Notes under the pieces: generated by a model
What the model saw: the letters and a program-made list of their open reading frames with translations, nothing else
What the model was told of the DNA's origin: nothing
Database searches by the model: none
Part shown: positions 1 to 64,000 of the stretch, in pieces
Position numbering within the stretch: position 1 is the first letter of the stretch
How the letters are laid out: each line of letters begins with the position of its first letter
DNA from: Alphaproteobacteria bacterium
Lineage (GTDB): Bacteria; Pseudomonadota; Alphaproteobacteria; ATCC43930; CGMCC-115725
Assembly (NCBI GenBank): GCA_030041335.1
Contig: JASHOB010000215.1
Location: 62,001 to 126,000 of the forward strand
Direction of reading: 5' to 3'
DNA length: 64,000 bases
Made by a program: the position numbers and the translations under genes

Positions 1-2
1 CC

Positions 3-152
3 GGATACAAGCGCATCGCAGTTGGTGACGAGGTCGAGTTGATCATCGACCGGATCGGCACGCTCAAGAACAAGGTGGTCGCCGCCAAAGCGCCGTGGCG
101 CAATTTCGCCGAGGGCGTTGCCACCGGGCCATTGGTGCGCCAGAAAAGCTAA
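3..152 (+). CDS. fumarylacetoacetate hydrolase family protein, C-terminal end (partial)
   Basis: The reading frame is open from the window edge to a TAA at 150-152 and gives about 49 residues. It contains VGDEVELIIDRIGTLKNKVV, which matches the conserved C-terminal strand of the FAH family (normally GDxVExxIxGIGxLxNxV). The family cleaves C-C bonds or decarboxylates and hydrates oxo-acids in aromatic catabolism. The active-site region lies outside the window, so the substrate cannot be named. Confidence 0.75.
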   Translation, partial: GYKRIAVGDEVELIIDRIGTLKNKVVAAKAPWRNFAEGVATGPLVRQKS

Positions 153-204
153 CTAATCATTGCACCCCGCGGTGCGCCTCATTAGAGGTGGGCGGGGGGC
201 GATC

Positions 205-1632
205 ATGCGGCTGGCGCTGCGCATATTTCTGGTCGTGATTTTCGGGGCCGCCTACTGGCAGGCGGTCCGCGGCTACGGCTTCGGTCTTAACGCCGAATAC
301 GAGACGATTGCCAAGGACGTCGCCGGCACCGGCTTTTGGCTGGCGCTGGCGCTGATCGCGACGGAACTGCTGCGCGTCTTCGTCATGCGGCGGGCGCGAC
401 GCGAAGGGTTGGCGAGCCAGATGCCGCGCCTGCTCTTCGACATCGCAAGCATCCTGGCTTTCTTCTGCGCCGGCATCCTGATCGTTTCGCAGGTGTTCGG
501 GCTGGAACTGACCGGCCTGCTGTTCACGTCCGGCATCATCGCGGCGGCGGCCGGTTTCGCTTTGCAGCCAACGGCGACTGATCTGATCGCCGGCATCTCC
601 CTCAATTTTCGCGAAGGCACGGTGAAGATCGGCGATTGGGTCCAGGTCGCCAACGGCGTCGTCGGCAAGGTGTCGCAAATCACGTGGAGCGACACGCATC
701 TCGTCACCTTGGACGATCGCATGATCGTGGTGCGCAACAGCAAGCTCGTCGAGCTGCAGTTGATGAACTACAATGCGCCGCGCCGCCCTTATCAGAACAA
801 GCTGCGGATCACCGTCGGTTATGAGGCGCCGCCTGAACGGGTCGCCGCGATTCTGACAACGGCGATGAAGGCGGTGCCCAATCTGCTTGCCGATCCGGAA
901 CCCTATGTGATCATCGAGGAGTTCGCCGATAACGGCGTGCCCTATTCCATGTATTTTCATGTGCCCGACTATCCCGAAGCGCCGTTCATCACTCATCAGG
1001 TCGCGATCAACGCACTCAGATTCCTCGACCAGGCCGGTTTCGCACCTGCCTATCCGCGGCGCGAAATATTCGATGGGCACGAGGCGCGGGCCGCACGCGG
1101 CATCGAGCGGCGAATTGACATCGCGGCGATTCTGCGGCGAGTGCCGTTGTTCGATTCTTTCGGCCCTGAGGAAATTGGTGAATTGGCGGGCGGCGTCGCA
1201 CTGCTGCAATGGAAACCCGGTGCCATCGTGGTACGCGAAGGTGACGAAGGCAAATCCTTGTTCGTCGTGGTCTCGGGCCTGCTCGACGTGTTCAAGCAGA
1301 TGGAGGGTGGCGAACAGCGCAAGGTCGGGCTGCTGGCACCCGGCCAAGTCTTCGGAGAGTGGTCGTTGCTGACCGGCGCCGCACGCAGCGCCACCGTGAC
1401 CGCAGCCGTGGACACGGGACTGATCGAAATCGACAAGGAGCGATTGGAGCCAATTCTGACCCGCTATCCCGAAACCCTGGCGGAGCTGAGCCGCATCGAG
1501 GCCGAACGGTCGGCCAGCAACGTCAACGTCATGGCGTTTACGCCGGCGGAGCGCCAAGAGATCGCGAGCGTCGGCATGGCGTCGTTCTTGCGCGCGAAAA
1601 TCATGCGCTTTTTCGCAACATCGGCGCCTTGA
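205..1632 (+). CDS. MscS-type mechanosensitive channel with C-terminal cyclic nucleotide-binding domain
   Basis: A 475-residue inner-membrane protein. Hydrophobic segments lie near residues 1-20, 45-65 and 85-110. The MscS pore helix follows (SGIIAAAAGFALQPTATD) and runs into the cytoplasmic MscS beta domain (GDWVQV, VGKVSQITWSDTHL). From about residue 315 there is a cNMP-binding fold with FGEWSLLTGAARSATV, the phosphate-binding cassette pattern with its Glu and Arg. Such MscS-CNB proteins are ion channels in which nucleotide binding may tune gating. I start at ATG 205 because a purine-rich GAGGTGGGCGGGGGGC lies just before it; an upstream TTG at 160 is also in frame. The nucleotide (cAMP or cGMP) cannot be told from sequence. 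Confidence 0.88.
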   Translation: MRLALRIFLVVIFGAAYWQAVRGYGFGLNAEYETIAKDVAGTGFWLALALIATELLRVFVMRRARREGLASQMPRLLFDIASILAFFCAGILIVSQVFGLELTGLLFTSGIIAAAAGFALQPTATDLIAGISLNFREGTVKIGDWVQVANGVVGKVSQITWSDTHLVTLDDRMIVVRNSKLVELQLMNYNAPRRPYQNKLRITVGYEAPPERVAAILTTAMKAVPNLLADPEPYVIIEEFADNGVPYSMYFHVPDYPEAPFITHQVAINALRFLDQAGFAPAYPRREIFDGHEARAARGIERRIDIAAILRRVPLFDSFGPEEIGELAGGVALLQWKPGAIVVREGDEGKSLFVVVSGLLDVFKQMEGGEQRKVGLLAPGQVFGEWSLLTGAARSATVTAAVDTGLIEIDKERLEPILTRYPETLAELSRIEAERSASNVNVMAFTPAERQEIASVGMASFLRAKIMRFFATSAP

Positions 1633-1787
1633 CGCGGGCTTCCTCGTTCGGCCCATTCTCGTGATGCGGGATCGGACGCTCGCGGCCTGGTCATGCGGCT
1701 TTGCGGCCTCGAGCCCGCCTGAGACGAGCGCCCCTAATCGTCTCCGCTTTTCGCCCTGGCAAGCCCTTGCCGCACGGGCTGCCTTGC

Positions 1788-2438
1788 TCAAGTGCGTGAC
1801 GCGGAACCTCGCTTCGGCCGGCGAACCAGCCTCACCTTTCCGCTGCGGCCACCGCCGCAGAAGAAGCTATCGCCGCCATCCGACTCAAGTCCCGACACAT
1901 CTGCTCCGGGCGGCATCTCGAGTCTCTCCAGCGCGCGTCCGGTTCGCGGCTCGATTCGCCTCAGATCGCTCTGGTCACCTTCGACGGTGCCATGCCACAG
2001 CTCGCCGTCGACCCAGGTGACCCCGGTGACGATGCGGTTCGATTCGATGGTCCGGAGAATGGCGCCTGTTTGGGGATCGATCTGAAGAATTTTTCGCTCT
2101 CGATACTGCCCGACCCACAGCGATCCTTCGGCCCAAGCCAGTCCTGAGTTGCCGCCGCCAGGCGACGGGATGGTGGCGAGTACACGGCCGGTCTTCGGAT
2201 CGATCTTAAGGATCCGATCTGCGGCAATCTGAAACAGGGACCGGCCGTCAAAGGCAGTCCCTGCGGACGCAGCCACATTGATGCTCCGCACCATCTTGCC
2301 AGTCCTCGGATCGAAGGCGTTGAGCCTGTCTCCGGAAGCAAACCAGACGTGCTCACCGTCGAATGTTACCCCGTGTACCTGGTGGACTTCGGGGAAGGGT
2401 CCATAGTCGCGGAGGATTTTGGCGGCGGATCGTTTCAT
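1788..2438 (-). CDS. small beta-propeller protein (YncE/SMP-30-like repeats)
   Basis: 216 residues made of about four repeats of the form ...GxLWVGxxxxxxIxxIDPxTGxxLxxI, for example ILKIDPKTGRVLATI and ILQIDPQTGAILRTI. This is the blade pattern of WD40-like/YVTN propellers and glutamine-cyclotransferase-like proteins. No signal peptide is visible, so it is probably cytoplasmic. Its ATG overlaps the stop of the upstream HTH gene by 4 bases (ATGA), so the two are probably translated together. Four or five blades is short for a propeller; it may dimerise or be a partial fold. No enzymatic residues can be assigned. Confidence 0.7.
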   Translation of the reverse strand: MKRSAAKILRDYGPFPEVHQVHGVTFDGEHVWFASGDRLNAFDPRTGKMVRSINVAASAGTAFDGRSLFQIAADRILKIDPKTGRVLATIPSPGGGNSGLAWAEGSLWVGQYRERKILQIDPQTGAILRTIESNRIVTGVTWVDGELWHGTVEGDQSDLRRIEPRTGRALERLEMPPGADVSGLESDGGDSFFCGGGRSGKVRLVRRPKRGSASRT

Positions 2439-3667
2439 GCTTGATCCTCGTCACTCGGCGGCGGACCGCGGAGTAGCAAGGTTGCCGGAAAACCCGGCAA
2501 CGGTTGGCCGATCCAGCGGCGCGCCGGTCCGCGGCCAAACCCGTGCACCTTGCCAGTGGCCGCCAGCAAGCCAAGCACCCGTTGCACGGTGCGCGGGCTG
2601 GCGCCGAGCGCCAGCGCCAGAGCCGAACTCGACCACGACTCACCGTCGGCGAGGAAGGCGAGCACTGCCGCGTGGCTCTCTTCGACAGGCGGTGCCAGCA
2701 CCACGACCTCGCCGGTGCGACCGAGCGCCAGCGCGAAGCCGCGTTTCGTCGCGTGGACATCGACCAGCATCCGAAGCGCCGTCCGAAGCCGACCGATTTC
2801 GACGCGCAACCGGGCGCGATGAGACTCATCGGCCTCATGCGCGCCGAAAGCGCGTGCGACAAGCGTGCCCCGTGGCACATCTCCCGGCCAGGCTTCGCCG
2901 AGCGCGCGTGCGAGCGCGAACAATACCGGCCGCGTCGCCAGCGAGACCGCCCTTTGAGGATCCCGCACGATATGGCGGCACGCGTCCACGACAAGGTTTC
3001 CTGAAGCGAGGAGCACTTCGATCTCGTCGAGCAGGACCGGGCGTTCCTCGCCACGCGCAATGAGGCGTGCCGCGGGCGTGTTCATTAAAAGGAAGGCGCT
3101 TTCGACCTCGGCGGTCAGCGCGGGGATGCCTGCCGCGCCCGCGGCGCGCGCGGCCCGAGCGAGTGCCGCCCGTCCCGCCTTCGCCTGCAAGCGCCGAACC
3201 GCGATTCCCGCGACCACCAGCTCGTGCGCGGCTCGCGAAGCGGGCGGCAGCGGGGCAGGGTCGAGTTTGGCGAGTGCTCGCTCGGCCTCGGCGACACGTC
3301 CCACCAGGAGCAGGCGCCGGACCTCGAGATGCCGCGCGTGGGCCGCGTTCACTCGATCGCCGTGGGCGTCAAGGGCCACCCTTGCTGCTTCCAGGGCTTT
3401 GGCGGGCCGGCGCAGATCGCGTGTGACGAGCGCGATCTCTGCCTCGGCGACGACGCACCGGGCGCGGGCCACGGTCTCTTTCGCGCCAAAGGCGCGCGTC
3501 GCACGCTGCAGCAGCGTCTTGGCGCGATCGAGATCGCCGAGTTGCGCCATCGCGATGCCGCGGAGCGCGAGCGCTGGCGCGTCGTCACGCAAGGCAACCC
3601 GGTTCAGGGCGCCAACCGGATCGCCTCTGGCAAGCGCCCGCGCCGCTGCCGCGATCAGCGCGTCCAC
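2435..3667 (-). CDS. helix-turn-helix protein with TPR-like Ala-rich array
   Basis: About 410 residues. The N-terminal half is Ala/Leu/Arg-rich with TPR-like helices (ALALRGIAMAQLGDLDRAKT, then AERALAKLDPAPLPP). The C-terminal third carries a winged-HTH-like segment, WSSSALALALGASPRTVQRV, followed by a basic wing (GFGRGPARRW). It reads as a DNA-binding regulator. The coupled beta-propeller gene downstream suggests a regulator with a partner or target. Start choice is uncertain: GTG 3667 has GGGA 5 bases upstream, while a TTG at 3739 would add 24 odd residues. The regulated gene is unknown. Confidence 0.62.
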   Translation of the reverse strand: MDALIAAAARALARGDPVGALNRVALRDDAPALALRGIAMAQLGDLDRAKTLLQRATRAFGAKETVARARCVVAEAEIALVTRDLRRPAKALEAARVALDAHGDRVNAAHARHLEVRRLLLVGRVAEAERALAKLDPAPLPPASRAAHELVVAGIAVRRLQAKAGRAALARAARAAGAAGIPALTAEVESAFLLMNTPAARLIARGEERPVLLDEIEVLLASGNLVVDACRHIVRDPQRAVSLATRPVLFALARALGEAWPGDVPRGTLVARAFGAHEADESHRARLRVEIGRLRTALRMLVDVHATKRGFALALGRTGEVVVLAPPVEESHAAVLAFLADGESWSSSALALALGASPRTVQRVLGLLAATGKVHGFGRGPARRWIGQPLPGFPATLLLRGPPPSDEDQA

Positions 3668-3751
3668 CCAAATCCCGTCACACTTGCAACTCCCATTGGT
3701 TGCGGTGGGTCGCCAATAGTCATAGCGATACGCGGGCAAAGGAGTAAGAGG

Positions 3752-3992
3752 TCAAGACGACGGACACGATCCACATCCGCGAGTTGTTTGTCGCTACCAC
3801 CGGTAGCGTGGGCGAATGGCTGTCGGTCGCGGCGGCGCCAGCCTTTGCCATCATGGCGCTGCCTGAGTGCGTTCCTGGTGGTTGCCCGTCAGGTATGTGA
3901 TGTGGGCGTGCGCGACGCGGCACCGCTAGGTTGCATGGTCTCAAATGCACATGCCGATCAGTGACTTTTATGAGGCAGCTTGGCTCAAGCTG
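3752..3992 (+). pseudogene. decayed small membrane-protein gene
   Basis: One frame from about 3757 reads IHIRELFVATTGSVGEWLSV followed by AAAPAFAIMAL, then a stop at about 3899. A second frame near 3935-3990 reads MVSNAHA-like and MHMPISDFYEAAWLKL-like text. Together they resemble, in order, a small alphaproteobacterial membrane-protein family that I recall as ...EWLxxAAxPTFAIMALL... ...GMVPMYxLMSxFHxxPWLKL. The frame changes show it is broken. The family is unnamed and the match is from memory. Confidence 0.42.
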
Positions 3993-4352
3993 AACGCCGA
4001 CTGCCGAACCTTGTGTCAACGGGTCGTGACGCAACAAGCGCCAAGGCTCACGCTAATCGGCCCCGCCGTGGCTCGATCAGACTTGCTCGTCGCCAGACTT
4101 GCGCAAATCACGCAGGCGGCGAATTCCGTGTAGGCGGTTCCCTTGACAGTGCCAAGACCAACGGTCAGTGTCAGAACCGGGCCGACTAGTTAAGAAGCGC
4201 TATCGTAGGACCAGGCGGCACCATTCTCCGGCTGGTCGACAAACCCTTGTGCGCCGAAAGGGTCCTGCAGTGTCCCAGTTCCGGTTCATCATCGCCATGG
4301 TGATGCTGGCAACTATCTGCACGCGCAGTGTCATGGCCATTGCCTGCGGAGG
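3993..4352 (+). other. non-coding stretch before the cellulose operon
   Basis: No convincing gene is present. In the last third, a frame starting at GTG 4270 encodes a signal-peptide-like stretch (VSQFRFIIAMVMLATICTRS, then VMA). It runs on into low-complexity Arg-rich sequence, while the adjacent frame begins to look coding from 4353. The operon promoter should lie here, but I see no clear -35/-10 pair. Confidence 0.4.
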
Positions 4353-4532
4353 ATGGCCGTTCGATGCGGCAAACCCGCGGGCCCGAAGGTGCCGGAATCT
4401 TCCGTCCCCTTCGGCGCGACGGAACCGTCGAAAACGCGTCCCGGGGCGGGCTCCGGCACGCCCTCAGCGTACCAATATACGCCGACATATCGTGAAGCCT
4501 TCGGCGTGCTGCTATCGAGGATCCGTCGATGA
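4353..4532 (+). CDS. possible small leader protein of the cellulose operon (frame uncertain)
   Basis: 59 residues from ATG 4353, rich in Pro, Ser, Gly and Thr, ending YQYTPTYREAFGVLLSRIRR. Its TGA overlaps the ATG of the next gene by 4 bases, the same spacing used between bcsB/bcsZ and bcsZ/bcsC, which favours real translation. A signal-peptide-like sequence sits immediately upstream in a different frame (GTG 4270), so the true product may be a secreted peptide interrupted by a frameshift. GGAGG abuts the ATG and is too close for normal ribosome binding. I recognise no family. Confidence 0.38.
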   Translation: MAVRCGKPAGPKVPESSVPFGATEPSKTRPGAGSGTPSAYQYTPTYREAFGVLLSRIRR

Positions 4533-5017
4533 CGCAGCCTGACGCATCGCAACTCACCATCGATGCCGGCAGTCGGCATAATCCGTTGCCGCAGGCTGAT
4601 TCGCCGACCGCGCCGGCGCCGCCCTGGCTCGCTGCGTCGGTTGCCGCGTTCTGTCGGACACAACGCCGTCTCAAGGTCGTCCGTCCGATCAGGGCCGCGG
4701 CGTTCGGCGGCACCCTCGTGTTTGTCGCACTCCTGGCACTTCTTTTTCGGCATTCGCCCAATGGTCAGAGTGTGCTTCTGATCGTGGCCCTGGGCGGGCT
4801 GCCGATTTGCTTGGTGACCTGGTTTGTCACCCACTCTGCACAGCGGCGGCTGCAACGGAAGAAGAACCAAATCGAGCAGCGAATTTACGGTGTGGGCATG
4901 CGTCTCGATGATCAGGGGCGCGTGCAAACCGATAATCCACATCCGATTCTAATTCTCGATCCCGCCGCGAGCCAGATCTCCAACATGTCGTCACCTTCAG
5001 TGATCGGAGGCGCGTGA
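4529..5017 (+). CDS. two-helix membrane protein of the cellulose operon, unknown function
   Basis: 162 residues. A Pro/Ala-rich cytoplasmic N-terminus is followed by two hydrophobic helices near residues 55-75 and 82-102 joined by a short loop (RHSPNGQS). A basic, coiled-coil-like stretch (SAQRRLQRKKNQIEQRIYGV) and a soluble tail come last. It ends 4 bases before bcsA, so it is in the same transcript. Position and topology suggest an inner-membrane accessory of the cellulose synthase. It does not look like BcsD, BcsE, BcsF, BcsG, BcsN or BcsQ as I know them. Function is inferred from location only. Confidence 0.7.
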   Translation: MTQPDASQLTIDAGSRHNPLPQADSPTAPAPPWLAASVAAFCRTQRRLKVVRPIRAAAFGGTLVFVALLALLFRHSPNGQSVLLIVALGGLPICLVTWFVTHSAQRRLQRKKNQIEQRIYGVGMRLDDQGRVQTDNPHPILILDPAASQISNMSSPSVIGGA

Positions 5018-5021
5018 TCCC

Positions 5022-7253
5022 ATGCACACGACCAGCCTCCAAAGGTTCACCCGGACCCTACCTGCTGTTGTGCTCTGGGCGTCGGTGCTCGCCCTCTTCC
5101 TGCTGGCGATAATCCCGATCGATTCGACGGCGCAGCTTGTCGTGGCCGCGTTCTTCCTCCTGGTGATGTGGTACTGCCGCTCACTCGACGGCGCCGAAGA
5201 GCCGGGTCAGCTGCCGCGCCTGATGATCATCTTCGCCGGTCTGTTCCTGACCATGCGGTACCTGACATGGCGCGCAATGTACACGCTTATTTCCGATGAC
5301 TGGATCAGCGTCGTCGCGGCCATGCTGCTGTTCGCCGCAGAGATCTATGCGGTGTTCCTCGGGCTGCTGGGAGCGGCCTGCAACGCATCGCTGCTCGAGC
5401 GCCGTCGTCTGACGGTCGCCGACTTGCCGGCGGGCACGAAATTGCCGAGCGTCGACGTGATGATCCCGTCCTACAACGAGGAGTCGAGCCTCCTTGAGGT
5501 AACGCTGCGAGCCGCCGTCATCATGCGCTATCCCGCAAATCTGTTGCGCGTGCACCTGCTCGACGATGGCGGCACCGACCAGAAGCTCGGCGACAAGGAC
5601 CCGGAGAAGGCGGCGGCCGCGTTGCAGCGGCGACAAGAACTACAGGCGCTTTGTGCGCGTATCGGTGTGCAGTACCACACACGTGCCCGGAACGAGCACG
5701 CCAAAGCCGGCAACATCAATCACGCGTTACAGGAAACCGACGGGGAGCTCGTCGCTGTCTTCGACGCCGATCATGTTCCCACTATCGATTTTCTCGACCG
5801 CACCGTGCCCTGGATGGTGCGGGATCAGAACGTCTTTCTGGTGCAGACTCCGCATTTCATCGTCAGCCCGGATCCGATCGATCGCAATCTTCTGAGTTCG
5901 TTCCGGCGCATGCCCGCCGAGAACGACATGTTCTATCACACGATGCAGAAGGGGCTCGACTTTTGTGACGCCGCCTATTTCTGCGGCTCGGCCGCGCTGC
6001 TGCGCCGACGCCAGCTCGACGAAGTGGGCGGCATCGCCGGCGACACCATCACCGAAGACTGCGAGACGACGCTGGAGCTCCATCGCAGGGGCTACAAATC
6101 CGTCTATGTCGCGCAGCCGATGGTTTCCGGCCTCGCGCCCGAAACCATGGCCGATTTCATCGTGCAGCGCATGCGTTGGGCGCAGGGCATGATGCAGATC
6201 CTCTTGCTCAAACGCCCCTTCGTGGCACGTGGCCTGAGCTGGGAGCAGCGCCTCGGCTATATGAGCTGCATGGCCTATTGGCTGTTTCCGTTCTCCCGCC
6301 TGATTTTCGTCGCGGCACCGGTCGCCTACCTCATTTTCGGACTCGCGGTCTACAACGCCCTGCTCATCCAGATCATCGCCTTCGCGATGCCGTATCTGAT
6401 CGGGAATTACATGATATCGGACGTACTCTATGGGCGGACGCGCTGGCCGCTCATCTCGGAGCTTTACGAAATTGTACAGAGTGTCTTTCTGCTGCAGGCC
6501 ATCGTCAAGGTCTTCTTCAATCCGCGCGAGCCTTCGTTCGTCGTGACCCCGAAGGGCATGACCCTCGAAAAAGAGTTTATTTCCCCGCTCGCCCGCCCGT
6601 TCTACATCGGCTCCATCATTCTCTTCCTGGCGTTCCTCGGTGGTCTCTACCGGCTCGAAACGGCACCGGCTTCGCGTAGCCTCACCGTGATCGTCATGAT
6701 CTGGAACTTGATCAACTTCCTTACCGTGTTCGGCTGCCTCGGTGCCTTCGTGGAACGTCGCCAAAGACGCTCGGCGGCGCGCATGCCGGGCTATCAGAAG
6801 GGCTCACTCATGACTGAAACTGGCGAGACGATCGGCAGTTGCCTGATTGACGACATGTCGGCCGGCGGCGCAGACGTGGTGCTCGACGCCGCCGCCAAAG
6901 CACCGAAACCGGGAGAGCGCGTCGTGCTGACCTCCTTTTCACCGCCGCTCGGCAGGACCGTACGCCTGCCGTGCGACCTGCGCTCGATCCATTCGGCGGG
7001 AAACAAGGTCAGGCTCGGCGTCCATTTCGTGCTGCCGGACGAGCAGACGGCACGCGATGCGGTGGCCCTGGTGTTTGGTGACAGCGACAGATGGGCGTAT
7101 TTCCTGCGCCGCCGGTTGCGGCCAATCTCGTTCGGGATGGCGTTGGGCATCGTCGTCAGCCTCGTGTGGCGGCCGACGCTCCACCATATCGCCCTACTGT
7201 TCCGACTGGCGGGCATTCGCCACGAATTCGCCCGCCTCCACGGCGAAGCCTGA
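5022..7253 (+). CDS. bcsA: cellulose synthase catalytic subunit (UDP-forming)
   Basis: 743 residues. A GT2 membrane glycosyltransferase that polymerises UDP-glucose into beta-1,4-glucan and threads it through its own channel. The synthase signature is complete: DD at residues 181-182, DAD at 248-250, the TED aspartate at 346, and QRMRW at 382-386. N-terminal helices (residues 10-105) and five or so C-terminal helices frame the catalytic domain. A PilZ domain follows, with the Arg-rich RxxxR region (ERRQRRSAARM) and DMSAGG near residues 575-620. This is the c-di-GMP switch of the family. Two diguanylate-metabolism genes lie 10-14 kb downstream. Length is typical. Confidence 0.97.
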   Translation: MHTTSLQRFTRTLPAVVLWASVLALFLLAIIPIDSTAQLVVAAFFLLVMWYCRSLDGAEEPGQLPRLMIIFAGLFLTMRYLTWRAMYTLISDDWISVVAAMLLFAAEIYAVFLGLLGAACNASLLERRRLTVADLPAGTKLPSVDVMIPSYNEESSLLEVTLRAAVIMRYPANLLRVHLLDDGGTDQKLGDKDPEKAAAALQRRQELQALCARIGVQYHTRARNEHAKAGNINHALQETDGELVAVFDADHVPTIDFLDRTVPWMVRDQNVFLVQTPHFIVSPDPIDRNLLSSFRRMPAENDMFYHTMQKGLDFCDAAYFCGSAALLRRRQLDEVGGIAGDTITEDCETTLELHRRGYKSVYVAQPMVSGLAPETMADFIVQRMRWAQGMMQILLLKRPFVARGLSWEQRLGYMSCMAYWLFPFSRLIFVAAPVAYLIFGLAVYNALLIQIIAFAMPYLIGNYMISDVLYGRTRWPLISELYEIVQSVFLLQAIVKVFFNPREPSFVVTPKGMTLEKEFISPLARPFYIGSIILFLAFLGGLYRLETAPASRSLTVIVMIWNLINFLTVFGCLGAFVERRQRRSAARMPGYQKGSLMTETGETIGSCLIDDMSAGGADVVLDAAAKAPKPGERVVLTSFSPPLGRTVRLPCDLRSIHSAGNKVRLGVHFVLPDEQTARDAVALVFGDSDRWAYFLRRRLRPISFGMALGIVVSLVWRPTLHHIALLFRLAGIRHEFARLHGEA

Positions 7254-7272
7254 AACCGATAGGGGGGGCGCG

Positions 7273-9606
7273 ATGAGACTCGCCGGATACGCGCGTGTGG
7301 CTCTGTTTTGCGCGACTCTCGGCTGGTTCGCGGTTGCCGTGGCGCAGACTGCGCCCACCACCGCGGCGCCAGGACGAACCTCAACGCCGACCCCCGCGAC
7401 GAGCACGGATCAGCCGTTCAACGATCCGATTGCCCGCCCGCAGGGCGCCATCGCGCTTTCCCATCTCTATCCACAGCCCGGGCCGGTGCGGCTCACCGGC
7501 GCGACGTCGTCGTTCGACCTCTCGATTCCGCTTGCCGGCACGGCGGTCGTCCAGCAGGCATCCGTGGAATTGCACTATACCAATTCCATCGCGTTGCAGC
7601 GGGCGCGCTCCATTCTGTCGATTCGCCTGAACGATGCGACGCTGGCACAGATCCACCTCGATCCGGCTCAGCCGGTCGGCGTGGTCACGGTCAATCTGCC
7701 TGCCGAGCTGTGGCGTGCGGGCTACAACAAGCTTACGGTTGACGTCTCTCAGCACTATACCGATCAGTGCGAAGATCCGAGCGCGCCGGAACTTTGGACC
7801 GAGATCGACTTGTTCCACTCCCGGCTGCATTACAAAATCGCGCCGCTGCCGAACCCCTACCTGCTGTCGGATCTCGACGCGATCTTTTCGCCCGGCCTCG
7901 GCGGTCAATCGCGGGTTCTTCTGCTTACCGCGCCGGGCGCCACGGCGGACCGACTGCGCAGCGAGGCCTTGCCTTATGTTGCACAGGCGTTGGCGCTGCG
8001 CCGTCGCTACGAGCCGCTGACGATCGATGAAGCGTCGTGGACCGAAGGTGCCCAGGGCAGCCTCTCTTATCTATCGAGCACGACATCGCCGGATGTTCTT
8101 CATGTACTGGTTGGCACGCCCGAGCAACTGGCCCGGGCGCTTCCAAAGAGCGAGCTGCCGTCGATCGACGGTCCGAAGGTGTTGCTTACTAGCCTGGGAG
8201 GCGGGCGCGCCCGCCTCGTCGTCACTGGCCGCACTGCGGACGAGGTCATCACCGCGGCACACAATCTCTCGGTACTGCAAGATACCCTCACCCCCGACTC
8301 GCAAGCCCTGTTCCCGCCCGGGCAAGAACCGACACAGGCCATGCCGCTTATCGGCAGAAGCGTCCTCAGTGGTAGTGCCACCTACTCCTTCAATGACCTC
8401 GGCACACCGACGACCACGCTTGAAGGTCCCGGCCTCCATCGCGTCTCCGTGGCGCTGCCGCTGGCTGCGGATTACTACACGCAGGAGAATGCTCAAGCCG
8501 ATCTCTCGCTCAATTTCGCCTACAGCGCAGCGCTGGGTAGCGGTTCGCTGATGAACATTCTCATTAATGGGGAGTTTATCCAGGGTGTTTTCTTCGATCT
8601 CACCGCCGGCGAGCGCTTCACCCGTTACCTCCTGCACGTTCCTGTCCGGTTTCTCCGGCCGGGGACGAACGCGCTCGATTTCGAGCTCGACACCCGTCCC
8701 TACCGGACGGGCGCCGCATGCACGAGTCAGCAGGCCGAGTACTTCTTTGCTCAGATCATGGGATCCTCGACCATCCATCTGCCGGAAGCGGGCCACGCCG
8801 CCGTGCTGCCGGATCTGGCGCGATTCTCCGGCGCCGGCTTTCCGTTTGTGGCGAATGACGGCAACGCTGCGGGTGCGATCTATGTCGACTCGCCCGCGCT
8901 CGAGGGAAGCGCGCTGACGTTGATCGGCAAGCTGGCGCAGTCGGTTCGCGGTCCGGTTAGCGGCTGGAAAATCATTGTCGGCGTGCCGGACAACCTCACC
9001 GGACAAGCAATCGTCTTAGCGACGGCCGATCGCCTGTCGCCCGATTACTATGTCAATCTGTCCACGGCGATCGCCAAGACGAAACGATGGCCCTACCGTG
9101 CGTTGGAGGATCTGCGCGCGGTCAGCACCGAGGCCCATCTCACTCTCGGGAACCTGCGGTCCGCCATTTTTGGCCGGCCGTCCATGGCGAATCCGTTTCC
9201 GCCACAGGAGAGCCTGACCCAGCGCAGCGGCCTTGGCGATCTTGGGGTCGCCTTTGCGCTTCACAACCCGCTTGGCTCGGCCGGCGACACACTGATGGTG
9301 GTCACTGCCGATACCGACGCGGGGATCGCGGATCGCGTAGGGACGCTGATCCAACCGGAAGTATGGTCGCAACTGAGGGGCGACCTTGTCGCCTGGCGGG
9401 AACCGAATACGCCTGTGTTTACGATGGAGGTAGCCCAGCACTATGAGGTGGGCAGCGAGGATCCCTGGCTGCTCCTCCGGCTCACGGTCTCGACCAATCC
9501 TTTGCCGTGGATCGCCGGAGCGGCCGTTGCTGCGGCGATTGCCGCCGTCGCAGCCTTCATCCTGCTGCGGCGGCGCAGGAGGAACCTGGATCAGGGGCAG
9601 GCATGA
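7273..9606 (+). CDS. bcsB: cellulose synthase periplasmic subunit BcsB
   Basis: 777 residues with an N-terminal signal peptide (cleavage near VAVAQ), a Pro/Thr linker, two repeats of jellyroll and flavodoxin-like domains, and a single C-terminal membrane helix (WIAGAAVAAAIAAVAAFILL) with a basic tail. BcsB anchors at the inner membrane, pairs with BcsA and guides the glucan through the periplasm. ATG 7273 is chosen because AGGGGGGG sits 6 bases upstream and a signal peptide follows directly; the longer frame overlapping bcsA is not needed. Despite its common name, c-di-GMP binding belongs to BcsA. Confidence 0.95.
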   Translation: MRLAGYARVALFCATLGWFAVAVAQTAPTTAAPGRTSTPTPATSTDQPFNDPIARPQGAIALSHLYPQPGPVRLTGATSSFDLSIPLAGTAVVQQASVELHYTNSIALQRARSILSIRLNDATLAQIHLDPAQPVGVVTVNLPAELWRAGYNKLTVDVSQHYTDQCEDPSAPELWTEIDLFHSRLHYKIAPLPNPYLLSDLDAIFSPGLGGQSRVLLLTAPGATADRLRSEALPYVAQALALRRRYEPLTIDEASWTEGAQGSLSYLSSTTSPDVLHVLVGTPEQLARALPKSELPSIDGPKVLLTSLGGGRARLVVTGRTADEVITAAHNLSVLQDTLTPDSQALFPPGQEPTQAMPLIGRSVLSGSATYSFNDLGTPTTTLEGPGLHRVSVALPLAADYYTQENAQADLSLNFAYSAALGSGSLMNILINGEFIQGVFFDLTAGERFTRYLLHVPVRFLRPGTNALDFELDTRPYRTGAACTSQQAEYFFAQIMGSSTIHLPEAGHAAVLPDLARFSGAGFPFVANDGNAAGAIYVDSPALEGSALTLIGKLAQSVRGPVSGWKIIVGVPDNLTGQAIVLATADRLSPDYYVNLSTAIAKTKRWPYRALEDLRAVSTEAHLTLGNLRSAIFGRPSMANPFPPQESLTQRSGLGDLGVAFALHNPLGSAGDTLMVVTADTDAGIADRVGTLIQPEVWSQLRGDLVAWREPNTPVFTMEVAQHYEVGSEDPWLLLRLTVSTNPLPWIAGAAVAAAIAAVAAFILLRRRRRNLDQGQA

Positions 9607-10676
9607 GCCGCCGAAACCTGATCGTTATTCTTCTAGGGGGCGTGATGGTGGCGCTTGTCGCGGCTTGGTTTGCGTACTCGTCCCGCATCGTCCAACCCGT
9701 GAAACTCGACCAGCAGCTTTGGGATCAATACCGCTCGCGATTCATCACCGCCGACGGCCGCGTGATCGACAAGGACAATGATCCCAAGGGCGTCACGCAC
9801 ACCGAAGGTCAAGGCTTCGGCATGTTGTTGGCCGAGGCAGCCGGCGATCGTGACCGCTTCGACTTGCTCTGGCGGTGGACGCAGGGCCATCTGCGCCGGC
9901 CCGACGGATTGTTTTCCTGGAAGTTCGCCGCATGCGGCTCCCAGGGGGACTGCATTGTCGACAAGAACAACGCCTCCGACGGCGACATCTTGATCGCCTG
10001 GGCCTTGTTGCGTGCCGGCCAAGACTGGGGACGCACAGACTACGTTGCGGCAGCGCGCGATCTTGCCAAGATTATCTCGGACAAACTTATCGTTCGCCAG
10101 GGCAATGACACGTTGCTGTTGCCGGCTGTCGATGGTTTTTCCATCCGATCCGGTGTGGTCGTCAATCTGTCTTACTGGTTGTTTCCTGCCTTCAACGACT
10201 TCACCCGGGCCTTTAAGGGTCCGCTCTGGCAGCCTCTTAGCGAAAGCGGGCTGAGGCTGCTGCGCCAGGCCCGTTTCGGCAAATGGCAACTGCCGCCTGA
10301 CTGGCTGCAAGTGGGAACCGGCCCTTTGCAACCCGCCGACAAGTTTCCGCCCCGCTACAGTTTTGACGCGGTGCGAATTCCGCTCTACCTGGTCTGGGGC
10401 GGCATCACCGACAAGGACATCCTGGCGCCATTTCTTTCGTTCTGGTCGGCGCCGCGTCCGCAAGGCGTGCCGGCGTGGGTCGATCTCAAGACGGATGCTG
10501 TCGCTCCCTACGCCTGGTCGACCGGTGTCCAATCGATCGCACAAGTTGTCAAGCGCGCGACCGACCCGAACGGCGACGCCACGACCCAATTGCCGCAGCC
10601 TGGTCCGCAGGATGGATATTACTCATGGAGTCTCTCTCTCGTCGCGCATATCGCTGCCGTTGAGACGAGGCGATGA
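9603..10676 (+). CDS. bcsZ: periplasmic endoglucanase, glycosyl hydrolase family 8
   Basis: 357 residues with an N-terminal membrane/signal helix (LIVILLGGVMVALVAAWFAY). The GH8 fold shows the catalytic acid in THTEGQGFGMLLA, the aromatic subsite region LLWRWTQGHL, and DKNNASDGDILIAWAL. BcsZ cleaves beta-1,4-glucan and is needed for normal cellulose output in many bacteria. The ATG overlaps the bcsB stop by 4 bases and the stop overlaps the bcsC start by 4 bases, so bcsB-Z-C is translationally coupled. Confidence 0.95.
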   Translation: MSRRNLIVILLGGVMVALVAAWFAYSSRIVQPVKLDQQLWDQYRSRFITADGRVIDKDNDPKGVTHTEGQGFGMLLAEAAGDRDRFDLLWRWTQGHLRRPDGLFSWKFAACGSQGDCIVDKNNASDGDILIAWALLRAGQDWGRTDYVAAARDLAKIISDKLIVRQGNDTLLLPAVDGFSIRSGVVVNLSYWLFPAFNDFTRAFKGPLWQPLSESGLRLLRQARFGKWQLPPDWLQVGTGPLQPADKFPPRYSFDAVRIPLYLVWGGITDKDILAPFLSFWSAPRPQGVPAWVDLKTDAVAPYAWSTGVQSIAQVVKRATDPNGDATTQLPQPGPQDGYYSWSLSLVAHIAAVETRR

Positions 10677-13600
10677 CACGGATCGGACCAACCGACGGCG
10701 CTGCGGAGCAGCGCCGGAGAGCCTTACCCCGATCTCTAACCAACGCTCTGTCTCTCGTCGCGCTCGCGCTTACGGCTCAGCCGGTGGTGGCGCAGCAAAC
10801 GCTGCAACAACAGCAAGCGCCCGGTGTGGTCGTGCAACACCCGGAGACGACTCCCAGTGTGAAGAGGCGACCCGATCAGGGCACCGCGCCACAGACGCAG
10901 CAACAGCCCCTTCTTCCGCCGGCGAGCGTTCCCCCGCCCGGCGTCGAGGAAAACGTCGATACCTCGGGCATATGGTATCGTCTGCGTCTCAATGATTTGA
11001 ACGCCGCGGAGGCCGAATTCAAACGGCTGAGCCAGGAGCACCCGCGATGGAAGCCACCGGCCGACCTCCTCTTCGCGTTAAGGTCGGCGGAGTTCGCCGC
11101 GGCGAAGGCGCAGGGCAATACGAACGACATGCGCCGGCTCGCGACATCGATCGGCCCTTTCGACCGTTGCGCCCATCCCGATGTCGCCTGGAGCATCGCC
11201 GAGGCACCAGGCATCGGCGAACGGCAAACGCTCTTGGACATGGCGCGGCACTGTGCTGATCCAGGCATTGCGGCCGGGTCAATGGACCGGTATCTGCGCA
11301 GCATTCCGCCGTCGACCCGGATGGCGACCGTCACATCGCTCTCGCAGCAAACGTGGCCGCAATCGGTGCGCCGGGTGCTTGAAGGCGCCCAACTGCAAGC
11401 GTCACTCGCCGCCCTCGCGACCGGCCATCCGACAGCGGCCCAACTCGCCGGCGCTGAAGCCGTCACCACCGCCACCCGAAACGCGGGGGCCGCCATTGCC
11501 CTCGGATGGTACTATTTCAACAGCAGCAATAGCGCCAAAGCGGTGCAATGGTTTTCCACCGCGATCTCCTGGGGCGGCGATTCGTCGGCGCATGAAGGTC
11601 TCGCCCGATCGCTGCTCGCGCAAGGCGACATCGATGCGGTCAAGAGGGTGGTCGAGTCGGCACCGTCACTGCGCGCGCCCCTCGCTGATGCGCTGGTGGC
11701 CCGGGCCTTGGCCCGGGTCGATCAGGGAGCGTCGCTGAGCGAAATCGCCGCCGATGTGCAGAGCGCGGTCGGGTTCGGCAAGACCGATGCCTGGGAAACA
11801 ATCGGTTGGCGGCTGCTCGACCGCCACCGGCCCGCCGAGGCGCTCACCGCGTTCGCGCGCGCGCCACCGACGGAGAATGTGATGCTTGGACGCGTCCTCG
11901 CGACGCGCGCGGCGGGCAATGAGGGCGCAGCCGGCACGCTCGCCTGCAACCAGCGCTCGCTATCACCGCGCCTGGCGCAAGCCTGCGCCGATTCGATCGC
12001 CAGCCGTCAACTTGCCGCCTACAAGGCCGGCGATTATGCAGAGGCCGAAAAGCTGGGCGACCAGTTGGCCCAGATCGCGCCGAAGCGGCGCGACGCTCGC
12101 GCGCTGACAGCGTGGAGCGCCCTGCGCGCGGGTGACGCAAAAAAGGCTGCGGGCATTTTCGCCGAGCTCTACGATCAGGGTCACGCCACCGACCTCGCGG
12201 AAGGCCTGGCCCAGAGTTTGCGCGCGTCAGGCCAGACCGAGGCGTTGGCGGACCGCATCGCGGCCGGCGACAACATGCTCGGCGCCATCGTTACGCGCGA
12301 GCGCAACGCGGACGTCGCCACGGCCCTGGGCCGGCATTATCTCGCGGCTGGCAATGCCGCCAAGGCGGCGCAATGGTTTGCAAGCGCCACCTCCTGGGGC
12401 GGTGGCGCGTCGACGCGTCAGGGTCTCAGCCGCTCCCTGCGCCGCGCGGGCGGCATTGCGCCGGCGGCACCGGCGCTGCGTGCCCCGCTCGCCGATGCCA
12501 AACTGGCCCGGGCGTTGGCCCGGGTCGATCAGGGCGCGCCGCTGAGCGAAATTGCAGCCGATGTGCAGAGCGCGGTCGAACTCGGCAAGAAAGACGCCTG
12601 GGAGACGGTGGGCTGGCGGCTGCTTGACCACCACCGACCCGCCGACGCTCTCACGGCGTTCTCGCGGGCGTCACCGACAGAGAACGCGCTCTTCGGACGC
12701 GTCCTGGCGGCGCGCGCCGCCGGCCATGAAGCCGAGGCCAGCGCCCTCGCTTGCACGAAGCGCGCCCTGTCGCAGCGCATGGCGCAAGCGTGCGCCGACT
12801 CGATCGCCAGTCAGCAACTCACCGCCTACAATGCCGGCCACTATGCGGAGGCCGAAAAGCTCGGCGACCGGCTCGCCGAGGTTGCCCCTGAGCGGCGCGA
12901 CGCTCAGGTGCTCACGGCCTGGAGCGCATATCATGCCGGCGACCCAAAGAAGGCTGCACGCATTTTCGGCGCGCTCTACGACCAGAACCACAACCATGAC
13001 CTGGCGAATGGCCTGGCCCTGAGCTTGCGGGCATCCGGCCAGACTAACGTGCTGGCCGATCGTGTCGCCGCCGGCGACACGATGCTCGGCAGCATCGTGG
13101 CGGCCGAGAACGCCGATACCGCCTGGTACCGCAAGCAGTTCGATCTCGCAGCGACCGGCCCTTCGCCCAATCCCAGTCTCGCCGGCCGGCCGGGATGGCT
13201 GATCGGCTCGGGCATGGAGACGGCCTATATCTTCGGCGCGCCCGGACAGGACCGCTTCGGCGCCCTCGCAGGCCGCATCTTCGCGGAGGGCATGGAGGGA
13301 CCAGTCCGCGTGGGTGTTTCCGTGCTCGGCGCCGGCATCGACATCGGCACGCCGCCAGCCGATGCGTTGATTGGCCTGCGTCCACTTCCCGATACGGTGG
13401 CACCAACATCGGGCGCCGGCATCATTCAGCCGGATCTGACGTTACGATGGGAGACGCCCGATTGGACGACCAGCGGCCTCGTTGGATTGACGCCGTTGAA
13501 TGCGGAGGTCGGACCGTTGCCGACGGCCAGCCTCTCGGTGACCCATTATATGGATCCCGTCATCCTGAGCGGCCGGCTGTTCTCGCAGCAAGTGACGCAA

Positions 13601-14290
13601 AGCCTCCTGTCCTACGCCGGGATGCGTGACCCGGTGACGGGCGCCGGCTGGGGACGGGTGATGGATCTGGGCGGCTCGGTGCAGGCGATCTATCTGCCGA
13701 TGGACCGGGTCAGCCTGTCCTTCACCGGCGAGGGCGCCGAGGATGTTGGTGACAATGTCGCAAACAACAACCGCCTTTCGCTGCGACTCGACGCCGCCTA
13801 TGACTTCCGGCCGGCCAACCTCGATCATTTGCGGTTCGGCCCGTTTGTCTCCTTTTGGCATTACGACCGCAATCTCGAGTTTTTCACGTTCGGCCAGGGT
13901 GGCTATTACAGTCCGGACGCCGACACGCGCGTCGGGGTTTTGCTCGACCTCCTGACGCCCGAAGGGCGGCGCTGGCAGATCCAATTCAAGCAATCGCTGG
14001 CCTACGGCAATGTATCGGAAGCAGCATCGCCCGAATATCCGCTTTCGAGTTCGCCGCTCACTTTCGCCGGCAGCAGGTTCTCGGGTTTTGATACCGATAC
14101 CCAGCTGAGCGGCAGCGTTCTCATCACCGATCATCTTATTCTTTCGGGCTTCTTCGGTTATTCGAATGCGCCCGGCTATCACGGGTTCGTGGGTGGCCTG
14201 TTCTTCAGCATTCCGTTCGAGGCCCGCCGGGGCGTCTTTAGTGTCGATCTACCCGATAGCACATTCAGGCCATTCAACGTGTGGCGATAG
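10673..14290 (+). CDS. bcsC: cellulose export outer-membrane protein BcsC (TPR plus beta-barrel)
   Basis: 1205 residues. There is a long polar N-terminus with a weak export signal (NALSLVALALTAQPVVAQ), then about 800 residues of TPR-like helical hairpins. The C-terminal domain of about 340 residues begins GWLIGSGMETAYIFGAPGQD, contains alternating barrel strands and ends near RPFNVWR. The TPR part bridges the periplasm to the synthase and the barrel exports the glucan. Within the TPR part, two units (nt 11480-12304 and 12305-13108) are near copies. It begins on the ATGA overlap with bcsZ. Confidence 0.93.
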   Translation: MTRIGPTDGAAEQRRRALPRSLTNALSLVALALTAQPVVAQQTLQQQQAPGVVVQHPETTPSVKRRPDQGTAPQTQQQPLLPPASVPPPGVEENVDTSGIWYRLRLNDLNAAEAEFKRLSQEHPRWKPPADLLFALRSAEFAAAKAQGNTNDMRRLATSIGPFDRCAHPDVAWSIAEAPGIGERQTLLDMARHCADPGIAAGSMDRYLRSIPPSTRMATVTSLSQQTWPQSVRRVLEGAQLQASLAALATGHPTAAQLAGAEAVTTATRNAGAAIALGWYYFNSSNSAKAVQWFSTAISWGGDSSAHEGLARSLLAQGDIDAVKRVVESAPSLRAPLADALVARALARVDQGASLSEIAADVQSAVGFGKTDAWETIGWRLLDRHRPAEALTAFARAPPTENVMLGRVLATRAAGNEGAAGTLACNQRSLSPRLAQACADSIASRQLAAYKAGDYAEAEKLGDQLAQIAPKRRDARALTAWSALRAGDAKKAAGIFAELYDQGHATDLAEGLAQSLRASGQTEALADRIAAGDNMLGAIVTRERNADVATALGRHYLAAGNAAKAAQWFASATSWGGGASTRQGLSRSLRRAGGIAPAAPALRAPLADAKLARALARVDQGAPLSEIAADVQSAVELGKKDAWETVGWRLLDHHRPADALTAFSRASPTENALFGRVLAARAAGHEAEASALACTKRALSQRMAQACADSIASQQLTAYNAGHYAEAEKLGDRLAEVAPERRDAQVLTAWSAYHAGDPKKAARIFGALYDQNHNHDLANGLALSLRASGQTNVLADRVAAGDTMLGSIVAAENADTAWYRKQFDLAATGPSPNPSLAGRPGWLIGSGMETAYIFGAPGQDRFGALAGRIFAEGMEGPVRVGVSVLGAGIDIGTPPADALIGLRPLPDTVAPTSGAGIIQPDLTLRWETPDWTTSGLVGLTPLNAEVGPLPTASLSVTHYMDPVILSGRLFSQQVTQSLLSYAGMRDPVTGAGWGRVMDLGGSVQAIYLPMDRVSLSFTGEGAEDVGDNVANNNRLSLRLDAAYDFRPANLDHLRFGPFVSFWHYDRNLEFFTFGQGGYYSPDADTRVGVLLDLLTPEGRRWQIQFKQSLAYGNVSEAASPEYPLSSSPLTFAGSRFSGFDTDTQLSGSVLITDHLILSGFFGYSNAPGYHGFVGGLFFSIPFEARRGVFSVDLPDSTFRPFNVWR
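11480..13108 (+). repeat. tandem duplication inside bcsC (about 825 + 804 bp)
   Basis: Two adjacent in-frame units encode matching text. RALARVDQGASLSEIAADVQ matches RALARVDQGAPLSEIAADVQ, and AQACADSIASRQL matches AQACADSIASQQL. LRASGQTEALADRIAAGDNM matches LRASGQTNVLADRVAAGDTM. The DNA is also highly alike, for example around 11697-11770 and 12504-12580. Unit 1 is about 7 residues longer, near 11640-11660. The likeness exceeds that between ordinary TPRs, so this is a recent segmental duplication that lengthens the scaffold. Confidence 0.9.
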
Positions 14291-14329
14291 CGGCGCGCTC
14301 GGGATGACCGCGTGGGCCCAAGGCTTGCG

Positions 14330-14944
14330 TTCAGTGGGATCCGTGAAGTGGGTCCCGTTGTCGGTCAGGACGGAGTGGACCTGGTAGGGAACGGCCTTGA
14401 TGCGGTGTAAGAGGAAGTCGGCCGCAACACGCCGTGTGGGCCTTCTCGTGCAGTTCGGTGAAGGCGAACCTCGAGGTCCGAGCGATGGCGAGGAAGAGAG
14501 AGCCTACCCTGTGCCGTTCGGACTTCAGCGATATCGATGTGGAATTGACCGATCGGGTAGCTCTTGAACTTGCGCCTTATGCCCTTGCCGTCTTCGACGT
14601 CCGGAAGCCGCGAACTGCCATGTCGTTGAAGGCAGCGGTGAGGCGACGCGCGGGTTCGATGCGGTACGTCGCCTGACGGGCATAGTGGCAATCGCCGAGC
14701 GGCAGCAGTGTATGCTTCCGAAACGCCACGATGATAGTGCGTCCGCGAGTGCGAGGAATGCAGACTTCGGGTCTTTGGGACCCGTTGGCAAGTCCGCTGT
14801 GAAACCCCGCTTCTTCCACTTGGCGACGGTCTTTGGGTTGATCCCGTGACGCCCAGCCAAGGATCTCAGGCTCTCCCGACTATTTTGTATTGCTCGACGG
14901 ATTGCCGGTGTCGTGGTGGCGCAGCCGTGAAGAACCAGTCCCAT
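14330..14944 (-). pseudogene. IS481-family transposase remnant (frameshifted, truncated)
   Basis: Read from 14944 downward, one frame gives SRESLRSLAGRHGINPKTVA, then WKKRGF, the HTH of IS481-type transposases. A second frame gives AFRKHTLLPLGDCHYA, and a third gives RRKFKSYPIGQFHIDIAEVR of the DDE core. The stretch near 14345-14390 encodes VHSVLTDNGTHFTDP. The three frames prove several frameshifts, and the last third of the transposase is missing. It sits between bcsC and glgP. I see no flanking inverted repeats. Confidence 0.85.
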
Positions 14945-15001
14945 CGCGCCTTCTTCCGGCGCCTCGGAAACAATGCCCCATCAAACCCTGGGACCAAACC
15001 T

Positions 15002-17491
15002 CTAGAGCGGCACAGGACATGGCGCGGCCTTCCAGATCTCGCTCGCGTACCGCGAGATCGTTTGATCGCTCGAAAACGGGCCCGAGGCAGCGATGTTGAG
15101 AATGGCCTTACGTGCCCAGCCTTCGCGGTCCGCATAAAGCGCGCATAGCGCGCGATCCGCCTCCAGATATGATCTGAGGTCGGCAAGATGCCTGTAGGGA
15201 TCGCCCTGCCGCAGAAAGACATCGAGCAGCAGACCGAAGATGTCCGGCTCGTAGCGGCTGAAATAGTTGCTGGAAATCAGGTCGAGAGCGGCCCTGATCT
15301 CGGGGTCGTTCTCGTAGTGCCAATACGGGCTGTACCAGCCGCGGCTGTCCTCGACCTGCTGCGCGCTCAGCCCGAAAAGAAAGAAGTTCTCCTCACCTGC
15401 CGCTGCCGCCATCTCAATTGTCGCGCCGTCCCGCGTGCCCATGGTCAGCGCGCCGTTCATCATGAATTTCATGTTGCTCGTGCCGCTGGCTTCATATCCG
15501 GCGGTCGAGATCTGGTTCGACACATCAGCAGCCGGGATCAGCCGCTCGGCCAGCGAAACGCAATAATCCGGCAGAAAGGCCACCTTGAGCCGCTCGCGGA
15601 CAGCCGGATCCCCGTCGATCGTGCCGGCCAGGTTGTTGATGAACTTGATGACCAGCTTGGCGCGCTGGTACGCAGGCGCTGCCTTTCCCGCAAAGAAGAA
15701 AGTCCGTGGCGGCATTGCCAGATCCGGCTGCGCCTTCAGTCGGTTATAGAGAACGACGATCCGCAGCGCATTGAGCATTTGCCTCTTGTATTCATGGATT
15801 CGTTTGATCTGACAGTCGAAGATGCTTTCGGGATCGACGGTCTGTCCCGACGTCGCCTTGAGCCAGTCGGCAAACCGCGTCTTGGCGTGACGCTTGGCAT
15901 CAAGGAAGGCTTGCTGGAAACCATGGTCTTGGGCCAGCGGCTTCAGTCTGGCGATCTGGCCGAAATCCGTGATCCAGGCATCGCCGATTGCCGTGGAGAT
16001 GGCTGCGGACAGTCCCGGATTGGCCACCAGGAGCCAGCGCCGCGGCGTGACACCATTTGTCTTGTTGCTGAAACGCTCCGGAAACATCTCGGCCAAATCC
16101 TTGACCGTCACCTGGCGCAGCAGTTCGGAATGGATCGCTGCGACGCCGTTGGTGCTGTGTGAGCCGACGATCGCCAGATGGGCCATTCGAACCTTTTTCT
16201 CGGGTCCTTCTTCGATGATGCTGAGGCGCGCCACACGCGCCTCGTCGTTGGGGTACCGGTCGCGAACGCCGGCGAGAAAACGCCGGTTGATCTCGAAGAT
16301 GATCTCGAGCTGGCGCGGCAATAGCAGCTCAAAGTAGCGCACCGGCCATTTCTCGAGGGCTTCGGGCAGCAGGGTATGGTTGGTATAGGCGAGGGTGCGC
16401 TGCGTCAGATCCCAGGCCTCGTCCCATCCGAGCCCGGCCTCGTCGAGCAGTATGCGCATCAGTTCCGCAACCGCCAGGGTCGGATGCGTGTCGTTGAGCT
16501 GGATCGCAACCTTGTCGGGAAGCAAGCTCCAATCCGAATTGCGGCGACGGAATCGCCGCACCAGGTCCGTCAGCGAGCAGGCCACCAGGAAATATTCCTG
16601 AATAAAGCGCAGTTCCTGACCTAGCTCAGTGGAATCGTCGGGATAGAGGACACGCGTGACCGTCCGGGCCGCGACGCGGCCGATCAGCGCCTTGACGAAA
16701 TCGCCGTGGCTGAATTCCTGGAAGTCGAAGCTCCCGGGAGACCCGGCCCGCCACAGCCGCAGGCTGTTGATGGTCTTGCCGCCGAAGCCGACGACGGGGC
16801 GGTCGAAGGGAATACCGACCAGGGTGGCGGGTCGGCCGGGCACGATCTGCAGGCTGCCCCCACGCATCTCGACGCTGCTGTTGAGCTTGATGTGCACGAT
16901 GTCGCCGAAGCGCGCCACTTCCCACGGATCCGGCCGGCGCAGCCAGTTGTCGGGATGTTCGGCTTGCCAGCCATTTTCGATGGTTTGCCGGAACATGCCG
17001 AACTCGTAGCGCAAGCCGTAGCCCATCGCCGGAAGCTGCATCGTCGCCATCGAATCGAGGAAGCAGGCCGCCAGCCGCCCGAGGCCGCCATTTCCGAGAC
17101 CGGCATCCGGCTCCTCCTCCCCGAGGCCGATCCAATCGAGATTTTTGTCCTGTGCCGCGCGCTCGGCGTAGGGATGGAGACCAAGATTGATGATGTTGTT
17201 GACCAGGGAGCGACCGATCAGGAATTCCATTGACAGGTAGTAAATGCGCTTGGGGTTCTCCCGATCATAGGTGCGCTGGGTCTCCACCCAGCGCGGGGAC
17301 AGGAAGTCCCGCACCGACCGCGCCGCTGCCTGGAATTTTTGACGCGCGGTGGCGGTGGTCGGGTCTATGGCATCGTCGAACAGGAGATGCTGGTCGAAGA
17401 GCCCGACCACGTCTCCCGACAACCGAGCGGGGCCGCGGCCGTAATGCGCCAGAACGTTTGAGCCCACGCCGACACTGGATTCCGCGCCCAT
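15002..17491 (-). CDS. glgP: glycogen/starch phosphorylase
   Basis: 829 residues, the usual length for GT35 phosphorylases. It releases glucose-1-phosphate from alpha-1,4-glucan using phosphate. Diagnostic blocks are YLSMEFLIGRSL near the N-terminus, GLGNGGLGRLAACFLDSMAT, QLNDTHPT, and the PLP-lysine signature EASGTSNMKFMMNGAL. ATG 17491 is chosen because GGGAGGAGGGG precedes it at good spacing; ATG 17524 and GTG 17542 are also in frame. No other glycogen genes are nearby. The gene is divergent from the diguanylate cyclase gene. Confidence 0.95.
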   Translation of the reverse strand: MGAESSVGVGSNVLAHYGRGPARLSGDVVGLFDQHLLFDDAIDPTTATARQKFQAAARSVRDFLSPRWVETQRTYDRENPKRIYYLSMEFLIGRSLVNNIINLGLHPYAERAAQDKNLDWIGLGEEEPDAGLGNGGLGRLAACFLDSMATMQLPAMGYGLRYEFGMFRQTIENGWQAEHPDNWLRRPDPWEVARFGDIVHIKLNSSVEMRGGSLQIVPGRPATLVGIPFDRPVVGFGGKTINSLRLWRAGSPGSFDFQEFSHGDFVKALIGRVAARTVTRVLYPDDSTELGQELRFIQEYFLVACSLTDLVRRFRRRNSDWSLLPDKVAIQLNDTHPTLAVAELMRILLDEAGLGWDEAWDLTQRTLAYTNHTLLPEALEKWPVRYFELLLPRQLEIIFEINRRFLAGVRDRYPNDEARVARLSIIEEGPEKKVRMAHLAIVGSHSTNGVAAIHSELLRQVTVKDLAEMFPERFSNKTNGVTPRRWLLVANPGLSAAISTAIGDAWITDFGQIARLKPLAQDHGFQQAFLDAKRHAKTRFADWLKATSGQTVDPESIFDCQIKRIHEYKRQMLNALRIVVLYNRLKAQPDLAMPPRTFFFAGKAAPAYQRAKLVIKFINNLAGTIDGDPAVRERLKVAFLPDYCVSLAERLIPAADVSNQISTAGYEASGTSNMKFMMNGALTMGTRDGATIEMAAAAGEENFFLFGLSAQQVEDSRGWYSPYWHYENDPEIRAALDLISSNYFSRYEPDIFGLLLDVFLRQGDPYRHLADLRSYLEADRALCALYADREGWARKAILNIAASGPFSSDQTISRYASEIWKAAPCPVPL

Positions 17492-17542
17492 CCCCTCCTC
17501 CCACCAACACTCGGCGGCTTCCATCGTCCGCCCCGGGATCAC

Positions 17543-17931
17543 TGATCGCGTGCAACCGCATCGAAAGCTACAGGTCTGACCGACGTCGTTCGGCGCGGTC
17601 CTCGACTTTGGAGAAACGGCTCGCGGAAATCATTATCTGCGGACTGTCGCGCGTTGCAAGGCCCGGGCGAAGACAATCCTCGACCGATTGAGGCCGTTCG
17701 ACCGAACCGTTCACCCGATAGACCGCTGATAATAGACGGCTCTAACATGCGCTATCGAATCGATGGGTTGGCTGCGGCGACACCCGGCGGCCGATGGGCC
17801 GGGCTTCTCCCCCTCGCTTCTAAGCTGCTATTATATCGCCGGACGTGCTGGTTCTGCGCCGCTTCGAGACGGTCTCGCCGCACGGTATACGCCGTCCCAA
17901 TGTCATCGAGGCGTTGCTTGAGGAGGCCACG
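17543..17931. other. intergenic region between divergent glgP and the diguanylate cyclase gene
   Basis: About 390 bases without a supported gene. Promoters for both divergent genes should be here. A TATTAT hexamer at about 17829 upstream of the cyclase is a possible -10, but its -35 partner is weak. GAGGAGG just before ATG 17932 is a good ribosome-binding site. Confidence 0.45.
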
Positions 17932-19218
17932 ATGAGTGAGTGGACAAATCGACTCCAGGAGTTTGTCGACAGCATTGCCGCAAGCGTCGCCCTTGTCGGA
18001 CGCGACGCCGCTGGCTCGTTTTTTGTACCGGCCTGCAACCAAAGTTTCTTCGCGATGACGGGTGGGCGGCCGCCTGGCGCCTACGGCTTTCCGCTCGCCT
18101 TCGACTCGTTGATCCCGAGCTATGCGCGCCATGAGTTTCGCGAGAAACTCAGAGATTGCTTCGAATCCGGCATCGCGGATGAATTCGAACAAGCCTATGA
18201 TCTGGTCGCCGACGGAACCCATTGGTGGCGCCTGTCGCTGAAGCCGTTCCGGCACACCGACGCGGGCAACGCGGTGCAGGAGATCCTCATCACCGGCCTC
18301 GAGATTACCGCAAAGATGGAACTGATGAATCAGCTCCAGATCAGCACATCCCGCTTTCGGTCTGTGGTCGATGCTGCCTATGACGCCATCATAACGATCG
18401 ACCAGGAACATAATATCACCTTGTTCAATCGTGCCGCGGAGAATCTCTTCGGATACGAGGCATCCGAGATGATCGGCCAGCCGCTCTTGCGGCTCATTCC
18501 GGAACCGCATCGTTCGCGCCACGATAGCTATGTGCACCAGTTTGCCCGATCTCCCGTTATGTCGAGGCAGATGAACGAGCGAGCTCGCATCTACGGGCTT
18601 CACCGTGACGGTTCGCGACTGCCCGTCGAAATCGCGATTTCCAAAATCAATGTGAATGGGCTGTTGGAGTTCACCGCCATCATCAGGGACATCGAGGACC
18701 GCATGCGCCTCATGGACCTGTTTCAAAAAGAGGCCGAGACGGACGAACTCACTGGCTTGGCGAACCGCAGAGAATTCCTTGAGGTCATGGAGAATAGTCT
18801 GCGATCGGATGACGATTTATCCGTATTGATGCTTGACATCGACTTTTTCAAGAAGGTCAACGACACGTACGGACATGACGCCGGCGACGAAGTTCTGAAA
18901 TACCTGGCCAAGGCGGGGACGGCCGTGGTTGGTGCATCGGGACTTTTTGCCAGATGGGGTGGCGAGGAGTTCATGGTGGCGTTGCCGAAAATGGGTCTGG
19001 ACGGGGCGCGGTCAATCGCGGAGCGGTTCAGAGCGACAATCGCGGACCAGAATTTCAAGTACGATTGGCCCGATGGCAAGGCCATCCCTTTCACCATCAG
19101 TATCGGTGTGGTGACACGCGCGTCCGACGAGCGCGACATGTTGGCGTTCCTAAAACGGGTCGATCAAGCGCTTTACAAAGCCAAGGAATCGGGCCGGAAC
19201 CGCGTCGAGACCGGCTAA
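17932..19218 (+). CDS. PAS-GGDEF diguanylate cyclase
   Basis: 428 residues, soluble. An N-terminal PAS-like region (residues 1-110) is followed by a clear PAS domain (about 130-250, with AYDAIITIDQEHNITLFNRA). A GGDEF domain spans 265-428 with DELTGLANRREF, MLDIDFFKKVNDTYGHDAGD and the active GGEEF at 343-347. It makes c-di-GMP from two GTP. The position of the inhibitory RxxD motif upstream of GGEEF holds no Arg/Asp pair, so classical product inhibition is not expected. ATG 17932 is favoured by GAGGAGG 7 bases upstream over an in-frame TTG at 17845. The gene is convergent with an EAL gene. Confidence 0.93.
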   Translation: MSEWTNRLQEFVDSIAASVALVGRDAAGSFFVPACNQSFFAMTGGRPPGAYGFPLAFDSLIPSYARHEFREKLRDCFESGIADEFEQAYDLVADGTHWWRLSLKPFRHTDAGNAVQEILITGLEITAKMELMNQLQISTSRFRSVVDAAYDAIITIDQEHNITLFNRAAENLFGYEASEMIGQPLLRLIPEPHRSRHDSYVHQFARSPVMSRQMNERARIYGLHRDGSRLPVEIAISKINVNGLLEFTAIIRDIEDRMRLMDLFQKEAETDELTGLANRREFLEVMENSLRSDDDLSVLMLDIDFFKKVNDTYGHDAGDEVLKYLAKAGTAVVGASGLFARWGGEEFMVALPKMGLDGARSIAERFRATIADQNFKYDWPDGKAIPFTISIGVVTRASDERDMLAFLKRVDQALYKAKESGRNRVETG

Positions 19219-19268
19219 AAATTCGACTGCTGCGTCTCAGCCCCGGGGTCGCGTCGCGAGAACCGCCT

Positions 19269-19286
19269 GAGCCCAGGGTCGGGCTC
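19269..19286. terminator. possible bidirectional hairpin between convergent genes
   Basis: A perfect 6-bp inverted repeat, GAGCCC-AGGGTC-GGGCTC, lies between the convergent cyclase and EAL stop codons. No T-run follows on either strand, so it may only stall polymerase or protect 3' ends. Confidence 0.3.
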
Positions 19287-19302
19287 ATCGGCGCGCAAGC
19301 GC

Positions 19303-21123
19303 TCACCCGTCAGCACTGTCATCAGCGGGAAGTTCCCCTTGAGGTTCCGTCCGTGCCCGAACCCAGCGCTCAAACTGCGCCACTTCGAGCGGCGGCGAGA
19401 TCACGTTGCCTTGACCGATGTCGCAGCCATGCTCCGAGAGCCAGCTGTACACCTCATCATCTTCGAGGCCTTCCGCGATAACCAAACGTCCCAGTTCGTG
19501 CGCGAGTTTAACGGTGGAGACCACGATGGCCTGGTCGTCCTTGTTGCTGATGAGTCGGGTGATAAAGAGTTGGTCGATCTTCACATGGGTCGCGGGGATG
19601 TACTTGAGATATGAAAGTGTACTGTAGCCGACGCCGAAATCGTCGATTCCGATCGTCACACCCATGCCCCGGACCTCGTTGAGCCGGCGGCCAATCCGCA
19701 CCGGGTCTTTCATGAGGGCGCTTTCCGTCACCTCGATATCGATCCACTCGGGCCGAACGCCATAGTGATCAATGAGCGTCGTCAGGCGCGCCACAAAATG
19801 CTCGTCCTCAAGGTCCAGCACCGAAACGTTGATTGAAATCGGGATGTCGAGCCCGGCCGCCCGCAGGCGCGCGATCTCGGGCAGCGCTGTCTTCAGCTCC
19901 CAATCCGTGAGTGCATGCACCAAGGCGGTCTGCTCGATGAGCGGGATCGCTTCGCTTGGCGAGATTTGCCCCAGGGTCGGATGCGTCCAACGCATGAGCG
20001 CCTCGGCGCCGATGCAGCGGCCGGTCCGGAGATCTGTCTTGGGCTGATAAACCAGGCGGAGTTGCCCGTCGTTCGCAAGCGCGGTGCCGATATCGCGCAG
20101 CAGATAAGACGCGCGCCGCGACGCCTGGTCGAATCCCCGGCTGTAGGTGCACCATGGTTTCTTCTCGGTCAGCGACGCTTGGGCGCCGCTGGCGGCGGTC
20201 CGCACCAGTTCCGCGGCATCGGTCCCGTCATGGGGGTAGTAAGCGGTGCCGACCCCGATCGACGTCGCGAATGGGATCTCCCTGCGGCCTCCTGGCTGTC
20301 GCAGATGGTGGGCGAGCCCTTCGAGGACATTCTGCGCTTGGCCGGGCGAGCTGGCATCAAGGAGGCAGCCAAACCGCGCGCTCGAGAGATGGTAGAGCCT
20401 GGTGCGCACAGGCAGGCGCTCGGTAATCCGCGCCGCGGACGCGGCTTCGAACGCATCCGCCTCGCCTTGGCCCAGCGTGCGCTCGAGATCGGCGTATTGG
20501 TTCGGCGTCGCCGCGTCGATGACCACGATCGCGAACGCAGGCGCGACATGCGCCCTCTCCGCGATGCCGGCACCGATGTCTTTGAGAAAGCGCAATCGGT
20601 TCGGCAACCCGCTCACCGGATGAAATTCCCCGACCACGTGATGCGACTCAATCAGCGTCGTGGCGAGAGCGGCGAGGTCGTGGAGGGCCTCAGCCTGCTT
20701 CTGCGACAGGCCCTCCCGGGGCTTACTGTCCAAGACAGCGAGCGCGCCTAGCGCCAGGCCGTCTCGCGTCCGCAAAGGCACCCCCGCGTAGAACCGGACA
20801 TGCGGATCGCCGACGACGAGAGGAGCGGCGCTGAATCGCGGATCTTGCGTCGCATCGTCGACGACGAGCACGTCCGCCGCCGTAATCGCATAGGCACAGA
20901 ACGACTGGTCCCGCGGAATTTCGGTGAGCGTCAAGCCGACGCGCGACTTGAACCATTGCCGCTGCTCGTCGATGAGCGACATCAGCGCGATGGGCGCATC
21001 CAGCAGGTTGGCCGCGAGCCGCGTCAGACGGTCGAATGCCGGTTCCGGCGGCGTGTCGAGCAATTCGAGGCGACGGAGTGCCGCGAGACGATCGGGCTCG
21101 TTGCTCGGTAATGGAGGCCGCAT
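19303..21123 (-). CDS. GAF - degenerate GGDEF - EAL phosphodiesterase-type protein
   Basis: 606 residues. The GAF domain is near 25-160 (FCAYAI, RFYAGVPLRTRDG). The GGDEF-like domain at about 165-325 has lost its active site: the GGDEF position reads SSARFG. The EAL domain at 345-590 has GAEALMRW, INVSVLDLEDE, ITVTESA-type DIEVTESA, DDFGVGYSTLSYLKYIP and KIDQLFI. Most EAL catalytic residues are present, so it likely hydrolyses c-di-GMP to pGpG. The late loop reads AEGLEDDEV rather than AEGVET. It is convergent to the cyclase, giving opposed c-di-GMP enzymes beside the cellulose operon. Confidence 0.9.
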   Translation of the reverse strand: MRPPLPSNEPDRLAALRRLELLDTPPEPAFDRLTRLAANLLDAPIALMSLIDEQRQWFKSRVGLTLTEIPRDQSFCAYAITAADVLVVDDATQDPRFSAAPLVVGDPHVRFYAGVPLRTRDGLALGALAVLDSKPREGLSQKQAEALHDLAALATTLIESHHVVGEFHPVSGLPNRLRFLKDIGAGIAERAHVAPAFAIVVIDAATPNQYADLERTLGQGEADAFEAASAARITERLPVRTRLYHLSSARFGCLLDASSPGQAQNVLEGLAHHLRQPGGRREIPFATSIGVGTAYYPHDGTDAAELVRTAASGAQASLTEKKPWCTYSRGFDQASRRASYLLRDIGTALANDGQLRLVYQPKTDLRTGRCIGAEALMRWTHPTLGQISPSEAIPLIEQTALVHALTDWELKTALPEIARLRAAGLDIPISINVSVLDLEDEHFVARLTTLIDHYGVRPEWIDIEVTESALMKDPVRIGRRLNEVRGMGVTIGIDDFGVGYSTLSYLKYIPATHVKIDQLFITRLISNKDDQAIVVSTVKLAHELGRLVIAEGLEDDEVYSWLSEHGCDIGQGNVISPPLEVAQFERWVRARTEPQGELPADDSADG

Positions 21124-21814
21124 TGGGCAAATTCCTTCCTGTGCAACATCTAGGCTTGGTCAATGATCACCAAGGCCCTGCCGTCACCAGAGCACATCCA
21201 AGGCGTGCCCTGCTTCAATGCGTCCACACCCCGTGCCGCGTCCGCCCTCGACCTCGTGAGATCTGGTCAAGTTTCGATCACTTTAATTGACCCTCGTCGT
21301 ACCCAGAAGCACCGGGCGCAGACGATCTCAACGCGTTGACCAAGTTGCTGATACCGTGCAATCGAAACAGCCGATTCTCGAACCTGGGGGCGCCGGTTGC
21401 CGCGGGCAACGACACTCGGGCTCGTCTTCGGTTGCCGATCGCCACAAATGCTCATGGGCGCGACCGGCGCTGCGAAACTTCACCACACTTGCCACTCGGA
21501 CCGGTCGATGCCGGCACCAATCCATAAAATGCCGACCAAACACCCAAAGGGAGCAGAACCGCCATGGCGAGCACAAGTGTCCATGCACATCCTTTGAGCG
21601 CTCGGCACGCTTGGTATAAGTTCGCTGGTTAGCGACCTGGTCCGAACGGCCTCAGGATGCCTGACATTATTGAGGACGAAGACCAGGTTGAATAACAGAC
21701 GATCTTGCCAAACCACTACCCTAGCGATTTCTTGCGTCGACAAAAAGACCTACCGATTCGTTGCGATCTATGGCGATGCAAGATGCTGCCCAATCATCCT
21801 GATCCGAAGACCCC
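21124..21814. other. 690-bp intergenic region, no supported gene
   Basis: No frame on either strand resembles a known protein. On the minus strand a short frame near 21570-21450 encodes a hydrophobic signal-like run (LVLAMAVLLPLGVWSAFYGL) but stops soon after. It could be the head of a broken small membrane protein. The region marks the change from tight operons to a looser, relic-rich segment. Confidence 0.4.
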
Positions 21815-23440
21815 ATGGCCAAGACCTTTGATTACATCATTATCGGCGCCGGCTCGGCGGGCTGCGTCGTCGCTTACCGGCTGACAGAGGACCCGGGCGT
21901 CAAAGTCCTCGTGCTGGAGGCGGGGGGGAGCGATGCCGCGGCGGTGTTGCGTCTGCCGATTGCCTGGCCGCTGGCCGCCTGGGACAAACGCTTCAATTGG
22001 AGCTTTGAGACGGAGCCGGAGGCGCAACTCGACGGCCGGCGATTGCCGATCGCACGCGGCAAGGTGCTGGGCGGCTGTTCCTCGATTAATGGGATGGGCT
22101 ACAAGCGTGGCCATCCGCGCGACTACGACCACTGGCGCCAGCTCGGCCTACCGGGCTGGGGCTATGCCGATGTCTTGCCCTATTTCAAGCGCTCGGAAAA
22201 TTCCTGGCGCGGCGACAACAAGTACCACAGCACTGGCGGACCGTTGGCTGTGAAGCAGGGCGGGGCGGCACAATTGCTCTACGAGCCGCTCGCCGCCGCC
22301 GCGCAACTTGCAGGTCATCCAATCTGTGACGACATTTCGGGTGACGAACCGGAAGGGTTGTTCGTCACCGAACTGACTATTGGCAAACATGGCCGTCGCC
22401 ACTCAACGGCGCGCGCCTTCCTCTATCCGGCGATGAAACGGCCGAATCTGACGGTCGTGACCGAGGCGCTGACCACGCGCCTGGTCATTGAAAAGGGCCG
22501 CGCCGTCGCGATCGACTATGTGAAGGACGGCACGCTCAGCCGCGCTTATGCCGAACGTGAAGTGCTGCTATCGGCCGGCGCCTATAATTCGCCGCAGCTG
22601 CTGATGCTGTCGGGCATCGGTCCCGCCGACGAAATCAAGGCGCACGGTATCGCGCCACTGGTGGATCTGCCCGGCGTCGGCAGGCATCTTGAGGAGCATG
22701 GCTCGGTGCCGGTGATCATGGCTGCGGCGCAACCGACCTTCCTGCACGAGCTGCGTGCCGATCGTGCAGCCTGGTGGACCTTGCGATGGGCGGTGTTAGG
22801 CGATGGGCCATTTGCGTGCAATGGCAACACCGCCGGGATTTTCGCGCGCTCGCGACCTGGCTTGGAACGGCCGGATGTGCAGCTGACTTGCAACACTATC
22901 GGCCTCTTCGACCGGCCGTGGTGGCCGTGGCAGGCGGCGAGGCAGAATTATGCCTTCAACTGCATCGTCACGGTGATTCATCCCGAAAGCCGCGGTACGG
23001 TGACGCTGCGCTCGGCCGATCCAAAAGATAAGCCGCGCATCCAGCTCAACATCTTCAGGGAAGACGCCGACGTCGAGACCGTGCTCCGTGGCATCGCCAT
23101 GACGCGAGAACTCTACTCGACCGAACCCCAGAAGCGGCTGATCGCGCGGGAGGTCATGCCGGGCCCGGATGCGACCTCCCGCGCCGCACTCGCCGCCTAT
23201 GTCCGGCGCATGGCGACGACCATGTCCCACCCCGCCTGTACCTGCCGGATGGGCAACGACGCCGATGCCGTGGTCGATGCGGAACTGAGAGTGCGTGGCG
23301 TCGATGGGTTGCGCATCGCCGATGCCTCGGTGTTTCCAGCGATCCCCGGCGGCAACACCAACGCCCCCTGCATTATGGTTGGGGAAAAAGCGGCCGACCT
23401 GCTATTGGGCAGGCGCCTGCCGCCCGCGGCGCTCGCTTAA
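21815..23440 (+). CDS. GMC-family FAD alcohol/choline dehydrogenase-like oxidoreductase
   Basis: 541 residues. The N-terminal ADP-binding GAGSAGCVVAYRL and VLVLEAGG bind FAD. GMC signature 1 is RGKVLGGCSSINGM and signature 2 is GAYNSPQLLMLSGIGP. The C-terminal block has HPACTCRMG, with the catalytic His, and NTNAPCIMVGEKAADLL. These enzymes oxidise alcohols, choline-like or sugar substrates to aldehydes or ketones. The substrate cannot be inferred. A c-type cytochrome gene lies about 380 bases downstream in convergent orientation and could take electrons, though they are not one operon. Confidence 0.92.
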   Translation: MAKTFDYIIIGAGSAGCVVAYRLTEDPGVKVLVLEAGGSDAAAVLRLPIAWPLAAWDKRFNWSFETEPEAQLDGRRLPIARGKVLGGCSSINGMGYKRGHPRDYDHWRQLGLPGWGYADVLPYFKRSENSWRGDNKYHSTGGPLAVKQGGAAQLLYEPLAAAAQLAGHPICDDISGDEPEGLFVTELTIGKHGRRHSTARAFLYPAMKRPNLTVVTEALTTRLVIEKGRAVAIDYVKDGTLSRAYAEREVLLSAGAYNSPQLLMLSGIGPADEIKAHGIAPLVDLPGVGRHLEEHGSVPVIMAAAQPTFLHELRADRAAWWTLRWAVLGDGPFACNGNTAGIFARSRPGLERPDVQLTCNTIGLFDRPWWPWQAARQNYAFNCIVTVIHPESRGTVTLRSADPKDKPRIQLNIFREDADVETVLRGIAMTRELYSTEPQKRLIAREVMPGPDATSRAALAAYVRRMATTMSHPACTCRMGNDADAVVDAELRVRGVDGLRIADASVFPAIPGGNTNAPCIMVGEKAADLLLGRRLPPAALA

Positions 23441-23462
23441 CGGCGATTGCAAGAACCCTCGC

Positions 23463-23500
23463 CCCCTTTCCGTTCGCCTTGTGTATCGCCTGCCACAGGC
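23463..23500 (-). repeat. 38-bp echo of the 3' end of the CoxL-like gene
   Basis: 36 of 38 bases match 29168-29205. On the minus strand it encodes LWQAIHKANGKG, the last residues of the molybdopterin subunit ending at 29165, but here the stop is missing and the frame reads on. It is a remnant of a second copy or a recombination footprint. Confidence 0.8.
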
Positions 23501-23593
23501 TCGGGTTCGACCGCGGCAGTGTTGAGCTATCGAAACCGCGCGCAGAGATAGACGGTGATCGAATTCAACGACCGCTTCCGATCATAACGATAG

Positions 23594-23809
23594 CACCATC
23601 ATCTCCGGCACCATCTGATCCCGACCGCTGGCGGACCCGTTTGGGACGGCGGAAAGCAAATCGCGCGCGCATTGGCCGAGAAATATCTCGCCGCGCGCGA
23701 TCCGAAGTTCAACAATCCTGCCCGCGAAGCCGCCGAAGCCGCTTGGGCGAACCGCGCCCAGCAAGAATCCCCACATCTGACGCCGAGAAAAGCCGCGCCG
23801 GAACGGTAA
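23594..23809 (+). pseudogene. open fragment of an unrecognised gene
   Basis: A frame after a TAG at 23591 encodes about 71 residues with coding-like composition, including GGPVWDGGKQIARALAEKYL and then AARDPKFNNPAREAAEAAWA, ending in TAA. It has no start codon or ribosome-binding site. It is probably the tail of a decayed gene of unknown family. Together with the adjacent 38-bp echo it suggests this interval is scrapped sequence. Confidence 0.3.
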
Positions 23810-23822
23810 TGCCGAGCAACGA

Positions 23823-24347
23823 CTATTTTTCGAGCGGCGGCTTCATGCCATCGCCGGGTACTATGCGATAGACCAGCACCGTAACCTTATCATTGCGTCC
23901 GAAGGGGCCGGGAACCGCGTGCTTGGTCGGCGGCAGGCTTTGCAAATAGCCCGCGATCGCGTAGGCATCCTCTTTGGTTAGGGCGGCGAAATCCATCCAT
24001 GGCATAGCCGGCGCCAGCATTCGCCCGTCCGGCCGCTTGCCAGTGGTAAACGCCGTCACAATCTGGTCTGCGGTCCAAGTCCCAAGGCCGGTTTCCTTGT
24101 CCGGCGTCAAATTCCGGCCGACGAAGACGCCAAGGCCGGGGATTTCAAAGCCGACATCGGATCCGCTGAGCGGATGCGCCATATCGGGCTTGCCCAGGAA
24201 ACTTCCTGGCGTATGGCAATCACCGCAGCCCATAACGGTGACAAGGTATTTGCCCCGCGCAACCTTATCCTGAGCGACGGCATGGGTGCCTACGGCGACA
24301 AGCAAAACGGCCTGCGCCCAGAGTAGCCAACGATGAATTGATCGCAC
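23823..24347 (-). CDS. secreted mono-haem cytochrome c
   Basis: 174 residues. A signal peptide (WLLWAQAVLLVAVGTHAVAQ) is followed by one haem site, CGDCH, with the distal Met probably in MLAPAMPWMDF. The fold ends with DAYAIAGYLQSLPP, typical of class I cytochromes c. It carries electrons in the periplasm. The start is GTG 24347 with GGGGGACT upstream. It may serve a dehydrogenase such as the convergent GMC protein. A conserved N-terminal stretch, GCGDCHTPGSFLGKPD, resembles the cytochrome c family often found with dehydrogenases. Confidence 0.87.
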   Translation of the reverse strand: MRSIHRWLLWAQAVLLVAVGTHAVAQDKVARGKYLVTVMGCGDCHTPGSFLGKPDMAHPLSGSDVGFEIPGLGVFVGRNLTPDKETGLGTWTADQIVTAFTTGKRPDGRMLAPAMPWMDFAALTKEDAYAIAGYLQSLPPTKHAVPGPFGRNDKVTVLVYRIVPGDGMKPPLEK

Positions 24348-24571
24348 CTGAGTCCCCCCTCCACTTTATTTATGACCAATGGTCTTACGGTGGGGCCACG
24401 CGCGCAAGCGGCCTTAGGTTAACAATCAACGCCTTATGCGCTCGCCGCTCCATAGGTCGTCGCTTTCTCCTTCGCTGTTTTGGTTTCGGGCCGAGCACGC
24501 GATGGACCGGGATTAGTTCTCCATGACGGGAGAAATTTTCATACTATTTAGGAGAACGTAAAGGCGTGCGC

Positions 24572-24736
24572 ATGAAGCACGACAAAGCACGCAGCACTAA
24601 CAGCATGTCGGCCGATGTGGTTGGGAACATCGATCAGATTGCCGACGCCGAAGACCGGTCGCGGCGTTGGACAATGACACGGGCGGCGCAATGGCTGATT
24701 GAGCAAGCCAAGAACGCGCCCCCGGCCAACCATTGA
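24572..24736 (+). CDS. small hypothetical protein (54 aa)
   Basis: 54 residues from ATG 24572, charged, with the helical tail RRWTMTRAAQWLIEQAKNA. AAGG lies 8 bases upstream. I recognise no family; a small DNA-binding or antitoxin-like helix protein is conceivable but unproven. It overlaps the 5' flank of a decayed phage-like gene, so it may belong to the same imported segment. Confidence 0.35.
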   Translation: MKHDKARSTNSMSADVVGNIDQIADAEDRSRRWTMTRAAQWLIEQAKNAPPANH

Positions 24737-24747
24737 GCATTCGCGCC

Positions 24748-24972
24748 ATGGCGGGCGTCAGAAGGGAACGCCAAATAAGGCCGCTGCCGATCGAAAAGAA
24801 ACTTGCGCAAGAATATACCCAAGAGGCGGTTGAAAAGCTGGTCTCTACCCGACCGCCTCGACGCACGCGGCGGGATCGCCGTTATGGCAGGTCAAGGCAG
24901 CTGATTGAGCATGACGCAGGTGAGAATGCAATCGATCTGCTGACTATTATTCACCGCAGCGGCATTGAGTAA
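24748..24972 (+). pseudogene. frameshifted phage-type small protein gene
   Basis: The start reads MAGVR, then in a shifted frame KGTPNKAAADRK, then back in the first frame KKLAQEYTQEAVEKLV and finally DRRYGRSRQLIEHDAG. In order these match a common phage-associated family that I recall as MAGxRxGxxKGTPNKATAxxKxxAxxYTxEAxxxLVxx...LLDRGYGRPxQxxEH. Two frame changes and a lost middle make it non-functional. Confidence 0.5.
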
Positions 24973-25046
24973 GATGGGCGCCTTGCCCATTGGCGCTCGC
25001 AGGCTGCGTCTCTGGTGCGGAATTCTGATTGAGGTTTTTGGCCGGC

Positions 25047-25856
25047 ATGGAAATCCTCGTAGCGCTCTACCTTACGATTTTGCTGATCATGGCAAGCGGT
25101 GCAGGATTATTTTTCCAAAGCAGACTGAAAGAGCATCACAGAAGTCGCGACAGCACCGAAGCAGTCCGAATGATCGTTCTGATGTTAGTCACCTTGGCGG
25201 CACTGGTTTTGGGGCTGCTGGTCACGTCGGTGAAGGCGGATTTCGACAATCATGATGACCTCTATCGCCGATATGGCATCGCCCTCATTCGGTTGGATAT
25301 AAGACTGCGAGAGTTTGGGGAGGAGGCGAACTCAATAAGAAGGACACTGCGCGCCTACACTGCCATGGTGATCCGGCAATCCTGGCCCGATGAGACAGCA
25401 CCGAGCGGCTCCTATCCCACCCAATACACCGCGTTATTCCCCGGAAGCGAAGAGACAACAGAAATTACTGCCGCGCTGCGGGGTATTGATGACGCGATAC
25501 AGAATTTGAAGCCGACTACGCCCTATCAGATAAATATTTACCCACTGTTGCAAAAACGCCTGAGCGATTTGGAGGATATCCGCTGGATTTTGGTAGAGGG
25601 CCCCGCATCGCGGATTTCGTCGGTATTTCTTGCGGCGCTTATGTTTTGGTTGGTCATTGTATTCTTCATGTTTGGCATCGTCGCGCCGAGAAATTCACTC
25701 ATCTATGTTTCAATATTCCTTGCCTCCCTTTCTGTGTCATCCACCTTATATGTGATCTTGGATTTGGATACACCATTGACCGGGCTGATTAGGGTATCAA
25801 ACCAACCTTTGCGCGATGCGCTGATGCATATGGATCAGCCACCATCTGCTCCGTAA
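25047..25856 (+). CDS. DUF4239 (bestrophin-like) membrane protein
   Basis: 269 residues with four membrane segments: near 1-20, 45-65 (MIVLMLVTLAALVLGLLV), about 190-212 and about 217-240. The middle is a soluble helical loop. The ending ILDLDTPLTGLIRVSNQPLRDAL is the hallmark of DUF4239 proteins. Function is unknown; a bestrophin-like channel role has been suggested for the fold. ATG 25047 is preferred to a TTG at 25029. Its base composition is less GC-rich than the operons around it. Confidence 0.8.
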   Translation: MEILVALYLTILLIMASGAGLFFQSRLKEHHRSRDSTEAVRMIVLMLVTLAALVLGLLVTSVKADFDNHDDLYRRYGIALIRLDIRLREFGEEANSIRRTLRAYTAMVIRQSWPDETAPSGSYPTQYTALFPGSEETTEITAALRGIDDAIQNLKPTTPYQINIYPLLQKRLSDLEDIRWILVEGPASRISSVFLAALMFWLVIVFFMFGIVAPRNSLIYVSIFLASLSVSSTLYVILDLDTPLTGLIRVSNQPLRDALMHMDQPPSAP

Positions 25857-26539
25857 TTCCGAGTTGGTTCCGTCCTAGGGTGAGCGTGACGGCTAAACTG
25901 GGTCGATCGTGTGATTTGGCTGATGCGCTTGCGTACACATTCGCAACGTTGGTAGCGCAGCCAGCACAGCCTAATTACATTTGTCGGCGCAGGCCATTTA
26001 GCAGTCCGAGTATGATCGTTGTGCGCGCCTCAGTTCCGGCCCCGAAGAAGCTACGACCCCAGCCAAGGGAACTAAGAATCCGAATATGATCCGTTCGCAG
26101 GGCTATAGGCAATGATTAGTGAAGCGCGCCGGTCGGTGATGATCGAATGCGATCGGTCATCAGCTGTAGATCCGTCTTTAGTTCTGCCGCTTGCTCAACA
26201 GTCATGACCGCCTGAACGACAAGTGAGGGGGTTTCAGACCCCTCCCAGAGCATGCCAGTACTCTAATCGAACGCCGCATTCGATTTCATGCAAAATGGCC
26301 GTCGAATACGATACGAGTGGGGTTAATGTAATGTTCGCTGCCGCATCTTTATCCCATTCTTGTATGACACTCGCTCCTGGTTGGTTGGCGCTCATGAGGG
26401 TAGCGGGAAAATGACGCAGCAACCGTTGCGTCCCAATCCTGCTGGCGCTCTCTCAGGAAAATGAACCCTTTCCGCTACGAGGTCGCACATGGGGCCGCTT
26501 GGCTCACGTTCATTCGGTTTGGAGGGCTAAGCGCAATTG
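25857..26539. other. loosely coded interval with no firm gene
   Basis: About 680 bases between the DUF4239 gene and a short minus-strand ORF. Apart from a 45-codon minus-strand frame (26116-26253) I see nothing recognisable. The composition is lower in GC and stops are frequent in all frames. Confidence 0.4.
26116..26253 (-). CDS. possible 45-residue ORF
   Basis: A frame from ATG 26253 encodes text ending QAVMTVEQAAELKTDLQLMT and then DRIRSSPTGALH. Its amphipathic helix looks protein-like, but there is no clear ribosome-binding site and no family. It may be a remnant. Confidence 0.22.
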   Translation of the reverse strand: MLWEGSETPSLVVQAVMTVEQAAELKTDLQLMTDRIRSSPTGALH

Positions 26540-26644
26540 TCATCGTTCCGCCAAATCGTCAGTGCTCTTAATCAGGTCCGCCAACAGCTCGGCGATACGA
26601 AACTCCCCGTAAGGTCCGCGGACTGCACGCAGATACTCGCTCAA
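26540..26644 (-). CDS. possible 34-residue ORF downstream of the lipase gene
   Basis: From TTG 26644, preceded by AGGGGAG, the frame encodes a helical peptide with SEYLRAVRGPYGEFRIAELL and DLIKSTDDLAER. It begins 28 bases after the lipase stop on the same strand. It could be a small coupled protein or the tail of a lost gene. Confidence 0.3.
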   Translation of the reverse strand: MSEYLRAVRGPYGEFRIAELLADLIKSTDDLAER

Positions 26645-26671
26645 GCTGGCTCGTCTCCCCTTTGAGCACCA

Positions 26672-27862
26672 TCACGGTCGCCCGCAATCGTTGGCCGGCG
26701 ACATGTTGGCAAATCGCGCCGCAATCCAGGCAACGGCATCGTTCGCGCTGTCGCGCGCGACGAAGGTGTGACCGACGCCAGGCAGCAACTCGTATCGAAC
26801 CTTGCTACCACGTCGACAGAGTGCGCCGACATAAGCGGCCGTCACCGACGGCCGGACGAGGTCATCGGTATCGCCCTGTGCGATAAATACGGGAATGTCC
26901 GGCGAAAGCGTACCGGGCGAATTCTCAGCTAGAAGACCCCGCCAGGGGTCAACATCGGCGAGATTATGTACCGAAAGGAAGTTTCTCTCCAATGCGCGTG
27001 TTGGTCCGCGCCGAGGCAGCATGTCGAACCACCGCTCTATGCATAGATTGGCGAGCCGGTTGATTACAGGCATCGCCTCCGGGCTTAAAACCGACTTAAG
27101 CGGCGCGCCATAGACGCGCGACCACGACCACAGGGCCATCGCGGTGATGTTGTTTCCCCCGCCGGTGCCGAGGTCCTCGGTCATTAGCCGGCCGAGATCG
27201 GTTGCCGGTGCCGCCGCGGCAACGCCCACCAGCCGCAGCTCAGGCGCATATTCAGCGGCAAGCAGCCCGGTGTAGAGCGCGGCTTGACCGCCTTGTGAAT
27301 GTCCCCAAACGCCAAAATTGCGGCTCGCACTCACGCGGGCGATTTGGCGCGCTGCTCGTACTGAATCCAATACCGCCCGCCCTTCGCTGATGCCGACGAG
27401 ATACGGGTGGGTTTGCGATGTGCCCAAACCGGGATAATCGGTAGCGGTCACGATATAGCCGCGTGCTAGCATCGCCCTTAGTCCCTGAACCGAGGCAAAG
27501 AACACTCGCGCCAACGACGGCGCACAGCGGCTGACAACGCCAGTCGTGGGATGTGCCCAGGCCACGACTGGCCGACCGCCTGGGGGGGCCGGCCCAAACG
27601 GAAAGATAATAACGCCGGAGACGGGGATTGTTTCCCCCGAGAGACCTGTCGAACGGTACAGGACGCGATAGGCCGTTGCGCCTTGAGGTGCGCCCGCCAT
27701 CGGCTGCACACTGATGAGCGATCCCGGGCCGCTGGCCGCATGCACAGCCAACGCGGAGCCGACCACGCTAACAGCAAAAACCGCACCGATAATCAGGATC
27801 GGTGCCAAACCCAGCTTGTCACAGATGGTGGCTCGCCTTATGCGCGCCAGCCGCTTCAGCAT
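26672..27862 (-). CDS. secretory lipase-type alpha/beta hydrolase
   Basis: 396 residues from ATG 27862, or 418 from ATG 27928. It has an N-terminal membrane/signal segment (LAPILIIGAVFAVSVVGSAL). The alpha/beta-hydrolase core has nucleophile elbow GHSQGG, acid in QGDTDDLV and His in LPGVGHTFVA. VVAWAHPTTGV and ARGYIVTATDYPGLG match the secretory lipase (LIP) family. It should act outside the cytoplasm on esters. It stands alone apart from a tiny ORF just downstream. Confidence 0.87.
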   Translation of the reverse strand: MLKRLARIRRATICDKLGLAPILIIGAVFAVSVVGSALAVHAASGPGSLISVQPMAGAPQGATAYRVLYRSTGLSGETIPVSGVIIFPFGPAPPGGRPVVAWAHPTTGVVSRCAPSLARVFFASVQGLRAMLARGYIVTATDYPGLGTSQTHPYLVGISEGRAVLDSVRAARQIARVSASRNFGVWGHSQGGQAALYTGLLAAEYAPELRLVGVAAAAPATDLGRLMTEDLGTGGGNNITAMALWSWSRVYGAPLKSVLSPEAMPVINRLANLCIERWFDMLPRRGPTRALERNFLSVHNLADVDPWRGLLAENSPGTLSPDIPVFIAQGDTDDLVRPSVTAAYVGALCRRGSKVRYELLPGVGHTFVARDSANDAVAWIAARFANMSPANDCGRP

Positions 27863-27944
27863 GTGAGCGTGACGCCCCGCAATTGCCGTGTTTGCGATTA
27901 CGATGTCGGATGCCCCGTTTTGGCCCATAGTTTCTTACATTACG

Positions 27945-28157
27945 ATGACTCGCGATTGCGAGCTTGAGATACGGTGCGTAAAGGGCCGCATGCGGCCCGA
28001 GAGGCGCGAATTGCGTGCATCGTTTCCGATCCACATTTGTGAGACCGATCAGCTCGAGCGACTTCACGCGCTGAGCCGTGGCGAAATCCAGCCGTATTTC
28101 CGATACTGGCGCAATCGTATCCATGGTCAGACCGTAGCCCGGGAGTCGGCACAATGA
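27945..28157 (+). CDS. small hypothetical protein coupled to the next gene
   Basis: 70 residues from ATG 27945. The sequence is charged (RPERRELRASFPIHICETDQ), ending in a basic aromatic patch (GEIQPYFRYWRNRIHG). Its TGA overlaps the next ATG by 4 bases, which argues for real translation. I know no homologue, and no strong ribosome-binding site is visible. Confidence 0.4.
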   Translation: MTRDCELEIRCVKGRMRPERRELRASFPIHICETDQLERLHALSRGEIQPYFRYWRNRIHGQTVARESAQ

Positions 28158-28786
28158 TAAAGACGAGAATCATCAAGGCTGCCGATATTCTCGAACCGCT
28201 GGATGACATTAACGGCGTCGCCCGGATCGTGCTCGAACGCAGCGAGCGAGAACTCGACGATGACAAGGTCACTCATGCTTATCTGGGCGGTCGCCTCGAT
28301 AAGGCCGGCGTCGCTCTCGATGCTGTTTATGAGGGAGCCGACGAGCAAGAGGAAGACCCGCCGATGGCCGCGCCCGCCGGCGGCCGCGGCAGAAGAGACA
28401 TGACCAGGCCGGTCGCCTCGCGGGGGCGCCCAGGAATCGCCCTAGTCGTGGTCTTGTTCCTAGGGGCGATCTCCGCGACGCCGGCGATGGCCGATGCCTC
28501 CTATGCAAAGCCGTGTCAAGCGGAGGCGGCGGAAGTCCAAGCGCTTGCCGCCTTGCACCTGATGTACCCACAGGTGACGGAACTGAGCATCGTCCGCAGC
28601 GAGCTCTTAGCTCACGGTGTTACTTTCGGCCTTCCGGGCAACGAGGTCAGGGACCTTGGCATCATCAAGTTGGCGGACGTTGCATTTACGCGACTGGCCG
28701 CCCATCCCGAGGCCGGTGCGGCCGGCGTGGCGCAGCAATACCTAGGAGACTGCATGGCTGCAGGGCCTTTGGTTTTGGACAAGTAG
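28154..28786 (+). CDS. hypothetical protein with internal signal-like helix
   Basis: 210 residues. Residues 1-70 are soluble and acidic (DDINGVARIVLERSERELDD). A Gly/Arg linker leads to a signal-like helix (GIALVVVLFLGAISATPAMA), then a roughly 110-residue tail with Cys-101-type and late Cys residues (KPCQAEAAEVQALA ... QQYLGDCMAAG). The layout suggests either a fusion or a later true start at the ATG near 28400, giving a secreted protein of about 128 residues. An intrinsic terminator follows. Confidence 0.55.
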   Translation: MIKTRIIKAADILEPLDDINGVARIVLERSERELDDDKVTHAYLGGRLDKAGVALDAVYEGADEQEEDPPMAAPAGGRGRRDMTRPVASRGRPGIALVVVLFLGAISATPAMADASYAKPCQAEAAEVQALAALHLMYPQVTELSIVRSELLAHGVTFGLPGNEVRDLGIIKLADVAFTRLAAHPEAGAAGVAQQYLGDCMAAGPLVLDK

Positions 28787-28805
28787 CCGGCCATCAGAAT
28801 CGACT

Positions 28806-28839
28806 GAGCCCCGGCCCGCGCGGTCGGGGCTCCTCTTTT
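28806..28839 (+). terminator. intrinsic terminator
   Basis: The stem GAGCCCCG / CGGGGCTC with an 11-base loop is followed by CTCTTTT. It lies 20 bases after the 28786 stop and fits rho-independent termination of that plus-strand unit. Confidence 0.8.
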
Positions 28840-28869
28840 GCGATCTCGACTATCTGGAACGTCGATCTT

Positions 28870-29100
28870 CTTTGGGCCTCCGCTAAGCACGGCTGGGAAT
28901 GAACGTCGCGGTGGTTGATCCAAAAGGCGATTTGAAGGCCTTCGGCCGAATGGAGCCATGCTCGCCTCGATTACCCTCTCGCAGCACCAGGGGCGCGTCT
29001 CGGCGCAATACCACGGGCCGACACGTATTTCGAAGAAGTGCTGCAAAAGTTTGGCCTCGATTGCATTTTGACACAGAACAATCCGAGCCGTTCAGAAAGG
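28870..29100 (+). pseudogene. broken GlcG/HbpS-family haem-binding protein gene
   Basis: One frame gives KHGWE then NVAVVDPKGDLKAFGRME. A second frame from 28958 gives MLASITLSQHQGRVSAQYHG, then PTRI. A third gives FEEVLQKFGLDCI. In order these match the GlcG/HbpS (DUF336) pattern of ...xGxxVxVAVVDxxGDLxxxxRMDGAxLxSIxxAxxKAxTAxxFxxPT. At least three frame changes abolish function. It lies just after the CoxL-like gene's 3' end, on the opposite strand. Confidence 0.6.
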
Positions 29101-29164
29101 CCGATGGGATACTATTGGGACCCGAGTTTCGACTTACACAGCAAGCATCTGAAAATATTGTCGG

Positions 29165-31468
29165 TTACCCCTTTCCGTTCGCCTTATGGATCGCCTGCCA
29201 CAGGCGGTGCGGCGAGTAGGGCATGTCGATGTGATGGATACCGAGAGGCGCTAGCGCGTCGTGCACGGCATTGGCCACTGTCGGCACCGCCCCGGTGGTG
29301 CCGGCCTCGCCGGCGCCTTTGGCGCCCAAGGGATTGTTCGGCGACGGCACGCCATGATCGTGAAGCGACATTGCGGGCAGATCGAAGGCGTGCGGCATGA
29401 AATAATCCATGAAGCTGCCGCTCAGGAGCTGACCGGTCTCCTGATCGTAGACGGCATGCTCGCCGATCGCCTGGCCGATGCCCTGCATGACGCCGCCATG
29501 GAGCTGACCGGCAACGATCGTCGGATTGATCTGGTTGCCGCAGTCGTCGACCGCGATGTAAGAGACGAGATCGAGCGCGCCAGTCTCGGGGTCGATCTCG
29601 ACCTCGGCGACGTGCGCGCCGCTCGGGAACGCCATCGGCGAGGGAATGTTGGCGGTCACGTCGAGCGGTTTATCCGGCGAGGACCCGTATTTGCGTGCAA
29701 TCTCGGAAAAGCCGACGGACAAGTCGGTGCCGGCGACGCGATAGACGCCCTCCTCGAACACGACGTCACTCGCCGAGACTTCGAGGTCCTTGGCAGCGAG
29801 TTCCATGCCTTTCTTCACCACTTCTCTGGCGGCGACCAGAAACGCACTGCCATGGGTCATTGCCGAGCGCGAACCGATGGAGCCCATGCCGGTCAGCGGA
29901 GCGATTTGCTGGTCGCCTACCGGCATGTTGACGTGCTCGGGATCGATGCCGAACACCCCGGCGACGATTTCAGGGTACGCCGTCTCGTTGCCTTGACCCG
30001 AGGGACCGACCTGCGAATAGATGCTGGCATCGCCGTTGGCGCCGAACTTGATCGCGACCTCTTCCTTCGGGCCGCCGCCGCCCGACGGCTCGATGAACAT
30101 GGCGACACCGAGGCCGCGCAACCTGCCGCGCCGCTTGGCGGCCTCACGGCGCTTGGCAAAGCCCGCAATATCCGCAGTCGCTGCCAACTTCGCCAATAGC
30201 CCGGGTGGATCACCGCTGTCGAGCGGTGTGCCGATCGGCGTCTTGTAGGGGAAGGACTCTTTCGACAAGACGTTGCGACGACGAATCTCAACGGGATCGA
30301 TGCCGGTGATGCGTGACGCTTCGGCAACCAGACGTTCGGTAATGTAGGAAACATTGGGACGCGTCGCACCGCGATAGGCGGTCGTGGGCGTGGTGTTGGT
30401 GAGGACGAGGCGATGTAGCCCGTAGACCGCCGGGATGCGATAGAGGTTCACCGCCTGGCTGGTCGCCGCAAGCGTGTTGATGAACGGAGCGACCGGTGTC
30501 GGATAGGCGCCGAGATCGGCGAGCCAACGGTAGCGCACCGCGAGGAACAAGCCATCCTTGTCCAGCGCCAGTTCACCCGTCATTTGAGCGGCGCGGGCAT
30601 GGAAGTCGCTGAGGAAGGTCTCCGAGCGGGTCGAGACCCATTTCACCGGACGGCCGACGATCTTTGCCGCCAGCATCACGGCCGAATATTCGGCATAGGC
30701 ACCGCCACGGATGCCGAAGCCGCCGCCGACATCGTAGGCATAAGCGCGGATCTGCTGCACGGGCACGCCGCTGACGGCGCTCAACCCGCCCTGCATCATC
30801 GACATGCCTTGGGACGGCGCGTAGACCTCGTAAATGTCGGCGGCGGCATCGTGGGTTGCAACGCAGGCCTTCGGCTCCATCGGGTTGCCGACAAGACGCT
30901 GCGCGTGGAGCGTCAGCTTCACCACGTGCGCAGCCGTCGCGAATGCGGCCTCGACAGCGGCTGCGTCGCCATATTCATAATCGAAGGCGACGTTGTCGGG
31001 GACGCTCTCGTGCAGCAGCGGCGCGCCGTCCCTGTCGGCGTCCGCCGCCGCGATCACGGCGGGCAGGTCGCGGTAATCGACCACGATTGCTTCGGCGGCG
31101 TCCTGCGCTTGCGCCAGGGTCTCAGCCACCACCAGCGCTACCTCCTCGCCGACATGGCGCACCCGGCCTTGCGCCAGCACCGGGCGGAAAGGGTGGCGCA
31201 GCTTCATGCCGTCTTTGCCCGGGTACTGCACCATTGGCGGCGGCGATCTATAGCCGGCCTTGGCGACGTCCTCGCCGGTCAGAACCGCCAGCACACCGGG
31301 CGAGGCCAGCGCCGCACTCATATCGAGCGATAGAATTTCGGCGTGGGCGCGGTCAGAGCGCAAGAAAACACCGTAAGTCTGCCTCGGTAAATTCCAATCG
31401 GCGGTATAACGCCCGTGACCGGTGACCAACCGAAAATCTTCCCGCCGCCCCGTGAACGGTCTTGCCAT
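29165..31468 (-). CDS. xanthine dehydrogenase/CoxL-type molybdopterin-binding subunit
   Basis: 767 residues. The large subunit of molybdenum hydroxylases. It binds Mo-molybdopterin cytosine dinucleotide through VGGGFGIRGG and holds the proposed catalytic Glu in GAKGAGEAGTTGA. The substrate loop reads AYRGATRPN, not the AYRCSFR of true form I CO dehydrogenase, so CO oxidation is unlikely. It probably hydroxylates an aldehyde or N-heterocycle. The FAD and 2Fe-2S partner subunits are not adjacent. It lies 84 bases after an RND outer-membrane gene on the same strand. Confidence 0.9.
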   Translation of the reverse strand: MARPFTGRREDFRLVTGHGRYTADWNLPRQTYGVFLRSDRAHAEILSLDMSAALASPGVLAVLTGEDVAKAGYRSPPPMVQYPGKDGMKLRHPFRPVLAQGRVRHVGEEVALVVAETLAQAQDAAEAIVVDYRDLPAVIAAADADRDGAPLLHESVPDNVAFDYEYGDAAAVEAAFATAAHVVKLTLHAQRLVGNPMEPKACVATHDAAADIYEVYAPSQGMSMMQGGLSAVSGVPVQQIRAYAYDVGGGFGIRGGAYAEYSAVMLAAKIVGRPVKWVSTRSETFLSDFHARAAQMTGELALDKDGLFLAVRYRWLADLGAYPTPVAPFINTLAATSQAVNLYRIPAVYGLHRLVLTNTTPTTAYRGATRPNVSYITERLVAEASRITGIDPVEIRRRNVLSKESFPYKTPIGTPLDSGDPPGLLAKLAATADIAGFAKRREAAKRRGRLRGLGVAMFIEPSGGGGPKEEVAIKFGANGDASIYSQVGPSGQGNETAYPEIVAGVFGIDPEHVNMPVGDQQIAPLTGMGSIGSRSAMTHGSAFLVAAREVVKKGMELAAKDLEVSASDVVFEEGVYRVAGTDLSVGFSEIARKYGSSPDKPLDVTANIPSPMAFPSGAHVAEVEIDPETGALDLVSYIAVDDCGNQINPTIVAGQLHGGVMQGIGQAIGEHAVYDQETGQLLSGSFMDYFMPHAFDLPAMSLHDHGVPSPNNPLGAKGAGEAGTTGAVPTVANAVHDALAPLGIHHIDMPYSPHRLWQAIHKANGKG
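29168..29205 (-). repeat. parent copy of the 38-bp echo
   Basis: This is the coding end of the CoxL-like gene and matches 23463-23500 at 36 of 38 bases. Confidence 0.8.
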
Positions 31469-31551
31469 CGTCGCGCTTTCCTTAATTCAGTCTCGATGCG
31501 TCGCCGCCATTTTCGCCGGGCGTGCCTTGACGAGCAAGCAGGAAGCTTCGA

Positions 31552-33195
31552 TCAGGGCACGGGCGGTGATGGGGTCGGCGGATTCTCGAATGCCCGCGTG
31601 AAGGCCGCGAGGATTGCGGGTTGCGGTTGCCGTATCGGCGGGATCGCCTGGTATTTTTCCCAGCCGCCGCCCAGCGCCTTGTAGAGCGCCGCGAAATCGT
31701 CGGCCGCGGTCTGTTGTGCGTGCGCGTATTGGTCCTCGAGACCGTAAAGCTCACGCTGCGCGTCAAGCACGTTGAGGAAATCGGTCAGGCCTCGATCATA
31801 GCGCTCCGAGGCCAACGACACCGATTGTCCTGCGGCTGCCAAGGCCACTTCTAAACTGCGAAGACGCTGCTGCTGGGCGACATAGTCGTCGATCGCGGCA
31901 TCGACTTCCTGCACCGCCGTTAGAATCGTCGCCTTGTAGGCGGCGAGTTGTTCTCTGGTGCGGTAGTCGGCGACCTCGACCAGGGCATCGAGCGTGCCGA
32001 AATCGAGAACCGACCAATAGACGCCTGGCCCGGCCGACCAGATTCCCTTGGCGAGATTGGGCGAGATACCTAACCCCTGACCCTGGCCTCCGGCCGTCGC
32101 GGAGATCACGAGATGGGGATAGAGATTGGCGGTGGCCACGCCGATCCGCGCGGTCGCGGCGGCCACCTCCCGTTCGGCCTCCGCGATGTCGGGGCGGCGC
32201 TTTAGCAGCGCCAGCGGCAGGCCCGGCACGATGTTCTCGGGCAGCGACGGGATCATCTGCGGCCTGCTCAGCTCGGCCCCGAGCGTGCCCGGCATGTCGC
32301 CGACCAAGAGATCGATGGTGTATTGGGCTGCTTTTATTTGCGCCGCCAGTGGCGCTACGGTGGCCTGCAGGGTCGCCAGCTCGCGTTTCGCCAAGGCGAC
32401 GTCGAGTTCGTTGGTCAGGCCGCGATCGAAGCGCTCCTGGACGACCTGGACCGAATGGGTTTGCGTCGCGATTTCCTGATGCAGGATCGCGAGCTGCGTC
32501 TGCAGGCCGCGCAGATCGACATAGGCGCGTACGATGTCGCCGACGACCGATACCAGAGTCGCGTTGCGCGCGGCCAACGTTGCCTCCGTGTCGTAGGCCG
32601 CCGCCTCGAGTTCGCGCCGGTAAAGGCCAAAGATGTCGAGCTCCCAGCCGGCTTCGAATCCCGCTATTTCGTTGAGCTGCGTGAGCCCGGTGGTGTTCGT
32701 GCCCGAGATCAGGAGCGGCGAGACGCGGCCGCGGGCCAGGTCCGTGCCGGAGCCCTTGGCGAGCGCGCCCGCTATGTCGCCCGACGGCAGCGCCGTTCCC
32801 AGCACCACATCCTCCTGGGTGCGTGCCTCCTGCAGCCGCTGCAGCGCCACCGCGAGATCGAGATTGCCCTTGATCGCACGCTCGACCAGCGAATTCAGTT
32901 CGGGATCGTTGAGCGACCGCCACCACGCGCTCAGGTCGACCGGCGCCGGATTCGGTCTGCGCTGGCGCGGCTGTTCCATCTTGGCGGGTGCCCCGGCGCC
33001 CACCACGTCGGCGATCGCGGTGATCGGATCGCTAAAATCCCTGGGCATCGCGATGACCGGTGTCTGGTAGTTGGGGCCGACCGTGCAGCCCGCGAGCAGC
33101 ACGGCGATCGCCGGCCAAGCCTGCAGGAAACGGCGTACGCTTCCCGATGCGCGCTTTTGCGGCTGCTCGGCACGAGGCTTGTCGGCGAATGGCAC
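31552..33195 (-). CDS. RND efflux outer-membrane factor (NodT/OprM-type lipoprotein)
   Basis: 547 residues with a lipobox, LLAGC, after a signal peptide, then the NodT start CTVGPNYQTP. The two TolC-type repeats include SLNDPELNSLVERAIKGNLD and LLKRRPDIAEAEREVAAATA. It forms the trimeric outer-membrane duct of a tripartite pump. It starts 66 bases after the adaptor gene stop, and the 31552 end precedes the CoxL-like gene. Pro-rich residues 50-90 are an unusual insert before the first repeat. Confidence 0.93.
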   Translation of the reverse strand: MPFADKPRAEQPQKRASGSVRRFLQAWPAIAVLLAGCTVGPNYQTPVIAMPRDFSDPITAIADVVGAGAPAKMEQPRQRRPNPAPVDLSAWWRSLNDPELNSLVERAIKGNLDLAVALQRLQEARTQEDVVLGTALPSGDIAGALAKGSGTDLARGRVSPLLISGTNTTGLTQLNEIAGFEAGWELDIFGLYRRELEAAAYDTEATLAARNATLVSVVGDIVRAYVDLRGLQTQLAILHQEIATQTHSVQVVQERFDRGLTNELDVALAKRELATLQATVAPLAAQIKAAQYTIDLLVGDMPGTLGAELSRPQMIPSLPENIVPGLPLALLKRRPDIAEAEREVAAATARIGVATANLYPHLVISATAGGQGQGLGISPNLAKGIWSAGPGVYWSVLDFGTLDALVEVADYRTREQLAAYKATILTAVQEVDAAIDDYVAQQQRLRSLEVALAAAGQSVSLASERYDRGLTDFLNVLDAQRELYGLEDQYAHAQQTAADDFAALYKALGGGWEKYQAIPPIRQPQPAILAAFTRAFENPPTPSPPVP

Positions 33196-33261
33196 GTCGA
33201 ATGTTCTCAGCCGCCGCGGGTGGCGCGAAGGCCCGATGATCGATGCCCCCTGCGCGGCATG

Positions 33262-34539
33262 CTAGCGCGCGGCCGTCGCCGCGCCGGTGGTATGCTGTTC
33301 GCTCACCGTCACCTTGGTGCCGTTGGCGATTGCGTTGCTGATATTGAGAACGATGCGGTCGCCTACGGCGACGCCGGAACTCAGTTCCAGCACGTTGCCG
33401 TCGTCGCGCGCGATCGTGACGTCGCGGAACGTGACCCGGTTGTCGGCACCGACCACCGCGACCTGCGGCCCGCCTGACCGGAAAATCATGGCGGCGGCCG
33501 GCACCACGACGTTGCCGCGCGCCTTGAGGTCGAAGGTCACCTCGACATACATGCCGGGGACGAGCCGGTCGTTTGGATTGGGCACGTCGACTTCGACCCG
33601 CAGCGTGCGGGCTCGCGGATCGATGGCGTTCGACGTGCGCGCGATCTTACCCGTGAAGGTCTTATGTGGCAGGTCGTTGGCGGTCATGGTCGCCGGCAGG
33701 CCGACCGTCATGTCGGCGGCGACGCTTTGCGGCGCGTCGACGTAGACGCGCATCGGATCGTCTTTCGACATGCGATAGAGCAGAGTGGTGTTGGCCGTGC
33801 TGCCCGCGGTGACGAGGTTGCCGATATCGATGCGCCGTTCGATGATGGTGCCATCGTAGGGGGCCGTTACCTTCTTGAATTGTGTCAACACCGTCAGTCG
33901 ATCGACATTGCCCTGATCCGCGTCCACGTTCGCGAGCGCGGCGTTGAGCTGGGCGGTGGCGCTGCCGAAATCGGCTTTTTTGGCGTCGCGTTCCTGTTGC
34001 GACACGACGCCGGTCGGCGAGTTGCGCCAACGTTCGTAGGTGGTCTTGGCGAAGGCCGCTTGCGCCTCGCGCACCTTGACGTCCGCTCTCGCGGATTCGA
34101 GCTTGGCTTGCGCCGCCGACAGTTCAGCGTCGAGATCGGGCGTGTCGATTGTGGCGAGCACCTGGTCTTTTTTTACATGATCCCCGATATCGTTGTACCA
34201 TTGCGCGACATAGCCGTTCACTCGGGCGAAGATCGTGCTCTCGAACCACGCCGCGGTGTTGCCAGGCAGGGTTAGCGACGTCGCGGCCGGCGCTTTTTCT
34301 GCCAGGGCGACGATGACCGGCGGCGGCAGCGCCGCTTGCTCCTTCGTGTCCTGCGCCAAATTCGCAGTCATCTGCTGTTGCGTGTGGTAGACGATAAAGA
34401 ACCCGGCGGCGAGCGTGATGGCGACGCCCGCAACAAAAATCTGAATGCGGCGGCCGGTTTCGGACGCCGGACGTTGCGGCTGGGGCCGTGCGCCCGGCTT
34501 GGCCCGCGCCGCGGGTGCCGAATCATGCGGATTCAACAT
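33262..34539 (-). CDS. RND efflux periplasmic adaptor (membrane fusion protein)
   Basis: 425 residues. One N-terminal helix (IQIFVAGVAITLAAGFFIVY) is followed by lipoyl halves (ARVNGYVAQWYNDIGDHVKK ... APYDGTIIERRIDIGNLV), a helical hairpin of about 90 residues, and beta-barrel and membrane-proximal domains (VDVPNPNDRLVPGMYVEVTF). It links the inner-membrane pump to the outer-membrane duct. ATG 34539 is chosen because GGAGGAAGG precedes it; the gene then overlaps the pump stop by 17 bases. Confidence 0.94.
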   Translation of the reverse strand: MLNPHDSAPAARAKPGARPQPQRPASETGRRIQIFVAGVAITLAAGFFIVYHTQQQMTANLAQDTKEQAALPPPVIVALAEKAPAATSLTLPGNTAAWFESTIFARVNGYVAQWYNDIGDHVKKDQVLATIDTPDLDAELSAAQAKLESARADVKVREAQAAFAKTTYERWRNSPTGVVSQQERDAKKADFGSATAQLNAALANVDADQGNVDRLTVLTQFKKVTAPYDGTIIERRIDIGNLVTAGSTANTTLLYRMSKDDPMRVYVDAPQSVAADMTVGLPATMTANDLPHKTFTGKIARTSNAIDPRARTLRVEVDVPNPNDRLVPGMYVEVTFDLKARGNVVVPAAAMIFRSGGPQVAVVGADNRVTFRDVTIARDDGNVLELSSGVAVGDRIVLNISNAIANGTKVTVSEQHTTGAATAAR

Positions 34540-37500
34540 TACCTTCCTCCGCGTGAACCGGTGCTTCAATGCGCCGTTGCCTGCGCAGCAAGCGATACAT
34601 GGTCGGAACGAATATCAGCGTCGCGAAAGTGGCAAAAAGCAGGCCACCGACCACGGCGCGACCAAGAGGTGCATTCTGCTCGCCGCCCTCGCCGATGCCA
34701 AGGGCCATCGGGATCATGCCCAGGATCATCGCGCCCGCGGTCATAAGCACCGGGCGCAGCCGCGTGTAGCCGGCCACGATCGCTGCGTCGCGCGGCGTGT
34801 CCCCCGCCGCCAGGCGTTGGTTGGCGAACGTCACCACCAGGATGCTGTTGGCGGTGGTCAAACCCATGCACATCAGGGTGCCCATCAGCGCGGGCACGGT
34901 GATATGGGTGCCGCTCAGGAACAGCATCCACATCACGCCGCTGATCGCAAACGGCACCGCCATCAGCACGATCAGCGGATCGACCCAGCTCTGGAAATTG
35001 ATGACCAGGAACAAGTAGACGAGGATTACCGCCAGCGCCATGCCGCCAAACAGACCCGAATAGGATTCCTGCATCGTGTCGACCTGGCCGCTCAGCGTCA
35101 TGACGATGGCCTCCGCCGGCGGCGGCCGATCGGCGGCGAGCACCCGGTTGATCGCCGCGGCGGCGGTGGCCAGATCGATTCCCTGCACATCGGCGTTAAC
35201 ATCGAACACCGGCTGGATATTGAGTTGCGACATCGACAACGCACCCTTGCTGCGGCCGAACTTGGCGATGTTCATCAGCAGCTGGGCCGGGCCACCGTTC
35301 TCTGGCGTGACCGGGATGCGCCACAGATTCTGCGCCGAATCAAATTTGTAGGGCGGGTATTGCACGACGAGCGAATAACTGATGCCGCTCTTCGGCTCGA
35401 CCCAGAAATTGGGCGCGGGCTGGAAGCTCGAGCTGGTGGTCACCAGCACGTCGTTGGCGACGCTGCGCTGATCGAGCCCCATTTGCCGCGCCATGGTGCG
35501 ATCGATATCGGCGGTGAGCACGGGCGCGTCCGGCACTTGCGCAACATGCGAATCGACCACTCCCGGAATCGACCTCAGATCGCGAGCCACCTTGGCGGCG
35601 AGCGCGTAGGCGACATTGTTGTCCGGGCCGGAGATGCGGATATCGATCGGCGCCGGCTGGCCGAAGTTCAGCACCTGGTCGATGATGTCGGCGGGCTGGA
35701 AGAAAAAGACCAGCTGCGGAAAGAGGCGCGGTAGCTCGCGGCGAAGGTTGGCGATGTGGGCGAAGGTCGAGGTATGGTTGGATTTGAGCGAGACCAGGAT
35801 TTCCCCGTCCATCGGGCCGACGGTCGCGGAATCGCTCAAGGCGATGTTGATGCCGCTGTAAGGCAAGCCGATATTGTCGAGGATGACGTCGATCTGATCG
35901 TTGCCGACGATCTTGCGGATCGCGCCCTCGACCTCGGCGAAATACCTTTGCGTCTCCTCGATGCGGGTCCCGGGCGGTGCGCGGACATGCAACCGCATCT
36001 GGCCGGCGTCGACCTGGGGAAAGAAATCCTGGCCCAGCATCGGAAACAGGGCGAGCGAGCAGATCATCAGGATCAGGAAGAATCCGACCGTCGCCACCGG
36101 CCGCGACAAGCACCACGACACGCTGTCGCGATAGCCTTCGCGGGCGCGGTTGAAGCCGTCCTCGAAGTGGCGATGGAATGCCTTGAACGGATTGAGGCTG
36201 CGCCGCGGCCGGTTGAGTTCCTGCTCCTCGTGGTGCGCCCCCGCCACGTTGCGCATCAGGTACCGGAACAGCACCGGCACCATGGTGAAGGACAGCAGCA
36301 GGCTCGCGACAAGCGCGATGCACACCGACAGCGACAGCGGCGAGAACAGATATTTAGGAATGCCGGTCAGCAGGAAAATCGGCACGAACACGATGCAGAT
36401 ACACAAGGTGGAGAGAAAGGTCGGCACCCCGACCTCGCCGGCACCGTTGATGATCGCATCGACCAGCGGCTCGCGCTCGCGAACGTGGCGCTCGATGTTC
36501 TCGATCACGACCGTGCCGTTGTCGACGAGGATGCCAACCGCGAGCGCGAAGCCGCCGAGCGTCAGGGTGTTTAGCGTCTCGCCCATCGCGTACATGATCA
36601 AGATCGCGGTGATGATCGAGAGCGGGATTGACGCCAGCGTGATCAGCGTCAGCCGCCAGTTGCCGAGGAACAAGAGGATCATCAGCGCGGTGAGGCCCGC
36701 GGCCAGCAGGCCGCCCGTGATCACGCTGTTGATCGCCGCCTTGACGAAGATCGATTGGTCGAAGATCGCCTTGATGGTGACGCCCTTGGGCAGGATCTTT
36801 TCGATATAGGGCAGGGCGTTCTTGACGCCGTCGATCACCGCGAGGGTCGAGACGCCGCCGGTCTTGCGGATCATCATCAGGGCGCCGGGTGTGCCGTTGA
36901 CCGAGACCGAGTTGGTCTGCACCTGGAAGCCGTCATGGACGTGGGCGACGTCGCGCATGAATACCATGCGCCCATCCACCTGCTTGATCGGGAAACTGTT
37001 CATCACACTGATGATGTCGGGGCTGTTGTTCAGCGAGAGCAGGTAGTCCTTTCTGCCGATCTTCACGTCGCCCGACGGCAGGATCACGTTCTGCCCCAGG
37101 AGCGCGTTGCTGACGTCGGATGGCGACAGGTGCCGTGCCTCGAGCGCCTTCTGGTCGAGATCGACCATGATGAGCCGCGGCTTGCCGCCATAGGGGTATG
37201 GCACTTCCGCGCCCCGGACGATGGCGAGATCGGGACGGATGACGTTCTGGCCGAGATCGTTGAGCCGCGTGTCGGTGAGTGAATCGCTCGAGAGGCTGAG
37301 CTGGATGATCGGCACGTCGGTCGCGCCATAGCGGATCACCAGCGGCGGCGTGATGTTCGGCGGCATGTATTTGAGGACGACGAGGGCGCTCGAGGCGAGC
37401 TGCGCCACCGCGCGGCTGACATCCGCGCCCTCGTGGAGATAGACCTTCTCGACGCCGACACCCAAATAGCTGGTGGCCTCGATGCGCGAAATGTCGTCGA

Positions 37501-37723
37501 CCAGTGACGCCATCTGGCGTTCGTGCAAGGTCAGGATGCGGTTCTGGATGTCCTCGGGGCTCATGCCCTGGTAGTTCCAGACCACGCTGACGACGGGGAT
37601 GTCGATCTCGGGGAAAATGTCGATCGGCATGCGCATCGCCGCCCCGACGCCCAGGAGGCAGACGAGGATCAGGGCAGCCACGACGGTATAGGGCCGCTTC
37701 AGGACATAGGCGACGATTGGCAT
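34523..37723 (-). CDS. RND efflux transporter permease (HAE1/AcrB-like)
   Basis: 1066 residues from ATG 37723 (an upstream in-frame start at 37780 exists). Twelve membrane helices and two large periplasmic loops are evident. The N-terminus reads VLKRPYTVVAALILVCLLGV and FPEIDIPVVSVVWNYQGMSP. TM4 reads GILVDNGTVVIENIER and TM10 reads GLTTANSILVVTFA. Compared with AcrB, Asp407 is kept, but Asp408 aligns with Asn and Lys940 with Ala, so proton coupling must differ from the textbook relay. The substrate is unknown. The gene sits behind a two-component pair and is translationally coupled to its adaptor. Confidence 0.94.
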   Translation of the reverse strand: MPIVAYVLKRPYTVVAALILVCLLGVGAAMRMPIDIFPEIDIPVVSVVWNYQGMSPEDIQNRILTLHERQMASLVDDISRIEATSYLGVGVEKVYLHEGADVSRAVAQLASSALVVLKYMPPNITPPLVIRYGATDVPIIQLSLSSDSLTDTRLNDLGQNVIRPDLAIVRGAEVPYPYGGKPRLIMVDLDQKALEARHLSPSDVSNALLGQNVILPSGDVKIGRKDYLLSLNNSPDIISVMNSFPIKQVDGRMVFMRDVAHVHDGFQVQTNSVSVNGTPGALMMIRKTGGVSTLAVIDGVKNALPYIEKILPKGVTIKAIFDQSIFVKAAINSVITGGLLAAGLTALMILLFLGNWRLTLITLASIPLSIITAILIMYAMGETLNTLTLGGFALAVGILVDNGTVVIENIERHVREREPLVDAIINGAGEVGVPTFLSTLCICIVFVPIFLLTGIPKYLFSPLSLSVCIALVASLLLSFTMVPVLFRYLMRNVAGAHHEEQELNRPRRSLNPFKAFHRHFEDGFNRAREGYRDSVSWCLSRPVATVGFFLILMICSLALFPMLGQDFFPQVDAGQMRLHVRAPPGTRIEETQRYFAEVEGAIRKIVGNDQIDVILDNIGLPYSGINIALSDSATVGPMDGEILVSLKSNHTSTFAHIANLRRELPRLFPQLVFFFQPADIIDQVLNFGQPAPIDIRISGPDNNVAYALAAKVARDLRSIPGVVDSHVAQVPDAPVLTADIDRTMARQMGLDQRSVANDVLVTTSSSFQPAPNFWVEPKSGISYSLVVQYPPYKFDSAQNLWRIPVTPENGGPAQLLMNIAKFGRSKGALSMSQLNIQPVFDVNADVQGIDLATAAAAINRVLAADRPPPAEAIVMTLSGQVDTMQESYSGLFGGMALAVILVYLFLVINFQSWVDPLIVLMAVPFAISGVMWMLFLSGTHITVPALMGTLMCMGLTTANSILVVTFANQRLAAGDTPRDAAIVAGYTRLRPVLMTAGAMILGMIPMALGIGEGGEQNAPLGRAVVGGLLFATFATLIFVPTMYRLLRRQRRIEAPVHAEEGNVESA

Positions 37724-37825
37724 CGATTGTTTCGAAAGCGCACGTAAATCCCCTGCTCGCCGCGGGTGCCGGGCGGGCACATCGATGAGCCGCGACGTTG
37801 ACCGGGTAAGCCATTGATAACAAGC

Positions 37826-37841
37826 AACATTTTTTAATGTT
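37826..37841. promoter_or_regulatory. AT-rich palindrome upstream of the efflux genes
   Basis: AACATT-TTTT-AATGTT is a perfect 6-bp inverted repeat in a T/A-rich patch, just after the kinase stop and about 100 bases before the pump start. It could be an operator or part of a promoter for the pump. Read on the plus strand it resembles a weak terminator, but no plus-strand gene ends here. Confidence 0.35.
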
Positions 37842-37845
37842 TTTT

Positions 37846-39192
37846 TTAATCGGCCAGACGCGTGCAGATCAGGTCGAAGACGCAGCCAGGTTGGGCGTCG
37901 CCGATGGCGATCCGGAACCGGTGCAGCGCCATGACGGCGTTGACGACACCGAGGCCGAGGCCACTTCCCGGCAAAGTCCGGCTCTTATCTCCTCGGTAGA
38001 AACGTTTCAACACTTGCTGCCGTTCCTCGGGCGGTATGCCGGGGCCGCGATCGCGCACGCGCACGATCGGCCCCTCGGGCCCGTCGATTACCGCAAGGTC
38101 GATGCGGCTCTCGCACGGGGCGAATTTGAGGGCGTTATCGAGCACATTGGCGACCGCCTCCATTAGGAGATCGCGATCGCCCTTGACGAAGCGGGGTTCG
38201 TCTGCCGCGACGGTAAGCTCGATGCCGGCATTCTCCGCGATCGGGCCGTAGAGTTCGGCGACGTCGTGGACCATGCGGGCCAGATCGATATCGCTGAACG
38301 CGGCATGGCGGTTGCCGGTTTCGATCTCGGCGATTCTTAAGAGGGCGGTAACAATGCCAAGCGTCTGATCGAGACCCGCAATCGCGGCATCGATGGCGGC
38401 ATCAAGCTCGGCCGCGCCTCGGGTCGCCTCGCGGCTGCGCTCGAGGCGGGCGCGCACCCGAGTCAAGGGCGTGCGCAGATCGTGCGCGATGTTGTCGCCG
38501 ACGCCGCGAATTTCCTCGAGCAGGCGTTCGATTTCATCGAGCATGCGGTTGACCGCCATGGCGAGCCGATCGAAATCGTCGGCGGCGTTGCGTGCCGGCA
38601 GCCGCTCCTTGAGATGGCCGAGCAAAATCCGCGCCACCGCCCGATGCACCATGCGCACCCGGCGCAGCTCGCGCCAACTCAAGAGCGCGCCGGCGCCGAG
38701 CGCCAGCACCAACGCCGGTATGACGCCGAGCAGCAAGGCACGGCGAACGATACCCTGCAATTGCTCAAGCTCGGCGACGTCGCGGGCGATGAACAGGATC
38801 TGGCCGTCGGGCAGCCGGGCCGCCGCCGCCCGCACCTGCCGCTCGCCCGACACCGTCGCCCCGTGCGCGACGCCGTCGACGGGAAATTGTGCGGGCAGGG
38901 CCGCGAGATTTCCCGCGATCGCACGCCCGTGGCCGTCGAACAGCGCGGCATAGGCGATGTGACGCTCGCTCTGGTCGCCGCCCAGGACCAGCGCTCGGAT
39001 CAGCTCATTAGGATGGCTGCCGGCCAAGATCCGAACCTGACGTTCGAGAAAGCCATCGACGGTGCGGGTTTCACGGCTCGCGGTTTGCCAATAGACAAAC
39101 GCGAACAGCACCAGCACGCCGAGCACGAAAACGGCGGCGGAAATCCCGGCGATCCGGAAGCTCGGGGTGCGGAAAATCTCGGGCGCGCGCAT
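37846..39192 (-). CDS. sensor histidine kinase of a two-component system
   Basis: 448 residues. Helices near 12-35 and 150-172 bracket a periplasmic sensor of about 115 residues. A HAMP region follows (ELRRVRMVHRAVARIL), then the H-box HDLRTPLTRVRARLE, N-box NVLDNALKFAP, G1 VRDRGPGIPPEE and G2 GSGLGLGVVNAVM. It autophosphorylates on His and passes phosphate to the response regulator encoded 24 bases upstream. Its place just before the efflux genes suggests control of that pump. Confidence 0.94.
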   Translation of the reverse strand: MRAPEIFRTPSFRIAGISAAVFVLGVLVLFAFVYWQTASRETRTVDGFLERQVRILAGSHPNELIRALVLGGDQSERHIAYAALFDGHGRAIAGNLAALPAQFPVDGVAHGATVSGERQVRAAAARLPDGQILFIARDVAELEQLQGIVRRALLLGVIPALVLALGAGALLSWRELRRVRMVHRAVARILLGHLKERLPARNAADDFDRLAMAVNRMLDEIERLLEEIRGVGDNIAHDLRTPLTRVRARLERSREATRGAAELDAAIDAAIAGLDQTLGIVTALLRIAEIETGNRHAAFSDIDLARMVHDVAELYGPIAENAGIELTVAADEPRFVKGDRDLLMEAVANVLDNALKFAPCESRIDLAVIDGPEGPIVRVRDRGPGIPPEERQQVLKRFYRGDKSRTLPGSGLGLGVVNAVMALHRFRIAIGDAQPGCVFDLICTRLAD

Positions 39193-39215
39193 CGCTCCGC
39201 TCGCGCCGGTCTACC

Positions 39216-39926
39216 TCAGCGGCCCGTTAGCGGCTGCGGTTCTTCACTCCCCGAAGTCAGCATGAAGCCGGCGCCGCGCACACCGCGAAGCAACGGCGTC
39301 TCGCCCGGCCCGTCGATCTTGCGGCGCAGCTTGCCGATATGAACATCGACCAGATTGGTTTGCGGCAGGAACCGGTAATGCCACACATCTTCAAGCATCA
39401 TGTCGCGGGTCACGACGCGGTCCGGCCGCCGCATCAGATATTCGAGCAGCTTGAACTCGCGCGGCAGCAACTCGATGACGCGGTCGCCGCGCTTCGCGGT
39501 GCGATCGATCAGATCGAGCGACAGCGGCCCGACGCGCAGCACCGTGGCGCGGGTTTCAACCGGCCGGCGCAAGAGGGCCTCGATCCGGGCGATCAGCTCG
39601 CCGAGCGCGAACGGCTTGGTGAGATAGTCATCGCCGCCGGCCTTGAGGCCGCGAATGCGGTCATCAACCGCGCCGAGCGCGCTCAGCACCAGGACGGGCG
39701 TGCGCACGGCTTCGGCACGCAGGGTTTCGATGACGGCGAGCCCCTCAAGCTCGGGCAACAGCCGGTCGACGACCAAGACGTCGAACTTGCCGCGGCGCGC
39801 CGCCTTCAAGCCGGCGGTACCGGTGCCCGACACCTCGACCGCATAGCCGCGCTCGGCGAGCGCGCCGCGGATTTCGGCGCAGGTCTCCGCATCATCCTCG
39901 ATCAGTAATATCCGCGTTCCGTTCAT
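39216..39926 (-). CDS. OmpR/PhoB-family response regulator
   Basis: 236 residues. The receiver domain has acidic DD at 10-11, the phospho-acceptor Asp in VLVVDRLLPELEG near 54 and Lys in LTKPFALGEL. The C-terminal winged helix contains LLPREFKLLEYLMRR and VDVHIGKLRRKIDG. It is the first gene of the regulator-kinase-efflux block and probably activates it. The divergent gap to the SDR gene (39927-40073) should hold its promoter. Confidence 0.95.
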   Translation of the reverse strand: MNGTRILLIEDDAETCAEIRGALAERGYAVEVSGTGTAGLKAARRGKFDVLVVDRLLPELEGLAVIETLRAEAVRTPVLVLSALGAVDDRIRGLKAGGDDYLTKPFALGELIARIEALLRRPVETRATVLRVGPLSLDLIDRTAKRGDRVIELLPREFKLLEYLMRRPDRVVTRDMMLEDVWHYRFLPQTNLVDVHIGKLRRKIDGPGETPLLRGVRGAGFMLTSGSEEPQPLTGR

Positions 39927-40073
39927 TGGATTAAACTTGGCTTTGTCAAACCGGATGGCGGCACGCCACTAAAAATTGTTTTAACCCACGTCGTCGTGAA
40001 GCATCGTGGCCCCTCGACGAAGCGGGCCTCCCATGCCAATCATAGCGCCATCACCTAACGGGAGGGAGAAGCC

Positions 40074-40970
40074 ATGAAAGACGTCGACGGTAAGACCGCG
40101 TTTATCACCGGCGGCGCCTCGGGAATTGGGTTCGGCATGGCCCGGGCCTTCCTCAAGGCTGGCATGAAGGTTGTGATGGCTGATATCCGCCAGGATCATC
40201 TCGACGCCGCGGCATCTACGCTTCAGGGCTCCAATCTTCCGTATCACTTTATCAGGCTCGACGTCACCGACCGCGAGGCAGTCGCTCGCGCCGCCGACGA
40301 GACCGAGCGCATTTTTGGCAAGGTGCATGTCGTCTGCAACAATGCCGGTGTTGGTGCCAACGCGCCCATCGACGCGGCGGACTGGGAAGATTGGGACTGG
40401 GTTCTCGGCGTCAATCTCGGCGGCGTCGTGAACGGCGTTAAGACCTTCGTGCCGCGCATCAAGAGCCATGGCGAGGGCGGTCATATCGTCAATACCTCCT
40501 CGATGGCCGGAATTATTCCCCTGACCGCAACTGGCGGCATCTATGCGGCGTCAAAGTTCGCGGTGCGCGGATTGACGGATTCGCTGCGCCTCGCGCTCGG
40601 TCAATACAACATCGGCGTCTCGGTGCTGTGTCCCGGTCTGGTTCATACCAACATCATGGACGGGGAAAAGTCCCGGCCTGAGCGGTTCAAAGCCAAGACG
40701 CAACATCCGCCGCGCTGGAGCGGCGCGTCCTCTGCCAATGCCGGCATGGACCCTCTCGAGATGGGGGAACGCGTGCTGAGAGGCATCCGCCGCAACGACG
40801 CCTACATTCTGACGCACGGCGAGTTCAAGGATGAGGTTGCCGGTCTCTTCGACGATATTCTCGCTGCGTTCCCGACCGACGACAATATCGACCAGGGTCG
40901 GCTCGAATTCGAGAACCGCCGCCGCGCCATGACGGAAGCGGCGAAGGCCGAGGCGCGGCAGGTGAAATGA
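40074..40970 (+). CDS. short-chain dehydrogenase/reductase
   Basis: 298 residues. A Rossmann NAD(P) site, TGGASGIGFG, then NNAGVGANAP, the catalytic Ser in NTSSMAG and YAASK with the catalytic Tyr and Lys. The acidic residue after beta2 (MADIRQDHL) favours NAD. It oxidises or reduces an alcohol/carbonyl of unknown identity. GGGAGGGAGAAG precedes the ATG. The beta-glucosidase gene follows after about 110 bases on the same strand. Confidence 0.92.
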   Translation: MKDVDGKTAFITGGASGIGFGMARAFLKAGMKVVMADIRQDHLDAAASTLQGSNLPYHFIRLDVTDREAVARAADETERIFGKVHVVCNNAGVGANAPIDAADWEDWDWVLGVNLGGVVNGVKTFVPRIKSHGEGGHIVNTSSMAGIIPLTATGGIYAASKFAVRGLTDSLRLALGQYNIGVSVLCPGLVHTNIMDGEKSRPERFKAKTQHPPRWSGASSANAGMDPLEMGERVLRGIRRNDAYILTHGEFKDEVAGLFDDILAAFPTDDNIDQGRLEFENRRRAMTEAAKAEARQVK

Positions 40971-41083
40971 CCCTTGCACTGGCTGCGATTTCCGGGGCGG
41001 GGCGTCAGATCTCTGCGAGTGAGTGACGGACGGTCGTCCCGTCCTCGAGGCTGGCCCGCGGGGCGACGGAGAGGGGGGAATTC

Positions 41084-42415
41084 ATGGCGGAAAGCTTTCC
41101 ACCCGATTTCCTGTGGGGTGCCTCGACCGCGGCCTACCAGATCGAAGGGGCAGTGAAGGAAGACGGTCGCGGCCTGTCGATCTGGGACCAGTTCAGCCAC
41201 ACGCCGGGCAAGGTACTGAACGGCGATACCGGGGACACGGCCTGCGACCATTACCATCGTTGGCAAGAGGATGTGGTGTTGATGCGCGAACTCGGGATCA
41301 GTGCGTATCGCTTCTCGACCGCGTGGCCTCGCATCCAGCCCATGGGACGCGGCGCCGTCAACGAGAAAGGCCTCGCCTTCTACGACCGGCTGGTCGATGC
41401 GCTGCTCGAGGCCAACATCGAGCCGTGGCTTTGTCTCTATCATTGGGATTTGCCCCAACGGCTCGAAGACCGAGGTGGTTGGCGCAATCGCGATGTCGCT
41501 TATTGGTATCGCGATTACACGGCGATTGTCGCGCGCCGCCTTGCCGATCGTGTCGCGCACTGGGCGACCTTCAACGAGCCCAATATGGTGGCGTATCGCG
41601 GCTACGGCGACGGCGACCACGCACCCGGGGTCAAAAGCCGCGAGGCGGTGATGCAGGCGATCCATACCTTGAACCTCGCGCACGGTCTGGGGGTGATGGC
41701 ATTGCGCGAGCAGCGCGCCGATTTGAAGCTCGGCAACATCTATAATTTTGGCCCGCGCGAGCCTGCGACCGATCGCGAGGAAGACATGATTGCGTGCCGG
41801 GTGAGCGACGCCATCATGAACCGCAGCTTTTCCGATCCGCAGATCCTGGGCCACTATCCCGAACCGATCGCGGCGGAGATTGCCCCGTTCGTGCAGTCGG
41901 GCGACTATGCCATCATTAGGCAGAAGCTTGATTATTTCGCCTTTAATCACTACGCGCGGTCGCGCGTCCGTTGGGCTAAGGGCACGCTGTTTCAGTTCGA
42001 ACACGTGGCTCCGCCCAGGGGCACGCCGGTCACCGACATGGGTTGGGAGATCAATCCCGATGCGTTTCGCCAGGTGATGATCGACAGCAAGGCGCGCTAC
42101 GGCGATTTACCGATGTACATTCTCGAAAATGGTGCCGCATTCGCCGACGCGGTCGACAGCGAGGGCAGGGTGCACGATCCGCAACGCGTCGCGTTCCTAC
42201 GCGCATATCTCGGCGCAGTGCACGATGCCATCGCCGCCGGCGTACCGGTCAGGGGCTATTTCGTCTGGTCACTGCTCGACAATTTCGAATGGGCGTTCGG
42301 CTATTCGCGGCGGTTCGGAATCGTCTACGTCGATTTTGCCACGCAAAAACGCATCCCCAAGGAATCCTATTTCTTCTATCGCGACTTGGCGCGGGGTGCC
42401 CCGCTCGCGCGATGA
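41084..42415 (+). CDS. family 1 beta-glucosidase
   Basis: 443 residues, a full GH1 (beta/alpha)8 barrel without a signal peptide, so cytoplasmic. The acid/base Glu is E165 in TFNEP and the nucleophile is E348 in ILENG. FLWGASTAAYQIEGA at the start and WSLLDNFEWAFGYSRRFGIV near the end are GH1 hallmarks. It hydrolyses beta-glucosides such as cellobiose or plant glycosides. GAGAGGGGGG lies before the ATG. Its stop overlaps the start of the GMC gene by 4 bases. Confidence 0.96.
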   Translation: MAESFPPDFLWGASTAAYQIEGAVKEDGRGLSIWDQFSHTPGKVLNGDTGDTACDHYHRWQEDVVLMRELGISAYRFSTAWPRIQPMGRGAVNEKGLAFYDRLVDALLEANIEPWLCLYHWDLPQRLEDRGGWRNRDVAYWYRDYTAIVARRLADRVAHWATFNEPNMVAYRGYGDGDHAPGVKSREAVMQAIHTLNLAHGLGVMALREQRADLKLGNIYNFGPREPATDREEDMIACRVSDAIMNRSFSDPQILGHYPEPIAAEIAPFVQSGDYAIIRQKLDYFAFNHYARSRVRWAKGTLFQFEHVAPPRGTPVTDMGWEINPDAFRQVMIDSKARYGDLPMYILENGAAFADAVDSEGRVHDPQRVAFLRAYLGAVHDAIAAGVPVRGYFVWSLLDNFEWAFGYSRRFGIVYVDFATQKRIPKESYFFYRDLARGAPLAR

Positions 42416-44031
42416 CGCTGCGCACCGTCGACTATCTCGTGATCGGTGCCGGCTCGGCCGGCGCGGTGCTGGCCAACCGCTTAAGCGAGGACAAAGACGT
42501 CTCGGTGCTGCTGCTCGAAGCGGGGCGACGCGATATCCATCCGCTGATGGCGATGCCGATCGCGTTTCCGAAAGTGGCGAATAGCCGGCCTTTCATTTGG
42601 ACCTACGAATCGGAACCGGAGCCGGGCCTGAATGGGCGCCGCTTGCCGATCCGACGCGGCAAGACCTTGGGCGGCACCTCGTCGATCAACGCCATGATCT
42701 ACGCGCGCGGCCACCCCAGCGATTACGATCTGTGGCGGCAGAAGGGACTGAAGGGCTGGAGTTACGACGAAGTCCTGCCTTATTTCCGCAAGCTCGAAAA
42801 CAGTTGGCGGGGCGAGGGACGATACCATGGCGCCGGGGGGCCGGTAGCGGTCTCGGTTGTCGACGATCCGGAGATGTTGTTCGAGCCCCTCGCCGCATCG
42901 GCGGCGCGCGCGGGTCACGCGCTGACGCTCGATCTCAACGGCGAGGTACCTGAAGGGGTCGGGCGGCTCGAGCACACAATCGGCGAGGGTGCCCGCGCGA
43001 GTACCGCGCGCGCCTATCTGCGCCCCGCGAGGGCGCGGCGCAACCTCACCATCCTCCCCGGCGCCATCGTCACCCGCATCGTTATCGAACGGGGCCGCGC
43101 GGTCGGCGTCGAATACGCGCTGGGCCGTGACTATCGGCAGGTGCGCGTCCACCGCGAAGTGCTGCTGAGCGCGGGCACGTTCAATTCACCGCAGATCCTG
43201 ATGCTGTCCGGTATCGGTCCGGCCGACGAGCTCAAGGCGGTCGGCATCAAGCCGGTGCACGATCTCCCCGGGGTCGGACGGAACCTCAACGAGCATCCCA
43301 ACATCACCCTGGTCTTCGCGCTCAACCGGCGCGATACTTTTACCCGATTTCTCCGGTTTGATCGCGCCACAATCCAGGCGGCGCGCTGGTTTCTCTCGCG
43401 CAGCGGCCCGTTCACCAACAGCGGCGCCGCAGCGAATATGCTTCTGCGCTCGCGTTCGGAGGTGGCGCGTCCCGACCTCCAATTGGTTTGCCTGGGCCTG
43501 AGCAATTTCGCCGAGCTGTGGTTCCCGGGCCTCACAAGAACGCCGGCGCACGAGCTCAACTGTCGGGTCGGCGCCATCCATCCCGAGTCGCGCGGCTGGG
43601 TCAGGCTGCGTTCGGCCGATCCGGTCGCGCCACCGCTAATCAAATTCAACCTGCTAACGGCACGCCTCGATATCGACACCATGGTCGAAGGCGTCCGCGT
43701 GGCACGCGGCATCTATCGTCAGCCGCCGATCGCGGATTTGATTGCAGGCGAGGCTTTTCCCGGCGCCGCCGTGGCCGATGATGCCGGGATTGCGGCGGCG
43801 ATTCGCGCCCACGCCAGCCACCGCGCCCATCCCACCGGCACCTGCGCCATGGGCAACGACGTCAACGCTGTGGTCGATGCCGAGCTTTGCGTGGCCGGGA
43901 TCGAGGGGCTGCGGGTGGTCGATGCCTCGGTGATGCCGGAGATTGTCGGTGGCAACACCAACATTCCCACCATCATGATCGCGGAAAAAGCCGCGGACTT
44001 GATTCGCGGCCGCGGCACCGCGCCGGTCTAG
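42412..44031 (+). CDS. GMC-family FAD oxidoreductase coupled to the beta-glucosidase
   Basis: 539 residues. The FAD motif GAGSAGAVLANRL, GMC signature 1 RGKTLGGTSSINAM, signature 2 GTFNSPQILMLSGIGP, and the C-terminal HRAHPTGTCAMGND with the active-site His. It starts on the ATGA overlap with the GH1 gene, so the two products are made together. It may oxidise the aglycone alcohol or a sugar released by the glucosidase. It is a paralogue, not a copy, of the GMC gene at 21815. Confidence 0.92.
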   Translation: MTLRTVDYLVIGAGSAGAVLANRLSEDKDVSVLLLEAGRRDIHPLMAMPIAFPKVANSRPFIWTYESEPEPGLNGRRLPIRRGKTLGGTSSINAMIYARGHPSDYDLWRQKGLKGWSYDEVLPYFRKLENSWRGEGRYHGAGGPVAVSVVDDPEMLFEPLAASAARAGHALTLDLNGEVPEGVGRLEHTIGEGARASTARAYLRPARARRNLTILPGAIVTRIVIERGRAVGVEYALGRDYRQVRVHREVLLSAGTFNSPQILMLSGIGPADELKAVGIKPVHDLPGVGRNLNEHPNITLVFALNRRDTFTRFLRFDRATIQAARWFLSRSGPFTNSGAAANMLLRSRSEVARPDLQLVCLGLSNFAELWFPGLTRTPAHELNCRVGAIHPESRGWVRLRSADPVAPPLIKFNLLTARLDIDTMVEGVRVARGIYRQPPIADLIAGEAFPGAAVADDAGIAAAIRAHASHRAHPTGTCAMGNDVNAVVDAELCVAGIEGLRVVDASVMPEIVGGNTNIPTIMIAEKAADLIRGRGTAPV

Positions 44032-44144
44032 ATTGTCCACAGGAATCGTGGGCCCGGGCCGAGAATCGCGTTGCGCTGCTGATTTTTTCAGCTACTGTAT
44101 TTTGTAATAGCCTGTGGGTAGGCACACTACATACGGTGCTGACA

Positions 44145-44489
44145 ATGGACTCGATCTGGACCGCCGAACTGGTCGACCAGCTTTCCGCCTTATGGCAGCA
44201 AGGGCTATCGACCGCGGAAATCGGCCGCAAATTGGGGATCTCGAAGAACGCGGTCGTGGGCAAGGCGCATCGGCTGATGCTGACGCCGCGACCTTCGCCG
44301 TTGAAATCGCCGCCGATCCGCCACGCCGCCGGCAAGGCCGGACCGACTTGCTCTTGGCCGCACGGCCATCCCGGTCAACCGGGGTTCCGCTTTTGCGGCA
44401 AACGCGTCGTGCCGGGCAAGCCATATTGCCCGGAGCATGCCGCGATGGCCTACATTCAGCCGAAGGAGCGGAAGGTGCAGGCGGCTTAG
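44145..44489 (+). CDS. gcrA: GcrA cell-cycle regulator
   Basis: 114 residues. The N-terminal SANT/HTH-like helix set is WTAELVDQLSALWQQGLSTA ... GISKNAVVGKAHRL. The Cys-rich C-terminus reads CSWPHGHPG ... FRFCGKRVVPGKPYCPEHAA. Both match GcrA, which binds sigma-70 RNA polymerase and methylated promoters to drive cell-cycle genes in alphaproteobacteria. The HTH and tail are shorter than in Caulobacter (173 aa), so this may be a GcrA paralogue. The start is ATG 44145. Confidence 0.85.
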   Translation: MDSIWTAELVDQLSALWQQGLSTAEIGRKLGISKNAVVGKAHRLMLTPRPSPLKSPPIRHAAGKAGPTCSWPHGHPGQPGFRFCGKRVVPGKPYCPEHAAMAYIQPKERKVQAA

Positions 44490-44494
44490 GCGCC

Positions 44495-44983
44495 TTAAGC
44501 GCCGGCGGCGCGGCGGCAGCTGGGGCACAAGCCCGAGAGTTCCACGGTCTGTCGCGTCACCGCGAAACCAAAACCGCTAGCGCTTCTCGAGAGCGCGCGG
44601 GTAACGGACGGATCGTCAATTTCCGCGGCATTGCTGCACCTGGCGCAGATCAAAAATTGGCCGGCATGCGGCCGCTCGGGATGGTCGCAGCCAATAAAGG
44701 CGTTGCGCGACTCAATGCGGTGGATCAGCCCATGCTCCGCCAGAAACTCAAGCGCCCGATAGATGGTCGGCGGCGCCGCGTTGGGGTGCGATTGTTTCAA
44801 CGCGTCGAGCAGCGCATAAGCGCCCACCGGCTCGTGGCCGCGCCACACCAGCCCCAGTACCGCGCGGCGCAGCGCGGTGAGCCGCGCGCCGTGCGCGGCG
44901 CACAGGGTTTCTGCGCGGTCCAACGCCTCCTCGATACAGTGATCATGATCATGCCCGGCGCGGGCAAAAGCGGTGCGTGCCAT
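44495..44983 (-). CDS. zur: Fur-family repressor, Zur-like
   Basis: 162 residues. The N-terminal winged helix is LTALRRAVLGLVWRGHEPVG ... APPTIYRALEFLAEHGLI. The regulatory half has IGCDHPERPHAGQFLICARC and a last CPSCRR, giving two CxxC zinc sites. An N-terminal HDHDHC adds further metal ligands. The family is Fur; the Cys pattern and lack of an iron-type HHDH favour Zur. ATG 44983 is the start that keeps the family N-terminus; longer frames overlap the pyruvate kinase stop. Confidence 0.85.
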   Translation of the reverse strand: MARTAFARAGHDHDHCIEEALDRAETLCAAHGARLTALRRAVLGLVWRGHEPVGAYALLDALKQSHPNAAPPTIYRALEFLAEHGLIHRIESRNAFIGCDHPERPHAGQFLICARCSNAAEIDDPSVTRALSRSASGFGFAVTRQTVELSGLCPSCRRAAGA

Positions 44984-44999
44984 GGTGTTGAATGTAATA

Positions 45000-46417
<1,418 letters not shown>

Positions 46418-46421
<4 letters not shown>

Positions 46422-47683
46422 GACTGGGGCTGAATCAGAATCGCGCGGAAATCGTTCACGTTGGTTCGGGTTGGTCCGGTGACGATGAGATCGCCGAGCG
46501 CGGCGAAGGCCGCGTAAGAATCGTTGTTGGCAAGGAGGGAAGCAAGGTCGAGTTTTAATGCGGCGGCGCGGGCGATTGTCGCGGGACCGCATTGCGCTCC
46601 GGCATTGTCCTCGGTGCCGTCGATTCCGTCGGTGTCGGCGGCGAGGGCGTAAATTTGCGGCTGGCCGTCAAGGGCGAGCGCCAGCGCCAAGATGAATTCG
46701 GTGTTAGGTCCGCCGCGGCCCTGGCCGCGTACCGTCACCGTTACCTCGCCCCCCGACAAGATCACTGCCGGCAAACTTGCGCGGGATGTCGTCGCCAATG
46801 CAAGCCGCGCCTGGTCCGCCGCGACCGCGCGCGCCTCGCCCTCGATAGCATCGGAGAGCAAGATCGGCATGGTGCCGGCGGCTCGCGCCGCCGCCGCCGC
46901 CGCCGCGAGCGACTGTTTGGGCGTCGCTATCAGGCGATATTGGGCTTTCGCAAGCCGTCGATCGCCGGGCTTGGGGGTCTCGTCGGCCGCTTCATCGAAC
47001 CGCTGGGCAACCGCCGCGGGGGCGCCGATGTCATATTTTCTTAAAATGGCGCGAGCGTCGGCGAAGCTGCTCGGGTCGGCCGCCGTCGGGCCCGACGCGA
47101 TCACCGCCGGATCGTCCCCCGGCACGTCGGAAATGGCCAACGTCACGACACGCGCCGGATAGGCTGCAACGGCCAAGCGTCCGCCCTTGATCGCGGAGAG
47201 ATGCTTTCGCACGCAATTGATCTCCCCGATCGTCGCACCGGATTTGAGCAGCGCGCGCGTTACCGCCTGTTTGTCGGCCAGGCTCACGCCGGACGCCGGC
47301 AGCGTCATCAGTGCCGAGCCGCCGCCAGAGGCGAGGAACACCACCAAATCGTCAGCCTCGAGCCCCCGCACCAGATCGACGATGCGCCTTGCCGCGCCGA
47401 CCCCGACGGCGTCTGGCACGGGATGGCTCGCCTCGGCTACCTCGATGCGGCTACAGGCGACGCCATAGCCATGCCGGGTGATGACCAGGCCTGAAAGCGG
47501 GCCCGGCCAGTGGTCCTCGACCGCGCGGGCCATCGCCGCCGCCGCTTTGCCCGCGCCGACGACGATGGTGCGGCCTCGGGGTGGCTCCGGCAGATGGGCC
47601 GGTAACACCGCGGCCGGCGCCGCCGCCGCGACCGCGGTATCAAGCAAGGTGCGCAAAAATGACGGCGGATCGGCGACGCGCAT
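46418..47683 (-). CDS. ttuD: glycerate 2-kinase (TtuD/MOFRL family)
   Basis: 421 residues. GKAAAAMARAVED and TRHGYG come first, then the core FLASGGGSALMTLPA, ATIGEINCVRKHLSAIKGGR and GDDPAVIASGPT. The C-terminal MOFRL domain carries ILSGGEVTVTVRGQGRGGPN and DTDGIDGTEDNAGA. It phosphorylates D-glycerate to 2-phosphoglycerate in glyoxylate, tartrate or serine routes. ATG 47683 starts the conserved domain; a longer frame to 47884 adds low-complexity residues. It is coupled to pykA. Confidence 0.93.
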
Positions 47684-48019
47684 CGGCCAAACATAGCGGC
47701 ACTCGCCGCTTTCGTCTTTCGCTTCCCGGTCGTGACTCATATGATTTTTCGCTGCGCTTGAGGCGCAGCCCCCGTGACTGCTCTGCTCCTTGCGCCACGG
47801 GCCGGCCTGAAACTTGAGACATGTCAATGCACCGCCCGATGGCTCGGGTGGCATCGCGGGTTGGTCCGACGCAATCCTTGGCAATCAATCGGTTGACAAG
47901 CGACGGAACCGGCTGACGACACCCTATTTTCGTACATGTCTCGGCCTCCGGTGCCATTCCGCTCAGCCCCGGTGGTGTCCGGGGTTGGGATAACCGCGAG
48001 CGCACGATAGAGTTAGTGC

Positions 48020-48787
48020 ATGTCATTGCTGTTCCCTTCCGACCCGCCGCCGTTCGAAGAAATATCGGGAAGCGCACCGCTATTGCTGGTGTGCGATCAC
48101 GCTAGCAATCGCGTGCCCGCGGCTCTTGGCGGGCTGGGCCTGCCGGGCGAGCGCCTAAGGGAGCACATTGCTGTGGATATCGGCGCCGCTGCGGTGACGC
48201 GTCTGCTCGCACCGGCGCTCGGTGCTGCAGCGATCCTGGCCAGCTATTCCCGTCTTGTCATCGACTGCAACCGCGCACTCGACGATCCCAGTTCCATCCC
48301 GAGCCTGAGTGATGGCATCGCCATTCCCGGTAATCGCGAGCTGTCAGACGCGGCACGCGATGCGCGCCGTGCCGAAATTTTCGCGCCCTATCACGCCGCC
48401 ATCGCTCGGCGTCTTGCTGCTGCAGCGACTGTGCCGGCCTTGATCTCGATACACAGTTTCACGCCGGTGATGCGGGGCGTGGTTCGGCCGTGGCATATCG
48501 GCGTGTTGTGGGCCGATGATCCCCGCATTGCGGCGCCCCTCCTCGCGGCGTTGAGCGCCGAAGCGGCGCTGGTCGTCGGCGACAATCTGCCCTATTCAGC
48601 CCGCGAACCGCGCGGCTACACCGTAAGCCACCACGCGCACGCGCCGGGGTTTCCCCATGTCGCCATCGAGCTGAGGCAGGATCTGGTCGCCGATGAGGCC
48701 GGCGTTCGCGAATGGGCCCAGCGCCTGGCGCGGGTGCTCGATCCGATCCTCGCCGACCAGACGCTTTACCGCGTCGCGCGGCGGTGA
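48020..48787 (+). CDS. N-formylglutamate amidohydrolase family protein
   Basis: 255 residues. LLLVCDHASNRVPAALGGLG, DIGAAAVTRLLA, SRLVIDCNRA and ALISIHSFTPVMRGVVRPWH place it in the FGase (HutG-like) family. The pattern supplies the usual His, Glu and Asp metal ligands. The family removes formate from N-formylglutamate in histidine degradation. Many non-hut members have unknown substrates, and there are no hut genes here. Confidence 0.9.
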   Translation: MSLLFPSDPPPFEEISGSAPLLLVCDHASNRVPAALGGLGLPGERLREHIAVDIGAAAVTRLLAPALGAAAILASYSRLVIDCNRALDDPSSIPSLSDGIAIPGNRELSDAARDARRAEIFAPYHAAIARRLAAAATVPALISIHSFTPVMRGVVRPWHIGVLWADDPRIAAPLLAALSAEAALVVGDNLPYSAREPRGYTVSHHAHAPGFPHVAIELRQDLVADEAGVREWAQRLARVLDPILADQTLYRVARR

Positions 48788-48937
48788 ACGGACGATTCGG
48801 CGGCGTCGCCAACGTGGCAACCGGCCAGCCGGCAACATCGTCACTGGCGCCGAAGCAATTTCGATCCCGATCCCCGTGGTTCCGGCACTGGAAATTACGC
48901 GATCCGCGTCCCACAATAGCGTCGAGGAGTTCTCGCC

Positions 48938-49234
48938 ATGGACCATCAGACCCAAACCGAGCTCGAGGCGGCCGCATTCCGACGCCTGGTTCAGCATCTG
49001 CGCGAACGCACCGACGTGCAGAATATCGACTTGATGAATCTCGCAGGCTTCTGCCGCAACTGTCTCTCACGCTGGTATCGTGAAGCGGCCGAGGAGCGCA
49101 GCATTCCGCTGTCCGATCCGGCCGCGCGTGAAATCGTCTATGGCATGCCGTATGACGAATGGAAGGCGAAATTTTCGAAGGAGGCGACACCCGAACAGAA
49201 GGCCGCTTTCGCAGCGTCGCAAAAGAGCGGCTGA
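48938..49234 (+). CDS. DUF1244 family protein
   Basis: 98 residues, all alpha. VQNIDLMNLAGFCRNCLSRW with AAREIVYGMPYDEWK is the conserved DUF1244 core. It is common in proteobacteria and its function is unknown; CRNC with a following His-poor helix may bind metal. It is encoded just before the FAD dehydrogenase gene (1-base gap). Confidence 0.92.
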   Translation: MDHQTQTELEAAAFRRLVQHLRERTDVQNIDLMNLAGFCRNCLSRWYREAAEERSIPLSDPAAREIVYGMPYDEWKAKFSKEATPEQKAAFAASQKSG

Positions 49235-49235
49235 C

Positions 49236-50636
49236 ATGAGCACCGTCACGGCGCGCCGATCCCATCGCGACATCGATGTCGTGCTCGCGGCGCTGCGCGC
49301 GCGCTTCGGCAATCGGATCACGACTTCCGCTTCGGTGCTGGAACAGCACGGCCGCGATGAAGGTCATCACGCCACGATGCCGCCCGATGTCGTGGTCTAC
49401 GCGCAATCAACCGACGATGTCGTCGCGGTGGTCGCGCTGTGTCGCGAACACAAGATGCCGCTCATACCCTATGGCACCGGTACCTCGCTCGAGGGCCATG
49501 TCGCGGCACTCGAAGGTGGTGTCTGCCTCGACGTCGCGCAGATGGATCAGGTGTTGCGCGTCTCGCCCGATGACCTCGACTGCACCGTCCAGTGCGGCGT
49601 CACGCGCAATCAGCTCAACGACTATTTGCGCGATACCGGCTTGTTTTTCCCGATCGATCCCGGCGCCGACGCTTCCTTGGGCGGCATGGCTGCGACCCGC
49701 GCCTCGGGCACCAATGCTGTTCGTTACGGCACCATGCGCGACAATGTTCTGTCGCTCGAAGTGGTGACGGCGGATGGCAAGGTCGTGCGCACCGCAAGGC
49801 GCGCGCGCAAGAGTTCGGCCGGATACGATCTCACGCGGCTGTTCGTTGGCTCGGAAGGCACGCTCGGCATCATCACCGAGGTGACGCTGCGGCTCTACGG
49901 CATTCCCGAAGCGGTGCTGGCGGCCGTGTGTCCCTTCCCCAGCGTTGCCCAAGCGGTCGATACCGTGGTCGCGACCATCCAGTCGGGCGTGCCCATTGGC
50001 CGCGTCGAACTGGTCGATCCGTTCGCGATGCGTGCCGTCAACGCTTACGGCAATCTCGATTACGGCGTGGCGCCGACCCTGTTCTTCGAGTTCCATGGCA
50101 CGAAAGCCGGCGTCGACGAGCAGGTCGCCATCGTCAAGGAGCTGGCGGCGGCGCAAGGCGGCAGCGAATTTCGCTGGGCATCGACCGCGGATGAGCGCAA
50201 CAAGCTTTGGCATGCACGGCACAATGCTCACTACGCGCTGATGGCGATGCGGCCCGGCTGTCGTGCCTGGCCGACCGATGTCTGCGTGCCGATCTCGCGA
50301 CTGGCACAATGCATCACCGAGACCGAAGCCGATCTTGAGGCCTCGCCGCTGCAATCGGGCATGGTAGGACATGTCGGCGACGGCAATTTCCACGTCGATT
50401 TTCTCATCGACCCGTCGAAGCCCGAAGAGATGGCCGAGGCCCGCCGCCTCAACGAGCGCATGGTCATGCGCGCCTTGGCGATGGATGGCACGTGTACCGG
50501 CGAGCACGGGGTCGGCTACGGCAAGATCGATTTCCTTGCGGCCGAGCATGGCGAGGGCGTGGCGCTGATGCGCCTTCTGAAGCGGACGTTCGATCCGGAC
50601 AATATTCTCAATCCCGGCAAGGTCGTTCGCGTGTGA
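49236..50636 (+). CDS. FAD-linked D-lactate/glycolate-type dehydrogenase
   Basis: 466 residues. A PCMH/VAO flavoprotein with [12 protein letters not shown], the FAD-binding block [20 protein letters not shown], the C-terminal substrate domain [14 protein letters not shown] and [10 protein letters not shown]. It resembles mitochondrial-type D-lactate dehydrogenase (cytochrome) and GlcD. It oxidises a 2-hydroxy acid. The substrate could be D-lactate, glycolate or a related acid. It overlaps the macrodomain gene by 4 bases. Confidence 0.9.
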
Positions 50637-51142
50637 GCCGCTTCGAAATCACGATCCACGACATCACCCGGCTCGGGGTCGATGCGATTGTGAATGCCGC
50701 GAATTCGACGCTGCTCGGTGGCGGCGGCGTCGACGGCGCGATCCATCGTGCGGCGGGACCCGAGCTCCTTGCCGAATGCCGCGCGATCGGCGGCTGCCCG
50801 ACAGGCGAAGCGCGGATCACCAAAGGCTACCGGTTGCCGGCGCGCTACGTGATCCACACCGTAGGGCCGATCTGGCACGGCGGCAGCGCCGGTGAACCCG
50901 AATTGCTGGCGCGCTGCTATCGCAACAGTCTCGCGCTCGCGGCCGAGAACGGCATCGCGTCGATCGCCTTTCCGGCAATTTCGACCGGAGTATATGGCTA
51001 TCCGAAACGCCTGGCCTGCGACGTCGCGGTCGCCGAGACGCGCCGCTTCCTTGCCGCCAACGCGACGGTTGCGCGCGTGATCTTCGCTTGTTTCGATGCC
51101 GCGACCGCCGCGCATTATCAGGCAGCCCTGGCCGGGGGTTGA
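50633..51142 (+). CDS. macrodomain O-acetyl-ADP-ribose deacetylase-type protein
   Basis: 169 residues from GTG 50633 (GTGA overlap with the preceding stop). The macrodomain core has [40 protein letters not shown] and [12 protein letters not shown]. The Asn and GGGGVDGA motifs are those of active MacroD-type/YmdB deacylases. It hydrolyses O-acetyl-ADP-ribose or removes ADP-ribose from proteins. Why it is coupled to a 2-hydroxy acid dehydrogenase is not obvious. Confidence 0.94.
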
Positions 51143-51170
51143 TCAGCTCCGAGCCGCGTTGGCGAAATTT

Positions 51171-51389
51171 CTAACCACGGCACATTTCGCCGCTGCGATA
51201 GGCTTCGAGCACCAATAGCCGCAGGCCGCTCGACAGATTGCCGGCCCGGCGTTCATCGACGCTGGCGATCAGACTGGCGAGCGAGGTGCCGCGCTTGGCG
51301 GCGATTTGGCGCAGCGCCTCCCAGAACTCCTCTTCGAGCGACACGCTTGTGGCATGGCCCGCGACCTTGACTGAGTGTTTGGTGATCAC
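51171..51389 (-). CDS. ribbon-helix-helix (RHH_4) protein
   Basis: 72 residues from GTG 51389. ITKHSVKVAGHATSVSLEEE then FWEALRQIAAKRGTSLASL is the RHH_4 family pattern. The first strand and helices form a ribbon-helix-helix fold, probably DNA-binding. Family members are often annotated as aryl-sulfate sulfotransferase by mistake. The longer upstream frame is not supported. Confidence 0.78.
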   Translation of the reverse strand: MITKHSVKVAGHATSVSLEEEFWEALRQIAAKRGTSLASLIASVDERRAGNLSSGLRLLVLEAYRSGEMCRG

Positions 51390-51730
51390 GCCGGTCCCAA
51401 CATTGTGCCGGGTTGGCCCCCCTCGTCGAATCTTCCGCCCCGACAGCCCGCGGCGTGATGGCGGCGCCTGGCTCGCGTCTCGGAGCGCACGCCCTCGGAG
51501 CAATTTGCACTGCCTGGTCATGGCGGCGGTGGCGACGGGGCGCCGTCACCACCATCGGCGAACTCGCGCCCGCGCCGGCCAAAAAGCGCATCGATGCCGG
51601 CATATGCACGGTCACCGACGCAGCCTGATCTCGATCCCGTGCCCCGGGTCGCGCTCGATCCGTGTTGCCGCGCGCGCAGTAATGGTTTCTTTGCCGCTGC
51701 GGACCAAGCCGCAGGCGATTATAGCGCGTC
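51390..51730 (-). other. gap between the RHH gene and the metal-sensor gene
   Basis: 340 bases without a supported gene. A minus-strand frame ending in TGA at 51612-51614 reads GLVRSGKETITARAATRIER and then DPGHGIEIRLRR, which looks protein-like. It has only a weak TTG start, so I treat it as a possible remnant or tiny protein. Confidence 0.35.
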
Positions 51731-52192
51731 CTATGGCCGGGGGCGTGGGGTATTGCGGGCTTCGTCGACGAAGGTTGCCCGTTGCGTCGGCGTCAGGCTT
51801 GCCAGGAATTTGCCCATGGCGTTGGCGATGTCCTGCTGAAATTCGATGCGGTTCTTGACGGTGCTGTCAAGCAGCGTGGTGATCTGGTCCGACGATGTCG
51901 CCGGATCGGCGATCCTAGCCCACGCGGCGGCGTTGGCCGCGCGCATCGCGGCACCGTGCGTGCGCAGTGACGTCTGGAATTGCCGAAACGCTGCCGCTTG
52001 GGTGTCGCTCAATTTCAAATCGGCGGCGATCCGTTCGAACCGCTCGCGCTGGTTTAGCACCACCAGGCGGTGCCGGTGACGAAAATGGCCCGCGACCATG
52101 CCGACAAAGATGAGATTGAGCGCGACTGAAACCGCCACCACCACGATCAGCCAGCGACGGCGGGACGGGCGCGTCCCGACGGCGTCGCTCAT
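51731..52192 (-). CDS. periplasmic heavy-metal-sensor-like (CpxP/Spy/CnrR-type) protein
   Basis: 153 residues. The N-terminal helix WLIVVVAVSVALNLIFVGMV anchors a helical periplasmic domain of about 110 residues (FERIAADLKLSDTQAAAFRQ ... FLASLTPTQRATFVDEARNT). It matches the metal-resist/CpxP-like fold. It is the third gene of the sigma/anti-sigma operon and likely a periplasmic sensor or chaperone for that sigma factor. It overlaps the anti-sigma gene by 4 bases. Confidence 0.82.
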   Translation of the reverse strand: MSDAVGTRPSRRRWLIVVVAVSVALNLIFVGMVAGHFRHRHRLVVLNQRERFERIAADLKLSDTQAAAFRQFQTSLRTHGAAMRAANAAAWARIADPATSSDQITTLLDSTVKNRIEFQQDIANAMGKFLASLTPTQRATFVDEARNTPRPRP

Positions 52193-52719
52193 ATGCCGGT
52201 ATCCTCGTCGTCAGTGGCGAGGATAGTGCCTGGCGTCCCGATCACGGCCTGTTCCACGGTCGGGCTCTGGCCGGAATCCGGCAGGTCCATGATATTGTAC
52301 CGGCCGAGCTGAAACCCGATCAGCACAGCGACGACCATGCTTGCGGCAATGCCGCTCCAGGTGGCAGCGCTCCGCCAACTCGGCCGCGCTGACACGAGCG
52401 GCAGCGGCCATATCTTCTCATCGGGTTGAGCGATCAGGGACCGAGCCCGCGCGACGAGCGCCTCGCTCGCCGGGCCGGCGCTCGGCGAACGAGCGGCGAC
52501 GACATCGTCGAGCGCCTCAGGGCAGTCGAAAAACCATGCCTCGACCGCGGCAATCGCCGGATCGTTCTCGGGATCAATACCGGACCGGCCCAACCGGTTC
52601 TCGGCGTAGGCCGCCAGGATTAGCGCGTCCGGCTCGGCCGCGGCTTTTCCCGGCGCTGCCTCACCTTCGCGCCAGCGGCGCCACAGCGCCGCGTCATTGA
52701 ATTCTTTCCCTCCAGGCAT
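52189..52719 (-). CDS. probable anti-sigma factor with one membrane helix
   Basis: 176 residues. The N-terminal acidic region of about 110 residues is cytoplasmic. One helix (SGIAASMVVAVLIGFQLG) is followed by a short acidic periplasmic tail. The zinc anti-sigma motif HxxxCxxC is absent. Its place immediately after an ECF sigma gene, 18 bases away, and before a periplasmic sensor-like gene supports an anti-sigma role. The role is inferred from context. Confidence 0.62.
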   Translation of the reverse strand: MPGGKEFNDAALWRRWREGEAAPGKAAAEPDALILAAYAENRLGRSGIDPENDPAIAAVEAWFFDCPEALDDVVAARSPSAGPASEALVARARSLIAQPDEKIWPLPLVSARPSWRSAATWSGIAASMVVAVLIGFQLGRYNIMDLPDSGQSPTVEQAVIGTPGTILATDDEDTGI

Positions 52720-52737
52720 GCTTTTGTCTCCATGACG

Positions 52738-53310
52738 TTAGTTATTTAGGCGGTTGCGCGTCCGGTCATCCCCGGAAGCGCCCTGCCTCTCGTCTTGCGC
52801 GAAATATGAACGCAATTTCAACATTGCCTTGTGGTGCGTACTACGCACTGTCTGTGGATCGACGCCGAGCGCCGTGGCGATTTCAGCCACCTCGAGTTCG
52901 CGGTCATAAATCAGGCTGAGCACCAGCTTCTGTCGGGGTGATAGGAGCGAATCGGGATATTTCAATCGTTCGATCGTTTTCGGAGTCACGGCCAAGAGGG
53001 CCTCCGGCACGGCGTCGATGGGCGTCGACGGCAATTGCCGGCGCCGCAACACATCGCGGGCCGTGCTGCGCGCGACGATGGTAAGCCAGGTCGAAAGGCC
53101 GGCGCGGGTCGGGTCGTAGCTGCGCATCAGGCGGAAACCATCCTTGCATAATCGCAAGAACACCTCCTGCACCAAATCCTCGGCGTCGGCCTGCTCCCGC
53201 GCCACGGCCCGCACCGCCGAGACGATGAGCCCGGCATAACGGCGAACGAAGCCGTCCCAAGCATCCTTATCCCCTTGGCAGAGTAGGCGAAGATCGACCG
53301 AATCGGGCAC
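52738..53310 (-). CDS. ECF RNA polymerase sigma factor
   Basis: 190 residues. Region 2 reads FVRRYAGLIVSAVRAVAREQ ... DAEDLVQEVFLRL and region 4 reads LSPRQKLVLSLIYDRELEVA ... DPQTVRSTHHKAMLKLR. This is the two-region ECF layout. It directs RNA polymerase to a small regulon, probably envelope or metal stress given its downstream genes. It is the first gene of a three-gene operon. Confidence 0.94.
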   Translation of the reverse strand: MPDSVDLRLLCQGDKDAWDGFVRRYAGLIVSAVRAVAREQADAEDLVQEVFLRLCKDGFRLMRSYDPTRAGLSTWLTIVARSTARDVLRRRQLPSTPIDAVPEALLAVTPKTIERLKYPDSLLSPRQKLVLSLIYDRELEVAEIATALGVDPQTVRSTHHKAMLKLRSYFAQDERQGASGDDRTRNRLNN

Positions 53311-53317
53311 CTGATTG

Positions 53318-53755
53318 CTACTTTCCGCGCCGCTTCCGCTGTGGCGCCGGCTTTTTGACCTTGCCCGCCTTGGCGCGCAGCGCGGCGGCCTCCGCCTTGC
53401 CCGCCCATTGGCCTAGCGCCTCGCCGTCCTCAAGAATATCGGCGGGCACCTCATAATAGGCCATCTCAACGGTCTTGCCGTTTGGCATCGTGTAGGTGAA
53501 GGGCTTTGCCGCCGACGCCGTCGCGCCGGCCCGGCGCCGCGCGGTGTGGAGGAATGGTCTGGCGGCGGCTTCCTCGTAGTCGGGTCGATTATGCGCGTCG
53601 ACGCGGAAATAGACGGCGTCGCGCGCGATCAGCCCGAACATGAGCGATCCGCGATAAATGCCCCAGCCGCCAAACAGGCGGCGGACCGTCACCGGCGCCC
53701 AATCGCGCAACTGGTCGACCAGGTACTCGCCCAGAGGGTCGGCTGTCTTGACCAT
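53318..53755 (-). CDS. TfoX N-terminal domain protein
   Basis: 145 residues. VRRLFGGWGIYRGSLMFGLI and VYFRVDAHNRPDYEEA match the TfoX_N family (competence regulator Sxy N-terminal domain). The Lys/Arg-rich tail KKPAPQRKRRGK could bind nucleic acid. Function outside gamma-proteobacteria is unclear. Its ATG overlaps the GNAT stop by one base. Confidence 0.88.
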   Translation of the reverse strand: MVKTADPLGEYLVDQLRDWAPVTVRRLFGGWGIYRGSLMFGLIARDAVYFRVDAHNRPDYEEAAARPFLHTARRRAGATASAAKPFTYTMPNGKTVEMAYYEVPADILEDGEALGQWAGKAEAAALRAKAGKVKKPAPQRKRRGK

Positions 53756-54207
53756 CAGTCGAGCCGCTTTACGAGAAAATAGGTCTTGTGGCCCGGCGGA
53801 AAATCGTCAATCACGGCATAGGGCTTGAACCCGAGCTTCGGATAGAAGTCCGGCGCCTGGAAGCTGGCGGTGTTGAGATATATGCCGATGCAGCCGCGTT
53901 TGCGCGCCTCTTGCTCGGCGAGTGCCATCAGTTTCCGGCCATGGCCCTGGCGCCGCAGCGAATCGGGCAGCCAGAAAAGCTCGATATACATCCAGCCCCA
54001 GCCGGTCCATCCGGTGAGGCCGCCCAGAACCCGGCCTTTGGCGTCGTTGAGCACGACCGCAACGGTGTGCCACCGGGCCGCTCCCACCCTTTCGCCATTA
54101 TAGGCGACGAGGCCTCTCAGAATGGTCTTTCGCGCCGCGTTGCGTGACGCGCCGGTGACGTTGTATGTCAGGCGCGACACCGGCTTAGCGCGGGTACTGA
54201 CGGCCAT
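53755..54207 (-). CDS. GNAT-family N-acetyltransferase
   Basis: 150 residues. The acetyl-CoA loop is LRRQGHGRKLMALAEQEA and the C-terminal beta strand is FYPKLGFKPYAVIDDF. It acetylates an unknown amine using acetyl-CoA. It is followed directly by TfoX and preceded by fumarase. Confidence 0.9.
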   Translation of the reverse strand: MAVSTRAKPVSRLTYNVTGASRNAARKTILRGLVAYNGERVGAARWHTVAVVLNDAKGRVLGGLTGWTGWGWMYIELFWLPDSLRRQGHGRKLMALAEQEARKRGCIGIYLNTASFQAPDFYPKLGFKPYAVIDDFPPGHKTYFLVKRLD

Positions 54208-54220
54208 CAGCGGTCATGCT

Positions 54221-55834
54221 CTATGTCAGTTTGGCGAAAAAATCGTTGCCTTTGTCGTCAATAACGATAAAGGCCGGGAAATCCTTCACCTCAATTCGCC
54301 AGATCGCTTCCATGCCGAGTTCGGGATAAGCCAGGGTCTCGACCTTGGTGATGCAGTCTTTGGCGAGACGCGCCGCCGGGCCGCCGATCGAGCCGAGATA
54401 GAAGCCGCCGTGTTTGCGGCAGGCTTCGCGCACCTCGGCGCCGCGATTGCCCTTGGCCAGCGTGACGAAGCTGCCGCCCGCGGCCATGAATTGATCGACA
54501 TAGGAATCCATCCGTCCCGCCGTGGTTGGTCCGAACGAGCCCGCGACGTATCCGGCCGGCGTTTTAGCCGGGCCGGCATAGTAGATGGCGTGCTCGCGAA
54601 AATAGGACGGCAGAGCCTCGCCGCGGTCGAGGGTGTCCTTGAGTTTGGCGTGAGCGATGTCCCGCGCCACCACGAGCGGCCCGGTCAGCGCGAGACGCGT
54701 CTTGATCGGGTATCGCGACAGGCAGGCGCGAATTTCTGGCATCGGCCTGTTCAAGTCGACACTGACCACCTCGCCCCCGAGCCGCGCATCCTCGATCTCC
54801 GGCAGATAACGCGCCGGGTCGGTTTCGAGCTCCTCGAGGAAAATACCGTGAGCATCGATTTTGCCGAGGATCTGCCGGTCGGCGGCGCAGGACACGCCGA
54901 TGCCAATCGGCAGACTGGCGCCGTGGCGCGGCAGGCGGATGACGCGGACATCGTGGCAGAAATATTTGCCGCCGAATTGCGCACCGATGCCGTTGAGCCG
55001 CGTCAGCTGCAGTACTTCTTGCTCGAACTCGCGGTCGCGGAAAGCCTGGCCGAATGTGGTGCCCTGCGCCGGCAAGCCATCGAGGTAGCGGCAGCTCGCG
55101 AGCTTGACGGTCTTGAGATTCATTTCTGCCGAGGTGCCGCCGATCACGATCGCCAGATGGTAAGGCGGACACGCCGCGGTGCCGAGCGTGCGGATCTTCT
55201 CGTCGAGGAATTTTACCAGCGCGTTCGGATTGAGCACGGCCTTGGTCTGCTGAAACAGGAAACTCTTGTTGGCCGAGCCGCCGCCCTTGGCGATGAACAG
55301 GAACTTATATTGGTCGCCGTCTGCGGCGAAGAGGTCGATCTGCGCCGGCAGATTATCGCCGGTGTTCACCTCGTCATAGAGCGAGAGCGGCGCGACCTGG
55401 CTGTAGCGCAGATTGCTCTCGGTATAAGTGCGTCGAATGCCGGCGGCCAATGCCGCTTCGTCGCCGCCTCCGGTCCAGACGCGCTGGCCCTTCTTGCCCA
55501 TGACAATAGCGGTGCCGGTGTCCTGGCACATCGGCAAGACACGCCCCGCGGCAATGTTGGCGTTCTTCAGCAAGTCGAGCGCCACGAACCGATCATTGTC
55601 CGACGCTTCCGGATCGTCGAAGATCTGGCGCAGCTGCTGCAAATGGCCGGGGCGCAACAAATGTTGGCAATCGCGATAAGCGGCCGCTGCGAGCAGGGTC
55701 AACGCTGCGGGCGCGACCGTAACGACGGTCTCGCCGGCAAACGACGACGTCGCGACATGGTCACTCGACAGTTTGCGATAGGGCGTAATGTCGGCGCCGA
55801 GATCGAAGAGATCGTGGAAAACAAAATCAGCCAT
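54221..55834 (-). CDS. fumA: fumarate hydratase class I
   Basis: 537 residues. Converts fumarate to malate in the TCA cycle using a 4Fe-4S cluster. The three Cys ligands sit in [15 protein letters not shown] and GVSCAADR. The C-terminal swivel domain contains [19 protein letters not shown]. Size and layout match FumA/FumB. It is oxygen-sensitive in this family. The GNAT gene follows after 13 bases. Confidence 0.96.
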
Positions 55835-55881
55835 CCGCGAGAGATACCGTAACCGGGCGGCTCGTCAAGCGGTAGCGGAAC

Positions 55882-56403
55882 TCACTTCTTGCGGAACGCG
55901 TCCAGCGCGACCACTTCACCCGGTTTGCTGGTGGCTTGGGCGTCTCGCTTGCCGACGGTCTTCGCCAGCGCAAGATCGGGCTGCTTTTCCACCGACTTGG
56001 GCTTGGTGTTGGTTCCCGGCTTCGCCGCAGCCGTCGTATCGGCGGCGGCATCGGCGGCCGGAAATTGCAGGCCGAATTTCACCGAAGGATCGGCAAAGGC
56101 GGCGATCGCGGCGAAGGGAATGGTGATGCGCTCGGGGCGGTTATTGAAGCTCAGGGTCACCTCGAACGCTTGTTCGCGTACCTCGAGATCCCAAAATTGG
56201 TGCTCGAGGACGATGGTCATTTCAACCGGATATTTCTGCGCGAGATGGGCGGCGAGGCAAACACCCGGCGCCCGCGTCTTGAAGGTGATGTAAAAGTGAT
56301 GTGCCCCGGGAAGCCCGCTTGCCGCAGTCCGCGCCAGCGCCTCGCGCACCACGCCCCGCATGGCGCATTCAACCATCTGATCGTATCGCAACAGATCCTT
56401 CAC
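55882..56403 (-). CDS. sspB: SspB-family ClpXP adaptor
   Basis: 173 residues from GTG 56403 (the frame is open to 56466). The domain reads LLRYDQMVECAMRGVVREAL, HHFYITFKTRAPGV and EMTIVLEHQFWDLEV, then FAAIAAFADPSVKFGLQF. This is the SspB fold. A Lys/Ala/Thr-rich linker leads to the C-terminal EVVALDAFRKK, which matches the ClpX-docking XB tail. SspB carries ssrA-tagged proteins to ClpXP. It lies directly downstream of the ssrA RNA gene on the same strand. Confidence 0.92.
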   Translation of the reverse strand: MKDLLRYDQMVECAMRGVVREALARTAASGLPGAHHFYITFKTRAPGVCLAAHLAQKYPVEMTIVLEHQFWDLEVREQAFEVTLSFNNRPERITIPFAAIAAFADPSVKFGLQFPAADAAADTTAAAKPGTNTKPKSVEKQPDLALAKTVGKRDAQATSKPGEVVALDAFRKK

Positions 56404-56520
56404 AGCACGTCCGGCTTCCCACCGATTGTTTTCACCATTATTGCCGCCAACTTCTGCGGTTGGCAATGGAATGGAGGGCTTCTGTTGCCCGGTGCCCTCC
56501 GAACCGCGCTAAGAGTTAAG

Positions 56521-56740
56521 CCCTAATCCCGCAAGGGACGTTAGGCCGCAACTGCCTCAGCAGGAGCGAAGTTGTCGTTCGCACCTAAGGTTTGACCCGA
56601 TAACGGTGGTATCATGCCGGGCGAAAGTCGCATCTTTACCACGCGCGTCGATCCTGTTTCGCCCCCGCAAGATGGTGGAGGCGCCGGGTACTGCCCCCGG
56701 GTCCGCAACGCTTATGCCATGCGCGGTTTATCGCCATAGT
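56521..56740 (-). ncRNA. ssrA: transfer-messenger RNA, circularly permuted two-piece type
   Basis: On the minus strand an acceptor piece comes first. It has T-stem CCGGG/CCCGG around a 7-base loop, then CGCCTCC-A-CCA ending at 56673. A 6-base spacer follows. The coding piece starts with GGGGGCG at 56666, then AAACAGGATCGACG. The two 7-mers pair, with a G-U wobble at position 3-70, the alanine identity element. The tag frame 56582-56541 encodes ANDNFAPAEAVAA and a stop. It is closed by a hairpin (TCCC-TTGC-GGGA). Outer ends are approximate. tmRNA rescues stalled ribosomes and marks products for ClpXP. Confidence 0.95.
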
Positions 56741-56840
56741 CGGTTGCCCGACGCACCAAATATAAGACATTTGCAGGTAACCGCAATCCCGGCGCGAGTC
56801 GCCCTTTGAGCGCGCGCGACTCTTGTCTAAAGTTCGGGCC

Positions 56841-57797
56841 ATGCCTTTGACCCCGGAACAGCAGGCCGAGATCGATCGACAGCGCGACGAGACCCAGCCG
56901 ACGCGCCGTGCCACGGTGCCTGCATTAGAGCTGATTCTTTATCAACCGGTATCGGTGCTCGATCATGGGTTCGTGCGCGTCGTCGACTATATGGGTGACG
57001 ATGCCGCGGTGGTGCAGGCAGCGCGCGTCTCCTATGGCCGCGGCACCAAACGCGTCAGCGAGGACCGCGGCTTGATCCACTATCTCATGCGCCACCGTCA
57101 CACCACGCCGTTTGAGATGTGCGAGATCAAATTCCACGTGAAGCTGCCAATCTTTGTGGCGCGGCAGTGGATCCGCCATCGCACCGCGAACGTCAACGAA
57201 TATTCGGCGCGTTATTCAATCCTTGACAAGGAATTCTATATCCCGGCGCCAGACCAGCTCGCCGCGCAATCGCGAACGAATCGCCAAGGCCGCGGCGCAC
57301 TGCTCGAGGGCGATGAAGCCGCGCACGTTCTGGCACTGCTCAGGGCCGACGCCGAACGCGCCTATGCCTCCTATACCGAGATGCTGAACGACGATGAGCG
57401 CGGCGCGGCACGTGACCCCGAGCGGCAGGGGCTGGCGCGAGAACTGGCGCGCATGAACCTGTCCCTCAACTTTTACACGCAATGGTATTGGAAGACCGAT
57501 CTGTTCAACCTGATGAACTTTCTCGCTCTGCGTGGCGACCGCCACGCGCAATATGAGATCCGCGCTTATGCGGCCGCGATGCTCGTTATGCTCGACCGCT
57601 GGGTGCCGATGACAGCCGAGGCGTTCCGCCAATACCGGTTGGGCGGCGCGCATCTCTCGGAAAAGAGCCTCGCGGTGGTCAAGCGGCTGATCGCCGGCGA
57701 CCGGGTAAGCTGCAGGGAGAGCGGACTGTCCAAGCGCGAATGGGCGGAATTGATGGAGACTCTCGGGCGCCTCGACGGCCCGGATGAAATCGCATAA
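56841..57797 (+). CDS. thyX: flavin-dependent thymidylate synthase
   Basis: 318 residues. Makes dTMP from dUMP with FAD, methylene-THF and NADPH. The signature is [14 protein letters not shown] (RHRX7S), with [20 protein letters not shown] just before it. The start is ATG 56841; an in-frame TTG at 56823 is less likely. The gene is divergent from ssrA, and its 3' end overlaps a decayed transporter gene. Confidence 0.96.
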
Positions 57798-58689
57798 AGA
57801 TTGCCGCCTCGGGCAGGACCAGGAGCACATTCGTCGTTGCACCGCATATCGGCTGCACGAGTGGGTCGCGGAAGAAATGGGCTATTTCCGCGATGGGGCC
57901 TCGACTACCAATTCCGCGAGGTGATCCCGCAGCCGGCGGGAAAGTCGAAGCACGATCTCGGCGCCTATCAGACTTTTGAGACTGGCCGCGCCTGCGATGT
58001 CAGCGGCGCTTGCATCGGACGGTCAACGTCGCGGCCCTCGTTTCGGGTCATGGCAAGCTCTACGCCGACGCCTACTCGATCGCGACCGCCGGCATTTTCG
58101 TGCCTCGCGACAGCAAGGTTGAGAACCCGGAGGATCTGGCAGACGTGGCGATTTCAGTGGGCTACCAAGCCGGCAGCCATGACGCGAGCATCCAGGCGCT
58201 CGAGCAGTCCGTGACTTAGAGCGATATCAGCCTGACGTTCACCGATGGTCTGTTGTTTAGCCGCGTGGAGCGGCTGTTCGACCGCCGCGTCCCGGCGGTC
58301 GCGCTGTTCAGCGGCCCCCGCCATTTCGCTGCGCAGCCCGGCTTCCGCAAGGTCATCGATACCACCTTCATGATGGCGTCGATGGTCACGGGAAACCCCG
58401 ACGCCGAAGACCTGCGCAAATATTTGAGGGCGTTGCGCTGTACCCAGCGCGACATTGATCGGCCCCCGAGCGCGATACTCACTAATACAAGAATGAATTT
58501 CGGGCGCGCTTCCATTCCCAGATGGGTACGCGGCGCTGGGGTCCGGGCGAGCGCATCGTGTTCGAGCCCTATACCAAGGAAACCCTCGACGGGTGGTTGC
58601 GCTGGATTGCCGCTTACGGCATGTTTCCCGACGGCACGACGGGCTCGGGCAACTACGCGCAATCGATCATTAGGTTCGAAAATGCGTAA
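57797..58689 (+). pseudogene. broken ABC-transporter substrate-binding protein gene
   Basis: Successive frames read RLHEWVAEEMGYFRDG, then DYQFREVIPQPAG, then NVAALVSGHGKLYADAYSIA with VPRDSKVENPEDLADVAISV. An in-frame TAG at 58217 follows, then GLLFSRVERLFDRRVPAVAL and finally ERIVFEPYTKETLDGWLRWI ending near 58687. The order matches a NitT/TauT-like periplasmic binding protein with its LADV/VGY loop. At least three frame changes and one stop make it dead. Confidence 0.72.
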
Positions 58690-58834
58690 GCTGCATTCCG
58701 CCATCAATGGCTCGTCGCCCAGCGACGGACGCATGATCTGACCACAACGCCGCATCACCTCCGTGACATTTTTTTTATCCTATTGCCGTCGATCTTGCGC
58801 TAAACCGTGTGCGATGAGTTTCGGGGAATAGTGG

Positions 58835-60241
58835 GTGAGTGACGTAGCGCGCCGGCGGTTCTTGCAAGGTGGCGCCGCGCTGGTCGGAGCGGCACTGCTC
58901 GATGGCATCGGCTCTGGGCCGGTGACGGCGGCGCCGGGAAGCCTCAAGGACATTGATCATTTTATCATCCTGACCAAGGAGAATCGCTCCTTCGATCATT
59001 ATTTTGGCACGCTGGCGGGCGTTCGCGGGTTCAGTGACGTGACGGCGATGCGGTTGCCCGGCGGCCGCAGCGTGTTCGAGCAGAACGACGAGCAGGCACA
59101 CCGCCTCGTCTTGCCGTTCCATCTCGACACCAAACGGACGAATTCGGAACGTCTCTACTCGACCGACCACAGTTGGCACGGACAGCACGGCGCGTGGAAC
59201 GGCGGCAAGATGGACCGCTGGATTGCGGCCCACCGCACCATCGATGGTGCCTTGGCGCCGTTGACGATGGGCTTTATGACGCGCGCCGACCTGCCGTTCT
59301 ATTACGCGCTCGCCGACGCTTTCACTGTCTGTGACAATTGCCACGCCTCGATGCTGGGACCTACCCATCCCAACCGCTACTTCCTGATGACCGCAACCAT
59401 TGATCCCGCCGGCAAAGACGGCGGTCCGGCGCTTGACAATTCGCTGCGGCAAGTACGCTGGGAAACCTATCCGGAGCGGCTCGATCGCGCCGGCATTTCG
59501 TGGCGCGTTTACCATGATTTCGACGACTATTTCTGCAACGTCCTTCGATTTTTTGTCCAATATCAGAAGGCGCCGCCGACCTCGTCGCTGTTTCACAACG
59601 CCCGACTCAACCGGCCGCTTTACGAATTCCTGTGGGATTTGCGGCACGGCAATATTCCCCAGGTAAGCTGGGTGGTGCCGCCTTCCTATCAAAGCGAGCA
59701 CCCAGACTTCCTGCCGGCAGCCGGCGAAGATCATACCCGCCAGATCCTCGAGGCGCTGTGGTCGAATCCCGAGCTCTGGGCGCGCACCGCGCTTATCCTC
59801 AACTATGACGAGAACGACGGACTGTTTGACCATGTCCTGCCGCCGACCCCTCCTCCCGGAGTCGCGGACGAATATATCGGCGATCTGCCGATCGGGCTTG
59901 GTTTTCGGGTGCCATGCCTGGTGATCTCGCCGTGGAGCCGCGGCGGCTATGTGTGCAGCGACGTGTTTGACCACACCTCGACGCTCCGCCTCTTGGAGGC
60001 ACGCTTTGGCGTCGAGGTCGCGAACCTCAGCAAATGGCGGCGATCGGTTACCGGCGACCTCACGACCGCATTCTCCTTCGGCCAGCCGCCGCGCCTCGAC
60101 GTGCCGCAGCTGCCGGAGACGACGCATGCGCTACTGGTGGCGCAGGATAGCGCGATGGCGTACCCGCGGCCGGAGCCGCCGGCGATCCCGTCGATGCCTC
60201 AGCAAGAGCCCGGTGTCCGGCCCCGTCCGGCGGCGGCTTGA
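58835..60241 (+). CDS. Tat-exported phosphoesterase (phospholipase C/acid phosphatase type)
   Basis: 468 residues from GTG 58835. The N-terminal ARRRFLQGGAALVGAALLDG is a twin-arginine signal. The phosphoesterase core reads HFIILTKENRSFDHYFGTL, MLGPTHPNRYFLMTAT and NYDENDGLFDHV with VISPWSRGGYV. The family (PF04185) includes phospholipase C and acid phosphatase AcpA. A C-terminal Pro-rich tail follows. It is probably periplasmic and releases phosphate from lipid or other esters. Confidence 0.9.
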   Translation: MSDVARRRFLQGGAALVGAALLDGIGSGPVTAAPGSLKDIDHFIILTKENRSFDHYFGTLAGVRGFSDVTAMRLPGGRSVFEQNDEQAHRLVLPFHLDTKRTNSERLYSTDHSWHGQHGAWNGGKMDRWIAAHRTIDGALAPLTMGFMTRADLPFYYALADAFTVCDNCHASMLGPTHPNRYFLMTATIDPAGKDGGPALDNSLRQVRWETYPERLDRAGISWRVYHDFDDYFCNVLRFFVQYQKAPPTSSLFHNARLNRPLYEFLWDLRHGNIPQVSWVVPPSYQSEHPDFLPAAGEDHTRQILEALWSNPELWARTALILNYDENDGLFDHVLPPTPPPGVADEYIGDLPIGLGFRVPCLVISPWSRGGYVCSDVFDHTSTLRLLEARFGVEVANLSKWRRSVTGDLTTAFSFGQPPRLDVPQLPETTHALLVAQDSAMAYPRPEPPAIPSMPQQEPGVRPRPAAA

Positions 60242-60430
60242 TGGCGGTCCCGTCCTTGCCACGAGAAAATCGCAGCCGTTACCGCGTTCGGGTCGAGCGC
60301 GGTGCGATATGGTGCGAAAGCGAGCACGGCCGGCAATCAGATCGGCCTGACATTTTCACGCGCTTCGGCGGGTGACGCCACACACTTGCAATGCTAGCGT
60401 CGGCAAGATTCGTAGCCGGCGGAGGGAAGC

Positions 60431-61843
60431 ATGTCTGGGTTTGAAGGGTTTCCGGGGAGCGTCGTCCGCGCCAAGCTCAGCCATCCGGTCATCGATGCCG
60501 ACGCGCATATCCTCGAGAGCGATTTCGCACATCTCGATTTCGTGCGCGAACTTGCCGGCGAAAGCACGGTCAAGACAGTGGCGGCGTTCACTGCGCATCA
60601 CGGTCCGACGGTGCGCGGCTTCTGGTGGGGATTGCCGTCGGGCGACCACACCGCCGACCGTGCCATGGCTCAGCTGCCGCGCTATTTCCGCTCGCGCATG
60701 GACGAGCTCGGCATCGACTTCGCGCATTGCTACACGACGCGCGGTTTGAGCCATATCTATTTCCCCGATGACGCAGCGCGGCGCGCCAGCTGCCGCGCCC
60801 TCAACATGCTCTACGCCGAGATGTTTGCCGATGTCGGCGACCGGTTGCGGCCGGTGGCGGTGATTCCGACCTACACGCCGCAAGAGGCCATCGAAGAACT
60901 TGAATTCGCGGTGACAACGCTCGGCCACAAGGCGGTGATGATAGGCACGGAGCTGCGGGGACCCGGACGTGAGGTCACCGGGAAGGATCCGTTCTTGTCG
61001 CCGCCACAGGCGACCCGCTCGATCGTGATGGATTCACCCTATGACTTCGATCCGTTCTGGCGCAAATGCATCGAACTGAAGGTCACGCCGGTATGCCACA
61101 CCTCGTCGCGCGGCATCGGTTACCGGGCCAGCCCGAGCAACTACGTCTTCAACCACCTTGGCGATTTTGCCGGCGGCGCCGAATTCTTCTGCCGCTCGTT
61201 GATCTTCAGCGGCGTCACGCGGCGCTTCCCGCAATTGAGCTTCGCGTTTCTTGAGGGGGGCGTGGGTTGGGCGGTCAATCTCCTTAACGATATCGTCGAG
61301 CACTGGGAAAAGCGTAATGCCAAGGCGATGGCCAGGAATCTTGACCCAACACTTCTCGATATCGAACTCTTGGCGCGGCTGTTCCACGAATATGGGGGCC
61401 CGCGCCTCACCAGCGAACGCTTGCGCGCCAACCCCCATGGCAGCCGGTTTTCGGAGCGGCCCGAATCGATCGACGAATTTGCCGCCTGCGCGCTGACCGA
61501 GCTACGGCAATTGCGGGAGCTCTTTGTCGATCCCTTCTTTTTCGGCTGCGAGGCCGATGACCGCATGATCGCGACCGCCTTTAACCGCCGCCTTAATCCT
61601 TTGGGCGCCGAACTGAAGCCGGTCTTCGGCTCCGATATTGGGCATTGGGACGTAATCGATGCCAGCAGCGTTCTCACCGAGGCATGGAGCTTGGTGAATG
61701 CCAAATTGCTGACGGAAGAGAATTTCCGCGAGTTTACCTTCGTCAATCCGGCGATGATGCACCTGTCGATGAACCCCGACTATTACCGCGGTACCGCGAT
61801 TGAGGACGCGGCCGCAGCGCTGCTGCGGTCAAACGTGCCGTGA
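60431..61843 (+). CDS. amidohydrolase-family metal-dependent hydrolase
   Basis: 470 residues. A TIM-barrel protein of the amidohydrolase-2/ACMSD type. VIDADAHILE supplies the first metal strand (Asp and His instead of HxH), then AFLEGGVGWAVNLL and GSDIGHWDV for the last strand. Members decarboxylate or hydrolyse ring-cleavage products. GGAGGGAAGC precedes the ATG. Its stop overlaps the monooxygenase start, so it probably acts on a product or precursor of that enzyme. Confidence 0.88.
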   Translation: MSGFEGFPGSVVRAKLSHPVIDADAHILESDFAHLDFVRELAGESTVKTVAAFTAHHGPTVRGFWWGLPSGDHTADRAMAQLPRYFRSRMDELGIDFAHCYTTRGLSHIYFPDDAARRASCRALNMLYAEMFADVGDRLRPVAVIPTYTPQEAIEELEFAVTTLGHKAVMIGTELRGPGREVTGKDPFLSPPQATRSIVMDSPYDFDPFWRKCIELKVTPVCHTSSRGIGYRASPSNYVFNHLGDFAGGAEFFCRSLIFSGVTRRFPQLSFAFLEGGVGWAVNLLNDIVEHWEKRNAKAMARNLDPTLLDIELLARLFHEYGGPRLTSERLRANPHGSRFSERPESIDEFAACALTELRQLRELFVDPFFFGCEADDRMIATAFNRRLNPLGAELKPVFGSDIGHWDVIDASSVLTEAWSLVNAKLLTEENFREFTFVNPAMMHLSMNPDYYRGTAIEDAAAALLRSNVP

Positions 61844-62994
61844 GCTACACCGGCAAGGTCGCAATTGTCGGCGCCGGGATCGGCGGACTGGCGCTTGCCG
61901 GCTTCCTGTCCAGGCGCGGGATCAGCGTCACCGTCTATGAGCAGGCGAAGGCCTTTCAGCGCGTCGGCGCCGGCATTCAGATGAGCCCCAATGCCATCCA
62001 GGTATTGCGCGGATTGGGGCTTGAGCCGCGCATCAGGGGCCTCGCCTTCGCGCCGCGCTCATGGAGCAACCGGGTTTGGGACAGCGGCGACCGTCTTTTC
62101 GACCTGACTTTCGGCGACGATGCCGAAGCGCGCTACGGTGCGCCTTACCTGTTGATGCATCGCGGCGATCTGCATGCGGCGCTGTTCTCAGCAGTGCCTG
62201 CCGAGCTGATCGTCTTCAGTCGAGCGCTTCTGGGCATCGACCATGAACGCGGCGCGCTCACCTTGCGCTTTGCGGATGGCGGCTCGGCACGTGCCGACGC
62301 GGTGATCGGGGCCGACGGCGTTCATTCCAAGGTTCGCGAGATTCTGCTCGGGCGGGAGAAACCGCGCTTCACCGGGCGCATCGCCCACCGCACCGTGTTT
62401 CCATCATCGTTGATGCAGGGTTATCTGGTTGAGACCTGCACCAAGTGGTGGGGTCCGGACCGACATATCGTGATTTACCCCGTCAATCCGCGGCGTGACG
62501 AAACCTATTTCGTGACCAGCGTGCCCGACCCGACATGGGACGTCGAATCGTGGTCGGCGCAGGGCAACATGGCGCAGGTGCGCCGCGCCTTCGCCGGGTT
62601 CCACGACGACGTGCAGCGCGTCCTGGCCCATTGTCCTTCGGTGCACCAATGGGCGCTGTTCGAGCGCGATCCATTGCCACGCTGGACCGATGGCGCGATC
62701 GCCCTCCTCGGCGATGCCTGTCATCCGATGACCCCCTATATGGCGCAAGGTGCCGCAACCGCCTTGGAGGATGCCGCCATGCTGGCGCGTTCGCTCGATG
62801 CGACCGACGATCCGGCCGATGCCTTTCCCCGTTACGAGAGAGCCCGCCGCGAAAGAACGGCCCGCATTCAGCTTACTTCGCGGCAGAACACTTGGGGCAA
62901 GACCGCGGTCGATCCCGGCTGGGTCTATGGCTACGACGTGTGGCAAGCGCCGCTGGCCCCCGCGGCATCAACCGCCCGGTCACGGGCCCGATGA
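61840..62994 (+). CDS. FAD-dependent aromatic-type monooxygenase
   Basis: 384 residues from GTG 61840. The GxGxxG motif is VGAGIGGLALAGFLSRRG. The DG motif is GADGVHSKVREILLG and the GD motif is LLGDACHPMTPYMAQGAATA. This is the class A flavoprotein hydroxylase pattern, closest in style to salicylate and 6-hydroxynicotinate monooxygenases. It is coupled to the amidohydrolase gene by a 4-base overlap. The substrate is probably a hydroxy-aromatic or N-heteroaromatic acid. Confidence 0.9.
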   Translation: MSYTGKVAIVGAGIGGLALAGFLSRRGISVTVYEQAKAFQRVGAGIQMSPNAIQVLRGLGLEPRIRGLAFAPRSWSNRVWDSGDRLFDLTFGDDAEARYGAPYLLMHRGDLHAALFSAVPAELIVFSRALLGIDHERGALTLRFADGGSARADAVIGADGVHSKVREILLGREKPRFTGRIAHRTVFPSSLMQGYLVETCTKWWGPDRHIVIYPVNPRRDETYFVTSVPDPTWDVESWSAQGNMAQVRRAFAGFHDDVQRVLAHCPSVHQWALFERDPLPRWTDGAIALLGDACHPMTPYMAQGAATALEDAAMLARSLDATDDPADAFPRYERARRERTARIQLTSRQNTWGKTAVDPGWVYGYDVWQAPLAPAASTARSRAR

Positions 62995-63015
62995 AGCAAT
63001 CGGCCGCAGTCCCGA

Positions 63016-63768
63016 TCAGAAGAGGTGGCGAAAGCCCATCGTGGCGAAGGATGAGCCGCCATTGACGCCGTTGATCAGGCCGAAAATGCCGGAGCGGTGG
63101 TGGAAGCGCAGCACGAATTGGTTTTCGGGCTCGGAAGGGGAGGCGAAGGTGATCTCGGGGGTGAAGAAGTTGAGGAAGTAGGACCCGCGGTCACTCCCTG
63201 AGCGGAGGCGTTCCTCGGCGTCGATTTGGCTGGCGATGTCCGGGCCATCGAAGATGGCGATGGTGGTCTTGACGTAGTTGTTCCAGGGAAAATAGGTCCA
63301 GCGGAACCCGGCGGCGAGCCAGCCTTCGGTTGCATGCATGTCGCCAAAGCGCTGGCCGATGCCGATTTCGACCTCGAGATCGAGCATGTCAAACATGGTG
63401 GCGTAACGACGGGAGAAGGTTCCGGCCGCGATTCCCGCATGGCCCCACTGCCATTGCCATATCGGAATCGGGTTTTTGATCAGGAAGACGCTGGTCATGT
63501 CGCTCGTCACTTCCTGCCCGGCGTAGAACGCCGCCCCGCAATTGCCGTCGCAAGTGGTGAAGAAATTGTCGGTATGCCAAACCAGCCACGAATCCCCGCC
63601 CGAGGCGGGCGAAACGCTGGCCTCGCCTCCAAGGGCCGAGGCGGCCGATGCCAGGGTCATCCCGGCCACGAGCGCCACAATGCGCCATCCGAGTGCCAGC
63701 GTGCTCCCCCTAATCTTGCTCGTGCGCCGCCGCTCGGACACACTAAACGCGATAAATGATGTCAACAC
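63016..63768 (-). CDS. probable outer-membrane beta-barrel protein
   Basis: Up to 250 residues. An internal signal peptide (WRIVALVAGMTLASAASALG) suggests the true start is downstream of TTG 63768, perhaps a CTG after AGGGGGAGC near 63700. The mature part has alternating strands and ends in FATMGFRHLF with terminal Phe, the outer-membrane assembly signal. The end of the chain vaguely recalls PagL-like lipid A deacylases (FRFHHRSGIFGLINGVNGGS), including a His-Ser pair. Two Cys (TCDGNC) may form a disulfide. Confidence 0.7.
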   Translation of the reverse strand: MLTSFIAFSVSERRRTSKIRGSTLALGWRIVALVAGMTLASAASALGGEASVSPASGGDSWLVWHTDNFFTTCDGNCGAAFYAGQEVTSDMTSVFLIKNPIPIWQWQWGHAGIAAGTFSRRYATMFDMLDLEVEIGIGQRFGDMHATEGWLAAGFRWTYFPWNNYVKTTIAIFDGPDIASQIDAEERLRSGSDRGSYFLNFFTPEITFASPSEPENQFVLRFHHRSGIFGLINGVNGGSSFATMGFRHLF

Positions 63769-63781
63769 ATTACCTTATCGC
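63749..63781. promoter_or_regulatory. interrupted inverted repeat upstream of the outer-membrane gene
   Basis: GCGATAA at 63749-63755 and TTATCGC at 63775-63781 form a perfect 7-bp inverted repeat 19 bases apart, with partial symmetry inside. A TTGACA hexamer on the minus strand lies in the centre. It could be an operator over a -35 box; no clear -10 follows. Confidence 0.35.
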
Positions 63782-63862
63782 TTGTCATTACACTATTTTC
63801 AAAAGCAGCCTTGCGCGATCAGGGTTTGCCCCACCCCCGATGCAATTTACCGGGTTCCTGGC

Positions 63863-64000
63863 CTAGTCGACCTCACCGATGGCGCCGGCGGCGCAGGTCC
63901 ACACCCAACCCCGCGAGGAAACGCCGACAATGGTTTGATTCCGCACATAGAACGCGACCAGGCAGAGCGGGTTGCCGACGACATCGCGGGCCTCGTAGAA
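63863..64000 (-). CDS. C-terminal part of an unrecognised protein (partial)
   Basis: The minus-strand frame is open from the window end to a TAG at 63863-63865 and encodes 45 residues: FYEARDVVGNPLCLVAFYVR, NQTIVGVSSRGWVWTCAAGA and a short acidic end. It is beta-rich with two Cys. I do not recognise the family; the rest lies outside the window. Confidence 0.6.
   Translation of the reverse strand, partial: FYEARDVVGNPLCLVAFYVRNQTIVGVSSRGWVWTCAAGAIGEVD

Follow-up and report, generated by a model that had tools for sequence, protein, structure and literature searches.

Two-piece tmRNA was reportedly first shown in Caulobacter, by Keiler et al. in 2000. As described in PMC1168896, the structural model of the Caulobacter RNA consists of chains of 213 and 83 residues with relatively small pseudoknots and a T-loop carrying a changed base; its helix 11, formed by residues 1-18 of chain B, corresponds to the absent pseudoknot pk4. 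For the alphaproteobacterium Orientia, a further report gives a precursor and two pieces detected by Northern blot, supported by RNA-seq coverage (PMC7335160), and for Sinorhizobium detection of the tag peptide by mass spectrometry was reported (PMC10117765). One recent collection holds 11,946 unique permuted sequences, and the same paper states that the general permuted model, RF04321, omits the protruding ends (PMC11915505). Circularly permuted tRNA genes likewise carry two halves in reversed order with an intervening stretch, but permuted tRNAs are re-ligated whereas permuted tmRNAs are not, according to PMC3978253.

Here we analyzed a window of 64,000 nucleotides, the whole stretch of alphaproteobacterial DNA under study, in which an earlier note had placed a two-piece ssrA gene on the minus strand. 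The alpha_tmRNA model of Rfam (RF01849) matched the minus strand with 252.8 bits (E 2.7e-72), against a gathering cut-off of 50 bits, and all of its positions were covered (1-355 of 355). At E <= 0.001, this was the single match in the draft assembly, which comprises 5.17 Mb on 262 contigs. The same gene was matched by the tmRNA_permuted model (RF04321) with 154.9 bits (E 7.7e-31), with which it shares the tRNA-like domain and the permuted order, and no difference was found. ARAGORN called a 'tmRNA*', the star of which we take to indicate the permuted form, at 56767-56450, and returned the tag that had been read in the earlier note, ANDNFAPAEAVAA. The earlier note had named both the alpha_tmRNA search and ARAGORN as checks, and the lack of an alpha_tmRNA match as a reason to give up the gene; both searches recovered it, which together with the second Rfam model confirms the assignment.

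The permuted gene spans 56764-56470 on the minus strand. The interval first proposed, 56521-56740, lies within it and is too short, missing both ends. On one side the coding piece continues to about 56473-56470; on the other, the interval stops short of the acceptor piece's 5' terminus and of a -10-like box that reaches 56764. Full-length match, order of the pieces, type of tag, UAUAUU box and terminal GGCAACAGAA motif are all shared with the alpha_tmRNA family. The minimum free energy of 56740-56541 was not below that of shuffled sequences (z 0.31), and the centroid fold of this segment contains the acceptor and T stems; judged from sequence, the evidence for a tmRNA gene is homology and not folding energy. 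A smpB gene is present elsewhere in the genome (PF01668, 181.6 bits). We estimate at about 97% the probability that the locus is the ssrA gene of this genome, in the circularly permuted two-piece form of Alphaproteobacteria, and that it works as proposed below. What we observe is the sequence itself, its homology, the covariation of stems, the adjacency of sspB and the presence of smpB.

All features of the gene lie on the minus strand, in the order acceptor piece, spacer, coding piece, which direct reading, Rfam and ARAGORN all gave. Upstream, the -10-like box TATATT (56759..56764) aligns with UAUAUU, a conserved element in the consensus of the Rfam model. A TATAWT word was found upstream in 138 of 254 genes of the class survey described below, one of the 255 being left out and no control being printed for this count. 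The promoter scan did not report the TATATT box as a promoter, and the one terminator-like match, at 56786-56771, lies upstream of ssrA (0.8 expected from shuffled sequence). Close to the 5' terminus of the acceptor piece, the Rfam structure line gives a hairpin, GUCGG-GCAA-CCGAC (56739..56752), which probably represents helix 11 of the RNA modeled for Caulobacter. The acceptor piece occupies 56673..56755; its 3' CCA at 56673 was placed by direct reading and by Rfam, and its 5' end would lie near 56755, as estimated from the 83-residue Caulobacter chain. Within it, direct reading and comparison with the class identify the T arm (CCGGG, loop GGCAGTA, CCCGG; 56684..56700), followed by the 3' strand of the acceptor stem, CGCCTCC (56677..56683; U70 is position 56679), by A73 (56676) and by the CCA ending at 56673. 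The spacer, TCTTGC, is 6 nt long (56667..56672) and is presumably removed on maturation.

The coding piece (56473..56666; direct reading, Rfam and ARAGORN) starts with GGGGGCG (56666-56660), and the two acceptor 7-mers pair at 7 of 7 positions with G3-U70 kept. The CCA end, the 6-base spacer, the coding start and this pairing can thus all be read directly in the sequence, as the earlier note had stated. We place the 3' terminus of this piece at 56473, the Rfam match ending at 56470 and that of ARAGORN at 56450; this position is probable rather than exact. The tag frame called by ARAGORN (GCG...TAA, 56541..56582) encodes ANDNFAPAEAVAA, which ends in a hydrophobic residue and AA and is followed directly by the TAA stop.

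Toward its 3' terminus, and outside the interval first proposed, the coding piece contains an H-type pseudoknot (56473..56506), recognized from an inverted repeat (I7) and from covariation of the second of its two stems. The first stem pairs CGGT (56506-56503) with ACCG (56493-56490), and the second GGAGGGC (56500-56494) with GCCCTCC (56479-56473). The pseudoknot is formed around the terminal motif GGCAACAGAA of the alpha_tmRNA consensus, which is present here, and it is absent from the structure line of the model. We do not claim that it is new. A scan with free placement proved too permissive, since it found the pseudoknot in 241 of 252 genes but still, on average, in 195 of 252 once the 3' strands had been shuffled. 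The second stem was therefore tested in fixed columns, on 235 distinct sequences with 500 shuffles (from the 255 survey genes, 3 without motif were left out, then 2 of 252 that were unusable and 15 duplicates among 250). Standard pairs were present in 200 to 230 of the 235 sequences per column pair, and all six column pairs exceeded the maximum of the 500 shuffles; for pairs 4 and 5, 230 of 235 sequences had a standard pair, versus shuffle maxima of 187 and 184. Since the sequences are related, such shuffles overstate covariation, and we argue for real pairing because several types of pair (GC, CG, AT, TA) occur per column. For the first stem, 4 of 4 pairs were found in 218 of 235 sequences, a count that takes the most favorable of five offsets and has no control beside it.

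How ordinary this gene is was assessed on 289 genomes drawn from Alphaproteobacteria, this one included. The alpha_tmRNA cut-off was passed by 263 of them, this genome among them; 3 more had a match below cut-off and 23 had none, several of these being incomplete assemblies. One genome had a second match above the cut-off (G096:C5:288509-288849, 72.8 bits) beside its main gene. The 263 ssrA genes were fetched and 255 could be parsed, 8 being unparsable. Since a gene was parsed only with 5 or more of the 7 acceptor pairs present, and pairing raised its score, full pairing in 255 of 255 genes is partly built in, which does not hold for the kinds of pairs. These show compensating changes, at pair 5 (GC 214, AT 27, CG 12, TA 1, GT 1) as at pair 6 (CG 196, TA 56, TG 3), while G3-U70 and A73 are invariant in all 255 parsed genes. 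A T-loop GGCAGTA or GGCGGTA was found in 218 of the 255. The loop of this locus, which had been called atypical, is therefore that of most of the class, GGCRGTA being the norm. CCA is encoded in 245 of the 255 parsed genes and not in the other 10, and a simple tag pattern gave no tag in 43 of the 255.

Some genes of the survey depart from this picture. At the acceptor end of, for example, L010, L011, L039, L055, L068 and L086, CCC or CCT stands in place of a fully encoded CCA, so that CCA would need to be completed after trimming. In the tmRNA of L134 (151-480), from another genus of the taxonomic family to which the present organism belongs, the tag and terminal motif are typical but the tRNA-like domain diverges, with TGCGATA as T-loop and GGGGCCG in the acceptor; it scores only 187.6 bits against alpha_tmRNA, and its tRNA-like domain may have been changed or exchanged. 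TGCGA also occurs in the T-loop region of L286 and L287, of that same taxonomic family. The alpha_tmRNA matches of L206 and L089 span 907 and 778 bases, and in L089 a spacer of 444 nt was parsed.

The feature in which this gene differs from its family is the spacer, which has 6 nt here, whereas the class median for genes that encode CCA is 31 nt. Spacers were counted in the 245 genes that encode CCA, the excluded 10 of 255 comprising 3 that are possibly mis-parsed (next bases GTT, ATT, TTT). Parsed lengths ranged from 2 to 575 nt, the longest not being checked singly. The length found here is uncommon but not unique: 19 of the 245 genes, this one included, have a spacer of 6 nt or less, and they are spread over 15 families; 63 of 245 have 16 nt or less. 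Three genomes of the same genus have spacers of 5, 5 and 9 nt, and other members of the family up to 41, which suggests that spacer length changes quickly. Spacers of 20-110 nt number 168, and 109 of these reach a z below -2 in folding energy (mean z over the set -2.51), relative to a base-shuffled control that keeps composition but not dinucleotides, and with no inspection of single folds. A spacer of only 2-6 nt has no room for a hairpin.

Could so short a spacer signal a decayed or non-functional tmRNA copy? It does lie far below the median, but spacers of similar length recur in the three same-genus genomes, the tag and the stems are intact, and the model match is full-length and the only one in the assembly. 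We rejected this explanation, which appears highly improbable. The plus strand raises another question, since it carries a 67-codon frame antisense to the tmRNA gene (56606..56809, from the ORF list) that might be a real small protein overlapping the RNA gene. In its favor, an antisense VEAPG string is found at the same place in 168 of the 255 parsed genes, and in 122 of those 168 the stretch around it runs for 50 codons or more without a stop (the count did not ask for a start codon, and the ends of the fetched loci may truncate some stretches). This recurrence is however attributable to the conserved RNA that lies beneath, namely the 3' strand of the acceptor stem and the T arm, and the frame has no match in Pfam or NCBIfam. 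A real protein is thus almost certainly the wrong reading; the better interpretation is a shadow frame cast by the RNA, in agreement with the earlier note, which had judged it spurious.

Directly downstream of ssrA and on the same strand, the next gene is sspB (55882..56403, minus strand), encoding the ClpXP adaptor for tagged proteins, as identified from its translation and by PF04386 (151.6 bits, cut-off 27). Its start is probably a GTG, the ORF list beginning instead at a TTG at 56466. SspB did not reach the NCBIfam equivalog NF008762 for the ClpXP specificity-enhancing factor (13 versus 202 bits). Between the two genes, one promoter-like match was found on the minus strand (56437-56466: TTGCCA, 18, AATAAT; 0.1 expected from shuffled sequence), possibly the promoter of sspB. 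The pair is flanked by thyX, which is divergent (PF02511, 56823-57797), and by a fumarase gene (PF05681/PF05683, 54221-55834). Across the survey, 253 of 289 genomes have an SspB match, and 246 have both genes, from which 32 with the genes on different contigs were left out, leaving 214. In 174 of the 214, this genome included, the SspB match shares the strand of the ssrA match and starts 36-471 nt downstream of it, at a median distance of 103 nt. A further 28 have it on that strand too, downstream by no more than 10 kb, and in the remaining 12 it is more distant, lies upstream or is on the opposite strand. The adjacency is not stated in the consulted portions of PMC8119881, PMC3985003 and PMC2584231, and we claim no novelty for it.

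By analogy with related organisms and from general knowledge, the following working of the locus can be proposed. The acceptor piece, the 6-nt spacer and the coding piece would be transcribed in that order, and the transcript would fold such that the coding piece pairs through its 5' end with the 3' end of the acceptor piece. Cutting at the spacer would then give two RNAs held by base pairs. With 6 nt only, one RNase P cut before 56666 may separate the pieces, and the six bases behind CCA would be trimmed by exonucleases; the same route, a single cut before G1 followed by trimming, could serve other short-spacer genes. The complex would be charged with alanine via G3-U70 and, with SmpB, would enter stalled ribosomes and add A-ANDNFAPAEAVAA, after which SspB, encoded next door, would pass the tagged proteins to ClpXP.

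More tentatively, permuted tmRNA genes might follow two processing designs, with repeated switching between them, even within families, and with the present gene an example of the minimal one. Very short spacers, from 2 to perhaps 16 nt, would be dealt with by one RNase P cut in a tight loop containing the CCA and then by exonuclease trimming, whereas long, structured spacers would need a second endonuclease. We regard this scheme, taken as a whole, as a speculation with the odds somewhat against it.

The ssrA gene described here is real but ordinary, and adds one orthologue to a well-described family. At the level of the class, the gene for the tag and the gene for the adaptor of that tag are neighbors in most alphaproteobacterial genomes that have both on one contig, and spacers down to 2 nt limit the ways in which a two-piece RNA can be matured.
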